Notes under the pieces: model-generated
Seen by the model: the letters and a program-made list of their open reading frames with translations, nothing else
Databases searched by the model: none
What the model was told of the DNA's origin: nothing
Shown: positions 1 to 64,000 of the stretch, in pieces
How positions within the stretch are numbered: the first letter of the stretch is position 1
How the letters are laid out: each line of letters starts with the position of its first letter
Translations under genes and position numbers: made by a program
From: Larkinella soli
GTDB lineage: Bacteria > Bacteroidota > Bacteroidia > Cytophagales > Spirosomataceae
Assembly (NCBI RefSeq): GCF_003703975.1
Contig: NZ_QTJY01000005.1
Coordinates: 186,001-250,000, forward strand
Length of the DNA: 64,000 nucleotides
Reading direction: 5' to 3'

Positions 1-86
1 ACTGGTTCCAGATCGGACTGGCCTACCATCTGTTCCGCGAACCGATCCCGAAAGACATTCGCTCCAATCCTGTCGACGTACGTTAA
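1..86 (+). CDS. 3' end of an unrecognised gene (partial)
   Basis: Only the last 27 codons lie in the window, read in the frame whose codons begin at position 3 and ending with TAA at 84-86. The visible peptide runs from WFQIGLAYHLF to NPVDVR. It is too short to assign a family. The alternating aromatic and hydrophobic residues would suit a last beta-strand or a membrane edge, but that is a guess. The patatin gene starts 12 bases after the stop, so the two are probably co-transcribed. Confidence 0.6.
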   Translation, partial: WFQIGLAYHLFREPIPKDIRSNPVDVR

Positions 87-98
87 TCCGGTTTCATC

Positions 99-1130
99 AT
101 GAAAGCCATCGTCATTAGTGGCGGAGGGTCCAAAGGCGCGTTTGCGGTCGGGGTCCTCAAATACATCCACGAAAATATTCGCCCGGTCGACAGCTTCGAC
201 CTGTACAGCGGCACCAGCACGGGCGCACTCATCAGCCCGCTGGCGCTGCTCGGAGAAATCGACCTGCTCGAAAAAATCTATACGACCACCCGCGATCAGG
301 ACGTGCTGAACAAGCACAGCTTCGGCCGTATTCTGACCGATATTTCCATCCACGACGCCACGCCCCTGCTGCGGCTCATCGAACGCAATCTGACGCCCAC
401 TCTGGCGACGATGGTGCTCACTTCACCGAAACGGCTGTTTCTGTCGGGCGTATCGCTTCAGACCCAGGAACTGGTCCATTTCACCAACCAGCCGGCGGCT
501 TCGTCGGAGTTTTACCGGATCGAAAGAATCTCCACCGCCACGGAACTCCAGCGGGCCATGCTGGCCTCCTCCTGTCAGCCCATTTATATGCAGCCGATCG
601 ACGTTTTCCGGCGGGGAGAAGAACAGTTCTGCGACGGGGGCGTCCGGGAAAATACCCCCATTCAGGTGGTGGCCGACAACGGTGCCACGGAGGTCGTTGC
701 CATTTCGATGGCTCCCAAAGCCGATCAGAATGTATTTGCCACGGATTTTCTGACCAAAGCGACCGAAATCCTCGGCTTCACGATCGACACTTTCGGCTCG
801 GACGTCGGCCAGAACGATTACCGGCTGCCGAAGTTCATGGCGCAGGTCAACCTGTATCTCGACGCCGTTAAAAACAGTCTGGCCCTGAGCGGAGTAAGCC
901 CGGCGGTCATTGCCGGGAGTTTCCTCAGCGCCCCGAACCCGCTGGCGGGTCGGCCGCTGGTGAAGCTGCACGAAATCCGCCCGGACGTCAATCTCTCCTC
1001 CGACGAGTTCGGGGGAGAGGGCGGTCTGACCTTCGACCCGGCCCGAATGCGGAGGATGCTGGAGATGGGATTCGATAAAGCCGAGAGTTATTTCACCTCC
1101 CTGCCGGCCTCTTCGCCCATTTTCGTATAG
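99..1130 (+). CDS. Patatin-like phospholipase
   Basis: A 343-residue protein with the complete patatin signature. It has the oxyanion-hole motif GGGSKG at residues 8-13, the nucleophile elbow GTSTG at 38-42 with Ser40, and a DGG motif near residue 180 that supplies the Asp of the Ser-Asp dyad. Family members hydrolyse acyl esters of phospholipids or other lipids. No signal peptide or membrane segment is visible, so a cytoplasmic or peripheral membrane location is likely. It follows the unknown upstream gene by 12 bases. The substrate cannot be told from the sequence. Confidence 0.9.
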   Translation: MKAIVISGGGSKGAFAVGVLKYIHENIRPVDSFDLYSGTSTGALISPLALLGEIDLLEKIYTTTRDQDVLNKHSFGRILTDISIHDATPLLRLIERNLTPTLATMVLTSPKRLFLSGVSLQTQELVHFTNQPAASSEFYRIERISTATELQRAMLASSCQPIYMQPIDVFRRGEEQFCDGGVRENTPIQVVADNGATEVVAISMAPKADQNVFATDFLTKATEILGFTIDTFGSDVGQNDYRLPKFMAQVNLYLDAVKNSLALSGVSPAVIAGSFLSAPNPLAGRPLVKLHEIRPDVNLSSDEFGGEGGLTFDPARMRRMLEMGFDKAESYFTSLPASSPIFV

Positions 1131-1196
1131 GCCCACCGTTCAACCTGATTCACTTTTCCTTTTTCCTATCGTCCTACCTCTAAACTACTTAATCAC

Positions 1197-2573
1197 ATGG
1201 ATCAGTCAGGTACGCTTCTTACCGGGTCGCCCTCCGGCGATACCGCTGCCGAATTGAAGGCCACCTTCAAAGGGGATCTCCTCGGCCCCGACGATGCCGA
1301 TTACGACCAGGCCCGCAGCGTCTGGAACCAGATGATCGACAAACGACCCGCCCTGATTGCCCGCTGCACCGACTCCAGCGACGTGGTCCAGGCGGTCCGG
1401 TTTGCCCGTAAACACGGTATGCTGGTTTCCGTCCGCGGGGGCGGGCACAACATCGCCGGGAATGCCGTCTGCGACAGCGGGCTGATGATCGACCTGTCGC
1501 CGATGAAGCTCATCCTCGTCAACCCGGACCGAAGGACCGCCCGCGCCGGAGCCGGCGTTCTCTGGAGCGAGCTGGACCGGGAAACCCAGCGCTACGGGCT
1601 GGCTACCACCGGCGGAACCGTTTCGCATACCGGCATTGCCGGCCTGACGCTGGGCGGTGGGCTGGGCTGGCTGATGGGCAAACACGGCCTGGCCTGCGAC
1701 AACCTGCTCTCGGTCGACATCGTAACGGCCGACGGGCAGCTCCAGACGGCTTCCGAAACCGAGAATCCGGACCTGTTCTGGGCCATTCGGGGCGGGGGCG
1801 GCAATTACGGCATCGTCACGTCCTTCGAATACCGGCTGCATCCCGTTGGCCCGACGATTCTGGGCGGCATGGTGCTCCACCCGCAAAGCGAGGCCCGGGA
1901 GGTGCTGCGGTTCTACCGCGAGTTTGCCCGCAACCAGCCCGACGAACTGATGGTCTTCTGCGGTCTGCTCAACACGCCCGACGGGATGCCGGTCATTGCC
2001 CTGATTGCGGGCTGGTTCGGGCCGTTGTCGGAGGGCGAAGCGCACCTGAAGCCGCTGCGGGCATTCGGTACCCCCATCGCCGACCTGATCGGGGAAATCC
2101 CCTACCTTCAACATCAATCCATGTTCGACGAGGCCACGAAGCCGGGCCTTCACCGCTACTGGAAGTCGGGCAACCTGCCGGAAATCGACGATACGGTGAT
2201 CGATACCGTGGTCGGGGAAGCCGCCCGGATGACGACTCCCTACGGCTTTGTTCTCTTTTTCCACATCAAAGGGCAGGCAACGCGCGTACCGGCCGGAAAA
2301 ATGGCGTTCGGCCTGCGGCAGGATCAGTGGGATTTCGACATCGTGGCCCAGTGGATCGACCCGGCCGAAGCGCCTACCCATATCGACTGGGTACGGGGTT
2401 TCTGGAAACGGATCGAACCCCACACCAGCGGGGTGTATGTCAATCACTTGGATTCGGAGGAAAGCGGCCGGCGGGTCAAAACCGCCTACGGCCCTAATTA
2501 CCAGCACCTGTCCATCCTGAAAAAGAAGTACGACCCCGATAACTTCTTCTGTATGAACAATAATATCCAGTAA
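1197..2573 (+). CDS. FAD-binding oxidoreductase, berberine-bridge type
   Basis: A 458-residue flavoenzyme of the PCMH/VAO superfamily. The N-terminal FAD-binding domain carries RGGGHNIAG (about residues 80-88), whose His is the usual 8-alpha-histidyl attachment site, and the glycine-rich AGLTLGGGLGWL. GLACDN holds a Cys at the position that forms the second flavin bond in bicovalent enzymes. The C-terminal BBE motif is present as YGPNYQHLSILKKKYDPDN. These enzymes oxidise alcohols, sugars or secondary metabolites with O2. No signal peptide is seen. The substrate is unknown. A 66-base gap after the patatin gene leaves the operon question open. Confidence 0.88.
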   Translation: MDQSGTLLTGSPSGDTAAELKATFKGDLLGPDDADYDQARSVWNQMIDKRPALIARCTDSSDVVQAVRFARKHGMLVSVRGGGHNIAGNAVCDSGLMIDLSPMKLILVNPDRRTARAGAGVLWSELDRETQRYGLATTGGTVSHTGIAGLTLGGGLGWLMGKHGLACDNLLSVDIVTADGQLQTASETENPDLFWAIRGGGGNYGIVTSFEYRLHPVGPTILGGMVLHPQSEAREVLRFYREFARNQPDELMVFCGLLNTPDGMPVIALIAGWFGPLSEGEAHLKPLRAFGTPIADLIGEIPYLQHQSMFDEATKPGLHRYWKSGNLPEIDDTVIDTVVGEAARMTTPYGFVLFFHIKGQATRVPAGKMAFGLRQDQWDFDIVAQWIDPAEAPTHIDWVRGFWKRIEPHTSGVYVNHLDSEESGRRVKTAYGPNYQHLSILKKKYDPDNFFCMNNNIQ

Positions 2574-2612
2574 CCTTCTCCGCGCTGCCGTAGTTACCCT
2601 AAGTGGAACCAA

Positions 2613-3197
2613 ATGCTTCAGGTAACGATGGAAAATCAGCAAAGATTGCAGGGAAAGAAGGTGGCGATTCTGCTGACCGACGGCTTCGAACAGGTCGAAA
2701 TGACCGAACCGAGGAAGGCTTTACAGGAAGCCGGGGCGGAAACGCACCTGATTGCCCCGAACGGCGGTGAGGTGAAGGGATGGGATACGAAAGACTGGGG
2801 CCAGTCGTTTCCGATCGATGTACCGCTCGATCAGGCCCGGCCCGAAGCGTACGATGCGCTGCTTCTTCCGGGCGGGATCCTGAACCCCGATCAGCTGCGG
2901 ATGGAACGGAAAGCGGTCGAGTTCGTGCGGCACTTTTTTGAAGCCCATAAGCCCGTGGCCGCCATTTGCCACGCCCCGATCCTGCTGATCGAGGCCGATG
3001 TGGTGCGGGGTCGCCGGATGACCTCCTATCCCTCCATCACAACCGACCTGCGCAACGCCGGGGCCGACTGGGTGGACGAAGAGGTCGTGACGGACCAGGG
3101 ACTGGTGACAAGCCGTAAACCGGACGACATTCCGGCCTTCAACCGCAAAATGATCGAGGAAATCCGCGAGGGTATTCACGACCGGCAGCATGCCTGA
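2613..3197 (+). CDS. DJ-1/PfpI family (type 1 glutamine amidotransferase-like) protein
   Basis: A 194-residue protein of the DJ-1/PfpI superfamily. It begins with a beta-strand and Glu turn (VAILLTDGFEQVEMTEP) and has the nucleophile elbow AICHAP, whose Cys is the reactive residue. Relatives act as glyoxalases or deglycases, chaperones or stress proteins (YhbO/PfpI type). The first ATG at 2613 is used here. A second in-frame ATG at 2628 gives MENQQRLQG and is equally possible. A strong hairpin terminator follows the stop codon within 10 bases. It lies 39 bases after the flavoenzyme gene and may share its transcript. Confidence 0.88.
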   Translation: MLQVTMENQQRLQGKKVAILLTDGFEQVEMTEPRKALQEAGAETHLIAPNGGEVKGWDTKDWGQSFPIDVPLDQARPEAYDALLLPGGILNPDQLRMERKAVEFVRHFFEAHKPVAAICHAPILLIEADVVRGRRMTSYPSITTDLRNAGADWVDEEVVTDQGLVTSRKPDDIPAFNRKMIEEIREGIHDRQHA

Positions 3198-3204
3198 ATA
3201 AACG

Positions 3205-3238
3205 AAAAGCCGACCTCAGCAGGTCGGCTTTTCGTTTT
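3205..3238. terminator. Bidirectional intrinsic terminator
   Basis: A stem of 12 base pairs (3205-3216 with 3221-3232) closes a 4-base loop and ends in a T-rich stretch on the + strand. Its A-run makes it work on the - strand as well. It sits between the converging DJ-1 gene and DUF456 gene. Confidence 0.8.
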
Positions 3239-3258
3239 ATATCATTGCTTACAGAAGC

Positions 3259-3747
3259 TTAAAGGACGAAGTATTCGCCTACCTCGATGGCGGCATAGAC
3301 AATCATCACCAGACAGAGAATCACCTTCATGACGATGCCGGCCAGGAAGCCGACGAACGAACCGAAAGCGGCTTTCAGAGCATTTTGAAAGGGTGCCCCG
3401 CCGATCAGTTCCCCGATCAGCGCCCCCAGAAACGCGCCGAGGAACAACCCGACGCCGGGAATCACGAAAAAGCCGGCCACCACGCCGATGGCGGTGCCCC
3501 AGCTTCCGTATTTCGTTCCGCCGAACCGCTGCGTTCCCCAGATCGGCACGTAATAATCCAGCACGGCCACGACGGCCGTCGCCAGCCCCAGGCTGACGAG
3601 AATCGTAGTGCCGAATTCCGCATAGTTCGAGTAGTGAAGACACAGCAGACCGGCATAGCTCAGGGGCGGCCCCGGCAGCGGCAATACCGCCCCCGCCAGT
3701 CCGACCAGCAGGCCGGCGGCCCCCAGAATCAGCAGCAGTTCGTTCAT
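3259..3747 (-). CDS. DUF456 membrane protein
   Basis: A 162-residue, almost wholly hydrophobic protein with about four membrane segments. It carries the DUF456 hallmarks: an N-terminal LPLPGPPLSYAGLL stretch and repeated glycine-rich helices such as IPGVGLFLGAFLGALIGEL. The molecular role of the family is not known. Its start codon (3745-3747) lies one base beyond the moaA stop, so translation is probably coupled to moaA. Nothing in the sequence ties it to molybdenum metabolism beyond this position. Confidence 0.88.
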   Translation of the reverse strand: MNELLLILGAAGLLVGLAGAVLPLPGPPLSYAGLLCLHYSNYAEFGTTILVSLGLATAVVAVLDYYVPIWGTQRFGGTKYGSWGTAIGVVAGFFVIPGVGLFLGAFLGALIGELIGGAPFQNALKAAFGSFVGFLAGIVMKVILCLVMIVYAAIEVGEYFVL

Positions 3748-3748
3748 T

Positions 3749-4729
3749 TTATCCGCCGATGGTTGACATGGACTCCGTCACCGGGCTGCGGTGACGCTCG
3801 GCTTCGAAGCCGTTTTTGGGCCGGTGGGCGAAGGCTTTCAGGAAGGCCGCCGTTAGTTCGGCATCATCGGCGCCGGAACGCAGCAGGGCGCGCACGTCGA
3901 GCACGCCATTGTCGTATAGACAGGTTTTCAGAGTGCCCTGGGCCGTCAGCCGGATGCGGTTGCAGGTGCCGCAGAACGTCCGGGTGAAGGCGGCAATGAT
4001 GCCGATGGTGCCCTCGTAGCCGGGAATCCGGTAATGCGTCGAGGTGGAAAACGGGGCATCGGCGACTTTCTCCAGACCGGGATACAACGACTGCAATTCC
4101 TCCAGAATACGCTGGTGGGTCCAGTGCAGCACCGGGTAGTGGCTGCCTTCCCCATTGAACGGCATTTCCTCGATGAACCGCACCTCGACGGGGTGGTGCC
4201 GTGTCAGTTCGGCCAGCGCGGGCAGGTCCTCGATGTTCTTGCCCTCCATCACCACGGCGTTCAGCTTGACCGGAACCCGGTGTTCCAGCAGGGCGTCGAG
4301 CGTCCGGCGGACGGCGGGCAGTTCGTCGCGTCGGGTGATGGTCCGAAACCGCTCCCGGTCCAGGGTATCGATGCTGAGGTTGACCGAACCGATCCCCATC
4401 CGCACCAGTTCCGGCACGAGCGGAGCCGTCAGCACACCGTTGGTGGTAATATGCAGTTCGTGCAGGCCCTCGACGGCTTTCAGACGCCACAGAAAATCCA
4501 TCAGTCCGTTGCGCACGAAGGGTTCTCCGCCGGTGATCCGGACTTTCGATACGCCCAGCCGCGCCAGTACCCGCACCAGCCGCTCCATCTCCTCATAGGT
4601 GAGCAGGTGCTGCTTCGGCAGGTAGTTGATCCCCTCCTCCGGCATACAGTAGAAACACCGCAGGTTGCACCGGTCGGTGACGGCCAGCCGCAGATACGTA
4701 ATCGGACGATTGTGGTTATCGTAAATCAT
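3749..4729 (-). CDS. moaA: GTP 3',8-cyclase MoaA
   Basis: A 326-residue radical SAM enzyme that makes (8S)-3',8-cyclo-7,8-dihydro-GTP, the first step of molybdopterin synthesis. The N-terminal cluster motif is CNLRCFYC, followed by the SAM-binding GGEPFVR. The C-terminal second [4Fe-4S] site is seen as FCGTCNRIRLTAQG with a third Cys in KTCLY. The ATG at 4729 gives MIYDNHNRPITYLRLAVTD, the usual family start. A longer TTG-initiated version (from 4765) is less likely. The C-terminal GG tail typical of MoaA is present (STIGG). The partner moaC is not in the window; moaD and moaE lie about 37 kb away. Confidence 0.96.
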   Translation of the reverse strand: MIYDNHNRPITYLRLAVTDRCNLRCFYCMPEEGINYLPKQHLLTYEEMERLVRVLARLGVSKVRITGGEPFVRNGLMDFLWRLKAVEGLHELHITTNGVLTAPLVPELVRMGIGSVNLSIDTLDRERFRTITRRDELPAVRRTLDALLEHRVPVKLNAVVMEGKNIEDLPALAELTRHHPVEVRFIEEMPFNGEGSHYPVLHWTHQRILEELQSLYPGLEKVADAPFSTSTHYRIPGYEGTIGIIAAFTRTFCGTCNRIRLTAQGTLKTCLYDNGVLDVRALLRSGADDAELTAAFLKAFAHRPKNGFEAERHRSPVTESMSTIGG

Positions 4730-4799
4730 TCCCAGCAAGTTACAAAATTTCGCGCCGGCCGCCAACCTTTTGCTCCTGCAAAACCGGTTATCTGGTCGG

Positions 4800-5483
4800 T
4801 CAGGCGCGGTTATACACTTTCAGCACCGACTCCCGGAGCATACTGCCCGGCCCGAAGGTTACAAAATTGATTAGCTCGGCGATGTCGTCCGGGGCGACCC
4901 ATTTGGCCGGATCGACCTCGGGCATGGCCTGCCGGTTGGCGGGGGTGTCGATCGTACTCGGCACGATCACCGTGGAGACGATGTTCTTGGCCTTTCCGGC
5001 CGCATTGATGATTTCGGAAAGGTGGATCACCAGCGATTTCGACAGGGCGTAGGCCACCATGTGCTGCCCGGCTTCCGGGACCAGGGCCGGCCGGGCGCCG
5101 ACCAGCACGAACCGCCCGCCCTCGGGCCGCCCCGCCATCTGATCGAATACCGGACGAACCACCTGGTAGGTGGTGCGGAAATTCAGGTTGATCTGGTGTT
5201 CGACGGCCGCGTAATCCGTCTCGGAGATCGACCCCATGGCAAACCCGCCGACCAGCAGCACCGCGGCATCGATGGCACCGTGTTCGGTCGCCAGTTTGCC
5301 GATGAGGGCGCGGCAGGCAATTTCGTCGGTTAAATCGAGTTCATAGGAAAAGAGGTTTTCCTGCTTATCGAGGGTGGAATTCGGTTCGTGGGTAGCCAGC
5401 ACCCGGTGTCCGGCATCGAGCAGGTGGCGGGTCACGGCCCGGCCCAGCCCGCCGGTGGCACCGGTCAGTAATACGGTTGACAT
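4800..5483 (-). CDS. SDR family NAD(P)-dependent oxidoreductase
   Basis: A 227-residue short-chain dehydrogenase. It has the dinucleotide motif TGATGGLG near the N-terminus and the catalytic YxxxK as YALSK. The first basic residue pattern does not settle NAD versus NADP. The start is placed at ATG 5483 (MSTVLLTGATGG), which begins directly with the Rossmann strand; the frame stays open upstream but without an ATG. It reads leftward into moaA after a 70-base gap. The substrate is unknown. Divergent from the PQQ-type dehydrogenase gene. Confidence 0.88.
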   Translation of the reverse strand: MSTVLLTGATGGLGRAVTRHLLDAGHRVLATHEPNSTLDKQENLFSYELDLTDEIACRALIGKLATEHGAIDAAVLLVGGFAMGSISETDYAAVEHQINLNFRTTYQVVRPVFDQMAGRPEGGRFVLVGARPALVPEAGQHMVAYALSKSLVIHLSEIINAAGKAKNIVSTVIVPSTIDTPANRQAMPEVDPAKWVAPDDIAELINFVTFGPGSMLRESVLKVYNRA

Positions 5484-5552
5484 AGAAAAGGGATGAGTGG
5501 TAGAATCAATACGCAAAGAAACGACTCGGTTTCAAAAAAGTTCGGTTTGGGT

Positions 5553-5560
5553 TACATTTG
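5553..5560 (+). promoter_or_regulatory. Promoter -7 element of the PQQ-type dehydrogenase gene
   Basis: TACATTTG matches the Bacteroidota -7 consensus TAnnTTTG exactly and lies 22 bases before the chosen ATG at 5583. No clear TTTG -33 box is seen at the usual distance, so the call is moderate. The SDR gene starts on the other strand 70 bases away. Confidence 0.5.
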
Positions 5561-5582
5561 GAAACCGATCCCTGAACCTCTC

Positions 5583-8210
5583 ATGAACCGTTTCCGCTTT
5601 CTCCTGCCGGTGCTGCTGGTGGGTTTCCTGACCACCGCCTTCCGCCGGGACGGCACTACCGCCGAAGAAGCCCCGGACGAACACCGCTTCCGCAAAATCG
5701 ACCTGACCGGCGACCTCCGCGACCTCGTCGGCCTCGACATCGCCCCGAACGGAGACGTCTATCTGATCGGCCACGGGGGCGAACTCTACTTGTACCGCCC
5801 GAAAACCAGAGAAACCCGGCGCATCGGGAAGCTGGACGTGCAATCCTCCGAAGCCATGCTTCAGGCCATCGGCCTCGACCCGAACTTTTCACAAAACCGG
5901 CATCTCTACCTCTATTATGCCCCCAAAAGCCGGAAGCAGGTCAACCTGCTGTCGCGGTTTACGCTGCGGGGCGACACGCTCGACCGGTCCACCGAAAAGC
6001 CGATGCTGGAAGTGCCCGACACCTGGGCCTGCTGCCATTCAGGCGGCAGCATGACCTTCGACCGGCACGGCAATCTGTACCTGACCACCGGCGACAATAC
6101 CAATCCGTTCGGCACGAATTATTCGCCCTCCGACGACCGCGCCGGCCGCGAGATGTTCGACGCCCAGCGGTCGGCGGGCAACACCAACGACCTGCGGGGC
6201 AAAATCCTGCGCATCCATCCCGAACCCGACGGCAGCTACACGATCCCGAAAGGCAACCTGTTCGCCGAAGCCGCCGACGGCCTGACCCGCCCGGAAATCT
6301 ACATCATGGGCTGCCGCAACCCGTTTCAGGTCACCGTCGACCGCGATACCGACCTGGTCTACTGGAGCGAAATCGGCCCCGACGCCAGCGACGACGACCC
6401 GCGCGGCCCCCGCGGCTACGACGAACTGAATCAGGCCCGGCAGGCCGGCAATCACGGCTGGCCGTTTTTCATCGGCCCCAACGAGCCGTATGCCCGGGTG
6501 GACTTCGACCGCGACTCGGTGCTGTTCCGGTATGACCCGCAGAACCCGGTCAACCTCTCGGCGAACAATACCGGCCGCCGGGACCTGCCCCCGGCCACCC
6601 CGGCTTTTCTGTGGTATCCCTACGACGTGTCGCCTGAATGGCCGGATTTGGGGGCCGGAGGCCGGACGCTGGTGGCAGGCCCGATCTATTATTTCGATCC
6701 GGCCAACCCCTCTCCCATCAAGTTTCCAGCCTGGTTCGACCGGAAATTGTTTTTGGGCGAGTGGATGCGCAACTGGCTGAAGGTAGTCTCGTTCGACGAT
6801 CAGAAGAAACTGAAAACCATCGAATCGTTCATGCCGTCGACGACGTTCCGGAAGCCGATCAGCATGAAATTCGGGCCGGACGGGGCGCTGTATCTGCTGG
6901 AATTCGGGGCGCTTTGGGGCGGAAACCGGGATTCGCGGCTCGTCCGGATCGAATACATCCCGGGCAACCGTCCGCCCATCGCCCGGCTGGAAACCGGAAC
7001 CGACGCCGGGGCCGCCCCGCTGCCGACCCGGTTTTCCGCCCGCAACTCTCTGGATTACGACAAGGGCGACCGGATTTCGTACCGCTGGACCGTCAACGGC
7101 AAACCCGTCGGCGCCAACACCGCCGAACTGGACTACACGTTTCAGAAACCGGGAAACTACCGCGTGAAGGTGGCCGTCGTCGACCAGGCCGGTGCCCGCT
7201 CCGAAGCCGCCACGAGCATAAGCGTGGGCAACGCACCCCCGAAAGTGTCTATCCAACTGGAACAGAAAGGCTTGCTTTACGGACCGGCGGTTTCGTATCA
7301 GGTGAAGGTAGAAGACGCGGAAGACGGTCCGGTGCGGCCGGAAGACGTTCAGGTACGGCTGACTTATCTCCCGACCCGAAAAACCCTCTCCTTCTCCGAA
7401 AAAGGCGAAGTGCTGTCGCCGTACCACCGCGGGGCAACCTGGATCGAGGAAAACGACTGCAAGGGCTGCCACGCCCTGAAGGAGAAGTCGGTCGGGCCGA
7501 GTTTTCAGGCCATCGCCGAGCGGTATCGACCCCGCAAGGCCGACCCGAACGTGGTGGAGCGGCTGGGTGATAAGATCATCCGGGGCGGGTCCGGCGAGTG
7601 GGGCCAGGTGAACATGAGCGCCCACCCGCAGCTGTCGGCCGAGGTAGCCAACGAGATGGTCCGCTACATCTTTTCGCTGACCGATCAGAAATCCGAAAAA
7701 CCGCTGCCGCAGCAGGGGCAGTTCGATACCGAACCGAACGGGGCCGGCACCTACATCCTGACGGCCCGTTATACCGACAAAGGAAGCAGAACCGCCCGCC
7801 CGCTGACCCGGCAGTCGACGGTCGTGCTGCGGTCGCCGGTGCTGACGGCGCAGGATTTCGACGGAAATTATGAAGTACAGCGCCGGGACATCATCACGGA
7901 CGTCCACAAGGCCGGCTACGTCATGGTGCGCAAAATCGACCTGACCGACATCAGCGCCGTGGCTTTTCAGCTGGCGACGGAAGTGAACGGCTCCCGCATC
8001 GAGGTCCGGCTCGACAGCCCCACCGGGGAGATCATCGGTGAGCTGGACGTGCCGGTCACCGGCCAACGCGACAACTGGGCCGAGCAGGTACTGCTCCTGC
8101 GCCCAACCACCGGCGAACACGACCTGTATTTCGTCTTCCGCAACCGGCTATATGTACTGAACCTGGTCAATATCAAGCAGGTACAGTTTCGAAAGGAGAC
8201 ACCGAAATGA
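5583..8210 (+). CDS. Secreted PQQ-dependent sugar dehydrogenase fused to PKD, cytochrome c and C-terminal CBM6-like domains
   Basis: An 875-residue exported protein. The start at ATG 5583 gives a clean signal peptide (MNRFRFLLPVLLVGF); the longer open frame lacks one. Residues about 30-450 form a six-bladed sugar/sorbosone dehydrogenase propeller, with the CCHSGGS segment holding the expected catalytic His. A PKD domain follows (about 460-550). A class I cytochrome c has its heme site CKGCH at residues 626-630 and a likely axial Met near 677. The last ~110 residues resemble a CBM6-type beta-sandwich. The likely job is periplasmic or surface oxidation of a sugar or alcohol with electrons passed to the fused heme. 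Its 3' end overlaps the oppositely transcribed YdeP-type gene by 38 bases. Confidence 0.9.
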   Translation: MNRFRFLLPVLLVGFLTTAFRRDGTTAEEAPDEHRFRKIDLTGDLRDLVGLDIAPNGDVYLIGHGGELYLYRPKTRETRRIGKLDVQSSEAMLQAIGLDPNFSQNRHLYLYYAPKSRKQVNLLSRFTLRGDTLDRSTEKPMLEVPDTWACCHSGGSMTFDRHGNLYLTTGDNTNPFGTNYSPSDDRAGREMFDAQRSAGNTNDLRGKILRIHPEPDGSYTIPKGNLFAEAADGLTRPEIYIMGCRNPFQVTVDRDTDLVYWSEIGPDASDDDPRGPRGYDELNQARQAGNHGWPFFIGPNEPYARVDFDRDSVLFRYDPQNPVNLSANNTGRRDLPPATPAFLWYPYDVSPEWPDLGAGGRTLVAGPIYYFDPANPSPIKFPAWFDRKLFLGEWMRNWLKVVSFDDQKKLKTIESFMPSTTFRKPISMKFGPDGALYLLEFGALWGGNRDSRLVRIEYIPGNRPPIARLETGTDAGAAPLPTRFSARNSLDYDKGDRISYRWTVNGKPVGANTAELDYTFQKPGNYRVKVAVVDQAGARSEAATSISVGNAPPKVSIQLEQKGLLYGPAVSYQVKVEDAEDGPVRPEDVQVRLTYLPTRKTLSFSEKGEVLSPYHRGATWIEENDCKGCHALKEKSVGPSFQAIAERYRPRKADPNVVERLGDKIIRGGSGEWGQVNMSAHPQLSAEVANEMVRYIFSLTDQKSEKPLPQQGQFDTEPNGAGTYILTARYTDKGSRTARPLTRQSTVVLRSPVLTAQDFDGNYEVQRRDIITDVHKAGYVMVRKIDLTDISAVAFQLATEVNGSRIEVRLDSPTGEIIGELDVPVTGQRDNWAEQVLLLRPTTGEHDLYFVFRNRLYVLNLVNIKQVQFRKETPK

Positions 8211-10473
8211 CGATGGACTTGGAGGTCGGCGTCAGACTGCCCTCGGCCACGCTGTCGATGGGGATCAGCACGTTCGTTTCGGGGAAATAAGCCGCGGCAC
8301 AACCGCGCGGGATGTTGTAGGGAACGATGACGAACCGTTCGGCCGTCCGCACCTGCCCGTCATACCGGCTGTGCAGACTGACCACCTGCTGCGGCTGAAA
8401 ACCGAGGGCCGCGATGTCGTCGGCGTTCATGAACACTACCCGGCGCTCGTTATGAACGCCCCGGTAGCGGTCTTCCCGCCCGTAGATGGTCGTGTTGAAC
8501 TGGTCGTGGCTCCGGATGGTCATCAGCAGCAGTTCGCCCGGCTTCAGGGCGTGGGCCGTCGGGGTATTGACCGAAAAATGCGCCTTGCCGTCGGCGGTGG
8601 TGAACCGGCGTTCGCGGGGCCCGTTGGGCAGATAGAAACCTCCGGGTTGGCGAACCCGCTCGTTATACCGCTCGAAACCGGGAATGGTCTTCTCGATCAG
8701 GGCCCGGATCCGGTCGTAATCGGACGCCAGCGCATTCCAGTTCAATTTTTCGGGGCGGTTCCGGAAAACCGCTTCGGCCAGACCGGCCACGATGGCGGGT
8801 TCACTTTTCAGGTGGGCTGAAACCGGTTCGAGCCTCCCCCTCGACGGCTGCACGACACCGGTCGTGGCCTCGCAGCTGACGAACTGATCGCCGGACGCCT
8901 GGGTGTCGCGGTCGGAGCGGCCGAGGCAGGGCAGAATCAGCGCCGTCTCGCCGTGAATGAGGTGGCTCCGGTTCAGCTTGGTGGATACCTGAACGGTCAG
9001 GCGGCAGCGCTGAAGGGCTTCGGCGGTGTAGTTCGTATCCGACACGGCCATCAGGAAATTCCCGCCCATGCCGAAGAACACCTTCGCCCGGCCTTCGTGC
9101 ATGGCCTTCACGGCTTCGACGGTGCTGAAACCCGGTTGGCGGGGAGGCTCGAAGCCGAACACCTCCCGGAGCCGGTCCAGAAATTCGGGTTTCGGGCGTT
9201 CCCAGATGCCCATGGTGCGGTCGCCCTGCACGTTGCTGTGGCCGCGGATCGGCCCGGCACCCCCGCCCTCGATGCCGATGCTGCCCTTCATCAGCAGCAC
9301 GTTGATGACTTCGCGGATGGTCTGGACGGCATTGCGGTGCTGGGTCAGTCCCATTGCCCAGCAGATGATGATCTTCTTTTTATACTTCATCAGATCGACC
9401 GCCTGCCGGATCTGATCCACCGAAAGACCGCATTGTTCGGCCAGATCGGCGACCTCATACCGGTCCAGATCATCAATAAATGACTGATAACCAGTCGTAT
9501 AATTTCGGATATAGTCCGGGTCCAGCACCCGTCCGGGGGCATTCCGTTCCTCCTCCAGCAGCAGTTTGGCGACGGCTTTCAGAAACGCCAGATCGGTATT
9601 GATCCGGACCTGGAGATACAGGTCGGTCAGTTTCTGCCCGCCCAGCAGCATATCGCGGGGGCTTTGCGGATACTTGAATGCCACCAGCCCCGTCTCGACC
9701 AGCGGGTTGACGGCGATGAGGGTCGCGCCGTTGCGTTTGGCCTGTTCGAGGGGCGTCAGCATCCGGGGCGCATTGGTGCCGGGGTTCTGCCCCATGATCA
9801 TGATTACCTCGGCTTTCTCGAAATCCTCGTATTTGATGGACGCCTTGCCCAGCCCGATGGTTTCGGCCAGCGCCACACTGGTGGACTCGTGGCACATGTT
9901 CGAGCAGTCGGGCAGGTTGTTGGTACCGTACTGACGAACAAAGAGTTGATACAGGAAAGCCGCTTCGTTGCTGGTGCGGCCGGAGGTATAAAAAACCGCT
10001 TCGTCGGGCGACTCCAGCGCGTTGAGGTGGTCGGCGATGAGCTGAAAAGCCTCCTCCCAGCCGATGGGTTCATAGTGTGTCGCTCCTTTCCGGATCACCA
10101 TCGGCTGCGTCAGCCGGCCCTGCTGCCCGAGCCAGAGATCGTCTTTTTTCAAAAGTTCCTCCACCGAATACCGCTGGAACAGAACCGGCGAGGCCGTATG
10201 GCGGGTCATGACCTCGTCGGCCACGGCTTTGGCGCCGTTTTCACAGTATTCGGCGACGGCCGAGCGATGATCGTCGGGGTCGGGCCAGGCGCAGGACGGG
10301 CAGTCGTACCCGTCTTTCTGATTCAGGTGAGCCAGGGCCTTCCAGCCCCGGATCAGGTCGGTATGGCCGAAAACGTGCCGGAACGACACCACAACGGCTT
10401 CCAGACCGGCCGCGGTTTCCTGCGGTTTCGTAATTTTCAGACCGGTTAGGGTATCAGGACCAATTTTCTTCAT
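8173..10473 (-). CDS. FdhF/YdeP family molybdenum oxidoreductase
   Basis: A 766-residue molybdopterin oxidoreductase of the YdeP branch of the formate dehydrogenase H superfamily. The N-terminal iron-sulfur segment is seen as CPSCAWPDPDD with another Cys in AEYCENG. The cofactor-binding core contains CSNMCHEST and GQNPGTNAPRM, and the C-terminal MopB-type domain holds LMTIRSHDQFNTT. The catalytic substrate in this subfamily is not settled; YdeP is linked to acid resistance in enterobacteria. The start ATG at 10473 overlaps the 3' end of fdhD by 20 bases, which suggests translational coupling. The frame is open further upstream without a better start. Confidence 0.92.
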   Translation of the reverse strand: MKKIGPDTLTGLKITKPQETAAGLEAVVVSFRHVFGHTDLIRGWKALAHLNQKDGYDCPSCAWPDPDDHRSAVAEYCENGAKAVADEVMTRHTASPVLFQRYSVEELLKKDDLWLGQQGRLTQPMVIRKGATHYEPIGWEEAFQLIADHLNALESPDEAVFYTSGRTSNEAAFLYQLFVRQYGTNNLPDCSNMCHESTSVALAETIGLGKASIKYEDFEKAEVIMIMGQNPGTNAPRMLTPLEQAKRNGATLIAVNPLVETGLVAFKYPQSPRDMLLGGQKLTDLYLQVRINTDLAFLKAVAKLLLEEERNAPGRVLDPDYIRNYTTGYQSFIDDLDRYEVADLAEQCGLSVDQIRQAVDLMKYKKKIIICWAMGLTQHRNAVQTIREVINVLLMKGSIGIEGGGAGPIRGHSNVQGDRTMGIWERPKPEFLDRLREVFGFEPPRQPGFSTVEAVKAMHEGRAKVFFGMGGNFLMAVSDTNYTAEALQRCRLTVQVSTKLNRSHLIHGETALILPCLGRSDRDTQASGDQFVSCEATTGVVQPSRGRLEPVSAHLKSEPAIVAGLAEAVFRNRPEKLNWNALASDYDRIRALIEKTIPGFERYNERVRQPGGFYLPNGPRERRFTTADGKAHFSVNTPTAHALKPGELLLMTIRSHDQFNTTIYGREDRYRGVHNERRVVFMNADDIAALGFQPQQVVSLHSRYDGQVRTAERFVIVPYNIPRGCAAAYFPETNVLIPIDSVAEGSLTPTSKSIVISVSPFETVPA

Positions 10474-11320
10474 AGCGTTTGCCGACCTCCAAAAGCCGGT
10501 CGGGCATCGAATAGCAATTAAATCGATTATCACGAACGAAACCAAGCAGGGTCATTCCGGCCTCCGTCGCCATCTCCACCGCCAGACTCGACGGCGCGCC
10601 GACGGCCGCCAGCAAAGGGACACCCGCCGTCCAGCACTTCTGCACCAGTTCGAAACCGACCCGCCCGCTGACCAGCACGCCAAAGGAGGCCAGTGGCGTC
10701 CGACCCTGCCAGAAAGCGGCCCCGATCAGCTTGTCGAGCGCATTATGCCGCCCGATATCCTCCCGCACGAGTACGATCCGGCCTTCGCCGTCGAACAGGG
10801 CGGCCGCGTGCAGCCCGCCGGTATAGGCAAAGGCCCGCTGCGCCTGCCGGAGTTTTTCCGGTAAGCCGTGAATCCGTTCAGAATTAATGGAAAAGGCTGC
10901 GGAAAGCGGTTCCAGGCCGGAAGCCTGAACGGCTTCGATGGAGGTTTTGCCGCAGAGTCCGCAGCTCGACGAGGTGTACCCATTCCGTTCCAGCATCGTC
11001 CAGTCGACGGGGCGGTCGGGCTGAAGTTCCACCCGCAGGACGTTGCCTTTCTTGTCGGCATCGGAAACGCAATGCCGCACGGAAACCACCTGATCGGGCG
11101 TCCGGATGATCTGCTCATTGAAGAGATAGCCCAGGGCCAGTTCTTCGTCGTGGCCGGGCGTTCGCATGGTGACGGAAAGGCTCCGCTGCATCCGCTCCCC
11201 GACCGGCCCGTAGCCGAGCCGGATTTCGAGTGGTTCTTCCACGGCCAGCAGGTCGGGGCGGTCTTCAGGCTCCTGGTCCTGACTGAATTTCCGAACGGTG
11301 GTGGGGGCAAGGGAGGACAT
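10454..11320 (-). CDS. fdhD: Formate dehydrogenase accessory sulfurtransferase FdhD
   Basis: A 288-residue protein with the conserved CGLCGK motif in the segment SSSCGLCGKTS, whose two Cys carry the sulfur delivered to the molybdenum cofactor of formate-dehydrogenase-type enzymes. It also has the C-terminal GRVGFELVQKC segment of the family. It lies directly upstream of, and overlaps, the YdeP-type gene, which is its likely client. The ATG at 11320 is preceded at once by a T-run and hairpin (see the terminator entry at 11321-11375), so the transcript that makes FdhD must pass through that structure. Confidence 0.95.
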   Translation of the reverse strand: MSSLAPTTVRKFSQDQEPEDRPDLLAVEEPLEIRLGYGPVGERMQRSLSVTMRTPGHDEELALGYLFNEQIIRTPDQVVSVRHCVSDADKKGNVLRVELQPDRPVDWTMLERNGYTSSSCGLCGKTSIEAVQASGLEPLSAAFSINSERIHGLPEKLRQAQRAFAYTGGLHAAALFDGEGRIVLVREDIGRHNALDKLIGAAFWQGRTPLASFGVLVSGRVGFELVQKCWTAGVPLLAAVGAPSSLAVEMATEAGMTLLGFVRDNRFNCYSMPDRLLEVGKRYEENWS

Positions 11321-11375
11321 AAAAAAGCTTTTCTACCAAAACGCCCGGAATATCGGAATGTTTTGATAGAAAAGC
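11321..11375 (-). terminator. Hairpin with T-run between the head-GIN gene and fdhD
   Basis: On the - strand, 11375-11360 pairs with 11342-11327 over 16 positions with one G-U wobble, closing a 17-base loop. Six Ts follow and lead straight into the fdhD ATG. It can end the transcript of the head-GIN gene, whose stop is about 50 bases upstream, and because no room for a promoter remains downstream it can also attenuate fdhD. Confidence 0.5.
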
Positions 11376-11425
11376 CGGGGCAATTTCAGAGGTGTGGCTG
11401 GTTCAACAAAACCCGTCGGAGCCGG

Positions 11426-12136
11426 TTAATCCTTTGTCACCGAACTGGAGCCGGACAGGCGGGAGCGTAGTTCGGGCGTACCCCGATAACGAACGTTGCT
11501 GGCTCCGCTGGCGGTCACATCCAGACGTTTAGCCACCCGTACCCGGGCCGAGCTGGCACCCGACAGGTCGAGTTCGGCCTCGTCCACCGGAAATTCAAAG
11601 GCGTACAGGCTGCTGGCGCCCGACAGCTCACCCCGCAGGAGGCCGGTGCCTCCGCTGATGTCGAGGTCCGATGCACCGGAGAGATCGAAGTTCAGCCGGT
11701 CGGCGGCCACGTCCACGGTTGATTTGGAAGCGCCGGTGAGCGTAATGTCCAGTTCACGAAGTCCCTGGAAACCGTCGATCGTGGAGCGGGAGGCACCCGA
11801 AAACTCGACGCCCCGCAGGGTGGGCATGGTGATGTTGATGTAAAGATCATACCGACGCCGGGAGCGGTTTCTGCGGAACTGCGCGTGGAGGGTGCCATTG
11901 CTGGTGTAGATTTCCAGATCGTCGAGGTCGTTGCGGTTGCCGCGGGCTTCGACCCGGAAGGCGCTGCCCTGTTCCACTTTAATGTTGAAAGCGCTGCCGA
12001 TATCGAGCCGGTCGAAATTGGTCAGGCCGTAGGTGCGGTCATCTTCCTCATAGGGACCGATCCGGTCGTAGTCGCAGGAGGTCAGTGTAACCAGAACAAG
12101 AATGAAAAATGCGGAGAGAATGGTTGAAATTTTCAT
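11426..12136 (-). CDS. Head-GIN domain (DUF2807) lipoprotein
   Basis: A 236-residue exported protein. The N-terminus (MKISTILSAFFILVLVTLTSC) is a lipoprotein signal with Cys at the lipobox end (LTSC). The mature part is a DUF2807 'head GIN' domain, a right-handed beta-solenoid. SGAS or TGAS turns recur six times at 18-21 residue intervals in the C-terminal half. The early NFDRLDIGSAFNIKVEQG segment is the classic start of the domain. The ATG at 12136 is chosen over the one nine bases upstream because it begins the signal peptide. The family is common in Bacteroidota; its function is unknown, and surface or adhesin roles are only suggested. Confidence 0.9.
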   Translation of the reverse strand: MKISTILSAFFILVLVTLTSCDYDRIGPYEEDDRTYGLTNFDRLDIGSAFNIKVEQGSAFRVEARGNRNDLDDLEIYTSNGTLHAQFRRNRSRRRYDLYINITMPTLRGVEFSGASRSTIDGFQGLRELDITLTGASKSTVDVAADRLNFDLSGASDLDISGGTGLLRGELSGASSLYAFEFPVDEAELDLSGASSARVRVAKRLDVTASGASNVRYRGTPELRSRLSGSSSVTKD

Positions 12137-12145
12137 GGTCGTCAT

Positions 12146-12462
12146 AGCAATTGATGGTACCGTATTTGTCGTTGTTTGCTGCTAAGACACACGTTCCCCG
12201 CCTTCCCCCTACGGCCTGGTGAAAAAAGTTTGGGAATTTTTGAGTTGAGGAGTATGAGCGTTTGTCATCCCGAGGAACGAGGGATCTTATTCTTCGGCGC
12301 TCATGGTGACCGGTTATTCAGCCGCAAGGTCCCTCGTTCCTCGGGATGACAAAAATGGGTGGGATGACAAAGCAGCCTGGTCGGGACCGGGTTGCCGGCG
12401 CTCTGACAATCCCAACCCGCACCTGCCCAACTCCCCAATTCCTTAACCCCTAAACTTAACCC
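12146..12462. other. 317-base intergenic region with inverted repeat and pyrimidine-rich spacer
   Basis: No gene is visible. It holds the inverted repeat described at 12261-12353, a truncated further copy at 12361-12371, and a low-complexity stretch (about 12415-12462) built from CCC, AACTCC and CTTAACC units just before the pyrR stop codon. Confidence 0.7.
12261..12353. repeat. Inverted repeat, 24-base perfect arms (REP- or MITE-like)
   Basis: The left arm 12261-12284 is a perfect reverse complement of 12330-12353. The arms extend to 28 bases with one mismatch and are separated by about 41 bases. The arm core CATCCCGAGGAACGAGGG is of a kind that recurs between genes in many Bacteroidota genomes. 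A partial copy of the arm end lies at 12361-12371. No transposase or target-site duplication is visible and no T-run follows. Confidence 0.75.
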
Positions 12463-13002
12463 TCACTCCATCAGCCAGATGCGATCGGTTTCGGCGCCCT
12501 GTTCGGTCCATTCGACCAGCACGCGCTGGGATTCGAGGGTATTGACCCGTTTGCCGGTGTAGTCGGGTTTGATGGGAAGGTCGCGGTTATACCGACGATC
12601 GATCAGAACCAGCAGTTCGACGCAGCGGGGCCGGCCGAAAGCCGTCATGGCATCGAGGGCTGCCCGGACCATGCGGCCGGTCGAGATGACGTCGTCGATC
12701 AGAATCACCTTTTTATTTTCGATCAGGAAGGGAACATTCGTCGTATTGGGCCGCAGCGGGGATTCGCGCCGGCGGAAATCATCCCGGTAAAACGTGGCGT
12801 CGAGGTACCCGAGCGGAATATCTTTCTGGAGGGTGCGGGCCAGTTCGCGGGCCACCCGCTCGGCGAAGTAGATGCCCCGGGGCTGCATGCCCAGCACCAC
12901 CGTGTCGGAAAAGTCCTGGTGTTTTTCGATCAATTCCTGGCACAACCGGCTGATCACGATCTCCAGCAGCGGACTGGCGAGGATGAGACGTTTCTGGTTC
13001 AT
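12463..13002 (-). CDS. pyrR: PyrR-type phosphoribosyltransferase (uracil PRTase/pyr regulator)
   Basis: A 179-residue type I phosphoribosyltransferase. The PRPP-binding loop is VILIDDVISTGR, and the GMQPRGIYFAERVA and RPNTTNVPF segments fit PyrR. In Firmicutes PyrR binds pyr mRNA and also has uracil phosphoribosyltransferase activity. In Bacteroidota an RNA-binding role is not established, so salvage activity is the safer reading. No pyrimidine biosynthesis gene lies nearby. It diverges from pth with a 119-base gap between starts. A -7-like TATTTTTA lies shortly upstream on the - strand. Confidence 0.88.
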   Translation of the reverse strand: MNQKRLILASPLLEIVISRLCQELIEKHQDFSDTVVLGMQPRGIYFAERVARELARTLQKDIPLGYLDATFYRDDFRRRESPLRPNTTNVPFLIENKKVILIDDVISTGRMVRAALDAMTAFGRPRCVELLVLIDRRYNRDLPIKPDYTGKRVNTLESQRVLVEWTEQGAETDRIWLME

Positions 13003-13121
13003 GGGCTAAAAATACGGCTTCGACCTGCAGTTTGCCGAAAGCGGTTCGTTTTTTTCTTTAAACCTTTGTCGGAAATTTGCGTACCCATAAGGAATCCGTT
13101 CCGCAAACTGTTTTGCCAATT

Positions 13122-13682
13122 ATGAAATTTCTGATCGCCGGACTCGGCAACATCGGGCCGGAATACATACTGACCCGCCACAACGCCGGTTTTATGGTGC
13201 TGGACCGCCTGGCCGCCCAATACGGCTTCGATTTTACGATGAGCCGTCTGGCCTACACCGCCGAGTGGCGGCATAAGGGAAAAATCATCCACCTGATCAA
13301 ACCGACCACCTATATGAATCTCAGCGGCCGGGCGGTGCTGTATTACCTGAAACAGCACGATATTCCGGTCGAAAACCTGCTGGTGGTCACTGATGATAAA
13401 GACCTTCCGTTCGAAAAGATCCGGCTGCGGGCCAAAGGGTCACCCGGCGGTCATAACGGTTTGCGGAATATAGACGAGGTCCTCGGCACCCAGGAGTATG
13501 CCCGCTTGCGTTTCGGCATCGGCAGTAATTTTTCAAAAGGTCGTCAGGTTGATTTCGTACTGGGGAAGTTTCCGGATCAGGAATTTGAAAAACTTCCGGA
13601 AGTCCTTGATCGGGCGGGTGATGCGGTAATTAGTTTTTGTACTTCCGGCATTCAGCATACGATGAATTTTTTCAACCAATAA
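13122..13682 (+). CDS. pth: Peptidyl-tRNA hydrolase
   Basis: A 186-residue Pth1 enzyme that releases peptides from peptidyl-tRNA lost from ribosomes. The catalytic His is in TRHNAGF near residue 22. The conserved Asp lies in DDKDLPF, and GSPGGHNGLRNI is the tRNA-binding signature. The ATG at 13122 (MKFLIAGLGN) is the family start; the frame is open for 15 more codons upstream, but those codons lie in the likely leader. Length is normal. It is followed by an AT-rich gap holding a candidate RNA. Confidence 0.97.
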   Translation: MKFLIAGLGNIGPEYILTRHNAGFMVLDRLAAQYGFDFTMSRLAYTAEWRHKGKIIHLIKPTTYMNLSGRAVLYYLKQHDIPVENLLVVTDDKDLPFEKIRLRAKGSPGGHNGLRNIDEVLGTQEYARLRFGIGSNFSKGRQVDFVLGKFPDQEFEKLPEVLDRAGDAVISFCTSGIQHTMNFFNQ

Positions 13683-14125
13683 TAGAACATTTTGAAGAAC
13701 TTTCGATTTTGCCAGAATAAAATTTCATTTGGCAGAATTGTCCGTTTTATAGTATTTTGTTTCAATTTCATGCCGGTTCGGGGGTAATTGACGGTGGTAA
13801 CATACTATTTATCAATACGCTACTGGACTTTCGCTGCCCTTCCTTCATAAAATTGGATTTGCACTCTTGAAATTTCTTCCGATATTTGCATTGTCCTTTG
13901 AACGCAGGGCAATTGAACAAAATCAGGAATTGAACTGTTATAATTACGAAACCTGATTGCAACGCGTTACTTCCGACCGGTTTCTGCGTCTTAAGTAATG
14001 TGAAGGTTCGGAAAGCACAGGACCGGATACTCAAAAGTTCTACCGGAGTTGAGCGCAGACGAAACGGAAATCAGGAACAGTTAGTTTTTCAAATAGAAAA
14101 GGTTAAGGGTTTAGGAATAGTCAGT
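13683..14125. other. AT-rich intergenic region carrying a candidate RNA gene
   Basis: No protein gene is supported. The stretch is clearly richer in A+T than its surroundings. A weak 5-base-pair hairpin (13710-13734) follows pth. From about 13858 onward it holds a Bacteroidota-type promoter and a structured element ending in a terminator, listed separately. Confidence 0.6.
13858..13888 (+). promoter_or_regulatory. Promoter of the candidate ncRNA
   Basis: TTTG at 13858-13861 is followed after 19 bases by GATATTTG at 13881-13888, one mismatch from TAnnTTTG at the standard spacing. Transcription would begin near 13895. There is no reading frame of note downstream before the terminator at 14126. 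Confidence 0.5.
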
Positions 14126-14165
14126 ATAAAGCCTCTCGCAATGATCGGGAGGCTTTATCTTTTTT
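13895..14165 (+). ncRNA. Candidate structured non-coding RNA, about 270 nt
   Basis: The stretch between a plausible promoter and a strong terminator can fold into a closed multibranch structure. Outer helices are 13933-13939 with 14076-14082 (7 bp) and 13952-13958 with 14069-14075 (7 bp). Inside are three hairpins: 13965-13972 with 13993-14000 (8 bp, one G-U), 14005-14009 with 14020-14024 (5 bp, one G-U) and 14030-14034 with 14049-14053 (5 bp). The sequence AATCAGG occurs at both 13921-13927 and 14069-14075, and either copy can pair with 13952-13958. It does not match tmRNA, RNase P RNA or SRP RNA motifs. A 6S-like RNA or an unnamed regulator are possible. The ends and the fold are predictions. 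Confidence 0.45.
14126..14165 (+). terminator. Intrinsic terminator of the candidate ncRNA
   Basis: A perfect 10-bp stem (14126-14135 with 14149-14158) is followed by CTTTTTT. It lies about 440 bases beyond the pth stop, so it more likely ends the RNA element upstream. Confidence 0.75.
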
Positions 14166-14176
14166 ACGCTTTGAGC

Positions 14177-14217
14177 AAAAAAGCCGGAACTGCTGTGGAG
14201 CGGTTCCGGCTTTTTGT
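14177..14217 (-). terminator. metG terminator
   Basis: A 13-bp stem (14178-14190 with 14203-14215) has T-runs on both strands. It lies just beyond the metG stop, reading leftward, and can act in both directions. Confidence 0.75.
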
Positions 14218-14234
14218 TTTCGTTCGCTTCCGGC

Positions 14235-16301
14235 TCAGGAAACGGTTCCGCCGTTCCAGACGGCTTTGCCCGGTCCGATCAGCGACAGGCTGCCGTCGCG
14301 GTCTTCGGCCATCAGGATCATGCCCTGCGATTCCAGCCCCATCATCTTCCGGGGAGCCAGGTTGGCCAGAAACGTTACCTGTTTGCCGATGACCTCCTCG
14401 GGCGTGAAATGTTTGGCGATCCCGCTCAGAATCTGACGCCGGCCCGTGCCGTCGTCGACCTTCAGCTTCAGGAGTTTGTCACTTTTTGGAACCCGCTCGG
14501 CTTCGACAATGGTGCCGATCCGGATGTCCATTTTTGCAAAATCGTCGTATTGAATCTCCGGTTTGGCTTCCGGTACGGTTTTGACGGCCAGTTCGTTCAT
14601 GCGTTTGGCTTCGTGTAACTTATTGATTTGCTGGCTGATCACCTGATCCTCCAGTTTTTCGAACAGCAGGGCGGCCTCGCCCAGTGGGTGTCCTTCGGGC
14701 AGCAGGTCCCCTTTGCCGGCGTTGATCCAGCCGGTATGCGTCACGTGCAGTTTTTCCAGGTTCAGCATGGTACGCAGCCGCCCGGCCGTGAAAGGCAGGA
14801 ACGGTTCGCAGACGATGCTGAGGTTGGCCGTAATCTGGAGGGCGATGTTCAGGACCGTGTTGACCCGGAGCGGATCGGTCTTGATCACTTTCCAGGGCTC
14901 GGTTTCGGCCAGATACTTGTTCCCCAGCCGCGCCAGGTCGATCAGGTGGGTCAGCGCTTCCCGGAACCGGTACTGCTCGATGGCCTGCCCGATGCGGTCC
15001 GGGTACTGGGCCAACTCATCCAGCACCGCCTGATCGGTCTCCGTCAGGTCGTCCTTCACCGGCACCTTTCCGTCGCAGAATTTCTGCGTCAGCACCACCG
15101 CCCGGTTGACGAAGTTGCCGAAAATCCCGACCAGCTCGCTGTTGTTGCGGCCCTGAAAGTCCTTCCAGGTAAACTCGCTGTCTTTCGTCTCGGGGGCGTT
15201 GGCCGCCAGCACATAGCGCAGCACATCCTGCTTGCCCGGAAACTCTTCCAGGTACTCGTGCAGCCAGACGGCCCAGTTGCGGGAGGTGGAAATCTTGTCG
15301 CCCTCCAGGTTCATGAACTCGTTGGCCGGCACGTTGTCGGGCAGGATGTAACTGCCTTCGTGCATGAGCATGGCCGGGAAGATGATGCAGTGGAACACGA
15401 TGTTGTCCTTCCCGATGAAGTGTACCAGTTTGGTGTCTTTGTCGCGCCAGTACAGTTCCCAGTCGCGGCCCTGCTGTTCGGCCCACTCCTTGGTCATGGA
15501 GATGTACCCGATGGGGGCGTCGAACCAGACATACAGCACCTTGCCTTCGGTGTCGGGCAGCGGCACCCTGATCCCCCAGTCGAGGTCGCGGGTCATGGCG
15601 CGGGGTTTCAGACCCTCCTTCAGCCAGGACTGACACTGGCCGGCCACGTTGGACTTCCATTCCGGATGGCTGTTGACGTATTCTTCAATGCGGGGCTGCA
15701 TCCGGTCGAGGGGCAGATACCAGTTTTTGGTTTCCTTCAGCACCGGCTTCGAACCGGAGAGCATCGACCGCAGCGGCTCCTTCAGTTCCGTGGGACTCAG
15801 CGTCGAACCGCAGCGTTCGCACTGGTCGCCGTAGGCGTTTTCGTTGCCGCAAACCGGGCAGACGCCCACGATATACCGGTCGGCGAGGAACTGCTTCGCG
15901 GTTTCGTCGTAATACTGCTGGGTGACCTCCTCGGTGAAGTTCCCGCTGTTATACAGGTTCAGGAAGATTTCCTGCGAGGTCTGGTGGTGAATCGGTTTCG
16001 AGGTCCGGGAGTAGATATCGAACGAGATGCCGAATTCCTCGAACGCCTTTTTGATCTGCACGTAGTATTTATCCACGACCTGCCGGGGCGTAATTCCCTC
16101 CTTCTGGGCGCGGATGGTAATCGGTACGCCGTGTTCGTCGGTGCCGCTGACGAAGGCCACATCGCGGCCCGTCGCACGCAGGTAGCGCACATAGATGTCG
16201 GCGGGCAGGTAGCAGCCGGCAATGTGCCCGATGTGGATCGGGCCATTGGCATAAATCAGGGCCGCGGTGACGGTATACCGTTGCGGATTGTCTAATGGCA
16301 T
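14235..16301 (-). CDS. metG: Methionine--tRNA ligase
   Basis: A 688-residue class I aminoacyl-tRNA synthetase. The N-terminal HIGH motif is in [10 protein letters not shown]. The zinc knuckle is a Cys4 site in [18 protein letters not shown]. The KMSKS-like loop appears as GDKISTSRN. An anticodon-binding helical domain follows, and the last ~110 residues are an EMAP/Trbp111 tRNA-binding domain, beginning near [18 protein letters not shown]. This is the long, E. coli-like form. It diverges from the epimerase gene at 16404. Confidence 0.98.
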
Positions 16302-16328
16302 AATAGGAAGTTGTTGGCGACTTTTAAG

Positions 16329-16357
16329 TTTAACAAACGGAAGTTCCCGCTATCTTG
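16329..16357 (+). promoter_or_regulatory. Probable promoter of the epimerase gene
   Basis: TATCTTG at 16351-16357 resembles the TATCTTTG form of the Bacteroidota -7 box with one T missing. A TTTAA stretch at 16329 lies at about the -33 position. Transcription would begin near 16364, giving a leader of about 40 bases to the ATG at 16404. Confidence 0.35.
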
Positions 16358-16403
16358 CCGCTGCAAAAGTAAGCATAGCCCGCTTCCTTCACTATAGAAT
16401 CCC

Positions 16404-17447
16404 ATGCTTTCCGGGCTAAACGAACACAATATGGTCCTCATTACCGGCGCCAATGGCCTTATCGGCAGCCACCTGGTCCGGCGTTATCTGGAGGCCGGGC
16501 ATCCCGTGGCTGCGCTCCGGCGGGCCGAAAGTGACCTGAGCCTCCTCGACGACGTCCGCGAACGCGTTACCTTTTATGAGGGCGACATTCTCGATATACC
16601 GTCGCTGGAAGACGCCGTCCGGGAGCTGCGCAGCCGGGGGCCGCTCGACCTGATTCACGCGGCCGCCATCATTTCCTATTCGCCGAAAGACCGTGACCGG
16701 ATGGAAAAGGTCAATGTGGAAGGTACGGCCAACGTCGTGAACGTCTGTCTCGGCGAAGGCGTCCGGAAGCTCGGGTTCGTCAGTTCCATTGCCGCGCTGG
16801 GCCGTCCGGCGCGGAAGGGAATTAAAACCGATGGCCCGGTTGTTATCTCGGAAGAACAACGTTGGGAAGATTCGCCGAACAATTCGTTTTATGGTAAAAC
16901 CAAGTACCGCGCCGAACTGGAAGTCTGGCGCGGCATGGCCGAAGGGCTGGATGCGGTGATCGTCAACCCGACGCTGGTGCTGGGTGAAGGCGACTGGAGC
17001 CGGAGCAGTACCCAGCTGTTCAAATATGCCTGGGACGAACGGCCGTTTTATCCGGCCGGGACCGCCGGGCTGGTCGACGTCCGGGATGTGGCCGACGCTC
17101 TCTATCTGCTGATGCAGAGTGAGCTGACGGCCGAACGCTTTCTGCTGAATGCCGCCACGATGCCTTATCAGGTATTTTTCAATAAAGTGGCGGACGCATT
17201 CGGCCGGAAACGCCCGTCGATCCGGGTGTCGCCGGGGTTGACGCGGCTGCTGTGGCCGCTGGAAGCCCTGCGGTCCCGGCTCACCGGAAAGCCCCCGCTG
17301 ATCACGCGGGAAACCGCCCGGTCGGCGTCAAGTTCGTACCAGTATGAGGGTCGTAAAATTGAAAAAATGACGCCGTTCCGGTACCGTCCGATCGACGAAA
17401 CCATCCAGCGGATCAGCGCTTTTTTCAGCCGTCGAAACGGTCGGTAG
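16404..17447 (+). CDS. NAD-dependent epimerase/dehydratase family protein
   Basis: A 347-residue extended SDR. It has the Rossmann motif TGANGLIGSH and the catalytic YGKTK (YxxxK). A Ser in FVSSIAALG completes the triad. The C-terminal third is a substrate domain typical of nucleotide-sugar epimerases or dihydroflavonol-4-reductase-like proteins. The first ATG (16404) is listed. The ATG at 16431, giving MVLITGANG, starts directly at the fold and may be the true one. It stands alone between metG and the TPR gene. The substrate cannot be told. Confidence 0.88.
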   Translation: MLSGLNEHNMVLITGANGLIGSHLVRRYLEAGHPVAALRRAESDLSLLDDVRERVTFYEGDILDIPSLEDAVRELRSRGPLDLIHAAAIISYSPKDRDRMEKVNVEGTANVVNVCLGEGVRKLGFVSSIAALGRPARKGIKTDGPVVISEEQRWEDSPNNSFYGKTKYRAELEVWRGMAEGLDAVIVNPTLVLGEGDWSRSSTQLFKYAWDERPFYPAGTAGLVDVRDVADALYLLMQSELTAERFLLNAATMPYQVFFNKVADAFGRKRPSIRVSPGLTRLLWPLEALRSRLTGKPPLITRETARSASSSYQYEGRKIEKMTPFRYRPIDETIQRISAFFSRRNGR

Positions 17448-17530
17448 ACCGGCTCGATCCGAAGGGCAAAAAGCCGGTTTTTCGCGGAAAAACCGGGCAT
17501 TTCCGGTAGCTTCCTTTTTTTGCCGGAAAA

Positions 17531-17561
17531 GTTGCGAATCGGAATATTATTTGTATATTTC
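17531..17561 (+). promoter_or_regulatory. Probable promoter of the TPR gene
   Basis: GTTG near 17531-17534 and TATATTTC at 17554-17561 (one mismatch from TAnnTTTG) are about 19 bases apart. The ATG follows 73 bases downstream. Confidence 0.35.
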
Positions 17562-17633
17562 TACTGCATTTACAGGCCGACAACGGGCGTGTATTCTGCA
17601 TTTCGGACACGTAACCCCTGTGACGAAGTGAAT

Positions 17634-19037
17634 ATGGAGCAAGAGTTTGAGGAAAGAGAAAGCGAAATAAAAGCGTCAATCCAGCGGTTTGAAAAAATGC
17701 TGGACGGCAAGGAAACCCAGTTCTTCGATCTGGATGTCTATGAACAGATGGTTGAACATTACATGGAAGAAGGCGATCTGGATAAAGCCATGAAAGCCTG
17801 CGATGCCGGACTTGAAAACTTCCCCTACTCTCTGGAATTAATGCTGGATAAGGCCCAGCTGCTGGCCAACAACGGCAAGTACGACCTGGCCCTGGAACTC
17901 CTCGATAAAGCAGCCCTCTACAATCCGAGCGATCCCGATATTCAGTACATGCAGGGGACCATCTGCAACCTGGCCGGGAATTACGAGCAATCGGTTTCGA
18001 TTCTGGAGGATATGCTGGAAACGGCGGACGAAAAAGACGACATTTATTTTCAGATAGGACAGAGTTATCAAAACTGGGGGAAATACGATCAGGCGATCGA
18101 GAGCTATAAGAAATCCATTCATTGCAATATCAACAATGAAAACGCCCTGTATGAACTGGCCTTCTGCCTGGATCTGCTGGGCGAACTGGAAAACAGCCTG
18201 GGTTATTATCAGCAACTGATCGACCGCGACCCGTATTCGCACAACGCCTGGTATAACATCGGCATCGCCTACAGCAAGCTGAACCGCTACGCCGAGGCCG
18301 CCGAAGCCTACGATTACGCGACCATCATCAAGGAGGATTTTGCATCGGCCTATTTCAATCTGGGCAATACCTACATGAATCTGGGGCAGTTCATCAAGGC
18401 CGAGGAGGCTTACCGGAACACCCTGAAACACGAGGAAGCCACCCCGGAAACCTTCTGCTACCTGGGCACCAGCCTGGAAAAACAGGGCCGGTACGGTGAA
18501 GCCATCACCAAATACCGCGACGCCGTGCGGCTCGACAACCTCTGGGACGAAGGCTATTACGGCATCGGCGTCTGCCTGAGCGAACTGGGAAAATGGCACG
18601 AATCGATCCCGTTTCTGCGGAAAGCGCTGAAACTGAACGATAAGAACGCCGAATACTGGCTGGCCCTCGCCGAAACCGAATACAAGCTCGGCAACGGCGT
18701 ATCCAGCGTCGAAGCGTTCGAAAAGGCGGTCGAACTCGATCCGACCAACGTGGACGTCTACCTCCAGTGGTCGCTGGTGATGTTCGACCAGGGTAACTTC
18801 ACCCGGGCCAACGAGATCGTGCAGACGGGCATCGACGAGCTTCCCGAAGAAGCCGACCTGTATTACCGGGCCGCCGTCTATCTGATCCATGCGGGATATT
18901 ACCGCGAGGCCCTGCTCAACCTGGAGACCGCCCTGACGCTCAATTACGACCGTCATATTCTCCTGTTCGACTTTTTCCCCGAACTGGAGAAACAAAAGGC
19001 CCTCTACAAAATCATCGAGCAATACCGTAAAACCTAA
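17634..19037 (+). CDS. Tetratricopeptide repeat protein
   Basis: A 467-residue protein made almost entirely of TPR units, about 10-12 in number. Clear copies are AWYNIGIAYSKLNRYAEAAE, the next ending in AYFNLGNTYMNLGQFIKAEE, and YYGIGVCLSELGKWHESI. No signal peptide or other domain is present, so it is likely a cytoplasmic scaffold for protein interactions. The start ATG at 17634 (MEQEFEERE) is chosen; 38 upstream codons are open but begin without ATG. The first ~40 residues are highly acidic. A strong terminator follows. Confidence 0.92.
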   Translation: MEQEFEERESEIKASIQRFEKMLDGKETQFFDLDVYEQMVEHYMEEGDLDKAMKACDAGLENFPYSLELMLDKAQLLANNGKYDLALELLDKAALYNPSDPDIQYMQGTICNLAGNYEQSVSILEDMLETADEKDDIYFQIGQSYQNWGKYDQAIESYKKSIHCNINNENALYELAFCLDLLGELENSLGYYQQLIDRDPYSHNAWYNIGIAYSKLNRYAEAAEAYDYATIIKEDFASAYFNLGNTYMNLGQFIKAEEAYRNTLKHEEATPETFCYLGTSLEKQGRYGEAITKYRDAVRLDNLWDEGYYGIGVCLSELGKWHESIPFLRKALKLNDKNAEYWLALAETEYKLGNGVSSVEAFEKAVELDPTNVDVYLQWSLVMFDQGNFTRANEIVQTGIDELPEEADLYYRAAVYLIHAGYYREALLNLETALTLNYDRHILLFDFFPELEKQKALYKIIEQYRKT

Positions 19038-19054
19038 ATCTGATAAGTACCGGG

Positions 19055-19086
19055 AAAGCCACTCTTAAAAAGGGTGGCTTTTTTTA
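19055..19086 (+). terminator. Intrinsic terminator after the TPR gene
   Basis: A 12-bp stem with one wobble pair (19055-19066 with 19070-19081) has a 3-base loop and is followed by a T-run. Confidence 0.85.
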
Positions 19087-19138
19087 TGGGCATAGTTTTT
19101 GTGAGTATCTTGCCAACCGAAATATCTGTTCCGACGCT

Positions 19139-19975
19139 ATGCGTAGAAGTCTCTTTTACTCCTTCATACTCAATCTCATTCTTGTTGGATTTACCGTTGC
19201 CCAGTCGTCCGCCGTCCGCAGCCGGCTGAAAAAAATCACCTACCCGGACGGCAGCATCCGGCAGTTTTACTACGATACCGAGGGAAAACTCATCAAGGAA
19301 GACCTGAGCCGGAAAAGCACCCCTTTCGGTCAGATCCGGCAGAGTTACGGCACCGGCGGCAGGCTGACGAGCTATTCCCTGCGCTACCTCCACCCGGAGG
19401 CTCCCTGGAACTACGGCTACGCCGAGACCTTCGTTTACGGCACCGACGGCCGTCTGGCCCGGAAGGAACGGTACGTGCTGCGGCAGGGAAGCTCTCCGGA
19501 AATACCGGCTAAAGCCTTGTTTTATACCGACTCCCTTCTCTATAACCCCGCCGGCCAGATCACCGGCCGCCGACGGTATTCCTACGGCGTCCGGAGCGGC
19601 CTCATCAGCGCGACGCCCGTCAGCATGACGACCAGCGAGTACCGGTACGACGGCCAGGGCAATCTGGCGGAAGAAACGTCCACGACGGTTGCGCTGCAAG
19701 CCGGTAACGCCAGCAATACCATCATTCGGAAGATCAGCTACGAATACGACGACAAGCCCAATCCCTACCGCATGGCCAATTACCCGGTTTTCGATCAGAA
19801 CGGCTGGTCGAAGAACAACTGCGTCCGGATGACCACCACCAATGTTGAGGCCGGCACGACGGCAAAACCGCTGGTCAGCGCCTACCGCTACGTCTACGAC
19901 AATAACCTGCCGGTCCGGAAGGTCGAAGCCGGAAACGAAACCATTTCGGAAGAATACGAATACGAAACCTACTGA
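19139..19975 (+). CDS. Secreted YD-repeat-like protein of unknown function
   Basis: A 278-residue protein with a signal peptide (MRRSLFYSFILNLILVGF, cleavage near VAQS). The mature part has degenerate tyrosine-aspartate motifs like those of RHS/YD repeats: ITYPDGSIRQFYYDTEGKL, ETFVYGTDGRLARKE, YRYDGQGNL and YVYDNNLPVRKVE. True Rhs proteins are far larger and carry a C-terminal toxin; here there is neither a toxin domain nor an immunity gene. It is probably a small exported beta-strand protein. It stands alone between a terminator and the converging MscS gene. Confidence 0.8.
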   Translation: MRRSLFYSFILNLILVGFTVAQSSAVRSRLKKITYPDGSIRQFYYDTEGKLIKEDLSRKSTPFGQIRQSYGTGGRLTSYSLRYLHPEAPWNYGYAETFVYGTDGRLARKERYVLRQGSSPEIPAKALFYTDSLLYNPAGQITGRRRYSYGVRSGLISATPVSMTTSEYRYDGQGNLAEETSTTVALQAGNASNTIIRKISYEYDDKPNPYRMANYPVFDQNGWSKNNCVRMTTTNVEAGTTAKPLVSAYRYVYDNNLPVRKVEAGNETISEEYEYETY

Positions 19976-20003
19976 AAGCCGGCCTTCGAACGGCTTTTAT
20001 TCG
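19975..20003. terminator. Weak convergent terminator
   Basis: AAAGCCG (19975-19981) pairs with CGGCTTT (19991-19997) around a 9-base loop, overlapping both stop regions of the converging genes. T-runs are short. Confidence 0.4.
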
Positions 20004-20878
20004 GGGCTGTCCACTTTCAGTTCCTGCTCTTTCCGCTTTTTCAGATCGAAGGTGTGCGGAGGGAACATCATCAGCAGATCGTTCTGGTCGAAAGCCGTTT
20101 TAACGGCTTTGACGGCTTCGCTTAAGGCCCGCGCCGAGTCGGTCTTGGCCGGGTCGATCCAGAACCAGACCAGAAACTGGATCATGTCGAGCGTGAAGCC
20201 CTTGTAGTGCATCTCGACGGGTTTATCTTTCCGGATGAACGGCAGCGCCCTGACGGCACCGACGGCCGTTTTCTGCGCCTTGCCCAAATCGTCGATGTAG
20301 GAAACGCCACAATTCAGTTCAATCCGGCGCAGGCCGGTGCGGGAATAGTTGATGATGGGTTTCTGGAAGACGTCCTTACTGGGAATCTCAATGGTCTGGC
20401 CGGCAAAGTTATCGAGCACGATGGAACGCAGCTTTACCGTAAGTACCTGTCCGACGAAGCCGTTGGTTTCGACCAGATCGCCGACCTGGATCGGGCGCTG
20501 CAGGGCGATGATCGTTCCGGAGATGAAGTTGGCGGTCAGGTCCTGAAAGGCGAACCCGATGGCCAGCGCAATGACTCCGGCCCCGGCCAGCAGCGAAGCC
20601 ACCGTCTTGTCCAGCCCCAGAATGCCCAGAGCGAAGAACAGCCCTACGGCCGTCACGAGGGTCTGTGAAACGGTTCCGGTCAGGTTGATCAGCGACATGT
20701 TGTCGCTGAACCGGTCGAAACCCCGGACGACCAGACGGCGAAAATAGCGGGCGATGAAACTGAATACCAGAAATACCACCAGCGCCAGTCCGATCCGGGG
20801 CAGGTAAATGATCCCGGCTTTGGACCAGCCCGCCAGTTGCTGGTAAATCAATCGAAGGCCCTCATTCAAATCCATCAT
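19997..20878 (-). CDS. MscS-family mechanosensitive ion channel
   Basis: A 293-residue small-conductance mechanosensitive channel that opens under osmotic down-shock. Three membrane helices precede the pore helix and beta-domain. The signature GVIALAIGFAFQDLTANFIS and the following FQRPIQVGDLVE-like segment (LQRPIQVGDLVE) are typical. The cytoplasmic vestibule ends with a basic tail. The start is set at ATG 20878 (MMDLNEGL). The frame stays open to 21142 but that part is Arg/Pro/Ser-rich, overlaps the GT9 gene and is a shadow. Confidence 0.93.
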   Translation of the reverse strand: MMDLNEGLRLIYQQLAGWSKAGIIYLPRIGLALVVFLVFSFIARYFRRLVVRGFDRFSDNMSLINLTGTVSQTLVTAVGLFFALGILGLDKTVASLLAGAGVIALAIGFAFQDLTANFISGTIIALQRPIQVGDLVETNGFVGQVLTVKLRSIVLDNFAGQTIEIPSKDVFQKPIINYSRTGLRRIELNCGVSYIDDLGKAQKTAVGAVRALPFIRKDKPVEMHYKGFTLDMIQFLVWFWIDPAKTDSARALSEAVKAVKTAFDQNDLLMMFPPHTFDLKKRKEQELKVDSPE

Positions 20879-20936
20879 AACTCCGCAAATCATATCATTT
20901 CCATAAAGAACGAGCGAGATGCGCGTGTGGTTTGAA

Positions 20937-21935
20937 TCAGTCTCGCAGCGAGGCCAGCAACTGATCGGTCCGGATGCCGCGGGCACACTGAAAATGGCCG
21001 AGCGGGCAGGCTTTCCGGCCGTGCAGATTACAGGGTCGGCATTCGAGTATTTCTTCGATCTCGACCACGAAGGCGTCGTCGGCCAGCGGCCCGAATCCGA
21101 ACTGCGGAACGGTCGAGCAGAAGACGGCCGTGGTCGGCGCATTGACCGACGAGGCCAGGTGCAGCGGAGCCGAATCGTTGACGAAATTCATCCGCGCCCC
21201 CGCCATCAGCGCGGCTGAAGCCAGCAGGGGCAGCCGGCCGGCCAGATTCACCACCTGCTCCCGACCGGCGGCCCGGCGGATGCGTTCGCAGGCGTCGACG
21301 TCGGAGGGCGCCCCCAGCAGATAAACGGTCAGGTCGCCCGGAACCTCCCGGATGAAATCAACCCACTTTTCTTCCGGATACTGCTTGGTGAACCAGACCG
21401 AGGTCGGCGCCAGACAGATATAAGGTCCGTTCTGATAGGTCCGGACCAGGTCCAGGTCGGCCGGCGAGGGGTAAAGTTTCGGCCGGAATACCTGCTGGTT
21501 GGTAAAGCCGCTGACGAGGGCCGTATTCCGGTCCACTTCGTGCACACCGGGTTCGATGCGGTGACGAACGGTCCGGGTGAAGGCCCGGGCGAACGGGTTT
21601 TTGTCGAAACCGATGGTTTCTCCGGCGCCGGAAAAAGCCGTCAGCAGGCCCGTCGCTCCAAACCGCTGCAGGTTGATGATCGTATCGTACCGACGCCGGC
21701 GGATCTCTTTCGACAGCCGGAGCAGGCCGGCATATTTTTCTTTCTTTTTGTCCCAGACCAGCACTTCATTCAGCAGCGGGTGGGTTTGAAGCAGGCCCTC
21801 ATTGCCTTTCCGAAGAAGAAAATCGATCGTCGCGTCGGGAAAATGGTACCGTAGTTTCTCAATAAGGGACGTCGCCAGAATAACGTCGCCGATAAAAGCC
21901 GTCTGAATAATTAAAAACCGTTGCGGTTGTTTCAT
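20937..21935 (-). CDS. Glycosyltransferase family 9 (heptosyltransferase-like)
   Basis: A 332-residue GT9 protein related to RfaF/RfaQ/WaaC, which add heptose to lipopolysaccharide core. It begins with RFLIIQTAFIGDVILATSL, the family's N-terminal strand and GD motif. The C-terminal half has the acceptor/donor segment FVNDSAPLHLASSVNAPT. A late Cys cluster (CRPCNLHGRKACPLGHFQC) is common in such transferases of Bacteroidota. It is expected on the cytoplasmic face of the inner membrane. It lies upstream of the MscS gene with a 58-base gap. Confidence 0.92.
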   Translation of the reverse strand: MKQPQRFLIIQTAFIGDVILATSLIEKLRYHFPDATIDFLLRKGNEGLLQTHPLLNEVLVWDKKKEKYAGLLRLSKEIRRRRYDTIINLQRFGATGLLTAFSGAGETIGFDKNPFARAFTRTVRHRIEPGVHEVDRNTALVSGFTNQQVFRPKLYPSPADLDLVRTYQNGPYICLAPTSVWFTKQYPEEKWVDFIREVPGDLTVYLLGAPSDVDACERIRRAAGREQVVNLAGRLPLLASAALMAGARMNFVNDSAPLHLASSVNAPTTAVFCSTVPQFGFGPLADDAFVVEIEEILECRPCNLHGRKACPLGHFQCARGIRTDQLLASLRD

Positions 21936-22145
21936 GCCTGGGTGCCGGTAGAGACAGGAAGGAAAAAGGAAGGGAATATTTTCTCCCTGCGAAGAAACCT
22001 TCCGGCTCTGCCTTGTGATGAAATTTTCTTCGATTAAATTTAGTTCTTAAAATGATATGCGCAACCGCCGGACCGGCGTAAAACCGTCTGCTCAGGCAGG
22101 CATTTTTGTCTATTGACCCTCTGCGAAGGGTAGGGTTCCTTACGA

Positions 22146-23384
22146 ATGGAAGATTACGAAGTACATACCTTACCGAACGGCATCCGGATCGTTCACAAAC
22201 AGATACCGCACACGCAGATTGCTCACTGCGGTATAATGCTCGACATCGGCAGCCGGGACGAGCAGCCCCACCAGCAGGGCCTGGCCCACTTCTGGGAGCA
22301 TATGGCCTTTAAGGGCACGAAGAAAAGAAAATCCTTTCATATCATAAACCGGCTCGAAACCGTCGGGGGGGAACTGAACGCCTACACCACCAAGGAAAAG
22401 GTCTGTTTTCACGCGTCGGTGCTGGGGCTGCATTTCGAAAAAGCCACTGAACTGCTGGCCGACATTGCCTTTCACTCGGTTTTTCCGGAGAAACAGATCG
22501 AGAAGGAACGCAGCGTCATCCTGGAAGAAATGGCGATGTACTACGACTCGCCCGAAGACGCCCTTCAGGACGACTTCGACCAGGTGGTTTTCCGGAATCA
22601 CCCGCTGGGCGGCAACATCCTCGGCACGCCCGAAACCGTCCGCTCCTTCACCCGGGAACAGCTTCAGCACTTCATCGGCGAGAATCTGGATACCGAACGG
22701 GTGGTATTTGCCTCCGTCAGCAACTGGCCGTTCAGCAAAGTGAAAAAAGTGGCGGAAAAGTACTTCAGCGACGTCCCGCGCCTGACCTCCGAACGAAAGC
22801 GACAGGCCCCGGATCACTACGAACCCCAGCGCGTTACGGTCGAACGGCCCATTACGCAGGCCCAGTATGCCGTCGGACGGCCCTCCTATGCCCTGCCGGA
22901 CCCGCGCCGGCTGCCGTTCTTCATGCTGGTCAACCTGCTCGGCGGACCCGGCATGAACAGCCGTCTGAACATGAACCTGAGGGAAAAATATGGTCTGGTC
23001 TACTCCATCGAAGCCAGCTATACGCCCTTCCTGGATACCGGCTTCCTGGGCATCTATTTCGGCACCGACCAGAAGAACCTCGAACGGAGCGTTCAGCAGA
23101 TTCATAAAGAACTGAAGGTGCTGCGCGAAAAACCGCTGACCGCCACCCAGCTCCACCATACCCGGGAGCAGCTGATGGGCCAGCTGGCCATGTCCGAGGA
23201 GAGCAACCAGAGCTTTATGCTGATGATGGCGAAGAGCATTCTGGACACCGGAAAAGTAGATTCCCTCCCCGAAATTTTTGCCGAAATCCGACAGGTCGAT
23301 GCCGCCCAGCTTCAGGACCTGGCCAACGAGATGTTCGACGAGAACCAGCTGAGTCACCTCATCTTCCTGCCCGAACCGGAATAA
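22146..23384 (+). CDS. M16 family zinc metallopeptidase
   Basis: A 412-residue protease of the insulinase/mitochondrial processing peptidase family. The inverted zinc motif HFWEH is at residues 48-52, and the third ligand is the Glu in the ILEEMAMYYDSPED region about 75 residues later. The C-terminal half is the inactive sister domain with the RLNMNLREKYGLVYSIEA segment. Length matches single-chain bacterial 'PqqL/YmxG' forms. No signal peptide is seen. It stands alone between GT9 and an O-methyltransferase. Confidence 0.94.
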   Translation: MEDYEVHTLPNGIRIVHKQIPHTQIAHCGIMLDIGSRDEQPHQQGLAHFWEHMAFKGTKKRKSFHIINRLETVGGELNAYTTKEKVCFHASVLGLHFEKATELLADIAFHSVFPEKQIEKERSVILEEMAMYYDSPEDALQDDFDQVVFRNHPLGGNILGTPETVRSFTREQLQHFIGENLDTERVVFASVSNWPFSKVKKVAEKYFSDVPRLTSERKRQAPDHYEPQRVTVERPITQAQYAVGRPSYALPDPRRLPFFMLVNLLGGPGMNSRLNMNLREKYGLVYSIEASYTPFLDTGFLGIYFGTDQKNLERSVQQIHKELKVLREKPLTATQLHHTREQLMGQLAMSEESNQSFMLMMAKSILDTGKVDSLPEIFAEIRQVDAAQLQDLANEMFDENQLSHLIFLPEPE

Positions 23385-23537
23385 GCCCGGCGCCGACCTG
23401 ACTGCCGGATTATTTTTGACCGAATACGAGGATTTCAATAAAAATCTCTGTAAATCGGTGTATTCTGTGTCTGATCATATACCAAAACCGCTTACTATTT
23501 CGCTTTAAGTACAATTGCGAATCCTCTGTTACCCGGC

Positions 23538-24182
23538 ATGGATTTTCTCCCACCCGAACTGCTTGCCTATGCTGAAGCCCACACTTCGGCCGAAAGCGAT
23601 CTGCTACGACAACTGAATCGAAACACTCATGCCCGGGTGATGCGGCCCCGAATGCTGTCCGGGCACCTCCAGGGCCGCATCCTGTCGATGATCTCCCGCA
23701 TGCTCCGGCCCCGCCGGATTCTGGAAATCGGTACGTATACGGGCTATTCGGCACTCTGTCTGGCCGAAGGACTGACGGACGACGGACGGCTCATCACGCT
23801 CGACAACAACGAAGAACTGGAAACCTTCGCCCGGTCGTACTGGGAGCAGTCGCCCCTCGGGCCGAAAATCGACCTCCGGCTGGGACAGGCCGCCGAAATC
23901 ATCCCGACCCTCGACGAGACGTTCGACCTCGTCTTTATCGATGCCGACAAAGTCAGTTACGGACTGTATTATGACCTGGTTTTCGACAAGGTCCGGCCGG
24001 GTGGCATCATTTTAGCGGATAATGTGCTGTGGAGCGGTAAAGTCGTGCAGACGACGGACCGTAAACCCGACAAAGACACCCAGGTGGTGCTGGACTTCAA
24101 CCGCAAGGTTCACGAAGACGCCCGCACCGAACACGTGTTGCTGCCGGTACGTGATGGATTGATGATGATTTACAAATGTTAA
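23538..24182 (+). CDS. Class I SAM-dependent O-methyltransferase
   Basis: A 214-residue member of the caffeoyl-CoA/catechol O-methyltransferase family. The SAM-binding motif is ILEIGTYTGYSALCLAEGL. The metal-binding Asp lies in VFIDADKVSYG and ADNVLWSGKV follows, as expected. Members methylate catechol-type hydroxyls with Mg2+. The lytic transglycosylase gene begins 8 bases after its stop, so they probably share a transcript. A TATTTTTG box at 23411-23418 could be the promoter, about 120 bases upstream. Confidence 0.93.
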   Translation: MDFLPPELLAYAEAHTSAESDLLRQLNRNTHARVMRPRMLSGHLQGRILSMISRMLRPRRILEIGTYTGYSALCLAEGLTDDGRLITLDNNEELETFARSYWEQSPLGPKIDLRLGQAAEIIPTLDETFDLVFIDADKVSYGLYYDLVFDKVRPGGIILADNVLWSGKVVQTTDRKPDKDTQVVLDFNRKVHEDARTEHVLLPVRDGLMMIYKC

Positions 24183-24190
24183 ACACCCGT

Positions 24191-26500
24191 ATGAAAAAGA
24201 GGTTTCAGACCCTGTTTCTTTTCGTTTTAACCAGCCTTGTTGTCCAGTTCGGTTTTGCTCAGACTCTCCCTGAGGTTCCTTCAACCATCCGCTTCGCCGA
24301 CCTGAACGTCCGCATCGACAACGGGGCCCGTCGCATCATCCAGCAGGACATTGCTTCCCTGATTCAGTCCAACCGGAAATACTGGGAGGCCAAACTCGAC
24401 CGCGTCGTCCTGTATTTCCCGCTCATCGAAACCATCCTGCAGGACGAGCAGGTCCCGACCGATTTCAAATACCTCGCCGTGCAGGAAAGCTCCCTGACAC
24501 CCGACGCCGTCTCGTCCTCGACGGCCGTGGGCTACTGGCAGTTCAAGAAGGAAACCGCCACCGACCACGGCCTGCGGGTCGATGACGAGGTAGACGAGCG
24601 AAAAAGCATCGTAGCCGCCACGCGCGGAGCCGCCAAATACCTGAAACGCAACAACACCGTCTACAACAACTGGGTATCCTCGCTGTATTCCTATTACCTC
24701 GGCACCGGCGGTATCAGCAAACTCGTTCCGCCGGATTGGGTCAATGCCCAGGAAATCACCCTCACCGACCGCACCGACCGGTACATTCTCCGCTTCTTCG
24801 CCCACAAGATCGCGCTGGAGACCGCCCTGCCCGCCTACCGGACCGCCAACACCGTCGCCCTCGTCGAATATCCCCTCGGCAGCGGCAAAAGGGTGGCGCA
24901 GATCGCCGACGAACTGAAGGTGGACGAACTGGAAGTGCGGAAATACAACCGCTGGATTCTGGGTGATCAGATTCCTTCGGACAAGGATTACGTGCTGGCT
25001 GTTCCGGTGGCGCCCGATCAGGTGGCGACGCTGCGGCAGCGGTTCCGGACGGTCAGCCAGACCCGGCCGGCGGAAATCGCCCAGGCCGACGCGACCCGAC
25101 GGAACGATACGGGCTATCCGATCCTGCGGAAAGTCAACTATACGCGCGGCAAACCGGATGTGGTGCTCTACGAAATCAACGGTCTGCCCGGTATTCAGGC
25201 GCTGAAGGGCGACAATGCCGCTACGCTGGCCCGCAAGGCCCGCATCAGTATGGCGAGCTTCCTGCGGTACAACGACATGAGCGACAACGACCCCGTCATG
25301 GAAGGGGAAGTGTATTACCTGGCGAAAAAGATGCGGAAAGCCGCCGTCGCGCGCCACAACGTCCGGGAAGGCGAAACCAACCGAAGCATTTCGCAGATGT
25401 ACGGCCTGCGGCTGAAAAAGCTCCTGCGGTATAACCGTTTGGACCGAAACCAGCGGCTTCAGGTAGGCCGGGTGATGTGGCTTCGTGAAAAACGTCCGCG
25501 CAACCAGCCCGTCGAGATCATCCGGACCCCGGCCCCGTCACGGTCTTCGCAACCGACTATCGCTCAAAACGATACCGATGCCGGCGACACGCGGGTGGGT
25601 GCAACCGCCCCGACCGGCCGGCCGGCCGGTACCATCCCGAAAAACGCGTCCGAGCGCAAAATGTACAGTCCCAAGCTGGTGGAAACGACCCCTTCGTCGT
25701 CCGCCCCGGCTCCCGAAAAACCGGCTCCGGCCGACAGCCGGGTCGCGGCCGGAGCGCCCCCGGCCGGCCGGCCGGCCGAAGTTCCCGCCACGACGCAGCC
25801 TTCGGTCAGTTCGTCAACCGGCAGTAACACCCAGCGGGTGGTGATCGTGCGCCCGGAAGGCCAGCCGGCTCCCGATTATGCCGCCACGACGCCGGCCCCC
25901 GCGAAGCCTTCGCAACCGACCGTCGTACGACCGGAGGAAGTGAAACCGGCACCGGTTCAACAACCTCTCGAAGAGGAAACGGCCGATCCGGCTCCGACGA
26001 CCACCACCAGGAGAACCGTCGTGGTAACCCCGGCCGAAAAACCGGCCGAACCGACCCGGACCACAGCTCCCCGCCCGGAAACGACCCGTCCGGCGCCGGC
26101 CAAAAGCACGGCCGACCGCTCGCTGATGCACAAGGTAGAGGCCGGTCAGACGTATTACAGCATTTCCCGGCTCTACAGTGTCACCGTAGACGAACTGCTG
26201 GCCTGGAACAACCTGAGCCAGAACGACAGGCTGTCCGTCGGGCAGTCGCTCCTGATCAGGGGGGCTGAAGCTGAGGTAGCCCGGAACACCGCCAAAACCG
26301 GCTCCGCCGGCAGCGGCACGGCCAGTTCGAGCGGGGCCCTCGTCGGGGAGGAGATTGTCTACCATACCGTTCAGAAGGGTGAAAACATATTCCGGATTTC
26401 GAAACAATACGGCGTCACCATAGAACAGATCCGCAACTGGAACCAGTTGAACGAGGATGGCGTTAAGGTAGGTCAGCAATTGAAAATCATCAAGAAATAA
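24191..26500 (+). CDS. LysM-containing membrane-bound lytic transglycosylase (MltD-like)
   Basis: A 769-residue exported cell-wall enzyme. The signal peptide (MKKRFQTLFLFVLTSLVVQF) supports ATG 24191; an ATG-like start at 24176 would overlap the preceding stop. The SLT domain covers about residues 40-190 with catalytic Glu in AVQESSL and the VGYWQFKKETA segment. Four LysM-type modules follow: near 235-285, 390-440, 650-695 and 720-768. Between the second and third is a ~200-residue Pro/Ala/Thr-rich linker. The enzyme cleaves peptidoglycan to 1,6-anhydro products. It lies 8 bases after the O-methyltransferase gene. Confidence 0.93.
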   Translation: MKKRFQTLFLFVLTSLVVQFGFAQTLPEVPSTIRFADLNVRIDNGARRIIQQDIASLIQSNRKYWEAKLDRVVLYFPLIETILQDEQVPTDFKYLAVQESSLTPDAVSSSTAVGYWQFKKETATDHGLRVDDEVDERKSIVAATRGAAKYLKRNNTVYNNWVSSLYSYYLGTGGISKLVPPDWVNAQEITLTDRTDRYILRFFAHKIALETALPAYRTANTVALVEYPLGSGKRVAQIADELKVDELEVRKYNRWILGDQIPSDKDYVLAVPVAPDQVATLRQRFRTVSQTRPAEIAQADATRRNDTGYPILRKVNYTRGKPDVVLYEINGLPGIQALKGDNAATLARKARISMASFLRYNDMSDNDPVMEGEVYYLAKKMRKAAVARHNVREGETNRSISQMYGLRLKKLLRYNRLDRNQRLQVGRVMWLREKRPRNQPVEIIRTPAPSRSSQPTIAQNDTDAGDTRVGATAPTGRPAGTIPKNASERKMYSPKLVETTPSSSAPAPEKPAPADSRVAAGAPPAGRPAEVPATTQPSVSSSTGSNTQRVVIVRPEGQPAPDYAATTPAPAKPSQPTVVRPEEVKPAPVQQPLEEETADPAPTTTTRRTVVVTPAEKPAEPTRTTAPRPETTRPAPAKSTADRSLMHKVEAGQTYYSISRLYSVTVDELLAWNNLSQNDRLSVGQSLLIRGAEAEVARNTAKTGSAGSGTASSSGALVGEEIVYHTVQKGENIFRISKQYGVTIEQIRNWNQLNEDGVKVGQQLKIIKK

Positions 26501-26533
26501 AGGCTGTTTAGGCGGCAGGAGGCTGAATTACCA

Positions 26534-27115
26534 ATGATACTGATCGACAATACCTGCATCAGCGACGATGTAGCCGAAAAGTTTTTCGTCTGTAACCTGG
26601 AGAAGTGCAAGGGCGCCTGCTGCGTGGAGGGTGATCTGGGGGCACCGCTGGAAAAATCCGAACTGGCGGTGCTGGAGCAGGTATATCCGCAGGTGAAACC
26701 CTATCTGCTGCCCGCAGGCGTCGAAGCCATCGAACAACAGGGATTGTATGAATCCGACGGTGAAGGCGGCTATGTAACCACGACCATCGGCGGGCGTGAA
26801 TGCGTTTTTGCGAACTACGACGAACGAGGCATTCTGAAATGCGGCATCGAACAGGCATACAACGACGGCAGGATTGACTTCAAGAAACCCATCTCCTGCC
26901 ACCTTTATCCCATCCGAATCACCAAATACGAAAGTTTTCACGCCCTGAATTACGACCGCTGGCCCATCTGCAGCCCGGCCTGTAGCTTTGGTCAGGAACT
27001 GGGTGTCGAAGTATACAAATTCCTGAAAGAGCCCCTGATCCGGATGTACGGGAGCGAATGGTATGACCAGCTGGTGGAAGATATCGAGGGCAAACCCGTC
27101 GGGGGAACGCGGTAA
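26534..27115 (+). CDS. DUF3109 family cysteine-rich protein
   Basis: A 193-residue protein of DUF3109, frequent in Bacteroidota. The N-terminus has a dense Cys set: C8, C20, C25, C29 and C30 ([10 protein letters not shown]). More follow in [29 protein letters not shown] and ICSPACSFG. The spacing resembles the YkgJ/Fe-S cluster-binding families, so it probably binds zinc or an iron-sulfur cluster. The function is unknown. It follows the lytic transglycosylase gene by 33 bases and the alkyltransferase-like gene begins 6 bases after its stop. Confidence 0.88.
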
Positions 27116-27121
27116 ACCGGC

Positions 27122-27448
27122 ATGAGGCAGGGCGATTACTTCGAGGAGGTGTACGCCGTGGTCCGGCTGGTTCCGCCCGGCCGGGTGACCACCTACGGAG
27201 CGATTGCGCGCTACCTCGGTCTGCGGGCCGGCGCCCGGATGGTGGGCTGGGCGATGAATGCCGCCCACGGCCGGGACGTGCCGGCCCACCGTGTGGTCAA
27301 CCGGGTCGGAGTGCTGTCCGGAAAGCTGTTCTTTGGAAGCCCGACGGCGATGCAGGAATTGCTTGAAGCCGAAGGGGTGAGGGTGGAAGATGATCGCGTC
27401 GAATCGTTCAAAACGTTGTTCTGGGACCCGTCGACGGAGTTATTCTAA
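27122..27448 (+). CDS. Alkyltransferase-like (ATL) MGMT-family protein without the reactive Cys
   Basis: A 108-residue protein corresponding to the C-terminal DNA-binding domain of O6-alkylguanine-DNA alkyltransferase. The usual PCHRV active site reads PAHRVVNRVG, so Ala55 replaces the alkyl-accepting Cys. The helix-turn-helix region with the Arg finger (GARMVGWAMNA) is kept. ATL proteins bind O6-alkylguanine without repairing it and recruit nucleotide excision repair. It is 6 bases downstream of the DUF3109 gene. Annotation as an active methyltransferase would be wrong. Confidence 0.92.
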   Translation: MRQGDYFEEVYAVVRLVPPGRVTTYGAIARYLGLRAGARMVGWAMNAAHGRDVPAHRVVNRVGVLSGKLFFGSPTAMQELLEAEGVRVEDDRVESFKTLFWDPSTELF

Positions 27449-27458
27449 ATAAAAACCG

Positions 27459-27938
27459 CTACGCCAGTTTGGACCAGCGAACGCTCGGCACCTCCAGAAA
27501 GCAGGTCTGCATACTGATCACGAGGTGATTGTAATCGTCCATCAGATTGGGCTTCTGCAGGTATCCGTTCGCCCCTTTACTGTACGCTTTCTGCACCAGG
27601 TCCTCCTCGATGGAAGTCGATAACATGACGGTGGGAATATGCCTTAAAAGCGGATTGCTTTTGATGACCTGAAGCACTTCAATCCCGCTGATCCGGTGCA
27701 TATTGACGTCCAGAATGATCAATCCGCATTTCGCTACTTTTTCTTCGACATCTTCTCCCTTCGTCAGAAAGTTGAGCAGTTCCTCGCCGTCTTCGAACTG
27801 CATCACCTGGTGTTTGGCACCGACGTTCTGAAAGGCCCGGAGAATGAAATGCCGGTCGTCCTCATCGTCGTCCACGATAATGACGGAGATTTTTCGTTGC
27901 ACCGAAGGAAGATTAAGTTGCCGGTCGGATTGTGGCAT
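27459..27938 (-). CDS. Single-domain response regulator (CheY/Rcp1-like)
   Basis: A 159-residue stand-alone receiver. The acidic pocket is VDDDED at residues 22-27, the phospho-acceptor is Asp77 in LIILDVNM, and the conserved Lys is in GYLQKPN near 128. There is no output domain. The short extra loop between alpha-2 and beta-3 (KGEDVEEKVAKC) is typical of Rcp1-type regulators paired with hybrid kinases or phytochromes. No histidine kinase is in the window, so the partner is unknown. It converges with the ATL gene with 10 bases between stops. Confidence 0.93.
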   Translation of the reverse strand: MPQSDRQLNLPSVQRKISVIIVDDDEDDRHFILRAFQNVGAKHQVMQFEDGEELLNFLTKGEDVEEKVAKCGLIILDVNMHRISGIEVLQVIKSNPLLRHIPTVMLSTSIEEDLVQKAYSKGANGYLQKPNLMDDYNHLVISMQTCFLEVPSVRWSKLA

Positions 27939-28161
27939 GAATTGTTCTGTCAGTTCAAGTTACGTCCAAAATATCGGTCATCGCACAGGTGAAAGCTTCA
28001 TTTGCATCCCACGAAAAACTTCCCCGGCTACGAAGCTTCTGAAACTTACTGCCTGATTTTACCGGAAAACCAACTACTAACTAAATAGTAAAATTTGATT
28101 GGCTAACGCAATGACAAGCCCTGAGAATTTCAATTAATAAATGTAATTATAAAATCAGTAA

Positions 28162-28962
28162 CTACAAATTCCTGAGGTAAGATTGCCCCCCCAAAAGCCG
28201 CATCTGGCGGGCAATCTGGCGGGTTCTCCGCTGAATATAGGGGGAGGGCTTTTTAATGGAAAACAGCCGCGGATTGGGCAGCACGGCGGCAATGCGGGCG
28301 GCCTCCTGCCGCGACAGGGTTTTGGCCGAATGGCCATAATACCGCCGGGATGCGGCTTCGAAACCGAACGTTAGCGGGCCGGTTTCCGCCACGTTCAGAT
28401 ACACCTCCAGAATCCGCTCCTTCCCCCAGATCAGTTCGATCAGAAAAGTGAAATAGGCTTCCAGCCCTTTCCGGAGGTAACTCCGCCCGGTCCAGAGAAA
28501 AACGTTCTTGGCAACCTGCTGCGAGATGGTGCTGGCGCCCCGGGGGCGTTTGCGGACCCGGTTCTCCTTGATGGCGTCCTGAATTTCGTCGAAATCGAAC
28601 CCCCAGTGTACGGGGAACGCCTGATCCTCGGAGGCCACTACCGCCAGCGCGGCTTCTTTCGAAAGATCTTCGTAGGAAGTCCAGTCCTTGTAAATCCGTG
28701 TGCTTTGTTCGCTGCCCATCGCTTCGATCTTCCGGGAAATCATCAGGGGCGTAAACGACACCGGAAGGTATTTCAACAGAACCACCCAGCCGAAAGAGGT
28801 CAGAAACAGAAGCAGAAACACCTTAAAAATCAGCCACAGCGCCCGTTGCAGCCAGGGCTGCCGGCGGAGATAGGACCCGGAGCGGGAAGAACGACCCGAA
28901 CGGGCGGAAACCGAATGTGATGTAGGCGAACGCAAGCGATTGACCGGACGAGGAGTATTCAT
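28162..28962 (-). CDS. mtgA: Monofunctional biosynthetic peptidoglycan transglycosylase
   Basis: A 266-residue GT51 enzyme that polymerises lipid II glycan strands. A basic N-terminal tail is followed by one membrane helix (about residues 40-65, FKVFLLLFLTSFGWVVLL). The catalytic Glu lies in ASEDQAFPVHWGFD. The motifs RPRGASTISQQVAKNVFL and ERILEVYLNVAE are diagnostic. No penicillin-binding domain is present. ATG 28962 is preferred over an upstream TTG at 28971, which lies inside the promoter box. Confidence 0.95.
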   Translation of the reverse strand: MNTPRPVNRLRSPTSHSVSARSGRSSRSGSYLRRQPWLQRALWLIFKVFLLLFLTSFGWVVLLKYLPVSFTPLMISRKIEAMGSEQSTRIYKDWTSYEDLSKEAALAVVASEDQAFPVHWGFDFDEIQDAIKENRVRKRPRGASTISQQVAKNVFLWTGRSYLRKGLEAYFTFLIELIWGKERILEVYLNVAETGPLTFGFEAASRRYYGHSAKTLSRQEAARIAAVLPNPRLFSIKKPSPYIQRRTRQIARQMRLLGGQSYLRNL

Positions 28963-28968
28963 TAAACG

Positions 28969-28997
28969 CAAAAATAGCCAAGACTAATTAGTAACAA
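28969..28997 (-). promoter_or_regulatory. mtgA promoter
   Basis: On the - strand, TTG (28997-28995) is followed after 18 bases by TATTTTTG (28976-28969), an exact TAnnTTTG match. The start point would fall close to the ATG at 28962, so the mRNA may be nearly leaderless. Confidence 0.55.
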
Positions 28998-29044
28998 GGC
29001 ATCCGGTTTGCGTTAAAAGATTATTTATCCGACGGCCTGCGGGT

Positions 29045-30190
29045 TCAGTCGTCCGTCATCACGAAGAGATCGGCGGCCACCCGGTCGGCGAAAAGCTTGC
29101 CGGCTTCGGTCAGCCGCAGGGTTCGGTCATCGAGGGCGAGCCAGCCCTGGCCGTACAGCCGGTTCAGTTCCTTTCGGCGGAGCGCCTGAAAATCGGTTCC
29201 TGCCAGCAGGGTCAGTTCGGTCAGGTCGCAGCCCCATTTCGTGCGCAGGCTCGTGAGCAGGTAATCGTTCACCTGGTCGGCCCGCGACAGTTCCTCCACC
29301 GTCGCCGGGATTTCCCCTTTCTGAAGGCTGCGAATGTAACGGGCGTTGTTGGCGATGTTGTACTGGCGGCTCAGGCCGTTGAACGAGTGGGCGCTGGGGC
29401 CGATGCCGAGGTAGGGCCGGCGTTTCCAGTAGCTGCTGTTGTGCCGGGCTTCCATCCCCGGCCGGGCAAAGTTGGAAATCTCATACTGCTCATAGCCGGC
29501 CGCCGTCAGCGCTTCAACGAGCAGGTTGAACTCCTCGGCCCCAAATGCATCGTCCGGTGCATTCAGCCGCCCTTTGGACAGCCAGTTGCCAAACACCGTC
29601 CCCGGTTCGATGGTCAGGCAATAAGAAGAAATATGCGGCACGTCGAGGGCGATGGCCTTGTCCAGATCGGTTTTCCAGATGTCGTGGCCCCCGGCCGGAA
29701 CGCCGTAGATCAGGTCGATGGTGAGGTTGTCGAAACCGGCCTCCCGTGCCCGCTGCACGCAGGATTCGGCTTCGGCGGCCGTATGGGCGCGGTTCATCAG
29801 CCGCAGGTGCGGCTCGTGAAACGACTGGATACCGATGCTCAGGCGGTTGGCGTACTTCCGAAACCGTCCCATCGGGTCCGGCCCGGACGCGCTCCGAACC
29901 AGATCATCCGGGTTGGCTTCCAGCGTAATTTCCGCATCGACGGCCACGGTAAAATGCCGGTGAATGGTTTCGAAGATCTGCGCCAGTTCGGCTTCCGTCA
30001 GCAGAGAGGGCGTGCCGCCACCGAAGTAGATGGTTTCCAGTCGGTTGGTCGGCAGATAATCCTTCCGGAGTCCGATCTCCCGGCAGAGGGCCTCGACCAG
30101 CGCGGTTTTGGGTTTCAGGTCGGTACTGAAATGAAAATCACAGTAGTGGCAGGCCTGCCGGCAAAACGGTATGTGGAGATACAGGTGCAT
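29045..30190 (-). CDS. hemW: Radical SAM heme chaperone HemW
   Basis: A 381-residue radical SAM protein. The cluster motif is C10-R-Q-A-C14-H-Y-C17 followed by DF, the HemW pattern, and GGGTPSLL is the SAM-binding loop. It is shorter than oxygen-independent coproporphyrinogen oxidase HemN and lacks its extra Cys after the cluster motif, so HemW is the better name. HemW inserts heme into respiratory enzymes. The ATG at 30190 (MHLYLHIPFC) is the family start. It is followed upstream by a GNAT gene 33 bases away. Confidence 0.92.
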   Translation of the reverse strand: MHLYLHIPFCRQACHYCDFHFSTDLKPKTALVEALCREIGLRKDYLPTNRLETIYFGGGTPSLLTEAELAQIFETIHRHFTVAVDAEITLEANPDDLVRSASGPDPMGRFRKYANRLSIGIQSFHEPHLRLMNRAHTAAEAESCVQRAREAGFDNLTIDLIYGVPAGGHDIWKTDLDKAIALDVPHISSYCLTIEPGTVFGNWLSKGRLNAPDDAFGAEEFNLLVEALTAAGYEQYEISNFARPGMEARHNSSYWKRRPYLGIGPSAHSFNGLSRQYNIANNARYIRSLQKGEIPATVEELSRADQVNDYLLTSLRTKWGCDLTELTLLAGTDFQALRRKELNRLYGQGWLALDDRTLRLTEAGKLFADRVAADLFVMTDD

Positions 30191-30223
30191 TACCGGAATT
30201 ACAATTCCCGGGGGCACAAAGTT

Positions 30224-30676
30224 TCAAAGCCGCTTTTCCAGAACGATGGTCGTGTGGGCGCCGGAGGTAGTAATCGTGCCGACGACGTCGAAACCGTGAC
30301 GGATGTTCAGCACCAGCATATCGCGCCACTGGTTGCGGGTGTGGGTCCGGATGGTATGAAAGCCGTTTTCCCGGCAGTAGTCGTGCTGAAGCTGCATGAG
30401 CCGGCCGCCGATGCCGAGCCGCCGAAAGTCGGGGGAGACGCAGCCCAGCCAGCTGTAGAAGTGGCCTTTTTTTCGCTGGTAACCCATTTTATAGCCCGCT
30501 ACCGTGTCCCCGGAAAGCGCCAGGATGGTCAGAAGATTTCGGGAAAGATTACTCTGGTACTCTTCGAGCAGGTGGTCCCGGGCCGGGCCCTGAAAAATCT
30601 GAAGATGGAGGGAAAGCAAACCGTCCAGAAGCGGCCCGGACGGCAAACCGGCAAAAATTTCATAGCGGATGTCCAT
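30224..30676 (-). CDS. GNAT family N-acetyltransferase
   Basis: A 150-residue GNAT protein. The acetyl-CoA loop is seen as VSPDFRRLGIGGRLM (Q/RxxGxG/A). Beta-4 and beta-5 are in GHFYSWLGCV and HTIRTHTRN. The substrate is unknown. It lies upstream of hemW with a 33-base gap and reads the same way, so the two are likely an operon. The start at 30676 gives MDIRYEIFAG. Confidence 0.88.
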   Translation of the reverse strand: MDIRYEIFAGLPSGPLLDGLLSLHLQIFQGPARDHLLEEYQSNLSRNLLTILALSGDTVAGYKMGYQRKKGHFYSWLGCVSPDFRRLGIGGRLMQLQHDYCRENGFHTIRTHTRNQWRDMLVLNIRHGFDVVGTITTSGAHTTIVLEKRL

Positions 30677-30752
30677 ACCGCAAAATTGAAATAAATTTAG
30701 CCCGGCTTTGAAGCGAGCGGCAGAAAATCAGTGAAGACAGAGGACAACCGTC

Positions 30753-30917
30753 TTAATTATCAGGACATTTTTTACAGTGCTTGCCTTTTTTCTTCCATTT
30801 TTTGCAGCACTTTTTCAGGACGCAGCAAGACTCTCCAAGAAAGGGATTTGTGCCCGGTTCCCGGGTATTTTCCGCAAAAGGAGAAGATAAAGTCAGATTT
30901 TCGACGAACTCGTTCAT
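30753..30917 (-). CDS. Small Cys/Lys-rich protein, 54 residues
   Basis: A 54-codon frame starting at ATG 30917 (MNEFVENLTLSS). The N-terminal half is acidic to neutral and ends in FLGES. The C-terminal 25 residues carry six Cys and at least ten Lys: CCVLKKCC, KKWKKKGKHC, KKCPDN. A textbook Bacteroidota promoter lies just upstream (30939-30970) and would start transcription about 15 bases before this ATG, which is the main support. An earlier TTG codon in frame lies within the promoter and is not used. The paired Cys suggest metal binding or disulfide bonds. No known family was recognised. Confidence 0.68.
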   Translation of the reverse strand: MNEFVENLTLSSPFAENTREPGTNPFLGESCCVLKKCCKKWKKKGKHCKKCPDN

Positions 30918-30938
30918 GGCGCTTTCAACATTGCCCTG

Positions 30939-30970
30939 CAAATGTATAATCTATTTAGAATAATTACAAA
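30939..30970 (-). promoter_or_regulatory. Promoter of the small Cys/Lys-rich gene
   Basis: On the - strand, TTTG (30970-30967) is followed after 20 bases by TACATTTG (30946-30939), an exact match to both boxes. Transcription should start near 30932. Confidence 0.65.
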
Positions 30971-31000
30971 TATCATTTCAAAACCTTTGAGCAATCGGTC

Positions 31001-31008
31001 TATATTTG
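31001..31008 (+). promoter_or_regulatory. Promoter -7 element of the doxX gene
   Basis: TATATTTG matches TAnnTTTG exactly, 49 bases before the ATG. A TTTC about 21 bases upstream could serve as the -33 box. It diverges from the promoter at 30939-30970. Confidence 0.5.
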
Positions 31009-31057
31009 TAAAAATCCCATTTGCCACCTAACCCTTCCGGCCGGAATCTTCTGCTGC

Positions 31058-31471
31058 ATGAACCGCTTGTTTACGACCCTTCATCGTTATCGGGCTTACG
31101 CTCCCTTCCTGCTCCGGCTGGCCTTTGGCTATGAACTGATCGACGCAGCCGGGCATACGGCCCTCCATCCCGCCGAAGGTATTCCGGGGTATGCCGAATG
31201 GTTACAAAGTCTGGGGTTTCCGTTTCCGATCCTGAGCGCTGCGCTGTCGGCCTATGCGGAATTTCTGGGGGCAATCCTGATCATCATCGGCCTCTGGACG
31301 CGCTGGGCCGCCGTCATTCTGTTCATCAATTTCAGTTTCGCCCTGCTGCTGGGCCATATCGCTATCGGCGACACCTACAAAGGAGCCATGCCCGCGATCA
31401 ATCTGTGGGCGATGAGCATATTCCTATTGCTCAACGGCCCCGGCAAACCCTCCGTTGAGGAGGGTCTGTAG
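31058..31471 (+). CDS. DoxX family membrane protein
   Basis: A 137-residue protein with four membrane helices. The segment AYAEFLGAILIIIGLWTRWAA is the DoxX core. DoxX relatives include the thiosulfate:quinone oxidoreductase small subunit and many uncharacterised redox-linked membrane proteins. Nothing here shows which. It stands alone, converging with the PhzF gene. Confidence 0.9.
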   Translation: MNRLFTTLHRYRAYAPFLLRLAFGYELIDAAGHTALHPAEGIPGYAEWLQSLGFPFPILSAALSAYAEFLGAILIIIGLWTRWAAVILFINFSFALLLGHIAIGDTYKGAMPAINLWAMSIFLLLNGPGKPSVEEGL

Positions 31472-31488
31472 GGGCCGGATTCTTTCGA

Positions 31489-32307
31489 TTACAGGGAAAT
31501 TTCGCCCGTCAGGTACAGCCGCACCTGACCGCCGATTTCGACGCGTGCCGGGCCCGCTTCCTGCGCAATGAGTTTGCAGCGCAGGAAACCGCCCCGTCTG
31601 GATACCTGCCGGGCCGTCAGTACGGTTTTGTCCAGCTTCTCGGCCCAGTATGGAACCAGCGTCGTGTGCGCCGAGCCGGTGACGGGGTCCTCGTCGATGC
31701 CCGACTGCGGGGCAAAAAACCGGGAGACGAAATCGACCGCATCTTCAGCCGAAGCATCGCCGGGTGCCGTAACGATGACGCCCCGGGCCGGGATTGTCGA
31801 CAACTCATAAAAATCGGGTTTGAGGTCCAGTACCTGCTGCTGCTGTTCGAGCACGATCAGATAATCCGTCTTCCCCTTCAGGACTTCCACCGGTTTGATA
31901 TCTCCCAGGCTGGTTTCCAGCGCGGGCGGCTGAATGGCCAGGTGGGTGCTGTCGGCCGGGAAATCCAGAATCAGCCAGTCGCCTTCGCGCCGGACGCGCA
32001 GCACCCCGCTCCGGGAGTCCAGCGACACGGTGTCCTGATCCGACGATTTTTCGAGGTAGAAGATTACATAGGCCGTCGCCAGGGTGGCGTGTCCGCAGAG
32101 GTCCACTTCGACGGTCGGCGTAAACCAGCGGATGTGGTAGCCGGTTTCCGTCGGCACATAGAAAGCCGTTTCAGCCAGGTTGTTTTCGGCCGCAATGGTC
32201 TGCATCGTTTCGTCGGGGAGCCACTCGGACAGGGGGCAGACGGCGGCCGGGTTTCCACCGAAAAGATGGTCGGTAAACGCGTCGAGTTGGTAAAGGCGGA
32301 TAGGCAT
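31489..32307 (-). CDS. PhzF family isomerase-like protein
   Basis: A 272-residue protein with the diaminopimelate-epimerase-like double fold. It begins RLYQLDAFTDHLFGGNPAAVC and has the conserved acid in ENNLAETAFYV. The second half holds DEDPVTGSAHTTLVPYWAE, the family signature. PhzF isomerises trans-2,3-dihydro-3-hydroxyanthranilate in phenazine synthesis, but most members, including this lone gene, sit outside phenazine clusters and their substrate is unknown. It is 15 bases downstream of the HAD gene. Confidence 0.93.
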   Translation of the reverse strand: MPIRLYQLDAFTDHLFGGNPAAVCPLSEWLPDETMQTIAAENNLAETAFYVPTETGYHIRWFTPTVEVDLCGHATLATAYVIFYLEKSSDQDTVSLDSRSGVLRVRREGDWLILDFPADSTHLAIQPPALETSLGDIKPVEVLKGKTDYLIVLEQQQQVLDLKPDFYELSTIPARGVIVTAPGDASAEDAVDFVSRFFAPQSGIDEDPVTGSAHTTLVPYWAEKLDKTVLTARQVSRRGGFLRCKLIAQEAGPARVEIGGQVRLYLTGEISL

Positions 32308-32322
32308 GCAAGTTGGGGCTTT

Positions 32323-33012
32323 TTAGTTGGAACCGGCCGTCGACACCTGAACTTCCAGGTTGTCCAGGGCAGAAGCATCAAAGGTTTTCAGGGATGGAAT
32401 CTTATACGCGGCAAGGTCGAATTTCGGGTCGTCGTATTCATAATCGGCGGGAACGGCTACGGTGATCATTCCGGCGGCCGAAGCCGATTTCAGACCGTTT
32501 CCGGAATCCTCGAAGGCCAGACACCACTCCGGTTCGACGCCAAGCTGCCGGGCCGTTCCCAGGTAGACGTCAGGCCAGGGCTTGTTGCGTTTTTCGAGGG
32601 TGGCCGAGTGCCACAGGGTAAAATACGACCGGATGTTCAGCCGGTCGAGCACCTTCTCGATCAGGTGCATGGGCGAGGCCGAAGCCACCGCCATCGGAAC
32701 GCCCCGCTCCCGGAAAAGGTCCAGGATGGCCGGAACGCCCGGCATGGGTCCGGCATACAGGCCGATCCGCTCGAAGGCTTTCTGAATGATCTCCTCGTTC
32801 ACCTCGTCGAGGCTGCGGTTGTTCCAGGGATGCCGTTCGTGCCAGTACCGTACCACGGCATCGGTAGGCATCCCGGTCGTCCACTTGCACATCTCCTCGG
32901 TCATCTCCAGCCCTACCGTTCTGAACACCTCGATCTCTACCTCACGCCAGTGCGGCTCGGAGTCCACCAGCAGGCCGTCCATGTCAAATATCGCAGCTTG
33001 TATCTTCATCAT
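32323..33012 (-). CDS. HAD-superfamily phosphatase (HxpB/beta-phosphoglucomutase-like)
   Basis: A 229-residue HAD hydrolase. Motif I is FDMDGLLVDSEPHW, with the two catalytic Asp. Motif II is the Ser in VASASP, motif III the Lys in EKRNKPWPDVYL and motif IV the acidic pair in FEDSGNG. A helical C1 cap sits between motifs I and II. It resembles hexitol phosphatase HxpB and 2-deoxyglucose-6-phosphatase. Either of two adjacent ATGs may be used. It belongs to a leftward series YciI, HAD, PhzF. Confidence 0.92.
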   Translation of the reverse strand: MMKIQAAIFDMDGLLVDSEPHWREVEIEVFRTVGLEMTEEMCKWTTGMPTDAVVRYWHERHPWNNRSLDEVNEEIIQKAFERIGLYAGPMPGVPAILDLFRERGVPMAVASASPMHLIEKVLDRLNIRSYFTLWHSATLEKRNKPWPDVYLGTARQLGVEPEWCLAFEDSGNGLKSASAAGMITVAVPADYEYDDPKFDLAAYKIPSLKTFDASALDNLEVQVSTAGSN

Positions 33013-33086
33013 ACGTTATAAACCGCCGACGGCACGAAAACCGCCCGGCAATGTTACCCGGCGGACCGGAGTTTCGGTCAAAGCAT

Positions 33087-33374
33087 TCAGATGTCGGCCT
33101 GGCGGAACGGTTTGATGTCGATGCGTTCCCAGACCTTTCCCGTTACGTAGACCTCATTCTGAAGCCAGTCGTCGAGCTGGGCTTCGTTTTCGAAGTCCAG
33201 GAGCATCATCGATCCGATCATTTTACCGGCGGGGTCGAGCAGAGCCCCTCCGAGAATGAAATGGCCCTGGGCTTTCAGGGAGCGGGCACCATCGAAGTGC
33301 CGGGGGCGAACCGCCATCCGGCGGTCGAGCGCCTGCTCGTCGGTGTAGTCGTAAGCGTGAATGACGTACAGCAT
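33087..33374 (-). CDS. YciI family protein
   Basis: A 95-residue YCII/ferredoxin-like alpha-beta protein. It has the early RRMAVRPRHFD segment with conserved Arg and His, and GALLDPAGKMIGSMMLLDF. Some YciI proteins hydrolyse small chlorinated compounds, most have no known activity. It precedes the HAD gene by 74 bases on the same strand and diverges from the GT-C-like gene. Confidence 0.9.
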   Translation of the reverse strand: MLYVIHAYDYTDEQALDRRMAVRPRHFDGARSLKAQGHFILGGALLDPAGKMIGSMMLLDFENEAQLDDWLQNEVYVTGKVWERIDIKPFRQADI

Positions 33375-33458
33375 AAATTTTTACCAATAATACAAAAATG
33401 GTGGCTTTCCCGGATTTTGTAACTTGCAGACGGAAAATTTAGTCTGACCCCGGTTTTC

Positions 33459-34775
33459 ATGACGCCCGTTGTTCTGGTTTTTGCCGCGAAAGTTGCCGTT
33501 TCCCTGCTTCTGACCCTTCTCGTGTTGTTGTTCGTCCGGTTTCGGTCGGCGGTTCTGGCGTATGTGCAGGCCCGGGAGGACTCGGTTCTGGGACTTACCT
33601 TCACCGTTTTCAGACTGATTCCGTTCATCCTGATCTACCTGGTTCTCGATGAACTGCCCCGCAACGACGTCCCGTTCTTTTACGAAAAAGCCACCAAAGC
33701 CCTGGAGGGTCAGATGGTTTACCGGGACTTCTGGTCCTTTCACGCTCCACTGTTTTCGTACCTGATTGCCGTGCCGCTGTGGCTCTGGCACAGCCCGAAA
33801 GCCATCGTGCTGCTGATGCTGCTGGTGGAGGGAACGACGGTCTGGCTTACCTACCGGTATTACCGGACACACAACCCCGAGGCTATCCTGCTGGCAATCC
33901 TGTATCTGATTCTGCCGGCTCCGCTGGTGATCTGTCTGCTCGGCGGGCAGGAAGACATCGCCCTGTGGCTGTTCGGGCTGCTGACGATGGGGGTCGCCCG
34001 CCGGCGGGGTCAGTCGGGCAAGGGCGCCGGTCTTTCCATCGGTCTGATCATGGCCGTGGCCCTATTGACGCTGAAACTGACCTTCGTGATGATCGCCTTT
34101 CCGGTCTTTTTTCTGCTGAAAGATAAAATTCGCTGGATTGCCGGGCTGGCCCTGCCCGGCATTCCGGCGCTGGTCATCCTGTACGCGCTGATGGGCTGGC
34201 TGTTTCTGATGCCGGTGCAGCACGGAGAGTTGCCTTTCTCTCCCAACCTTTCCACCGTCCTGCGCCCGCTGATCGGCGTCTTCTTCAACGAAATTCCGCT
34301 CAAAACCATGAACTGGGTGGCCGCCCTGGCAACCATCGGCCTGCTGAGCGCCACCGGCTACCGGTTTCGAAACCTTCCGTATGCTGCGGCTTTTCCGTCC
34401 GTCTGGATCGTCGCGTTCGGCCTGTTCATGCTGCTTCAGCCGAGCGCGATGGCGTATTACGTCTTTATCTACCTCATCGCCGTCATCTTCGAACTCACCC
34501 CGCTGAACGACGGCCGCCGGATCGGGCTGCTGCTGGCCGTCAACCTGCTGGTGGTGATCCAGCCGTTCGTGTTCGTCTACCTCGACCAGCCGTTTTTCAA
34601 CTCCTTCGGGCAGATCGACACCGGACTCCGGCTGGTGGAATACCTGCTGGAAGTCGCCACGGTCGGCTGCGTCGGGGCCTACGTCTGGCTGGCGTATCGC
34701 CGGCTGCGGCAACTGGAAAAGGAACCCACGGACGTTGTCGTAACCGAATCCCGGATTCTCGGTTTTTCTCGCTAA
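33459..34775 (+). CDS. Polytopic membrane protein, GT-C glycosyltransferase-like
   Basis: A 438-residue protein with about 10-11 membrane helices. The loop after the second helix holds FFYEKATKALEGQMVYRDFWSF-type acidic and aromatic residues. DELPRNDVPFFYEKA and GGQEDIALWLFG resemble the extracytoplasmic acidic motifs of GT-C/DUF2029 mannosyltransferases. No signature fixes donor or acceptor. The C-terminus ends in a short charged tail. It stands between divergent YciI and the S9 peptidase gene, 37 bases apart, possibly co-transcribed with the latter. Confidence 0.72.
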   Translation: MTPVVLVFAAKVAVSLLLTLLVLLFVRFRSAVLAYVQAREDSVLGLTFTVFRLIPFILIYLVLDELPRNDVPFFYEKATKALEGQMVYRDFWSFHAPLFSYLIAVPLWLWHSPKAIVLLMLLVEGTTVWLTYRYYRTHNPEAILLAILYLILPAPLVICLLGGQEDIALWLFGLLTMGVARRRGQSGKGAGLSIGLIMAVALLTLKLTFVMIAFPVFFLLKDKIRWIAGLALPGIPALVILYALMGWLFLMPVQHGELPFSPNLSTVLRPLIGVFFNEIPLKTMNWVAALATIGLLSATGYRFRNLPYAAAFPSVWIVAFGLFMLLQPSAMAYYVFIYLIAVIFELTPLNDGRRIGLLLAVNLLVVIQPFVFVYLDQPFFNSFGQIDTGLRLVEYLLEVATVGCVGAYVWLAYRRLRQLEKEPTDVVVTESRILGFSR

Positions 34776-34812
34776 TTTCAGGGTTTGTTATCGACCGAAT
34801 ACCCATTCATCA

Positions 34813-37281
34813 ATGAAACAGTTTTTTACGGGCCTGGGCTGCCTGCTGGCCCTGACCGGGTCGGCCCAGACGCCCTCGCTCACCGTTGAAAAGATCATGC
34901 AGGATCCGAAGGGATGGATCGGCACCTCGCCCTCGGATATTTTCTGGTCGGAAGACTCCCGGACGATCTACTTCAAATGGAATCCCGAAAAAGCGAAAGG
35001 CGATTCGCTGTATAAAATCGACCTGTCTGCCGACCGTAAACCGTTGAAGGTGACCTTTCCGGAACGCCGGCTCCTCCCCCCGGCCACCGGCGGAGCCTAT
35101 AACCGCGCCCGTACCCTGAAACTGTACGAAAAAGACGGCGACCTGTTTCTGCTCGACACCCGCCCGGCGAAAGGCGCAGCGCCCCGCCGGCTGACCAATA
35201 CCGTGGAGCGGGAAACGGCCCCGGCTTTCAGCGGAGACGAGCGGCAGGTGGTTTTTACCCGGTCCAATAACCTCTTCACCCTCTCGCTCGCCACCGGCGA
35301 ACTAACGCAGGTCACCTACCTCGACACCGGCCCGAAAAAAGCCACCCCCAAGCCCAGCGAGCAGGAAGCCTGGCTCAAACGCGAGCAGCTGAGCCTGTTC
35401 GACGTGCTGAAGGAACGGAAGGAGAAAAAGGACGAAGCCGAGAAGATCACCAAAGCCGAACAGCCCAAACGCCCGAAGCAGTTCTTCACCGACGGGCGCA
35501 CGGTGATGAACCCGCACCTCAGCCCCGACGGCCGGTTCGTGACTTTTACGCTTGTCAAAGCCGCCCAGGGTGCCAAAACCGCCGGCGTGCCGAGCTACGT
35601 CACCGAGTCCGGTTTTACGGAAGATCTGCCGGCCCGTACGAAAGTCGGCGCTCCGGCGGCCACTTACGAGTTTTTTGTCTATGATATTCAGCGGGATACG
35701 ATCCAGCCGGTGCCGACCAAAGACATACCGGGCATCCGGGATCTGCCGGATTATGCCCGGACCGCCGGCCACCGCCCGACCACTTCTACCGGCCGCAGCG
35801 CCAAGGGAGGACCGTCCGCCCCCGAAGCGCCAACCGATACGGTGAAGAAAACCACCGACTCGACCCTGCGCCGGGTGTTCATCAACGGCCCGGTCTGGTC
35901 GGAAGACAGCAAATATGCGGTGGTCGTGATTCGCTCGGCCGACAACAAGGACCGCTGGCTCATGCTGCTCGACCCCGCCACCCGCGGGCTGAAACTGCTG
36001 GACCGCCAGCGGGACGAAGCCTGGATCGCCGGCCCCGGCATGGGCTTCGGCTTCTCGACCGGCTCGGTCGGTTTTCTGCCCGATAACCGGACGTTCTACT
36101 ACCAGTCGGAAGCCGACGGCTACTCGCACGTCTATACCGTCGACGTCGCCACCGGCGCCAAAAAGCAACTGACGAAAGGAAAATTCGAGATTCAGCAGAT
36201 TCAGTTGTCGAGGGACAAAAAGTACTTCTACCTGACCACCAACGAGGTGCATCCCGGCGAACAGCATTTTTACCGGATGCCGGTGACCGGTGGGGAACGG
36301 CTGAAGCTGACGACCCTGACCGGCGCCAACGACGTGACCCTGTCGCCCGACGAAACCCGTCTGGCAATCCGGTATTCGTACAGCAACAAGCCCTGGGAGT
36401 TATACATTTCGGAGCTTCGCACGGATAGAAAGGGAACGCCGGCTGCCGGCGAACCGACCCGGCTGACGAGTTCCCTGACGCCGGAATTTCTGGCCTACCC
36501 CTGGCGCGACCCCGCCGTGGTGACCATCCCGGCCCGCGACGGACAGACCATCTACGGGCGGCTGTACAAACCCGCCCGGCCGAACGGCAAAGCCGTCGTG
36601 TTTGTCCACGGGGCTGGTTATCTTCAGAACGCCCACAAATGGTGGAGCCAGTATTTCCGGGAATATATGTTCCATAACCTGCTGGCCGACAAGGGCTATA
36701 CCGTGCTGGACATCGACTACCGGGCCAGCTCCGGCTACGGCCGCGACTGGCGGACGGGCATCTACCGGCACATGGGCGGCAAGGACCTGACCGATAACGT
36801 CGACGCGGCCCGCTGGCTGGTGCAGACGCAGGGTGTGGACGAGAAACGCATCGGGATTTACGGCGGCTCCTACGGCGGCTTTATTACGCTGATGGCGATG
36901 TTCACGCAGAAGCTGCCTTCGGGCGACCCGGTATTTGCCGCCGGTGCCGCCCTGCGCCCCGTCACGGACTGGGCCGCCTACAACCACGGCTACACGAGCA
37001 GCATCCTGAACGAGCCTTTCACCGACAGTCTGGCCTACCGCCGGAGTTCACCGATTTACTTCGCCGACGGCCTGAAGGGGCACCTCCTCATCTGCCACGG
37101 TATGGTCGACGTGAACGTGCATTACCAGGATGTGGTGCGGCTCACGCAGCGGCTGATCGAGTTGAAAAAGGAGAACTGGGAGCTGGCTTCCTACCCGCTG
37201 GAGGATCATGGATTTGTCGAGCCTACGAGCTGGATGGATGAGTATAAACGAATTTTAAAATTGTTTGAAGAAAGGCTTTAA
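34813..37281 (+). CDS. S9 family peptidase (prolyl oligopeptidase/DPP IV type)
   Basis: An 822-residue exported serine peptidase. A signal peptide (MKQFFTGLGCLLALTGSAQ) is followed by a beta-propeller of WD40-like (TolB) blades, then an alpha/beta-hydrolase domain from about residue 570. The nucleophile is Ser686 in GGSYGGF, the Asp lies in HGMVDVNVHYQD and the His in LEDHGFVEP. It probably trims peptides in the periplasm. A charged insertion (KERKEKKDEAEKITKAEQPK) and a low-complexity loop (about 315-345) interrupt the propeller. Confidence 0.94.
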   Translation: MKQFFTGLGCLLALTGSAQTPSLTVEKIMQDPKGWIGTSPSDIFWSEDSRTIYFKWNPEKAKGDSLYKIDLSADRKPLKVTFPERRLLPPATGGAYNRARTLKLYEKDGDLFLLDTRPAKGAAPRRLTNTVERETAPAFSGDERQVVFTRSNNLFTLSLATGELTQVTYLDTGPKKATPKPSEQEAWLKREQLSLFDVLKERKEKKDEAEKITKAEQPKRPKQFFTDGRTVMNPHLSPDGRFVTFTLVKAAQGAKTAGVPSYVTESGFTEDLPARTKVGAPAATYEFFVYDIQRDTIQPVPTKDIPGIRDLPDYARTAGHRPTTSTGRSAKGGPSAPEAPTDTVKKTTDSTLRRVFINGPVWSEDSKYAVVVIRSADNKDRWLMLLDPATRGLKLLDRQRDEAWIAGPGMGFGFSTGSVGFLPDNRTFYYQSEADGYSHVYTVDVATGAKKQLTKGKFEIQQIQLSRDKKYFYLTTNEVHPGEQHFYRMPVTGGERLKLTTLTGANDVTLSPDETRLAIRYSYSNKPWELYISELRTDRKGTPAAGEPTRLTSSLTPEFLAYPWRDPAVVTIPARDGQTIYGRLYKPARPNGKAVVFVHGAGYLQNAHKWWSQYFREYMFHNLLADKGYTVLDIDYRASSGYGRDWRTGIYRHMGGKDLTDNVDAARWLVQTQGVDEKRIGIYGGSYGGFITLMAMFTQKLPSGDPVFAAGAALRPVTDWAAYNHGYTSSILNEPFTDSLAYRRSSPIYFADGLKGHLLICHGMVDVNVHYQDVVRLTQRLIELKKENWELASYPLEDHGFVEPTSWMDEYKRILKLFEERL

Positions 37282-37380
37282 CGAACACGAACTTAGCCGG
37301 CTTCAACGTTGTTAGAAAAATAGCCGCGTCTGTTCCGACAGGGCCGGTTTTCTTCCAGAAATCTAATTTCCAACGAATTC

Positions 37381-38574
37381 ATGAAGTTTACTCGCAAGGA
37401 GTTTCTGTTGTCGCTGATCATGTCGACGACGGCTTTTTTGTCCGGTTGTCAGAAAGCCGGGCAAGACCCCGATCCTCAGCAGCAGGACCCTTACCTCGTC
37501 AGTCATACGACGATCAGGACCTTCACACGGGACCAGATGGCTCAACAGGTCCAGCAGATCAACCCGGCCCTGTCGTTTCTGGTTCGGTACGGAATCAAGG
37601 TTCATAAAATCGTTTACAATACGAAACACCCGGACGGCACGGCCATCAAGGCATCCGGCGTCCTCCTGGTGCCGGATGCTCCGACGGCGCTCCCGATGGT
37701 GAGCCAGCAGCACGGCACCATCTCCAGCGATGCCGACGCCCCCTCGAACTTCGGTCCTAACAGCGATGCGGCTTATGCCGGCACCCTGTTTGCCTCACTC
37801 GGCTTCATCCTGATCTGCCCCGACTACATCGGTTACGGCGAATCCAAAAATCTGCCGCATACCTACGAACACCGCGAAGGTCTGGCGACGGCTTCGCTGG
37901 ACATGATCCGGGCCGCCAAAGAATTTATGAAAGAAACCGGCGTCAAAACCGACGATCGGCTGTTTCTGACCGGTTACTCGGAAGGCGGTTTCGCGACGAT
38001 GGCCCTGCACAAAAAGATCGAGGAGGAATTTCCGGCCGAGTTCAATCTGCGGGGGTCGAGCATCGGTTCGGGGGCCTACGACAAGCCGGCCTTCATGAAA
38101 TACATCATCAACGAGAAGACCCACGGCATCAGCAGCTATAACCGCCTGTATCTGTGGACCATGCTCACCTATAACGACCTGTATAAGCTGAACCGGCCGA
38201 TGAGCTACTACCTGAAGGAGCCTTATGCCACCCAGGTGCAGGAGAAAGGCCGTAACGTCGACATCAACGTCAGCATCAGCGACATCTTTACGGATTCGTT
38301 CAGGAAAGCCGTCAACGACGGCACGGACAAAGGCTTCCTGGATGCGGTCAAAGACAACGACATCCACGACTGGGCGCCCAAAGCCCGGATGCGCCTGTAC
38401 CACGGCGACGCCGACAATCTGGTTTTCCCCTTCAACACGACGAATACCGTCGAAGCCATGAAGAAGCGGGGCGTCACCAACGTGGAGGTGTTTATGCTCA
38501 AGGGCCGCAACCACGCTACCGCCGTCAGCGACTATCTGCTCGGTACCTTCGAAATGTTTTCCTCCGTTCAGTAA
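37381..38574 (+). CDS. Lipoprotein alpha/beta hydrolase
   Basis: A 397-residue exported hydrolase. A twin-residue basic start and lipobox FLSGC mark it as a lipoprotein with Cys at about residue 23. The nucleophile elbow is GYSEGG. The catalytic His is probably in KGRNHATAV and the Asp in YHGDADNLV. It resembles the secretory-lipase-like LIP family and Cytophagales 'alpha/beta hydrolase family protein' entries, so an esterase or lipase role is likely. A perfect 20-bp terminator follows. Confidence 0.9.
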   Translation: MKFTRKEFLLSLIMSTTAFLSGCQKAGQDPDPQQQDPYLVSHTTIRTFTRDQMAQQVQQINPALSFLVRYGIKVHKIVYNTKHPDGTAIKASGVLLVPDAPTALPMVSQQHGTISSDADAPSNFGPNSDAAYAGTLFASLGFILICPDYIGYGESKNLPHTYEHREGLATASLDMIRAAKEFMKETGVKTDDRLFLTGYSEGGFATMALHKKIEEEFPAEFNLRGSSIGSGAYDKPAFMKYIINEKTHGISSYNRLYLWTMLTYNDLYKLNRPMSYYLKEPYATQVQEKGRNVDINVSISDIFTDSFRKAVNDGTDKGFLDAVKDNDIHDWAPKARMRLYHGDADNLVFPFNTTNTVEAMKKRGVTNVEVFMLKGRNHATAVSDYLLGTFEMFSSVQ

Positions 38575-38590
38575 CGCATCCGCGTTCGGG

Positions 38591-38638
38591 AGCAAACCCG
38601 GTTGGAAGGACAATCCTTCCAACCGGGTTTGCTTTTTC
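38591..38638 (+). terminator. Intrinsic terminator with a perfect 20-bp stem
   Basis: 38591-38610 is fully complementary to 38614-38633 with a 3-base loop and a T-run follows. Unusually long and perfect for a terminator. Confidence 0.85.
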
Positions 38639-38745
38639 CGGACCGGCCCCGTCGGACGTCCGACCGAATAAACCTGCAGAGATTTAAAACCTTAACGTGT
38701 ATTGGTGGTTTTATTCCTGAAAGAACCATTCTTATCAGCAACGTC

Positions 38746-39075
38746 ATGAAAAAATTGTGGATTGTCGCCGTACTTGCAGTATTTGGATTTTCTGCATCGG
38801 CCCAGACTGTGAAAGAGGAAGCCAAGGAAACGGCTCATCATGCCAAGCAAACCGCCAGAAAAGCAGGCGATAAGGTAGCCGATGAAACCCGTGAAACGAC
38901 TCAGGAAGTAAAAACGAAGGCACGGAAGGCCGGGGATAAAGTCGACAAGGCCGCCGACAAGGTAGCCGACGAAACCCGCGAAACCGCGAAGGAAGCCAAG
39001 CAGGAAGCCCGCGAGGCCAAACGCAAAACGGGTGCTAAAATGGAAAAGGCAGGCAAGAAAATGCAGGAAAACTGA
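38746..39075 (+). CDS. Small exported Lys/Ala/Glu-rich helical protein
   Basis: A 109-residue protein. The signal peptide is MKKLWIVAVLAVFGFSASAQ. The rest is one long charged helix made of repeated units such as ARKAGDKVADETRET and AKEAKQEAREAKRK, with 11-residue-like periodicity. This resembles LEA group 3 and apolipoprotein-like proteins, seen in desiccation or envelope stress. There is no Cys. The start is ATG 38746; an earlier in-frame ATG lies in the preceding terminator and is not used. Confidence 0.82.
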   Translation: MKKLWIVAVLAVFGFSASAQTVKEEAKETAHHAKQTARKAGDKVADETRETTQEVKTKARKAGDKVDKAADKVADETRETAKEAKQEAREAKRKTGAKMEKAGKKMQEN

Positions 39076-39093
39076 TTTTCCCGAAAACAATAC

Positions 39094-39127
39094 GGCCGGT
39101 ATTCTGCGCAGAATACCGGCCTTTTTT
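39094..39127 (+). terminator. Intrinsic terminator, perfect palindrome
   Basis: 39094-39107 and 39108-39121 form a perfect 28-base palindrome followed by TTTTTT. It sits just before the converging GH5 stop. Confidence 0.85.
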
Positions 39128-39132
39128 ATGGC

Positions 39133-40266
39133 TTAACTGGAGGTTTTGCCGGTCATCTGCTTAATGAAGATGGTTTCCGCCGGGCGATAGGGCCGGCCGT
39201 TGGCCCGGAAGATGTCGTGGAACCACACGGGCGGCTCCGCCGTATACTTCTTCTGCCAGGAATCCCAGGGGTAGATCGTGTTTGATTTTCCGGACACGAA
39301 CCCCCAGTTCATCATTCCTACCTTTTCGGCTTTGGCGATGGGCAGCGAACCCTGGAAGGTGCTTCCGGCGGGCCGGGCCATATACTCCGTGCAGATCATG
39401 GGGCGGTTGTACTTCTTCAGCTGCGTCACCCGCGTCTGGAAATCGGCCGGCGGACCGTAATTGTGGAACGTGATGATGTCGGATTGGGTGAACAGGAAAC
39501 GGTTCATCTCGTTCATCTTTTCCTCCGACGACCAGTCGCCGTACCAGGGGGCCGACGTGATGGGCTGGCTGGGTTTGGCCTCCCGCGCCCACCCGAAGGC
39601 CTGCTTTACCAGCTCGACGCCCAGTTCCGCTTTGTTCGGCAGTTCGGTTTTGATGGTATGGTTTTTTCCGTAACTGTTGGCGTTGTCGTTGTCCGGCTCG
39701 TTGACGATGTCCCAGGCCAGAATTCGCTTGTCGTTCCGGAACGACCCGACCACGTCCTTCACGTAATTGCGCAGCTCGCCCCACTTGGTTTTGTCGGACA
39801 GGACCGCAGCGCCGGGGCTCTGCACCCAGCCGCTGTTATGGCGCCCCGGTATCGGCGCCCGCTGCCGGCCCAGTTTCGGCTGGGGGTCCCAGCACGAGTC
39901 GAACAGAACCAGCATCGGCCGGATGCCGTGCTTTTCACAGATACCGAGAAACTGATCGAGCCGCTTCTTGAAACCGGCCGCATCCTGCTTCCAGACCAGG
40001 TCGTGCAGGAACACCCGCATCGTGTTCATACCCAGCCCTTCGGCGTAGCCGAGTTCCTTGTCGATGAGGGCCGGGTCGAAACTGGCGGCCTGCCACATTT
40101 CCAACTGGTTGATGGCACTGGACGGAAGAAAGTTGCTGCCTACCAGCCAGGGCTGCTGATGATACCAGTCGTTGGCCTTCTTCGTACTCCACTGCTGCGC
40201 AAAACTCTGCACCCCAATGACGCTCAGGAGCAGGAGCAGACTGATTCGTTGAGAAAGGGTTTTCAT
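39133..40266 (-). CDS. Glycoside hydrolase, GH5-like cellulase-fold enzyme
   Basis: A 377-residue exported enzyme with signal peptide (MKTLSQRISLLLLLSVIGVQ, cleavage near FAQ). It has a TIM-barrel of clan GH-A with acid/base Glu190 in DIVNEPD and nucleophile Glu294 in CTEYMARP. The segment GMNTMRVFLHDLVW marks the early barrel. The target polysaccharide is unknown; related Bacteroidota enzymes act on beta-glucans or mannans. It lies 36 bases downstream of galM, with which it probably forms an operon. Confidence 0.9.
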   Translation of the reverse strand: MKTLSQRISLLLLLSVIGVQSFAQQWSTKKANDWYHQQPWLVGSNFLPSSAINQLEMWQAASFDPALIDKELGYAEGLGMNTMRVFLHDLVWKQDAAGFKKRLDQFLGICEKHGIRPMLVLFDSCWDPQPKLGRQRAPIPGRHNSGWVQSPGAAVLSDKTKWGELRNYVKDVVGSFRNDKRILAWDIVNEPDNDNANSYGKNHTIKTELPNKAELGVELVKQAFGWAREAKPSQPITSAPWYGDWSSEEKMNEMNRFLFTQSDIITFHNYGPPADFQTRVTQLKKYNRPMICTEYMARPAGSTFQGSLPIAKAEKVGMMNWGFVSGKSNTIYPWDSWQKKYTAEPPVWFHDIFRANGRPYRPAETIFIKQMTGKTSS

Positions 40267-40302
40267 GTTGTGGTTGTTGTTGAGGCTGAACCACCCCCGG
40301 CC

Positions 40303-41484
40303 TTACTTAGCTACCGAAAAGCGGTATTCCGTGGTGGTTTTGTACGTCTGACCCGGTTTCAGGACGACACTCGGGAAGCTGGACTGGTTCGGCGAGTCGG
40401 GGAAATGCTGCGTTTCCAGACAGAACGCGGTGCGTTTTTCGTAGGGGCGTCCGCTTTTGCCGGTCACCTGGCCGTTCAGGAAGTTCCCGCCGTAAAACTG
40501 CACTCCGGGTTCGGTGGTCAGCACCTGCATGGTGATGCCGGTTTTGGGGCTGGAAGCCGTGGCGATCAAACGGGGCTGGTCGGTCTGTCCGCCGTTCAGA
40601 ACGAAGTTGTGGTCATAACCGCCCCCGTTTTTAATCTGAGGGTGGTCGGCGTCGACGCGCTGGCCGATGGGTGTCGGCTTCCGGAAATCGAAGGGCGTGC
40701 CTTCTACCGGGGCCAGTTCACCGGTCGGGATCAGAGTCGCGTCGACCGGGGTATAACGGTCGGCGTTGATTTGCAGGACATGATCTCCGACCGTGCCGGA
40801 GCCTTCGCCGTTGAGGTTGAAGTAGGCGTGGTTAGTCAGGTTGACGACGGTATTCTTGTCGGTGGTCGCCTGATAATCGATTTTAATGCCGTTGTCGTCG
40901 GTCAGCGTGTAGGTAACGTCGACGGTCAGGGTGCCGGGGTAGCCTTCCTCGCCGTCCTGAGATACATACCGCAGCTTCAGGCCGTTGTTCCCGACGGGCG
41001 TGGCGTCCCAGACTTTGGCGTTGAAACCTTTTTTCCCCCCGTGCAGCGAGTTGGGGCCGTTGTTGGTGGCCAGGGAATAGGTTTTTCCGTCGAGGGTAAA
41101 TTTGCCTTTGGCGATCCGGTTGCCGTAGCGGCCCACCAGCGTCCCGAAGAACGACTCGCGGTTCAGGTAATCGTCGATGCTGCCGTGGCCCAGGTTCACG
41201 TCGACCATGGCGCCGTTCTTATCCGGCACCAGGATGCTGACGATGCGGCCGCCGTAGTTGGTGAGGGCGACTTTCATGCCGGCGGCATTCGTCAGTACGT
41301 AAAGGTCCGTCTTTTTACCGTCGACCTCTTTCTGGAAACGCGCGCGATCGGGCAGGGAAGCGGCCGAGTCGGCGGCTACCGAGGCTGTACTATCCGACAT
41401 AGTTGAAGAATCCTGTTGGTTTTGAGCGTTATTGCAGCCGACCAGCAATGCCAGCAGGACGGCGGGGAGGATGAGTTTTTTCAT
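40303..41484 (-). CDS. galM: Aldose 1-epimerase (galactose mutarotase), lipoprotein
   Basis: A 393-residue GalM-fold enzyme with an N-terminal lipobox LLVGC (about residue 16). It interconverts alpha and beta anomers of aldoses. Key residues are the substrate His in NGPNSLHGGKKGF, the catalytic His in VNLTNHAYFNLNG and the catalytic Glu in ETQHFPDSPNQ. A Ser/Asp/Ala-rich linker of about 30 residues follows the lipobox. Its export is unusual for the E. coli enzyme but usual in Bacteroidota. It precedes the GH5 gene. Confidence 0.95.
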   Translation of the reverse strand: MKKLILPAVLLALLVGCNNAQNQQDSSTMSDSTASVAADSAASLPDRARFQKEVDGKKTDLYVLTNAAGMKVALTNYGGRIVSILVPDKNGAMVDVNLGHGSIDDYLNRESFFGTLVGRYGNRIAKGKFTLDGKTYSLATNNGPNSLHGGKKGFNAKVWDATPVGNNGLKLRYVSQDGEEGYPGTLTVDVTYTLTDDNGIKIDYQATTDKNTVVNLTNHAYFNLNGEGSGTVGDHVLQINADRYTPVDATLIPTGELAPVEGTPFDFRKPTPIGQRVDADHPQIKNGGGYDHNFVLNGGQTDQPRLIATASSPKTGITMQVLTTEPGVQFYGGNFLNGQVTGKSGRPYEKRTAFCLETQHFPDSPNQSSFPSVVLKPGQTYKTTTEYRFSVAK

Positions 41485-41515
41485 AAGGGGTTCAGGGTGT
41501 TGAAACCGAAGGCTT

Positions 41516-41548
41516 CAAATATCAAACTTATTTCGGGAAAACTACAAA
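41516..41548 (-). promoter_or_regulatory. Probable galM-GH5 promoter
   Basis: On the - strand TTTG (41548-41545) is followed after 21 bases by GATATTTG (41523-41516), one mismatch from TAnnTTTG. The -33 box overlaps the end of the 69-residue gene. Confidence 0.45.
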
Positions 41549-41751
41549 CCCAATTCGTCGGGCCGGATGCCGGTATCCCGGGCCGACATCCTGAAAATCT
41601 CCAGGACTTCCTGATAACTGAACAGGCGACCGGCGATGTAATCCTGCTCCTCAGGGTCGGCAAAGCCCTGTTTTTCATGTAAATCCCGAATGTTTTCGTG
41701 GACGGTAATCAGAATGTCGTGGAAAAATTCCGTAAACTGCTGCTCGCTCAT
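41542..41751 (-). CDS. Small conserved-looking protein, 69 residues
   Basis: A 69-residue frame (MSEQQFTEFFHDILITVHENIR...) that is acidic and predicted helical, with no signal peptide or Cys. It is not a shadow of another gene and its start and stop lie in intergenic positions. A TAAATTTT box lies about 25 bases upstream on the - strand. Family not recognised; function unknown. It reads leftward toward galM but galM has its own likely promoter. Confidence 0.62.
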   Translation of the reverse strand: MSEQQFTEFFHDILITVHENIRDLHEKQGFADPEEQDYIAGRLFSYQEVLEIFRMSARDTGIRPDELGL

Positions 41752-41894
41752 TGGTTACTAAATGAAGAAATCCTAAAAATTTATCCCCCTAAAATGAATT
41801 AATTTTTCGACCGTTATTCCGTTACACGGCCCGTGGGAACCCGAATGCCGTTTGACAAGTTACTAATTCAGCGTTCCAATTCTTATCTTTACGC

Positions 41895-42143
41895 ATGAGC
41901 CACCGAGTTTCTGTCCAGTTTTTTGGGATCACCCGTGAGATCATCGGCGCATCGACCCTGACGCTCGACCTGCCTCAGCCCGGCCGGGTTGGCGAACTGC
42001 TGAACAGCCTGAAAGCGCAGTATCCGGCCCTGAGCGGCCTTCGTTCCCTGCTGGTTGCCGTCAACGGCGAGTATGCGGAACCGGAAGATCCAATTCAACC
42101 CAATGACGAAATTGCCCTGATTCCGCCCGTTAGCGGAGGGTGA
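41895..42143 (+). CDS. moaD: MoaD/ThiS-family sulfur carrier, molybdopterin synthase small subunit
   Basis: An 82-residue ubiquitin-fold protein ending in the SGG tail, where the last Gly is thiocarboxylated to give sulfur to precursor Z. The segment PNDEIALIPPVSGG is the hallmark. It is followed immediately by moaE, its synthase partner: the TGA overlaps a possible GTG start. A TATCTTTA box at 41884-41891 could be its promoter, only 4 bases before the ATG, suggesting a leaderless or incorrectly placed start. Confidence 0.92.
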   Translation: MSHRVSVQFFGITREIIGASTLTLDLPQPGRVGELLNSLKAQYPALSGLRSLLVAVNGEYAEPEDPIQPNDEIALIPPVSGG

Positions 42144-42157
42144 TTCAGCCTGAAATT

Positions 42158-42568
42158 ATGGTTTCGATTACCACTGACCCGATCGACATGAACTCGGCTT
42201 TCAAGTACGTCTCCACGGATGAAGCCGGCGCGATCACCTTTTTTTTCGGAACGGTCCGGAACAGTACCAACAGCCGTAACGTCGAGCAGCTCGAATACGA
42301 GGCCTACGACCGAATGGCGCTGAAAAAGATGCAGGAGATCGCCGATGAAGCCTGCCGCCGGTGGAATATCCTGCGGTATGTGGTCGTTCACCGGAAAGGA
42401 ACCCTCCTGACCGGCGAGATTGCGGTACTGGTGGCCGTAGCCACTCCCCATCGTGCCGACGCCTACGACGCCAGCCGGTACATTATCGACACGCTCAAGC
42501 AAACCGTCCCGATCTGGAAAAAGGAATATTTCGACGACGGTCAGGTCTGGGTCGATGCCCATCCCTGA
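42158..42568 (+). CDS. moaE: Molybdopterin synthase catalytic subunit MoaE
   Basis: A 136-residue protein that joins with MoaD to convert precursor Z to molybdopterin. It has the Arg-containing HRKGTLLTGEIAVLVAVA and the Lys-rich KQTVPIWKKE that holds catalytic lysines, and ATPHRADAY. The ATG at 42158 is used; a GTG at 42140 overlapping the moaD stop is also possible. The pair moaD-moaE is an operon; moaA is at 3.7 kb and other Moco genes are outside the window. Confidence 0.95.
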   Translation: MVSITTDPIDMNSAFKYVSTDEAGAITFFFGTVRNSTNSRNVEQLEYEAYDRMALKKMQEIADEACRRWNILRYVVVHRKGTLLTGEIAVLVAVATPHRADAYDASRYIIDTLKQTVPIWKKEYFDDGQVWVDAHP

Positions 42569-42572
42569 AGCC

Positions 42573-43742
42573 TCATAAGTCGATTTCGATGTGAGTTCTG
42601 GGCGTGCGGTCCTTACTGATTTCCTTGGGTTTGACGACGTACTCGGCCATGACGGGGTAGTGGTCGGAGAACTTGATGTCGCGGTAGGTCACGTAATTGA
42701 TCGCATCCAGATAGCGGGCGTTGTAAAACTGGTTGTCGATGCGGATAAACCCGGGAGCCTTATTGTAACTAAAACCGAAGCCCCGGCCGGCATCCTCGAA
42801 GGCGTTGCGGAGCAGCCGGCGCATCTTGCCGTACACGTAGCTGTAGGGCGTATCGTTGAAATCCCCGCAGATGATGACCGGATAGGGGCTGTTCCGGTAA
42901 TACTGTTCGATCCGCAGAATCTGGTTCCGGCGAAGCGTAAAACCGTGCCTCAGCTGCCGCAATAAACCCCGGGTGTTACTTTTCACCTGCTGCGATTCCC
43001 GCTGTTCGAGCATCCCGCCGACCCGGATGCCCATCGACTGAAGGTGGACGCTGAGTACCCGAATCGTATCGACACCCACCTTAACGTCCGCCCAGACCAG
43101 GCCGTTGAAATTGTCGAAGACCTCGTCACCCCGCCGAACGATGGGATAGCGGGAGAACAGCGCGACGCCGATGAACCCCTTGTAACCGGGTCGTTCGGGT
43201 GGGTTCAGGGTGGCGTAATAGGGATAACCGCCTTTCCCCAGCCGCCGGATGGTCTTGAAAACCACCGAGTTGTTATCGTTGTAAAATTCCTGAAAACACT
43301 TGATGTCGGCCGGTTCCTTCACGACCCATTCGATCATCTGATTGGCATCGTCGGGGTGCTGCGTCTCCACCATATCGTATTTGTTGAAAGCCATGGCATT
43401 ATAGGTCATCACCTTCAGGGTGGCTCCTTTTTCGCCGTTGCTCCCGGGCTGGTTCAGTGCGAACGTCCGGCGCCAGAACGGGATGCCGATCAGCATGGCG
43501 ATCAGGGGCATCAGCGCGCGCCAGGGCCGGACCAGGAGCCAGAACAGCAGCAGCAGCAGGTTGACTCCCCAGACGATGGGGAGCGAGATCATCAGCACGC
43601 CCGCTACCCAATGCCCGATGGGCACTTCGTAAAGAAGGTAATAGACCAGCAGCGTATACAGAAACAGCAGTAAGTTCAGCGACCAGATCAGTGACGAAAT
43701 AAACGACGATACCAGAACGCCAAGCTTCAGCGTAAATTTCAT
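42573..43742 (-). CDS. Membrane-anchored endonuclease/exonuclease/phosphatase family protein
   Basis: A 389-residue protein. Residues 1-95 form three membrane helices, after which a DNase I-like EEP domain faces outward or inward. The EEP motifs are LKVMTYNAMAFN, FQEFYND, VHLQSMG, ICGDFNDTPYSYVYG and FSDHYPVMAEY. Related proteins act on phosphoinositide-like or nucleic acid phosphoesters. The substrate is not shown. Converges with moaE, with only 4 bases between stops. Confidence 0.92.
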   Translation of the reverse strand: MKFTLKLGVLVSSFISSLIWSLNLLLFLYTLLVYYLLYEVPIGHWVAGVLMISLPIVWGVNLLLLLFWLLVRPWRALMPLIAMLIGIPFWRRTFALNQPGSNGEKGATLKVMTYNAMAFNKYDMVETQHPDDANQMIEWVVKEPADIKCFQEFYNDNNSVVFKTIRRLGKGGYPYYATLNPPERPGYKGFIGVALFSRYPIVRRGDEVFDNFNGLVWADVKVGVDTIRVLSVHLQSMGIRVGGMLEQRESQQVKSNTRGLLRQLRHGFTLRRNQILRIEQYYRNSPYPVIICGDFNDTPYSYVYGKMRRLLRNAFEDAGRGFGFSYNKAPGFIRIDNQFYNARYLDAINYVTYRDIKFSDHYPVMAEYVVKPKEISKDRTPRTHIEIDL

Positions 43743-43891
43743 AGAATAACGGATGGGTGCAGGTCAGGCCGACCGGCTTTTATTCAGTAACGAATAAGGA
43801 AGGGCGTAGTGGTGCAAAGTTACGAAGCTTTGTTTGGAAATTGGACCATTCGGTAATTCGGAAAAATGTTGAAACAAGGCCCGGAATAGCC

Positions 43892-43921
43892 TTGAAAACT
43901 ATTAAAATAAGTGTATATTTG
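43892..43921 (+). promoter_or_regulatory. rimP-nusA-infB operon promoter
   Basis: TTG at 43892-43894 is followed after 19 bases by TATATTTG at 43914-43921, an exact TAnnTTTG match. Transcription would start near 43928, about 50 bases before the rimP ATG. Confidence 0.65.
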
Positions 43922-43949
43922 CAGCACTTATCAGCATTCGTGCCTGGCA

Positions 43950-43972
43950 GGGAGTTTTCAACTCCCTTTTTT
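43950..43972 (+). terminator. Terminator-like hairpin in the rimP leader
   Basis: GGGAGTT (43950-43956) pairs with AACTCCC (43960-43966) around a TTC loop. Six Ts follow (43967-43972), 8 bases before the rimP ATG. It lies downstream of the only visible promoter, so RNA polymerase must read through it to express the operon. Confidence 0.75.
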
Positions 43973-43980
43973 GTTAATTT

Positions 43981-44460
43981 ATGGATGTTAAGGCGAAAGT
44001 TGAAGAACTGTTACAGCCGTATCTGAACGAAGATCAGTTTTTTATCGTTGATATTCAGGTATCCCCTTCCCGTACCCGTGCTAAAATAACCGTTTTGCTG
44101 GACAGCGATACCGGAATCACCATCGATGAATGTGCTGAGGTTAGTCGACGGCTGGGTCACCGGCTGGAAGAACTGGACGTATTCGACGGTGGAGCGTTTA
44201 CCCTGGAGGTTTCGTCGCCCGGTGTCGATCTTCCGCTGACCGCGCACCGGCAGTATCGGAAAAACATCGGCCGGGAGGTCGCCGTCCTTCTGAACGACGG
44301 TCAGACTCTCAAAGGCAAACTGGAGGACGTCGGCGCCGAGCGGATCGTGATTCTGGAAACGCCCGCCAAAAAGCCCAGGAAAAACGACCCGCCAATCGCG
44401 CCGATCGAAATACCGTTTACGGAAATTAAAAAAACTACGATACAAGTGTCATTTAAATAG
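43981..44460 (+). CDS. rimP: Ribosome maturation factor RimP
   Basis: A 159-residue RimP protein, needed for 30S subunit maturation. The N-terminal alpha/beta domain contains GITIDECAEVSRRLG and FTLEVSSPGVDLPLT, the family signature. The C-terminal Sm-like domain follows. It heads the conserved rimP-nusA-infB operon, with 101 bases to nusA. Its leader holds the terminator-like hairpin. Confidence 0.97.
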   Translation: MDVKAKVEELLQPYLNEDQFFIVDIQVSPSRTRAKITVLLDSDTGITIDECAEVSRRLGHRLEELDVFDGGAFTLEVSSPGVDLPLTAHRQYRKNIGREVAVLLNDGQTLKGKLEDVGAERIVILETPAKKPRKNDPPIAPIEIPFTEIKKTTIQVSFK

Positions 44461-44561
44461 TCTGTTGATCGATAGTCGTCACCGAACTGCCGGTACGTTC
44501 ATCCGTCATTACTGAGCCTCTTTACGGCTATTGACTAACGACTGACAACTACTTGAATATT

Positions 44562-45806
44562 ATGGATACCGGAGTACTCATTGAGTCGTTTGCCGAGTTC
44601 GCCCGGTCGAAGAACATCGACCGTCCGACCATGATCAAAATTCTGGAAGACGTATTCCGGACGATGATTCGCAAGAAATTCGGCACCGACGAAAACTTTG
44701 ACGTCATTATCAATGCCGAAAGCGGGGACCTCGAAATGTGGCGGACCCGGGAAATCGTGGACGATGATTCGGAAGACATCTGGGATTACGACAAGATTCC
44801 CCTGGCGGAAGCGCGTAAGATTCAGGCCGACTTCGAAGTAGGCGAGGAAGTGGCGGAGGAAGTGAAGCTGGTGGACTTCGGCCGGCGGGTCGTTCAAACC
44901 GCGCGGCAGACGCTGATTCAGAAAATCAAGGATCTCGAAAAGGAAATTCTGTACGATAAGTACAAAAATCAGGTGGGCGACCTGCTCAATGCGGAAGTCT
45001 ACCAGTTGCTTAAAAACGAAGTGATACTGCTCGACAACGAAGGCAACGAACTGAGCCTTCCGAAAGGTGAGCAGATTCCGAAAGACCGCTACCGGAAAGG
45101 CGAAACCACCAAGGCCGTCGTCCACCGCGTCGAAATGATCAACGGAACGCCGAAAATCGTTTTGTCGCGTACGTCGCCGGTGTTCCTGGAACGCCTGTTT
45201 GAAAACGAGATTCCGGAAATCTACGACGGCCTGATCTCGATCCGCCGGATCGTCCGGGAACCGGGCGAACGCGCCAAGGTAGCCGTGGAATCCTACGACG
45301 ACCGGATCGATCCCGTAGGGGCGTGTGTAGGGATGAAAGGTTCCCGCATCCACAGCATCGTTCGCGAACTGGGCAATGAAAACATCGACGTTATCAATTA
45401 TACCGATAACCTCGAGCTGCTCATCAGCCGGGCACTAAGCCCCGCCAAGATCACGTCGATGCAGATCGACCGCGACGCCAAGCGCGTTTCGGTGTTCCTT
45501 AAACCCGACCAGGTCTCGCTGGCCATCGGAAAAGGGGGTCAGAACATTAAACTGGCCGGTCGGCTGGTGGGTATGGAGATTGACGTATTCCGCGATGTGG
45601 AAGGCCAGGAGGACGATGAGGACGTTGATCTGTCCGAGTTCAACGACGAAATCGACGAATGGATGATTGAAGAACTCCGGAAAGTGGGTCTGGACACGGC
45701 GAAGAGCGTGCTGGCCCGGTCGAAGGAAGAACTGGTGCGGATGACGGATCTGGAGGAAGATACCATCGAAGAGATCCTGAGCATTCTGCGTCAGGAATTT
45801 GAATAA
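44562..45806 (+). CDS. nusA: Transcription termination/antitermination protein NusA
   Basis: A 414-residue NusA. The N-terminal RNA-polymerase-binding domain covers about 1-125. The S1 domain follows (about 130-200), then two KH domains, seen in GACVGMKGSRIHSIVREL and VSLAIGKGGQNIKLA. A C-terminal acidic part and a final helix-hairpin-helix-like segment (TAKSVLARSKEELVRMTDLE) end the protein. NusA controls pausing and termination, which gives the hairpin in its own operon leader a possible role. ATG 44562 is used; a TTG at 44553 is less likely. infB begins 32 bases later. Confidence 0.97.
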   Translation: MDTGVLIESFAEFARSKNIDRPTMIKILEDVFRTMIRKKFGTDENFDVIINAESGDLEMWRTREIVDDDSEDIWDYDKIPLAEARKIQADFEVGEEVAEEVKLVDFGRRVVQTARQTLIQKIKDLEKEILYDKYKNQVGDLLNAEVYQLLKNEVILLDNEGNELSLPKGEQIPKDRYRKGETTKAVVHRVEMINGTPKIVLSRTSPVFLERLFENEIPEIYDGLISIRRIVREPGERAKVAVESYDDRIDPVGACVGMKGSRIHSIVRELGNENIDVINYTDNLELLISRALSPAKITSMQIDRDAKRVSVFLKPDQVSLAIGKGGQNIKLAGRLVGMEIDVFRDVEGQEDDEDVDLSEFNDEIDEWMIEELRKVGLDTAKSVLARSKEELVRMTDLEEDTIEEILSILRQEFE

Positions 45807-45838
45807 TTAAAAGCTATTGTTCATTCTAAACCATTTGT

Positions 45839-48800
45839 ATGGCAGAAGATAGATCCATGCGCCTGAGCCAAGTGGCAAAAAAACTCAATAGAGGCATTCC
45901 CGCTATTGTAAATAGTCTTTCTGTCAAAGGGTTTAAGGTTGAAATGAATCCAAACGCCAAAATTCCTTTTGAACAATTGGAAATTCTGGCGAAGGAGTAC
46001 AAAAATTTCGAATTACTTGACTTTGCGTCGGTCTCCAGACCTGCGTCGGAAATGCCCGTTTCCGAACCCAGGCGCCGGGAAGATGACGATATGCCGCGGT
46101 TTTTCCGCGAAGAGCCCGCCCGTGCCCCGCAGCCGCCCCAGCCCGTGGAACGCCCGGCCGCACCGCAACCGGCTCCTGCCCAAACCCTTGTAACTCCGCC
46201 GGCTCCTCCGGTGCCTGCACCGGCGCCCCAGCCGGCTCCGACCGTTAAAGCGGAACCGCCTGCTCCGGCCCCCAAACCGGCCGAGCCGCAACCGGCCGCT
46301 CCCGTCGAAGCACGCCGGGAGCAACCGGCTCCTGTTGAAAAGCGGGAAACACCGCCTGCCCCCCAGCCGGCTCCGCCGACGGTGGAAACGGCCAAACCGG
46401 AACCGGCTCCGCAGGCTGTGGAACGCCCGCAGCCGGCCCCTCAGGCCCCGGTCACCCCACCGGCTCCTCCGGCCCCCCCGGTCGAAGCCCGGCAGCCTGA
46501 AAAGCCCCAGCCGGCCGAAGATCCGCTATCGGGTCCGCGTCTGCCGGGTCTGACGGTATTAGGTAAAATCGATCTGGAACGGAAACCCGCCCAGCGACCG
46601 AACGACCAGCGCCGGAACGACGGCCCGAATGCCCGCCCGCCCCACCCCAACCGGAACGAAGGCGGCAATCGCCCGAACGACAACCGGGGGCAGCAGCAAA
46701 ACCGCAGCGACCGCAACGACGGTTCACGTGACCGCCGTCCGGACCAGCCGGGACAGCAGCGGTTCGGCAGCAGCGACCGGCCTAACGCCGACCGGGGCAA
46801 CCGCCCGCAGGACGGCGGCCGTCCGCAAAACCGTCCGGAACGTACGCCGGCCCCCGAACGCCCGGTTCAGCAGCCGCAGCGCCAGCCCGAACCGCCGGCC
46901 GATGAGCCGCTGGACGAACCCATCGAAACCATCCGCGCCCGGGGTGAGCAACTTCGCGGTCTGACGGTTCTCGGTACGATCGAACTGCCCTCCGACCGGC
47001 CCAAACGCCAGGGCGGCCCGGTGGCTTCGACGGACGAAAACGACAAAAAGCGCAAGCGCAAACGGCTGCGTCGCGACCCCGTGGGTCAGGCGCCGGCGGC
47101 CGGCACCCAGGGACAAACCCAGGGCGGTCCGCGCAACCGTGACAATACGAACAATGCCAATCCGAACAACCGGACCCAGCAGGGTAACAAACCCGCCGGT
47201 ACCAATAACGCCGGAGCCGGCAAAGGCAAACCCGGTGGTCGTAACACCCGCGACCGTCGCGAGGAACCGACCCAGCGCGAGGTAAAAGACTCGATCAAGG
47301 CCACGCAGGCCCGGATGGTGGGGAACAAGCCCAACCGCGGTGCAGACCGTCGCCGGGACCGCCGTCAGGAACGGGCCGAGCGGGAACGTGAGCGTCTCGA
47401 ACTCGAACAGGAAGAGGCAAAAATCCTGCGCGTCACCGAATTCGTATCGGCCAACGACCTTGCGTCGCTGATGGATGTTTCGGTCAACGAAGTCATCGCA
47501 ACCTGTATGAGCCTTGGTATGTTCGTGTCGATCAACCAGCGGCTCGATGCGGAAGCCATCACGGTCATCGCCGACGAATTCGGCTATGAGGTGCAGTTCG
47601 TATCGGCCGAGGAGGAAATCGAATCCGGCCTGGAAGAAGAAGCGGATGATGAGGAAGACCTCGTCTCGCGTGCCCCGATCGTCACGATCATGGGTCACGT
47701 CGACCACGGGAAAACCTCTCTGCTCGACTACATCCGCCGGACGCGCGTCGCGGCCGGTGAAGCCGGGGGTATTACGCAGCACATCGGTGCCTACAGCGTG
47801 AAAACCGACGACGGCCGGATGATTACCTTCCTCGATACGCCGGGTCACGAAGCCTTTACGGCCATGCGTGCCCGGGGTGCGAAGGTCACCGACGTGGTTA
47901 TCATCGTGATTGCCGCCGACGACAGCGTCATGCCGCAAACCCGCGAGGCCATCAACCACGCACAGGTAGCCGGCGTTCCGATCGTGTTTGCCTTCAGCAA
48001 GGTCGACAAGCCGGGCGCCAACACCGAGAAGATCCGCGAGGAACTGGCCCAGATGAACATGCTCGTCGAAGAATGGGGCGGTAAATACCAGGCCCAGGAA
48101 ATTTCGTCGAAGTCCGGTATGGGTATTCCTGAACTGCTGGAAAAGGTGCTGCTCGAAGCCGAATTGCTCGAACTGAAAGCCAACCCGGACAAACGCGCCG
48201 TCGGAACCGTCATCGAAGCCGAGCTTGACAAGGGCCGGGGGTACGTAACGACGATGCTCGTACAGGCCGGTACGCTCCGTCAGGGCGATGTGGTGCTGGT
48301 CGGTGCGCATTTCGGTCGCATCCGGGCCATGACCGACGACCGCGGCCAGCGGCTGAAGGAAGCCGGTCCCTCCACACCGGTGCAGATCCTCGGTCTGCCG
48401 GGCGCTCCGCAATCCGGTGACAAGTTCAACGTCATGGAAACGGAACGTGAGGCCCGCGAGATCGCCAACAAACGGGAACAACTCCTGCGTGAGCAGAACC
48501 TGCGGACGCGGAAACATATTACCCTGGAAGAAATCGGCCGCCGGAAGGCAATCGGTACCTTCAAGGAACTGAACGTGATCGTGAAAGGTGACGTGGACGG
48601 TTCGGTAGAAGCCCTTTCGGACTCCCTGCTGCAACTGTCGACCGAAGAGGTTCAGGTGAACATCATCCACAAAGCCGTCGGGCAGATTTCCGAATCGGAT
48701 ATCCTGCTGGCTTCGGCTTCGGATGCCATCATCGTCGGCTTCCAGGTTCGTCCGTCGGTGGGAGCCCGCCGTCTGGCCGAGCAGGAGCAGATCGAAATCC

Positions 48801-49174
48801 GCCTGTACTCGATCATCTACGACGCCATCAACGAAGTCAGAGACGCTATGGAAGGCCTGCTGGCGCCGACGACCGAAGAGGTCATCGTGGGCAACATCGA
48901 GGTCCGCGATGTGTTCAAGATCAGCAAGGTCGGAACCGTAGCCGGGTGTTACGTGACCGACGGTACCATCAAACGAAACAACAAAGTGCGCGTCATCCGC
49001 GACTTTATCGTGGTGCATACCGGCGAGATCAGCGCTCTGAAACGCTTCAAGGACGACGTCAGCGAAGTTCGCTCCGGTTACGAATGTGGTCTGAGCATCC
49101 GGAACTTCAATGATATCCAGATGGGCGACACCATCGAAAGCTTCGAATTCAAAGAAGTGAAGCGGACGCTGTAA
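45839..49174 (+). CDS. infB: Translation initiation factor IF-2
   Basis: An 1111-residue IF-2, longer than the usual ~900. The first ~45 residues form the IF-2N subdomain ([18 protein letters not shown]). Residues about 85-235 are Pro/Ala-rich and about 240-510 are Asn/Arg/Gly-rich. The GTPase domain begins near 618 with GHVDHGKT; later motifs are DTPGHEAF and FSKVDKPG. The C1 and C2 domains, which bind fMet-tRNA, follow. It is the third gene of the rimP operon and ends at a strong terminator. Confidence 0.98.
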
Positions 49175-49193
49175 GCCCTCCGGTCGAAATCAG

Positions 49194-49226
49194 AAAGCTC
49201 CTGCCCCGCCGGCAGGAGCTTTTTTC
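49194..49226 (+). terminator. Terminator of the rimP-nusA-infB operon
   Basis: An 11-bp stem (49195-49205 with 49211-49221) and a T-run follow the infB stop. Confidence 0.85.
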
Positions 49227-49368
49227 ATTTTTCAATCAAAAAATGGTTTCCTGCCAACTCTCTGTCCCGTATTCTTGTTAAATTCGATACGGCCATCCGC
49301 TCGTTGCCCGCAGGCAAACGAAAACCGTTTCACCAATCGTTATTGTAACAAGATTGAACCCTGTTTGA

Positions 49369-51435
49369 ATGAGTTTCCTGTATCCTTCGTTCCTGTTCGG
49401 GCTGCTGGCGGTTGCTGTTCCTGTTGCCATACACCTGTTTAACTTTCGCCGGACGCGCCGGATGTTCTTTACGAACGTTTCGCTGCTGAAAACCGTCCAG
49501 ACGGAAACCAAATCGTTCCGGCGCCTGAAGCACTACCTGATCCTGGCGTGCCGGTCGCTGTTCATCATCTGCCTGGTGCTGGCTTTCGCCCAGCCGTTTA
49601 TCCCCAGCAAAAGCAAACTCGGCCTCTCGCGGTCCGGACTGACGAGCCTCTATCTCGACAACTCCTACAGCATGCAGAACGAGCAGAACGAGAAGCGGTA
49701 TCTGGACATCGCCACCGGGAAGCTCGATCAACTCCTCGGCCTGTTCCGTAACGCCACCTCACTGCAACTGGTAACCAACGACTTCAGCAGCCAGGAGCAG
49801 GCCGTCGGAACGGCCGATGCGCTACGCGACCGGGTCACTACGGTCCGGTTTGCCCATACGCCCCGTTCGCTCCAGGATGTCTACCGGCGTCAGCTCAACC
49901 TGCTGGCCACCAATAATCCGACCGGCACCAATCAGCTGTTCTGGTTCTCGGATTTTCAGAAAAGCACGGCGGGCGACCTGGCACGGCTGAAAATCGATAC
50001 CACCAACCGGCTGTTTCTCGTTCCGCTCGAAACCAAACCCACCCGCAACGTCTTCGTCGACTCGGTCTGGCTGAGCACTCCTTTTATCCGGGAGTTGCAG
50101 AACAATACGCTGAATGTCCGGGTCCGCAACAGCGGGGAGGAATCCGTCCGGTCGCTGCCGGTCAAACTGTCCATCGACGATGCGCAGGTATCGACGGCTT
50201 CCGTTACGCTTCCAGGAAGAGGAACCGCCACCGCCACTCTCAATTTCAACGTCACCCGGAAAGGATACCGCCGGGGCCGCATCTCTTTTGAGGATTATCC
50301 GATCACCTTCGATAACAATTATTATTTCGTCATTCAGGCATCGCCGTCGATACGGGTCGTTCACCTGTACGACCAGAAAAGCGGAGCCAACTACGTGGAG
50401 AACGTCTACGGAAACGACAGTCTGTTCGTCCGGCGCAGCTTCAGCGCCCAGAACGTCGATGTCGGTCAGTTGAAAAATGCCGATCTGGTAGTTCTGGAGG
50501 GCGTTGCGCAGGTCAGCGGTGCCCTGCGCAACGAGTTGGAGCGGTTTGTGCGGCAGGGCGGCAGCCTGGCCGTATTTCCGCCCACGAATCCGGACGGCAC
50601 GACCTGGTCGTCGTTCTTTGCCGGGCTGGGGGTCGGTGGGGTTCAGATGCAGGGCCAGCCTTTGCCTCCGGTTCAGCCGCTGTCGGCTCCGAACCGTCAG
50701 AACCCGTTCTTCCGGGATATTTTCGAGCAGTCGAGCCAGCAGGGGCTTCTTAACCTCCCCGACGCGGTGCCGGTCTGGCAATGGCGGGCCGTGGGCGAAC
50801 GCCTGCTGACCCTGCGGAACGGCACCCCGTATCTGACCCAGTCCCGGACCGGCCAGGGTCAGGTCTATGTCTTTGCCAGCCCCCTCACCACCGAATACGG
50901 CAACCTGGCCCAGCACGCGCTCTTCGTACCGATCATGTACAAGATTGCGGCCCTGAGCGTTCGTCCGCAGCGTACGGCCTTTTCGTTCGACGACAATACC
51001 GTCGAAATTCCGGTCGCCAATGCCGCTCCGAACGCGGTTTACAAACTGAAGAAGGAGAAACTGGAGATCATTCCCATCCAGCGCGTGAACGGTAACCAGC
51101 TGCTGATGGAGCTACCCAAGAGCAACCAGCTCAGTGCCGGCCAGCAACTGGAAGCCGGCTATTACGAACTGACGCTGAACGACCGGACGGAAAAGCTCAT
51201 GGCCTTCAACCACGGCAACCGGGAGTCGCAGATGGATTTCTACACGCCCGACGAACTCCGCCGGATTTTTGCCGGTCAGAAGAACGTGCAGGTGTTCGAC
51301 AGCATTCAGGATGAGGATTTTGTCGAAGAATTACGGCAGCAGAACCTGGGCACCAACCTCTGGAAATACTTCGTCATTGCCGCCCTGGTGTTCCTGCTGG
51401 CCGAGGTGGCCGTGATCCGGTTCATGCGGGGCTGA
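49369..51435 (+). CDS. BatA-domain (N-terminal double-transmembrane) membrane protein
   Basis: A 688-residue protein. The N-terminus MSFLYPSFLFGLLAVAVPVAIHLF and the following RTRRMFFTNVSLLKT are the TIGR02226/BatA signature. The second helix ends near residue 80. A vWA-like domain with the DNSYSMQNEQ (MIDAS-like DxSxS) follows, then beta-rich domains. The C-terminus has one more helix (YFVIAALVFLLAEVAVI). It belongs to a family of unknown function in Bacteroidota, linked elsewhere to AAA ATPases and vWA proteins, none of which is adjacent here. Confidence 0.9.
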   Translation: MSFLYPSFLFGLLAVAVPVAIHLFNFRRTRRMFFTNVSLLKTVQTETKSFRRLKHYLILACRSLFIICLVLAFAQPFIPSKSKLGLSRSGLTSLYLDNSYSMQNEQNEKRYLDIATGKLDQLLGLFRNATSLQLVTNDFSSQEQAVGTADALRDRVTTVRFAHTPRSLQDVYRRQLNLLATNNPTGTNQLFWFSDFQKSTAGDLARLKIDTTNRLFLVPLETKPTRNVFVDSVWLSTPFIRELQNNTLNVRVRNSGEESVRSLPVKLSIDDAQVSTASVTLPGRGTATATLNFNVTRKGYRRGRISFEDYPITFDNNYYFVIQASPSIRVVHLYDQKSGANYVENVYGNDSLFVRRSFSAQNVDVGQLKNADLVVLEGVAQVSGALRNELERFVRQGGSLAVFPPTNPDGTTWSSFFAGLGVGGVQMQGQPLPPVQPLSAPNRQNPFFRDIFEQSSQQGLLNLPDAVPVWQWRAVGERLLTLRNGTPYLTQSRTGQGQVYVFASPLTTEYGNLAQHALFVPIMYKIAALSVRPQRTAFSFDDNTVEIPVANAAPNAVYKLKKEKLEIIPIQRVNGNQLLMELPKSNQLSAGQQLEAGYYELTLNDRTEKLMAFNHGNRESQMDFYTPDELRRIFAGQKNVQVFDSIQDEDFVEELRQQNLGTNLWKYFVIAALVFLLAEVAVIRFMRG

Positions 51436-51441
51436 GCCCGG

Positions 51442-51960
51442 TTATTTCTCCTCCGTCCCGCGCTCCCACACCACGAAATCGAACGGCACGGCATGGCGCT
51501 CGTCGGCGGGATGAGGCCGGCGGCTGCGCTCCTGCCATTCGGTCGTGTGGCCCTTGATCCGCTGATAATCGGGAAAGTACGTATCTCCGTCAAAAGCCGC
51601 TTTGACGTCGGTCAGGTACAGGCGGTCGGCCAGGGGCAGGGCCTGCCGGAAAATCTCCTCCCCGCCCAGCACGAAGGCTTCGGCATTGCCGGTTTTCCGG
51701 GCCTCCTCAAGCGCTTTTTCCAGCGAATCCACCACGACGGCGCCCTCGACCTGATAGTCAGGGTTTCGGGTGATAACCACATTCAGCCGGTGCGCCAGCG
51801 GTTTCCCGAGTGACTCGAAGGTTTTGCGGCCCATCAGAACCGGGTGGCCGGAAGTAGTCTGTTTAAAATATTTGAAATCGTCGGGCAGGTGCCAGACCAG
51901 GTCGTTGTCCCGGCCGATGATGCCGTTTTCCGCCACGGCGGCAATTAAGCTGATGCGCAT
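51442..51960 (-). CDS. folA: Dihydrofolate reductase
   Basis: A 172-residue DHFR. It begins RISLIAAVAENGIIGRDNDLVWHLPDDFKYF, with the catalytic acid in LPDD. NADPH-binding segments are VLMGRKTFESLG and FVLGGEEIF. It regenerates tetrahydrofolate. The start is one base from the fmt stop, so the two are co-transcribed, fmt first. Confidence 0.97.
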   Translation of the reverse strand: MRISLIAAVAENGIIGRDNDLVWHLPDDFKYFKQTTSGHPVLMGRKTFESLGKPLAHRLNVVITRNPDYQVEGAVVVDSLEKALEEARKTGNAEAFVLGGEEIFRQALPLADRLYLTDVKAAFDGDTYFPDYQRIKGHTTEWQERSRRPHPADERHAVPFDFVVWERGTEEK

Positions 51961-51961
51961 A

Positions 51962-52882
51962 TCAGATCGTATTTCCCCTGAAAAATTCTTCGGCCGTCAT
52001 CCGGCGTTTTCCTTCCGCCTGAAGTTCGTCTACCGACAGCCAGCCGTCTTCGGCCTTGATCAGCAGGGCTTTCCGTTCAGCAGAAGCCGTTCCCGGTTCG
52101 GCGGCAAACGGTGAATGATCCGAAGCAGACACCGAATAGATTTTATAAACTTTCCCGTTGATTTTCGTCCAGGCCGTCGGATACGGGCTCATTCCGCGAA
52201 CGAAGTTACGCACCGCTTCGGCCGGCTGGAACCAGTTGATCTCACAGGTTTCGCGCTGAATCTTGGGCGCCGGTTTCAGTTCGGCACCGGCCGGCTGGGG
52301 GATACGCGGAAAGTTGCCGGCTTCGATGGCTTGGACGGTTTTCAGGACCAGACCGGCCCCGCGTTCCATCAGGCGGTCGTGCAGCGTTCCGGCGGTATCG
52401 TGCGGATGGATGGGTTCAGTTTCCTGGAAGATCATCTGACCGGTGTCGATCTCCTTCTCGATGAAGAAGGTGGTTACCCCGGTTTCGGTTTCGCCGTTGA
52501 TGATGACCCAGTTGATCGGCGCAGCCCCCCGGTATTGAGGCAGCAGGGAGGCATGGAGGTTAAAGGTGCCGATGCGCGGCATGGCCCAGACTACCTCGGG
52601 CAGCATCCGGAAGGCCACCACCACCTGCAGGTCGGCCCGGTAGCTTTCGAGCTGTTCGAGAAAGACCGGATCGCGGAGTTTTTCAGGTTGGAGAACGGGA
52701 ATCCCGGCGGCCTCGGCTGCGCGTTTCACCGGCGACCCGGTCAGCTGCAGCCCGCGGCCGGAAGGCCGGTCGGGCGCCGTCACGACGGCCACCACCGAAC
52801 AGCCCGCAGCCAGCAGACGGTTCAGGCTGGCCACCGCGAAATCGGGTGTTCCCATAAAAATAATTCGCAGCGAATCGTTCAT
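51962..52882 (-). CDS. fmt: Methionyl-tRNA formyltransferase
   Basis: A 306-residue Fmt. The folate/formyl-binding domain holds FNLHASLLPQYRGAAPINW with the catalytic His and Asn motif. The C-terminal OB-like domain follows. It formylates Met-tRNA using 10-formyl-tetrahydrofolate, which links it to the folA gene one base downstream. The usual partner def is not in the window. Confidence 0.97.
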   Translation of the reverse strand: MNDSLRIIFMGTPDFAVASLNRLLAAGCSVVAVVTAPDRPSGRGLQLTGSPVKRAAEAAGIPVLQPEKLRDPVFLEQLESYRADLQVVVAFRMLPEVVWAMPRIGTFNLHASLLPQYRGAAPINWVIINGETETGVTTFFIEKEIDTGQMIFQETEPIHPHDTAGTLHDRLMERGAGLVLKTVQAIEAGNFPRIPQPAGAELKPAPKIQRETCEINWFQPAEAVRNFVRGMSPYPTAWTKINGKVYKIYSVSASDHSPFAAEPGTASAERKALLIKAEDGWLSVDELQAEGKRRMTAEEFFRGNTI

Positions 52883-52922
52883 AAATTAGCGGTTGTCGTT
52901 CACTCGATTTACACCCGCAACA

Positions 52923-52953
52923 TTGGGAGTATTTGGGGGAATTGTTATTTTTG
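52923..52953 (+). promoter_or_regulatory. greA promoter
   Basis: TTG at 52923-52925 is followed after 20 bases by TATTTTTG at 52946-52953, an exact TAnnTTTG match. Transcription would start near 52960, giving greA a leader of about 210 bases. Confidence 0.6.
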
Positions 52954-52970
52954 TCAACCCGAGTTTCAAG

Positions 52971-53012
52971 ATGAGTAAAACCATCCATACAATACCGCTC
53001 AAAGGGTCCTGA
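52971..53012 (+). CDS. Possible 13-residue leader peptide upstream of greA
   Basis: ATG at 52971 opens a short frame, MSKTIHTIPLKGS, ending in TGA just before the leader terminator. It lies about 10 bases after the predicted transcript start. Short frames occur by chance, so this is offered only because of its position between promoter and terminator. Confidence 0.3.
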   Translation: MSKTIHTIPLKGS

Positions 53013-53044
53013 CGCTTCGCTACAAAGAAACAAGATTTTGTACG

Positions 53045-53079
53045 GAGAACGGTCAGCGCACCGTTCTTTTCTTTTTTTG
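53045..53079 (+). terminator. Terminator-like hairpin in the greA leader
   Basis: AGAACGGT (53046-53053) pairs with ACCGTTCT (53060-53067) and a run of Ts (TTTCTTTTTTT) follows. It lies between the only visible promoter and the greA ATG at 53169. A second hairpin (53079-53096, GAAGGG with CCCTTC) follows. Confidence 0.7.
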
Positions 53080-53168
53080 AAGGGTTTCGGCCCTTCTGCG
53101 GAATGATATAGCGTCTCGGGTAGAGAAACAGGCGACCAATAGGAAACAGATTTTACAGAGTATGTATC

Positions 53169-53642
53169 ATGGGTAAGATTTCGTATTACACCGAAGAAGG
53201 TCTCAGCCGGTTAAAGACCGAGTTGAATGATCTGAAAACAAAAGGACGGGCCGACATTGCCCGCCAGATAGCAGAAGCCCGCGACAAAGGAGATCTGAGC
53301 GAAAACGCGGAATACGACGCTGCCAAAGATGCTCAGGGCCTGCTGGAAATGAAGATCGCGAAGCTGGAAGAGATTATCTCGAACGCCCGCCTGCTCGACG
53401 AATCTTCGATCGATGCCTCCCAGGTATCCGTATTGTCGACCGTTAAAATCAAGAATCGGAAAAACGGGGCCATGGTGACTTATACGCTGGTCTCGGAAGA
53501 GGAAGCCGACCTCAAGCAGGGCAAAATTTCGGTAGGCTCCCCCATCGGGAAGGGGCTGCTGGGCAAAAAAGTCGGTGATACCACGGAGATCAAAGTCCCG
53601 GCCGGCGTTATGGAATTCGAAATTCTCGAAATCGGGAGATGA
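53169..53642 (+). CDS. greA: Transcription elongation factor GreA
   Basis: A 157-residue GreA. The coiled-coil finger has ARDKGDLSENAEYDAAKDAQ, with the acidic residues that promote transcript cleavage at the tip. The globular domain ends VGDTTEIKVPAGVMEFEILEI. It rescues backtracked RNA polymerase. Its long leader contains a terminator, so it may be subject to attenuation. The HIT gene is downstream on the same strand. Confidence 0.97.
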   Translation: MGKISYYTEEGLSRLKTELNDLKTKGRADIARQIAEARDKGDLSENAEYDAAKDAQGLLEMKIAKLEEIISNARLLDESSIDASQVSVLSTVKIKNRKNGAMVTYTLVSEEEADLKQGKISVGSPIGKGLLGKKVGDTTEIKVPAGVMEFEILEIGR

Positions 53643-53653
53643 GATTAGTTGGG

Positions 53654-53708
53654 GAGTGGAGGGGTTTGGGTGTTCAGAAGTTCGCTCCAGCCCCAAACCC
53701 CTCCACTC
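53654..53708. repeat. Perfect 17-bp inverted repeat between greA and the HIT gene
   Basis: 53654-53670 is the exact reverse complement of 53692-53708, with a 21-base loop. No T-run follows. A further pyrimidine-rich, CTCC-TTAA stretch (53709-53747) precedes the HIT gene. Confidence 0.6.
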
Positions 53709-53752
53709 TTAAATTCCCGGACTCCCCACTCTTAAACTCCCCCACGTCCCTC

Positions 53753-54142
53753 ATGCCTTCCATTTTCTCCCGGATCGTCGACGGCGAGATTCCGGCTCAT
53801 AAAATTGCGGAAACGGATCAGTTTCTGGCGTTTCTGGATGTTTTTCCGGTTGCTAAAGGCCACACGCTCGTCATTCCCAAACAGGAAATCGACTATATCT
53901 TCGATCTGGACGACGCGCTGTATGCCGGTCTGTTGCAGTTTGCCAAACGCATTGCCCCGGCCCTGAAGCAGGCCGTCCCCTGCAAGCGGATCGGCGTGGC
54001 CGTGATCGGGCTGGAAGTGCCGCACACGCACGTCCATCTGATTCCGATGAACAGCATGGCCGACATGAACTTCAATACCAAGCTGAAGATGAGTCCCGAG
54101 GAACTGGCCGAAACCGCCGAACACATCCGAGGCTTCCTGTAA
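53753..54142 (+). CDS. HIT family protein
   Basis: A 129-residue histidine-triad hydrolase. The core motif HTHVHLIP (HxHxHxx) is visible, and the N-terminal FSRIVDGEIPAHKI is typical of HinT-like purine-nucleoside phosphoramidases. The ATG at 53753 is chosen because the preceding 38 open codons are the inverted-repeat spacer and lack any family match. It follows greA by 110 bases. Confidence 0.92.
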   Translation: MPSIFSRIVDGEIPAHKIAETDQFLAFLDVFPVAKGHTLVIPKQEIDYIFDLDDALYAGLLQFAKRIAPALKQAVPCKRIGVAVIGLEVPHTHVHLIPMNSMADMNFNTKLKMSPEELAETAEHIRGFL

Positions 54143-54162
54143 GCCGCCCGGGTCGCCGACGG

Positions 54163-55161
54163 TTATTTCAGCATTCCCTTCAATGCATTCGTCGCCGTCA
54201 CCGGCGACGTTTTTTCGTACAGGATCGTATACACGGTTTCGGTAATCGGCATTTCGACACCGTACTGCCGGTTCACCTCGTGGATGCTCTTGACGGCATA
54301 ATACCCTTCCGCAATCATGTTCATTTCCATCTGCGCCGACTGGACGCTGTAGCCGCGCCCGATCAGATGGCCGAACGTCCGGTTCCGGCTGAAGGGCGAA
54401 TAGGCCGTGACGAGCAGGTCTCCGAGGTAAGCGGACGCACTCAGGTCCCGGTGAACCGGGTACACCTTATCGACCAACCGCCGGATTTCCTGCATGGCAT
54501 TCGACACCAGCACCGCCTGGAAGTTGTCGCCGTAGCCCAGGCCGTGTGTGATGCCGCAGGCCAGCGCAATGATGTTCTTCATGACGGCGCAGTATTCGAC
54601 GCCGTAGATGTCGTCGATGGGTGAGGCTTCCACGAAGCGGCAGCTGAGCAACTGCGCCACGTCCGAGGCACAGCCGAGGTTTTGGGAGGCAATGGTCAAA
54701 TACGATTGCTTTTCGAGGGCTACCTCCTCGGCATGGCAGGGGCCGGCGATGACGGCAATCCGGTCGGCCGGAACGCCGTAGGTCTGCTCGGTCCAGTCGG
54801 TTACGAGCAGGTTTTGGGCCGGAATCATACCCTTGATGGCCGACACCACACTTTTGCCGGCGAGGTCCTCCGGCTTCACGCCTTTCAGGGCATCCTCAAT
54901 AAAAGCCGCCGGAACGGCCAGAATGACGAACTCGCTGTCTTTCAGAGCCTCCCGGACCTTCGTGCAGACGCGTACCTTGCGGGGGCTGATCCGGACATCG
55001 CTGAGGTAACTCGGATTATGGTGAAATTTACGGATGTGTTCGGCATCGGGTCCGCTGCGCAGCCACCACCGGATATGAACATTACCTTCGGAAAGGATCT
55101 TGACCAGGGCGGTGGCCCAGCTGCCCCCTCCTACGACGGTCAGACGAACGGGTTGCTTCAT
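54163..55161 (-). CDS. gpsA: NAD(P)H-dependent glycerol-3-phosphate dehydrogenase
   Basis: A 332-residue GpsA. The Rossmann motif is VVGGGSWATA near the N-terminus. The catalytic Lys is in YCAVMKNIIALACG, and the SVVSAIKGM and AGPCHAEEVA segments are diagnostic. It makes sn-glycerol-3-phosphate for phospholipids. The start at ATG 55161 matches the family; earlier frames include an artefact. A GC-rich hairpin (55174-55195) lies 12 bases upstream of the ATG. Confidence 0.95.
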   Translation of the reverse strand: MKQPVRLTVVGGGSWATALVKILSEGNVHIRWWLRSGPDAEHIRKFHHNPSYLSDVRISPRKVRVCTKVREALKDSEFVILAVPAAFIEDALKGVKPEDLAGKSVVSAIKGMIPAQNLLVTDWTEQTYGVPADRIAVIAGPCHAEEVALEKQSYLTIASQNLGCASDVAQLLSCRFVEASPIDDIYGVEYCAVMKNIIALACGITHGLGYGDNFQAVLVSNAMQEIRRLVDKVYPVHRDLSASAYLGDLLVTAYSPFSRNRTFGHLIGRGYSVQSAQMEMNMIAEGYYAVKSIHEVNRQYGVEMPITETVYTILYEKTSPVTATNALKGMLK

Positions 55162-55173
55162 CTTCTGAAATCG

Positions 55174-55195
55174 GACGCCGTCACCCGACGGCGTC
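55174..55195 (-). promoter_or_regulatory. Leader hairpin of gpsA
   Basis: A perfect 9-bp GC-rich stem (55174-55182 with 55187-55195) with a 4-base loop lies 12 bases before the gpsA ATG. No T-run follows. It could hinder ribosome binding. Confidence 0.4.
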
Positions 55196-55214
55196 TGCCT
55201 TTTTACGGCGGGCG

Positions 55215-55221
55215 CAAAATA
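55215..55221 (-). promoter_or_regulatory. Possible gpsA promoter box
   Basis: On the - strand, TATTTTG (55221-55215) lies directly downstream of the preceding terminator and 54 bases before the ATG. It is one base short of TAnnTTTG, and no clear -33 box is seen. Confidence 0.3.
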
Positions 55222-55259
55222 CAAAAAAACGCCCGCACCTTTCAACAGGACGGGCGTTT
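55222..55259 (-). terminator. Terminator of the adaptor/TolC operon
   Basis: Read leftward, a 9-bp stem (55259-55251 with 55235-55227) is followed by seven Ts. It lies about 50 bases after the adaptor stop and before gpsA. Confidence 0.8.
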
Positions 55260-55309
55260 CCGCACTCTCAACCTAAATTAATCGGGAGTAAGGCGGCTGA
55301 GCCGGTTCC

Positions 55310-56725
55310 TTATTCTTCACCCCCCTTTTCGGGCTTTTTGTCCTTGTTGGGGTCCCGTTTGGCCAGCGGATCTCCGTCTTTCAGCCGTTTCGATACGGCA
55401 ATGAACGGCCCGGAAACGACCTGCTCGCCCACTTTCAGGCCCGATTTGATTTCAATGTTATCGAAGTCGCTGATGCCGGTTTTAACCTCCCGCTGAACCG
55501 CCTTACCGTTCTGGTGAATGAATACGATTTCTTTCACTTCCTCTTTTTTAGCGGTCGCCGGGGGGGGGTTCGGCTCATTGTTATCGTTGTTGTCGTTCGG
55601 ATTACGGTTCATGGCCTCCTGGGCGGCTCCGCGGGTGGTGACGGCGGCAATCGGGATCGCCAGCACTCCGCTCCGGCGGTCGGTGATGACCTCCACCGAG
55701 GCCGTCATGCCCGGCTTCAGCGGATAGCTGCGTTTGCTGCGCTGGGCCATCAGGTCACGATACGAACTGTTCAGGACCTTGATCCGGACCTCAAACTCGG
55801 TGACGGCATCCGTCGACAGGCCGGAGGAGGCTGCCGAACTGCCCGAACCGGTCAGACCGTTGGCCGTATTGGCAATTTCGGTAACGATGCCTTTGAACTT
55901 GCGGCCCGTCGTCGAGTAGGAGTCCACGTCGATGTCGGCCGTGTCGCCGAGGCTCACCCGGACGATGTCGTTTTCATTGACGTTGACGCGCACCTCCATA
56001 TTGTTGAGGTTGGCGATCCGTAGCATTTCCGTACCGGCCATCTGCGACGTTCCGACGACGCGCTCGCCCAGTTCCACGTTCAGTTTGGAAACCGTTCCGC
56101 TGACCGGGGCGTAGATGGTGGTTTTCCGGAGGTTTTCGGAAGCGTCCCGCAGACCGGCCTGCGCCCCGGCTACGTTGAACTCAGCGGCTTTGATATTCGC
56201 CTGGGAGGATTCAACGTCCTGGCGGGCCACGTTGTAGTCGGCTTCGATCTGTTCGAAGTCGGCGGAGGAAATGACCTTATCGGCCAGGAGTTTACGGTTT
56301 CGCTCGTAATTGGCCTTCGCCCGGAGCAGGCGCGCCTGGGCCTGGGCGGCCAGCGCTTTGGTCTGCTCATACTGCGCACGGCTGGAATTGACCGTCGCCC
56401 GCGCCCGGGCCAGCAGCGACTCGTAGTTGTCGGGGCGGATTTTCAGCAGCAATTGTCCCTGCCTGACCGAGTCGCCCTCAGCCACATACAGGGCGATGAT
56501 TTCCCCCGAAACGTCGGGGCTGATCTTTACTTCCACTTCCGGCTGAACCCGCCCGGAAGCACTGACCCGCTCGATGATATCGACCTTTTTGACGGTCGCG
56601 AAATCGACTTCGGTGGGTTTGGCTTTACCGATCAGACCGGTTTGCTTGGCAGCAACCAGTCCGACAATAAGCAGGATGACGACACCACCCAGTATCCACC
56701 AGATGCGGTTTGACTTGCGTTTCAT
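55310..56725 (-). CDS. Periplasmic adaptor subunit of an efflux system (HlyD/MacA-like)
   Basis: A 471-residue membrane fusion protein. An N-terminal signal anchor (IWWILGGVVILLIVGLVA) is followed by a barrel-sandwich lipoyl half (VSASGRVQPEVEVKISPDVSG), a long coiled-coil hairpin (about 90-200) and beta-barrel domain. Late parts have an Asn-rich insertion (NRNPNDNNDNNEPNP). It pairs with the TolC gene 113 bases upstream. The inner-membrane partner may be the FtsX-type ABC permease a few kb away, making a MacAB-TolC-like pump, but this is inference. Confidence 0.92.
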   Translation of the reverse strand: MKRKSNRIWWILGGVVILLIVGLVAAKQTGLIGKAKPTEVDFATVKKVDIIERVSASGRVQPEVEVKISPDVSGEIIALYVAEGDSVRQGQLLLKIRPDNYESLLARARATVNSSRAQYEQTKALAAQAQARLLRAKANYERNRKLLADKVISSADFEQIEADYNVARQDVESSQANIKAAEFNVAGAQAGLRDASENLRKTTIYAPVSGTVSKLNVELGERVVGTSQMAGTEMLRIANLNNMEVRVNVNENDIVRVSLGDTADIDVDSYSTTGRKFKGIVTEIANTANGLTGSGSSAASSGLSTDAVTEFEVRIKVLNSSYRDLMAQRSKRSYPLKPGMTASVEVITDRRSGVLAIPIAAVTTRGAAQEAMNRNPNDNNDNNEPNPPPATAKKEEVKEIVFIHQNGKAVQREVKTGISDFDNIEIKSGLKVGEQVVSGPFIAVSKRLKDGDPLAKRDPNKDKKPEKGGEE

Positions 56726-56838
56726 ACGGATGAAAAATGAATAACGAACAATGAACAGGCAAACGGGTATGGAAAGTATTAATCCGTCTGCAAATTATTC
56801 ATTTTTCAATCCGGGTTACGGTCTTGTTCGTTATTCAG

Positions 56839-58344
56839 TTAAAATGATAAAGGTTTATTTTGATAAAAGTCCAGAATCTTGGTTCTGAAAATATAATCGA
56901 ACTTGGCCTGCACGAGGTTGGCCCGGGCGCGGTCGAGGTTATTTTTGGCGATGCTGTAGTCGACGGAATTGAGCGCCCCGGCATTGAACCGGCTCTCGGC
57001 GGCCTGGAAGGCTTTCTCCAGCGATTCGACCTGGACCTGCGTCGTGCGGTACCGCCGGCCGGCCGCCACCATCGACGTATAGGCCGTCTCGATGTTCTGA
57101 CGCAGGGTCAGCCGGGCGTTGTCGGCGATGATTTCCGATGATTTCTGCGTGATCGTCGCGTTCACGATCCGGTTCCGGGCCTGGTAACGCCCAAAAATAG
57201 GAATACTAAGGTTAAGAGATAGCCCCCGGTTCAGGTTGTTATTCAACTGCTGCCCGTAGGAAAACTTCTCCGACCGGAAGTTCTTTGCAAGGATAAATAT
57301 TTGCTGCTGAGTTCCATCCGGCAACAAGATCGTCTGCGGAATCTGGGTGACCCCATCCTCGATCTGACGCTGTAACCCTACATTGGAATAGAGTGTGCTC
57401 AGTGATCCGCTGATGGAAAGCGTTGGATATAGACCCCCTCTGGCGGCCGCCACACCGGCAGCATCGCTCCGCACCCGTAACTCGGCGGCTTTGATGTCGG
57501 GCATAAACTGCAAAGCATTTTCGTATACCTGCTGCGCGTTAGCAGAATACGGCTCCAGCGTCGGGTCCGGAAGATCATACCGTTCCACTTCAATCGTTTC
57601 GGGAGCCGGTGTTCCGTTCGGGGTCGTGGCTGACAGGTTCATAGCCTGAAGCAGCGCCAGTTTGGCGAGGTCCAGGTTATTCTGAGCGTTCACTACGGCC
57701 AGTTCGTCATTTGCCACCTGCGCCCGAAGATCGTACAGCTGGGCTTCGGCGAGCGTCCCGGCGTTGACCAGTTTCTCGGTTCGCTGCAACTGCCCCTGAC
57801 TGGTTTCGACCTGCCGGCGGGCAATGTCCAGCTGCTCCTGAAAGGTCAGCACATTCAGGTAGTTCTGCACCACCGTCAGTGCAACGGTATTCTGTGTCGC
57901 CAGCAGATTCTGTTGATTTGACTGGAACAGCAGGTTAAACTGTTTAATGGTATTCTGCAGAGCCATCCCGTTAAAAAGCGTTACCGCCGAAGTGAGCTGG
58001 TAATTGTTCGAACTAATGGAAGACTCGACAAATTCGTTGGTTCCGGGGTTAATGTTCCGGCCGGAGCTGAAGGACTGATTGGCAAACGCCTGAAGGTTCG
58101 GCAGGAGATTCATCTTGGCCTGCTTCAACTGGAGATTGCTCCCCTGGACGTTCAACTCACTCTGCTTGATCTGGAGGTTATTTTTCAGCGCGATGTCGAT
58201 GCACTGCCGCAGCGAGAACCGGTTCGATGCCGGGGCGGTCTGCGAACCCTGAACGGTCGTCTGCGCCAGCACCGGTTCGGCCTGAAAAACCGCCAGGGCG
58301 GCACAGAGGGTAAGGTAAAATTTGTAATTCGTAATCCGTTTCAT
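56839..58344 (-). CDS. TolC family outer membrane efflux protein
   Basis: A 501-residue OEP. The signal peptide (MKRITNYKFYLTLCAALAVF...) is followed by two repeats of TolC helical coiled coils and beta-strands: FSLRQCIDIALKNNLQIKQ and LRQNIETAYTSMVAAGRRY are typical. It forms the outer membrane channel of a tripartite pump. It is transcribed ahead of the adaptor. Its promoter overlaps that of the divergent pabC-like gene (58360-58372). Confidence 0.93.
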   Translation of the reverse strand: MKRITNYKFYLTLCAALAVFQAEPVLAQTTVQGSQTAPASNRFSLRQCIDIALKNNLQIKQSELNVQGSNLQLKQAKMNLLPNLQAFANQSFSSGRNINPGTNEFVESSISSNNYQLTSAVTLFNGMALQNTIKQFNLLFQSNQQNLLATQNTVALTVVQNYLNVLTFQEQLDIARRQVETSQGQLQRTEKLVNAGTLAEAQLYDLRAQVANDELAVVNAQNNLDLAKLALLQAMNLSATTPNGTPAPETIEVERYDLPDPTLEPYSANAQQVYENALQFMPDIKAAELRVRSDAAGVAAARGGLYPTLSISGSLSTLYSNVGLQRQIEDGVTQIPQTILLPDGTQQQIFILAKNFRSEKFSYGQQLNNNLNRGLSLNLSIPIFGRYQARNRIVNATITQKSSEIIADNARLTLRQNIETAYTSMVAAGRRYRTTQVQVESLEKAFQAAESRFNAGALNSVDYSIAKNNLDRARANLVQAKFDYIFRTKILDFYQNKPLSF

Positions 58345-58359
58345 GGTTGTTCAATGTTA

Positions 58360-58372
58360 CAAAGTATCTTGC
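58360..58372. promoter_or_regulatory. Overlapping divergent promoters, tolC and pabC-like gene
   Basis: CAAAGTATCTTGC reads as a TATCTTGC-like -7 box on the + strand (58365-58372) and as ATACTTTG on the - strand (58367-58360). The two boxes share bases, so polymerase binding would be mutually exclusive. Both are one step from consensus. Confidence 0.35.
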
Positions 58373-58405
58373 GTATAGACTTGGTATTTTCGATAAACGG
58401 TGAAA

Positions 58406-59239
58406 ATGCAAATGCTCGTGGTTTTAAATGGGGATATAGTCCCCGAAAGCGCCGTCCAGCTTTCTCTCAACGACCGGGCGGTTCAGTACGGCGACGGATT
58501 GTTCGAAACCATCCGCTACGAACGCGGGCAGGTCTGGTTCTGGCCGGATCATTTCGACCGGCTCACCCGCGGCATGAAGGCCCTTTCGCTGACTCCTCCG
58601 CTCCGCTTCGAAGCGGAACCGCTTCACCGTCAGATTATAAATATTCTCAAATTCAATAACTTAACCGAGAATACCGCCCGGATCAAACTCCAGGTCTGGC
58701 GCCGGCCCGGTGGTCTGTATACCCCGGCCACCGACGAAGCCTTCTTTTTTATCTCGCCCCGGACCGGCCCGCCCTTCGCCGTCACCGAAAAAGACTCGGT
58801 CGAGGTATTTGACGCGTACCGGCTGTTTCGGTCACCGGTTTCCGCCTATAAAACCATCAACTCTCTTCCCTACGTGCTGGCCGGCATCGCCAAACGTGAG
58901 CGCAAAGCCGACGATATGATCCTGCTGGACACACAGGGCCATCTGGCCGAGTGCATTGCCTCAAACCTGTTCTGGGTCCAGGGCGATACGCTCTTCACGC
59001 CTTCACCCGACACGGGCTGCATCGAAGGCGTTCTGCGCCGGCAGCTGCTCCGGCTGGCCCCCCGCCACGGCCTGACCGTCCGCGAAGGACTCTTTTTACC
59101 CGAAGTGCTCGGCGCGGCCGATGCGGTTTTCTGTTCCAATTCGGCCGGCATCCAGTGGCTTCGCCGGGTCGGCGGGTCGGAGATGGGCCGTCGCACCGAA
59201 CGGCTGGAGCCGGTGTTCCGGGAACTGCTCCCGGCCTGA
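58406..59239 (+). CDS. Class IV aminotransferase, PabC-like (4-amino-4-deoxychorismate lyase or D-amino acid/branched-chain aminotransferase)
   Basis: A 277-residue fold-type IV PLP enzyme. The pattern LNDRAVQYGDGLFETIRYE is characteristic of PabC/branched-chain members. The PLP Lys is in SAYKTINSLPYV. The glycine-rich phosphate loop TGCIEGVLR is present. PabC makes p-aminobenzoate for folate, which would suit the presence of folA, but the call between lyase and transaminase is not settled. ATGs at 58406 and 58412 and a GTG at 58400 are all possible starts. Confidence 0.86.
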   Translation: MQMLVVLNGDIVPESAVQLSLNDRAVQYGDGLFETIRYERGQVWFWPDHFDRLTRGMKALSLTPPLRFEAEPLHRQIINILKFNNLTENTARIKLQVWRRPGGLYTPATDEAFFFISPRTGPPFAVTEKDSVEVFDAYRLFRSPVSAYKTINSLPYVLAGIAKRERKADDMILLDTQGHLAECIASNLFWVQGDTLFTPSPDTGCIEGVLRRQLLRLAPRHGLTVREGLFLPEVLGAADAVFCSNSAGIQWLRRVGGSEMGRRTERLEPVFRELLPA

Positions 59240-59247
59240 GCCCCCGC

Positions 59248-59937
59248 CTACAGCTGCGAACCGATCACTTCCGACGGTTCGAGCCAGCCGTCTTTCAGCC
59301 GCAGAATCCGGTTGCCGTACTCGGCATTGGTTTCCGAGTGGGTCACCTGCACGATGGTCACGCCGTCTTCCTGATTCAGCCGTTTGAACAGCTCCATAAT
59401 TTCCTTGGACTGGTCGGAGTGCAGGTTGCCGGTCGGTTCGTCGGCAAAAATCACCTTCGGCTTGGCGGCCACGGCCCGGGCAATCCCGACCAGCTGCTGC
59501 TGGCCGCCCGACAGCTGGGTCGGGAACAGGTCTTTCTTTGCTACCATGTTGAAGCGGTCGAGCAGTTCGGCTACGCGGCTCTTGCGCTCCGACGACGACA
59601 GCCCTTTATACAGCAGCGGGGTTTCAATGTTTTCATAGACCGTCAGTTCGTCGATCAGGTGGTAGGCCTGGAAGACAAATCCGATGTGATTGCGGTGCAG
59701 ATCGGTCCGTCTTTTCTCCGACAACTTCTGTACGGGCTGGTCGAAGAACAGGTACTCGCCCTCCGACGGCTCTTCGAGCAGGCCCAGAATGTGCAGCAGC
59801 GTCGATTTTCCGGAACCCGACGGCCCCATGATCGAGATGAATTCCCCCTCGTTGATGTCGAGGGTGATGTTGCGCAGCACATAAATCTTGCCAAAGCCGG
59901 CGGGATAGTACTTGGAAACGTTCCGTAGTGATATCAT
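59248..59937 (-). CDS. ABC transporter ATP-binding protein (LolD/MacB type)
   Basis: A 229-residue ATPase. Walker A is GPSGSGKST, the signature is LSGGQQQ, Walker B is [11 protein letters not shown]. The Q-loop lies in [10 protein letters not shown]. It powers the FtsX-like permease upstream on the same strand (gap 42 bases). Together they make a MacB-type exporter or lipoprotein-release-like machine. It converges with the pabC-like gene. Confidence 0.95.
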
Positions 59938-59979
59938 GATTCGGTCTATTTAAAGCGTGTCTTTTTTTCGTTCGTCTTC

Positions 59980-62364
59980 TTATTCGGCCCGCAGGCTGTC
60001 CGCCGGGTTCGCCTGGGCGGCCCGGTACGTCCGGATGCCGATGGTCAGCGCCCCCAGGGTCAGCAACACCCCCACGCCCGACAGCAGAATACCGGCGCCG
60101 ATGCTGATGTGGTAGGCAAAGGCATGCAGGAACAGATTTCCGGCCATATAGCCGAGGGGCAGGGCGATCACCCCGGAAAGTGCCAACAATTTCACAAAAT
60201 CTTTGGAAAGTAGCATCACGATCTGGCCCACATTTGCGCCCATCACCTTCCGGATGCCGACTTCCCGGATGCGGGTTTCGGTGGTATAGGTCACCATCCC
60301 GAACAGCCCCAGGCCGGCGATGGAGAGCGCCAGACCGATCAGCAGGCCCATGAAATTCATGTCTTCGGGATGCGTATGGTGGTCATACAGGAAATCGTCG
60401 TACCACTGGCCCGCAAAGGCTTCGTAAGGGTTGTGTTTCTTCCAGATGGCCCGAATGTCGGCCAGGGCGGTTTCCTCACTGCCGGGCGTGATCCGGACGT
60501 TCAGGAACCGGAACTCATCGGGCCGGTTGCGGAGGATCAGCGGTTTGATCGCCCAGGCGAAGGAGGTAAACTTAAAGTCTTTCATCACCCCGATGATCTG
60601 CACCTCGGTGCTGTCGTTCAGCCAGAGGGTCTGGCCCACGGCCGCGCGGGCGTCCGGAAAGCGGAATGCCCGGGCCGCTTCCTCGTTGATCAGCACAAAC
60701 CGGCCGGAAGCTCCCGGACGCAGAGAATCGGCCGCGGCCGGCGGCAGGTTCCGGCCCGCCAGCAGCTGAAGGCTGAAATTCGGCACAAATTCCGGGTCGA
60801 CGGCAAACGAGAACGCCTGCGACGAGTCGCCCCCGGTCCGTTGCCGCCGGACGGCCCCGAAGCCGTCGCCGTGATGGCCGAACAGTTTGGACATGGCCGA
60901 TACCCGCTCCACCCCGGCCACCTGCCTGAGGTCGTCGACGAGCCGCTGGTGCGGGGCCGGCCCGACCGGAATGTTGAGAATACCCTCCCGGCGGAAACCG
61001 TAGTCGGCCGTCGCCATGTATTCCATCTGCTGATGCATAGACATCAGGCTGATCATGGCGACGATGGAGATGGCGAACTGAATGACGACCAGCGACTTCC
61101 GAAGCGAAATACCGCGCATGACCTTCAAACCCATTTTACTGCGCAGCACCTGCGCCGGTTCGAAGCCGGACAGTACCCGGGCGGGCACCGCCCCGGCCAG
61201 CAGCCCCGTCAGGATGCTGAAGGCAATGAAGATGCCCCAGAGCGTCAGGTCCCATTCGACGCCCCCGATCAGCCACCGCTGCACGAAAGCCATCGGTTTG
61301 ACCAGTTCCAGCATGAGGTAGGCCAGCCCGAGCGCAAACAGGGAAAGCACCGTCGACTCGGCCATGAACTGGGCAACCACCTGAATGCGCAGCGCCCCGG
61401 CCACTTTGCGGATGCCCACCTCCCGCGCCCGGCCCAGCGACCGCGCCAGCGTCAGGTTGATGTAATTGAAACCCGCCAGCAGCAGCGTCACCAGCCCCAC
61501 GGACAGCTCGGCCAGCAGGCCGCTCACCTGCGGTTCGTACGTCGAAAACATTAGTTCGCGGAAAGCCGGCGACAGGTCGGTCAGCGCCTGTGTCCGGAAG
61601 GAATAGCCTCTTTCGGTCTGGAATTTCAGGCCCCGCGTGGCCCGTCCGGCGACGGCCGGCAGCACCCGTTCCAGGGCGTCGGCCGGAATGCCCGGCCGGA
61701 GCAGGACGTAGGTATAGCCGTTGGTGTATTGACGCCAGTCGAAGAAAACGCCGTTGAAGACCGCTTTGGTCGGGGTGCCGAGCGCCAGCAGGATATCGAA
61801 TTTGAGATGGGAGCGAACGGGGCTGTCGGCCAGGACGCCGGTTACCGTCAGCGGGCCGGCCGATCCGTACTGAATCACCTGTCCGATGGGGTCGGCGGTG
61901 CCGAAAAACCGCTCGGCGGTTTCGCGGGTCAGCACCGCGGTGCCGGGTTCGGTTGCCGGGCGGCCCTTCGCCATCGGGAAGCCGAACATCCGGAAGAAAC
62001 CGGGGTCCACGGCGAACGAAAGCAGGTCGAACCGTTTGTAATTAGCCGAAAATTCGCCGTAAGTCCGCACGAACCGGCTGGTTTCCTCGACGAAGGCGTA
62101 ATCCCGCTTCAGGGTTTCGGCCAGCGGCATGGGCGAGGTCGCAAAGAGATTCCGTCCGTACCGGCGGTCGTCGACCTCGGTCAGAACACGGTAAATCCGG
62201 TCGCGGTTCGGATGAAAGGTGTCGTAGTCGAACGCTCCCTTGATGTGCGCAATCGCCAGCAGGCACACCATCATCCCCGACGCCAGTCCGAAAATGTTGA
62301 TCAGGGAGAACAACCGGTGTTTCCAGAGGTTGCGGAAGGCGATAACGAAGTAATTACGAAACAT
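59980..62364 (-). CDS. FtsX/MacB-type ABC transporter permease
   Basis: A 794-residue permease of the Bacteroidota FtsX type, with two tandem halves, each of a large periplasmic MacB_PCD domain (first about 45-240, second about 440-640) flanked by membrane helices. The core FtsX segments are GRAREVGIRKVAGALRIQVV and TRIREVGIRKVMGANVGQIV. The ATG at 62364 (MFRNYFVIAFRNLWKHRLFS) is the family start; the frame is open 13 codons further. It probably acts with the ATPase gene, and possibly with the adaptor and TolC, in export. Confidence 0.93.
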   Translation of the reverse strand: MFRNYFVIAFRNLWKHRLFSLINIFGLASGMMVCLLAIAHIKGAFDYDTFHPNRDRIYRVLTEVDDRRYGRNLFATSPMPLAETLKRDYAFVEETSRFVRTYGEFSANYKRFDLLSFAVDPGFFRMFGFPMAKGRPATEPGTAVLTRETAERFFGTADPIGQVIQYGSAGPLTVTGVLADSPVRSHLKFDILLALGTPTKAVFNGVFFDWRQYTNGYTYVLLRPGIPADALERVLPAVAGRATRGLKFQTERGYSFRTQALTDLSPAFRELMFSTYEPQVSGLLAELSVGLVTLLLAGFNYINLTLARSLGRAREVGIRKVAGALRIQVVAQFMAESTVLSLFALGLAYLMLELVKPMAFVQRWLIGGVEWDLTLWGIFIAFSILTGLLAGAVPARVLSGFEPAQVLRSKMGLKVMRGISLRKSLVVIQFAISIVAMISLMSMHQQMEYMATADYGFRREGILNIPVGPAPHQRLVDDLRQVAGVERVSAMSKLFGHHGDGFGAVRRQRTGGDSSQAFSFAVDPEFVPNFSLQLLAGRNLPPAAADSLRPGASGRFVLINEEAARAFRFPDARAAVGQTLWLNDSTEVQIIGVMKDFKFTSFAWAIKPLILRNRPDEFRFLNVRITPGSEETALADIRAIWKKHNPYEAFAGQWYDDFLYDHHTHPEDMNFMGLLIGLALSIAGLGLFGMVTYTTETRIREVGIRKVMGANVGQIVMLLSKDFVKLLALSGVIALPLGYMAGNLFLHAFAYHISIGAGILLSGVGVLLTLGALTIGIRTYRAAQANPADSLRAE

Positions 62365-62454
62365 AGAGACCGTCGGAAGAACGAGTTGACCTAAAAGACG
62401 CAAGCGGTATGCCAGAAAAGGAAACCGCTGATTAGCAATTCGTTAAAGGCCATA

Positions 62455-62490
62455 AAAACAAAAAAGTGTCCGTGACCGGACACTTTTTTG
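62455..62490 (-). terminator. Terminator of the DUF4097 gene
   Basis: A 13-bp stem (62460-62472 with 62477-62489) with T-runs on both strands lies beyond the DUF4097 stop (leftward). Confidence 0.75.
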
Positions 62491-62538
62491 TTCATAAACG
62501 GACAGACCTGTCCCGTCGTTGGTTCAGGACGCCGGCAA

Positions 62539-63579
62539 TCAGCGATTCACGTAGACGCTGCCGCTCCCGGCCGAGATCCGGACGGGGATGCCGCCCCCGT
62601 TGAGCCGGCCGCGAACCCGGTCCTTCTCCACATTGCCGTCGAACTTGCTCAGCGGCATATCGACCCGGTTGCCCGAGATGTCGAGGTCCATGCCTTTGTC
62701 GAGCGGCATCCGCACGTGGACGCTGCCCGGGCCGCCCGAGATGCGGACGTATTCGCCCAGCTTGGTGATTTCGACGTCCATGCCGCCCCCGCTCGTGTGG
62801 GCCTCGATGCTGCCGGAAACGCCCGCGATGCGGACGGAGCCGCCGGAGGTGCCGGTAACCAGTTCACCCTGAATGCCGTCGCCCCGGACGCTGCCCCCGC
62901 TGGTGTGGGCGTTGATCTTGCCGCGCAGGTTGTTCAGCTCCACGCTGCCGCCGGACGTCCGCAGGTCCAGGTTGCCTTCCGAATCCCGGGCATGGATGGA
63001 GCCTCCGCTGGTGGCGACGTCGATGTCTTTCCGGCAACGGTCGAGGTGGACGCTGCCGCCGGAGGTCCGGCCCCGGATGCCGCCTTCCACCTCCTCCAGA
63101 TGCAGGCTGCCCCCGCTGGTGGCGAAGTTCTGATTGCCGTTCAGGTTTTTGAGCCGGATGCTGCCGCCACTGGTCCGGAGGTCGGTGGCGAAATTGCGGG
63201 GGGTATAGACTTTGAAGGCGATGCTGACCGAGCGCTTCCAGTCGCGGTCTTCATTGCGTTTGCGCTTGGCGGTGGCAATCACGGTATTGCCCTCGGTGCT
63301 GATGTTGATGTCGTATTCCTGAAGCCGGTCGGCGATTTCTTCTTTGGAGAGTTTGTTGCTGGGCCAGTTGTTGGGCCGGACGTACATTTCGACCTTGACC
63401 CCGCCCGACTGCCCTCCTTCCACGGCGATGCTTCCGCCGGAGGTTTCCACCCGGACGTTGCTGTAATTACCCGAGAAGGTTTTCGTATCGTAGGGCGTCT
63501 CATCGCGGTCCTGGGCGACGCAGCAGAGGGCAAAAGGCAGGGCGAAAAGGGTGGTTAGGAGAAATCTTGAACGTTTCAT
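62539..63579 (-). CDS. DUF4097 beta-solenoid protein with 18-residue repeats
   Basis: A 346-residue exported protein. The signal peptide (MKRSRFLLTTLFALPFALCC, cleavage near VAQ) precedes a first domain (about 30-135). Then seven exact 18-residue repeats run from residue 136 to 261, each starting TSGGS followed by a hydrophobic/charged pattern, and a final TSGGGM unit at 262. At DNA level this is a 54-base period (62797-63174). DUF4097 is a beta-helix family of unknown function; surface display is likely. Followed by a terminator, with an OmpA-domain gene upstream. Confidence 0.93.
   Translation of the reverse strand: MKRSRFLLTTLFALPFALCCVAQDRDETPYDTKTFSGNYSNVRVETSGGSIAVEGGQSGGVKVEMYVRPNNWPSNKLSKEEIADRLQEYDINISTEGNTVIATAKRKRNEDRDWKRSVSIAFKVYTPRNFATDLRTSGGSIRLKNLNGNQNFATSGGSLHLEEVEGGIRGRTSGGSVHLDRCRKDIDVATSGGSIHARDSEGNLDLRTSGGSVELNNLRGKINAHTSGGSVRGDGIQGELVTGTSGGSVRIAGVSGSIEAHTSGGGMDVEITKLGEYVRISGGPGSVHVRMPLDKGMDLDISGNRVDMPLSKFDGNVEKDRVRGRLNGGGIPVRISAGSGSVYVNR
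62797..63174 (-). repeat. Seven tandem 54-base coding repeats
   Basis: Seven in-frame units of 54 bases encode 18-residue TSGGS repeats of the DUF4097 protein. The sequence diverges between units, so these are old duplications rather than slippage. Confidence 0.85.
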
Positions 63580-63654
63580 AAGTATTGTGTTTGGAAGGGA
63601 TTGTGTTGGTGACTTTTTGGGTATAGATGGAAAAAAGATCGTTCAGGTTGCATA

Positions 63655-64000
63655 TCACTCGACAATAAATTCGACGCGCCGGTTTCTGGCCCGTTCCTCC
63701 AGCACCGCGTTGTCGGCGACGGGGCGCGTGCCGCCGTAGCCCCGGGCACTGATCCGGCTTTCCGGGATGCCATGGCGGATCAGATAACTGGCTACTACCC
63801 GCGCCCGGTTTTCCGACAGGGCCAGGTTGAGCCGGGGGTCGCCGATGTTGTCGGTATGCCCCGCTATCTGAATCCGGACGGCCGGAAACGCCCGGAGCGT
63901 CGCCACGAGCCGGTCCAGTTCGGAGCAGGACTCCGGCAGCAGCGTGTAGTCGCTCTGGGCGAACCGAACGCTTTTCAGCGTAAAGACCGCTCCCGGCGCC
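63655..64000 (-). CDS. OmpA-domain protein, C-terminal part (truncated by window edge)
   Basis: The visible frame continues past the window edge, so the start is not seen. The readable C-terminal part begins about PGAVFTLKSVRFAQSDYTLL and is a full OmpA/Pal domain. It has ELDRLVATL, IQIAGHTDNIG and NLALSENRARVVASYLIRHG, and ends VEFIVE. The conserved Asp and Arg that bind meso-diaminopimelate are in the HTDNIG and ENRARV segments, so it binds peptidoglycan. Whether a beta-barrel or other domain precedes it is unknown. The DUF4097 gene is 75 bases downstream. Confidence 0.93.
   Translation of the reverse strand, partial: APGAVFTLKSVRFAQSDYTLLPESCSELDRLVATLRAFPAVRIQIAGHTDNIGDPRLNLALSENRARVVASYLIRHGIPESRISARGYGGTRPVADNAVLEERARNRRVEFIVE

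Follow-up and report, generated by a model that had tools for sequence, protein, structure and literature searches.

The spacer downstream of pth in Larkinella soli appears to hold an RNA gene that has a promoter and a terminator of its own, a conclusion that is well supported by conservation, and the noncoding RNA of about 270 nt that would be transcribed from it is probably derived from a decayed mRNA. What would remain of the original gene, which was linked to pth and encoded a small protein, is its promoter, 5' leader and 3' end, the coding part having decayed. The working part would be the 3' end, a stretch with a 14-nt seed that is remotely related to FopS and is followed by a terminator tail, and it may be processed to a shorter 3' sRNA. 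This seed would pair with the leaders or start codons of a set of mRNAs among which those for glycan and sugar uptake (SusC-like receptors, glycosidases, permeases) stand out, and the pairing would most likely block translation.

In the window, by which we mean the whole 64,000-nt stretch of L. soli DNA that was analysed, the spacer at 13683-14234 separates pth (peptidyl-tRNA hydrolase; 13122-13682, plus strand) from metG (14235-16301, minus strand) in the ORF list. Both gene names were assigned by reading the protein translations, and the start of pth, the conserved upstream neighbour, was set at MKFLIAG. All parts of the RNA gene described below are on the plus strand. The Bacteroidota-type promoter consists of TTTG (13858-13861), a spacing of 19 nt and GATATTTG (13881-13888). 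The Bacteroidota consensus is TTTG/TAnnTTTG, with which the second box agrees in 7 of 8 letters. A reading made earlier from the letters of the window (the sequence-only reading) had noticed promoter-like boxes with the right spacing at 13858-13888, which were borne out by this fit and by their presence in all ten genus-level loci, that is, nine Larkinella and one genome of a neighbouring genus (G033). The conserved leader CAATTGAACAAAATCAGGA (13910-13928) aligns with eight ORF-bearing loci of other genera, and AGG (13925-13927) takes the place of the small-ORF ATG in 10 of 10 genus-level loci. The region that replaces the coding sequence (13929-14080) varies within Larkinella in the 10-sequence alignment. 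The conserved 3' block TTAGTTTTTCAAATAGAAAAGGTTAAGGGTTTAGGAATAGTCAGT (14081-14125), defined by the genus alignment and by a family alignment of 47 blocks, contains the 14-nt seed AAGGGTTTAGGAAT (14105-14118), whose complement was found at the start codons of other genes by site counts. An intrinsic terminator (14126-14166), a 13-bp hairpin with a T-run, ends the gene. The terminator scan detected this hairpin (14126-14158) and T-run, although with 2 terminators found vs 1.1 expected in shuffles the scan alone is little proof; the 3' end, described earlier as a perfect hairpin plus T-run, was kept in 9 of 9 Larkinella and in G033. A second strong hairpin at 14178-14215, flanked by an A-run and a T-run, is probably the metG terminator on the other strand. 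A long ORF at 14000-14392 was set aside: it crosses the terminator into the 3' end of metG, which is on the opposite strand, and with its 5' part it overlaps the variable region.

The promoter, the leader and the 3' block with its terminator (14081-14166) were kept downstream of pth in all nine Larkinella genomes examined, and pth, the TTTG-19 nt-GATATTTG promoter and the leader CAATTGAACAAAA were each present in 10 of 10 genus-level loci. In the alignment of these ten sequences, 14095-14128 and 14131-14164 were invariant and the middle was variable; the most conserved part of the RNA is the stretch preceding the terminator. A DNA query (13850-14175) matched 25 of 59 genomes at E 0.01, its own genome included and all nine Larkinella among them. 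An exact 18-mer scan of genomes gave 103 stretches, and pth was upstream of the 3' block in 84 of them. By manual sorting, the other 19 comprised 7 truncated by the stretch end, 7 second copies in family genomes and 5 chance-like matches elsewhere (L094, L099, L122, L133 and L141, all outside Spirosomataceae), the last of which were discarded. One record named Flavobacterium sp. SUN052 (L075) has a typical Spirosomataceae pth locus and groups there on the pth tree; its name is probably wrong.

A 22-mer (up to 2 mismatches) was present in 78 of 150 family genomes and absent in 72. We queried 19 of these 72 for pth, of which 17 yielded the locus, and all 17 loci without the exact motif had a diverged block and a terminator-like hairpin at pth, of the kinds TTTTTCATAGTTAAATAGGTTTAGAGG and TTTTCATAGTTTAATAGGTTAGGGTTGAATAG. 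In seven of the 17 (L348, L349, L354, L355, L358, L359 and L360), tandem block-terminator units, two to four or more, were seen by eye, and in L359 and L360 the second unit is preceded, at about 8 nt, by a promoter-like word. A script that demanded pairing found a hairpin with a T-run in all 47 homologous blocks, among which 43 different stems occur. The model built from the family alignment of these 47 blocks (R1) matched the window at 14075-14165 with 85.5 bits, the window copy being part of the model. R1 found one strong copy per genome in the nine Larkinella, always at the pth locus; in G006 it found a single weaker copy (E 3e-4). Among 148 genomes of the order it matched 12, namely 11 Spirosomataceae (its own included) and, weakly, one of another family, under strict filters that make misses likely.

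The kinship of the locus to a coding gene is seen in other genera. Eight aligned loci have, downstream of pth, the second promoter box at the same place and the same leader, then a small ORF of about 145-158 aa, whose start looked by eye like a signal peptide, and then the 3' block. The leader of other genera, e.g. AAAATTGAACAAAACCATG, has as its Larkinella counterpart CAATTGAACAAAATCAGG, with AGG at the ATG position. An HMM of the small protein gave no match at E < 1 in the Larkinella region 13929-14080, and the small ORF of relatives was without a significant match in Pfam (three proteins) and without a match in NCBIfam (two proteins). Judged by these alignments, the locus looks like the remnant of the mRNA of a pth-linked small, probably secreted protein.

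An ORF of at least 130 aa beginning 200-300 nt past pth was present in 61 of 115 pth loci, with some genomes counted twice. It was absent in Larkinella and G033, Telluribacter, Runella zeae, Runella MFBS21 and Spirosoma oryzae, in the examined Dyadobacter except D. bucti (L079), and in 5 of the 17 pth loci from family genomes lacking the 22-mer. For a pth tree we took 103 loci and dropped five whose pth was shorter than 150 aa (L093, L144, L151 and L161 without the ORF, L131 with it), which left 98 rows split evenly, 49 each, by presence of the ORF. On this tree at least 9 changes of ORF state are needed, 8 of them forced by starred branches; the tree is a quick one in which 41 of 95 inner branches are weak. 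One counted loss, L104, has a strong ORF fragment (89 bits) and may be an assembly error. The pth tree by itself does not separate gain from loss. Because the ORF stands at the same place in distant members, and because some Dyadobacter still show traces of it, either remnants of the start (MKANRNSFIFAL in L093, for example) or weak HMM matches in colinear order, we infer loss, and the number of changes suggests that relatives probably discarded the coding part several times but retained the 3' block. In enterobacterial 3' UTR-derived sRNAs and in bifunctional RNAs such as SgrS, a regulatory RNA is carried by a coding transcript, whereas here the coding part was apparently lost again and again and the RNA end kept. 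The family would offer a natural series in which mRNAs become noncoding RNAs and intermediate states survive in living relatives.

Rfam gave no match at the gathering cut-off in the window or in 16 related loci, and ARAGORN found 0 tmRNA genes in the window. The earlier proposal of a possibly unnamed RNA, here found conserved downstream of pth in relatives, and the failure of the sequence-only reading to match tmRNA both agree with these results. Low-score Rfam matches in the window, e.g. Thr_leader and BTnc231, fall on terminators, and FopS (RF04319) was unmatched in the stretch 13683-14234 even at E 10. At lax thresholds, RF04319 was the top-ranking Rfam family for one type II locus (26.6 bits, E 0.034); in a second such locus FopS had three matches, which scored lower than BTnc231 and a miRNA family. 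The type II blocks scored 17.7-26.6 bits against the FopS model, whose gathering cut-off is 56 bits. For GibS (RF04182), whose cut-off is 115 bits, the score was only 17.8 bits, obtained for one type II locus on the strand of the block. The reverse test used seven FopS copies, taken from plasmids of Bacteroidales and from a Bacteroides phage. R1 found 5 of 7 at 18.1-21.9 bits as the sole matches in 10 kb and missed both Prevotella copies; its best score on 100 kb of Bacteroidales plasmid control DNA was 13.2 bits. When aligned to the FopS consensus, window-type blocks had a mean z of 1.2, with 0 of 25 clear of shuffles, whereas types II and III had a mean z of 2.9, with 11 of 22 clear. With half of the sister-type blocks clear of shuffles and the window type hardly better than them, these comparisons suggest that the 3' block is, by way of its sister types, a remote relative of the Bacteroides FopS sRNAs and not a member.

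FopS of Bacteroides thetaiotaomicron is reported to be a paralogous sRNA family that represses translation of SusC-like mRNAs by pairing near the start codon, and GibS and FopS are reported to have the R1 seed region in common (PMC11697453). FopS has an unpaired stretch with the words UUUUUCAU and GGUUAA, then an intrinsic terminator; 14081-14166 of the window is alike, its single-strandedness being predicted. One FopS member is 3' UTR-derived, and the window RNA likewise would be the 3' end of a transcript. The candidate pairing of FopS at the start regions of SusC-like and glycosidase mRNAs may have its counterpart in the in silico complementarity of the window RNA. FopS was found in phage, and the genome of the window has a seed copy between phage-type genes. 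There are also differences. The window-type seed is extended and different, FopS is a short independent transcript of 65-70 nt with its own promoter whereas the promoter here is about 190 nt upstream of the block, and FopS has 12-15 copies per genome as against one R1 match at E 1 in the genome of the window. FopS RNAs also bind the RRM protein RbpB. If it holds, the kinship would mean that FopS-like control of glycan uptake exists not only in Bacteroidaceae, where it has been described, but also in the distant Spirosomataceae. In the open-access literature, no sRNA paper for Spirosoma or Cytophagales was found, nor any on Larkinella among the matches listed.

We then counted sites of the seed 14-mer. 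Allowing up to one mismatch, 112 sites were found in the nine Larkinella genomes vs 39 for a reversed control pattern, and the genome of the window has three exact copies. Contexts were read for 110 of the 112 sites, of which 8 are the pth copies and 102 are others. In 35 of these 102 the site is antisense and is followed after 0-20 nt by the ATG of an ORF of 90 aa or more, vs 1 of 102 in sense; 26 of the 102 lie inside ORFs. Among the 30 of 39 control contexts that were read, 3 were antisense at starts, 1 was sense and 23 were inside ORFs, so that the antisense class at starts differs between seed and control (35/102 vs 3/30, Fisher p 0.006). The site:control ratio of the Larkinella seed drops with distance from Larkinella: it was 96:40 across 14 further family genomes that have the motif (the pth copy accounts for 14 of the 96), 63:46 in 14 family genomes without the motif and 47:71 in 22 genomes of other families. 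Among 331 sampled Larkinella leaders, the seed complement occurred in 0 within 2 mismatches and in 4 within 3, with 3 of 150 shuffles as high. A duplex-energy scan of the 331 leaders gave a weak signal, 99 at -14 kcal/mol vs a shuffle mean of 81, with 9 of 100 shuffles as high.

For the protein classes we widened the set to 51 sites by accepting starts from -20 to 60 nt away; these represent 39 candidate targets by distinct first six residues. Pfam analysis of 30 of these candidates found SusC/TonB-type domains in 6 and no match for 5. The same 30 also included MacB, heparinase, two GntP permeases, MFS, GH39, GH106 and BNR, and one GH78-like domain below the Pfam cut-off. Many candidates had no glycan link, among them matches to AMP-binding, Cys/Met PLP enzyme, beta-lactamase-type, trypsin-like, esterase and DUF3500 families; PhyH and others were also matched. 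By an HMM, 7 of the 39 distinct candidates were SusC-like vs 4 of 333 sampled genes (p 2e-5), where the HMM was built from five target proteins and two of the seven matches (L217 and L246) are orthologues. A SusC-like gene starting MKRPLRKTLWGG recurs as a candidate in five Larkinella genomes. In the genome of the window, four leaders qualified, those of an MFS protein (L232), a GntP permease (L233) and two proteins without a Pfam match (L237 and L238). The RNA is a likely antisense regulator of such mRNAs, those of SusC-like receptors, glycosidases and permeases; repression as the direction is suggested by the example of FopS and by the position of the sites.

These counts also bear on the idea that the 3' block is a cis element, which protects or terminates its own transcript and has no action in trans. 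The block does stand directly before a terminator-like hairpin in the blocks read, and sense copies occur in the 3' UTRs of other genes, e.g. those of alanine dehydrogenase and a beta-helix protein. Such an element would leave unexplained the 35 antisense start sites vs 1 sense, the target classes and the kinship to FopS, and we consider it unlikely.

A different seed was found in the genus labelled g20, where it reads TAGGTTTAGAGGTT. This seed has 27 sites vs 8 control in five g20 genomes, and 3 sites vs 4 control in six Larkinella genomes. By manual sorting, the 27 comprise 5 pth copies, 7 more sense copies before terminators, 7 antisense sites at or just before starts and 8 others, 2 of which are sense and 0-20 nt from a start. 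The antisense start sites belong to two SusC-like genes (L379 and L383), L390, which looks like the orthologue of L383, GH65 (L382), CBM35 (L375), MacB (L384) and a gene with no family above cut-off (L389). In g20 leaders, the complement of the g20 seed was found within 4 mismatches in 17 of 278, vs a shuffle mean of 6.2 with 0 of 150 as high; in Larkinella leaders it was not enriched (7 of 331 vs a mean of 7.0). The change of seed nevertheless looks blurred, since three results speak against a clean switch: the g20 genome G027 carries 8 sites vs 0 control for the Larkinella seed, 2 of the 3 g20-seed sites in Larkinella are also antisense at start codons, and a third seed type showed no clear enrichment, with 19 sites vs 10 control in 6 genomes, at least 5 of the 19 being pth copies by position.

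The agreement between seed and leaders in g20 argues against another explanation of the start sites, namely that the leader complement is a motif of its own, e.g. a translation-enhancing or protein-bound one, so that it matches the RNA by coincidence or the RNA serves as a decoy for the protein that binds it. In its favour, leaders are G-poor, with TAAACC, AACCCT and CTATTC mildly enriched over their complements, and in several Larkinella a site adjoins a gene end and not a start. Against it, the g20 leader sites track g20's own seed, and CCTAAACC was absent from the final 30 nt of all 331 sampled leaders and so is no general leader motif. We regard this explanation as improbable.

Antisense pairing by the tail of a decayed mRNA, the reading that we favour, provides a candidate target list that is directly testable in cultured strains of Larkinella, Spirosoma and Dyadobacter. 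It may also be part of a wider history, which is quite possible and which we put forward tentatively. A whole environmental family of Bacteroidota would carry a FopS-type regulator in the tail of one mRNA; the protein would have been discarded at least 8 times, what remained under the old promoter in every case being a purely regulatory RNA, and the seed and the target leaders would have shifted together between genera. Such a joint shift would mean that the gene was retained for its RNA tail and not for its protein.

The sequence-only reading had offered a different account of the RNA, as a riboswitch-like or 6S-like RNA that acts by alternative pairing, in which CCTGATT (13952-13958) pairs with AATCAGG at 13921-13927 (a local hairpin) or at 14069-14075 (closing a multibranch fold). 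All letters that it named, both 7-mers and the complementary strand among them, are present at the positions it gave, and the minimum-energy fold of the sequence by itself includes the long-range helix of 13952-13958 with 14069-14075. Over the ten sequences, the local hairpin was mostly kept, forming in 81% of cells vs 19-43% when slid, and it showed no covariation. For the two multibranch helices the share of cells was 47.6%, vs 51.2% for the structure slid by +2, and their covariation, which 0 of 500 shuffles equalled, is of a kind that related sequences can give without structure. Conservation between relatives at the paired positions, which the earlier reading had named beforehand as its refuting check, thus holds for the local hairpin and fails for the multibranch fold. 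The region of the proposed pairs, most of which lie in 13929-14080, is the least conserved part of the RNA. The fold energy was ordinary when the terminator was left out (z -0.71; 42 of 200 shuffles were as low) and had a z of -1.71 when it was included (9 of 200). RNAalifold supported only the terminator and one 5' helix, with no pairs changed on both sides; no 6S family was listed at gathering or at E 10, and the consensus fold is without a rod and central bubble. Because the multibranch fold is unconserved, the local hairpin is without covariation and the energy is ordinary, the locus is explained without a switch, and we consider alternative pairing very unlikely indeed.

Further copies of the seed were observed outside the pth locus. 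In seven Larkinella, a seed-like site lies on the opposite strand just past the stop of a conserved gene (L214, L225, L250, L262, L266, L280 and L291). In the genome of the window, a seed copy with a hairpin (L002, C12:107628) is beside phage genes, including one for a virion structural protein (PHROG 7231), and a seed copy of Larkinella knui (L140) equals the IMG/VR contig L181. Of 13 viral-contig matches to the 18-mer, 12 share one conserved coding-looking stretch and the thirteenth is L181. A third sense copy with one mismatch stands before a terminator in eight Larkinella (L215, L231, L241, L251, L254, L270, L276 and L284), 20 nt past the stop of a beta-helix protein gene where this was read (L215 and L241). 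A second sense copy stands before a terminator in all nine Larkinella (L187, L189, L190, L191, L192, L194, L197, L211 and L213); in the genome of the window (L190, C1:421729) it is 87 nt past the alanine dehydrogenase gene. One or two words, CTTCATCAAC or CTTCATCGAC, precede this alanine dehydrogenase-linked copy, which is possibly a second 3' UTR-derived sRNA.
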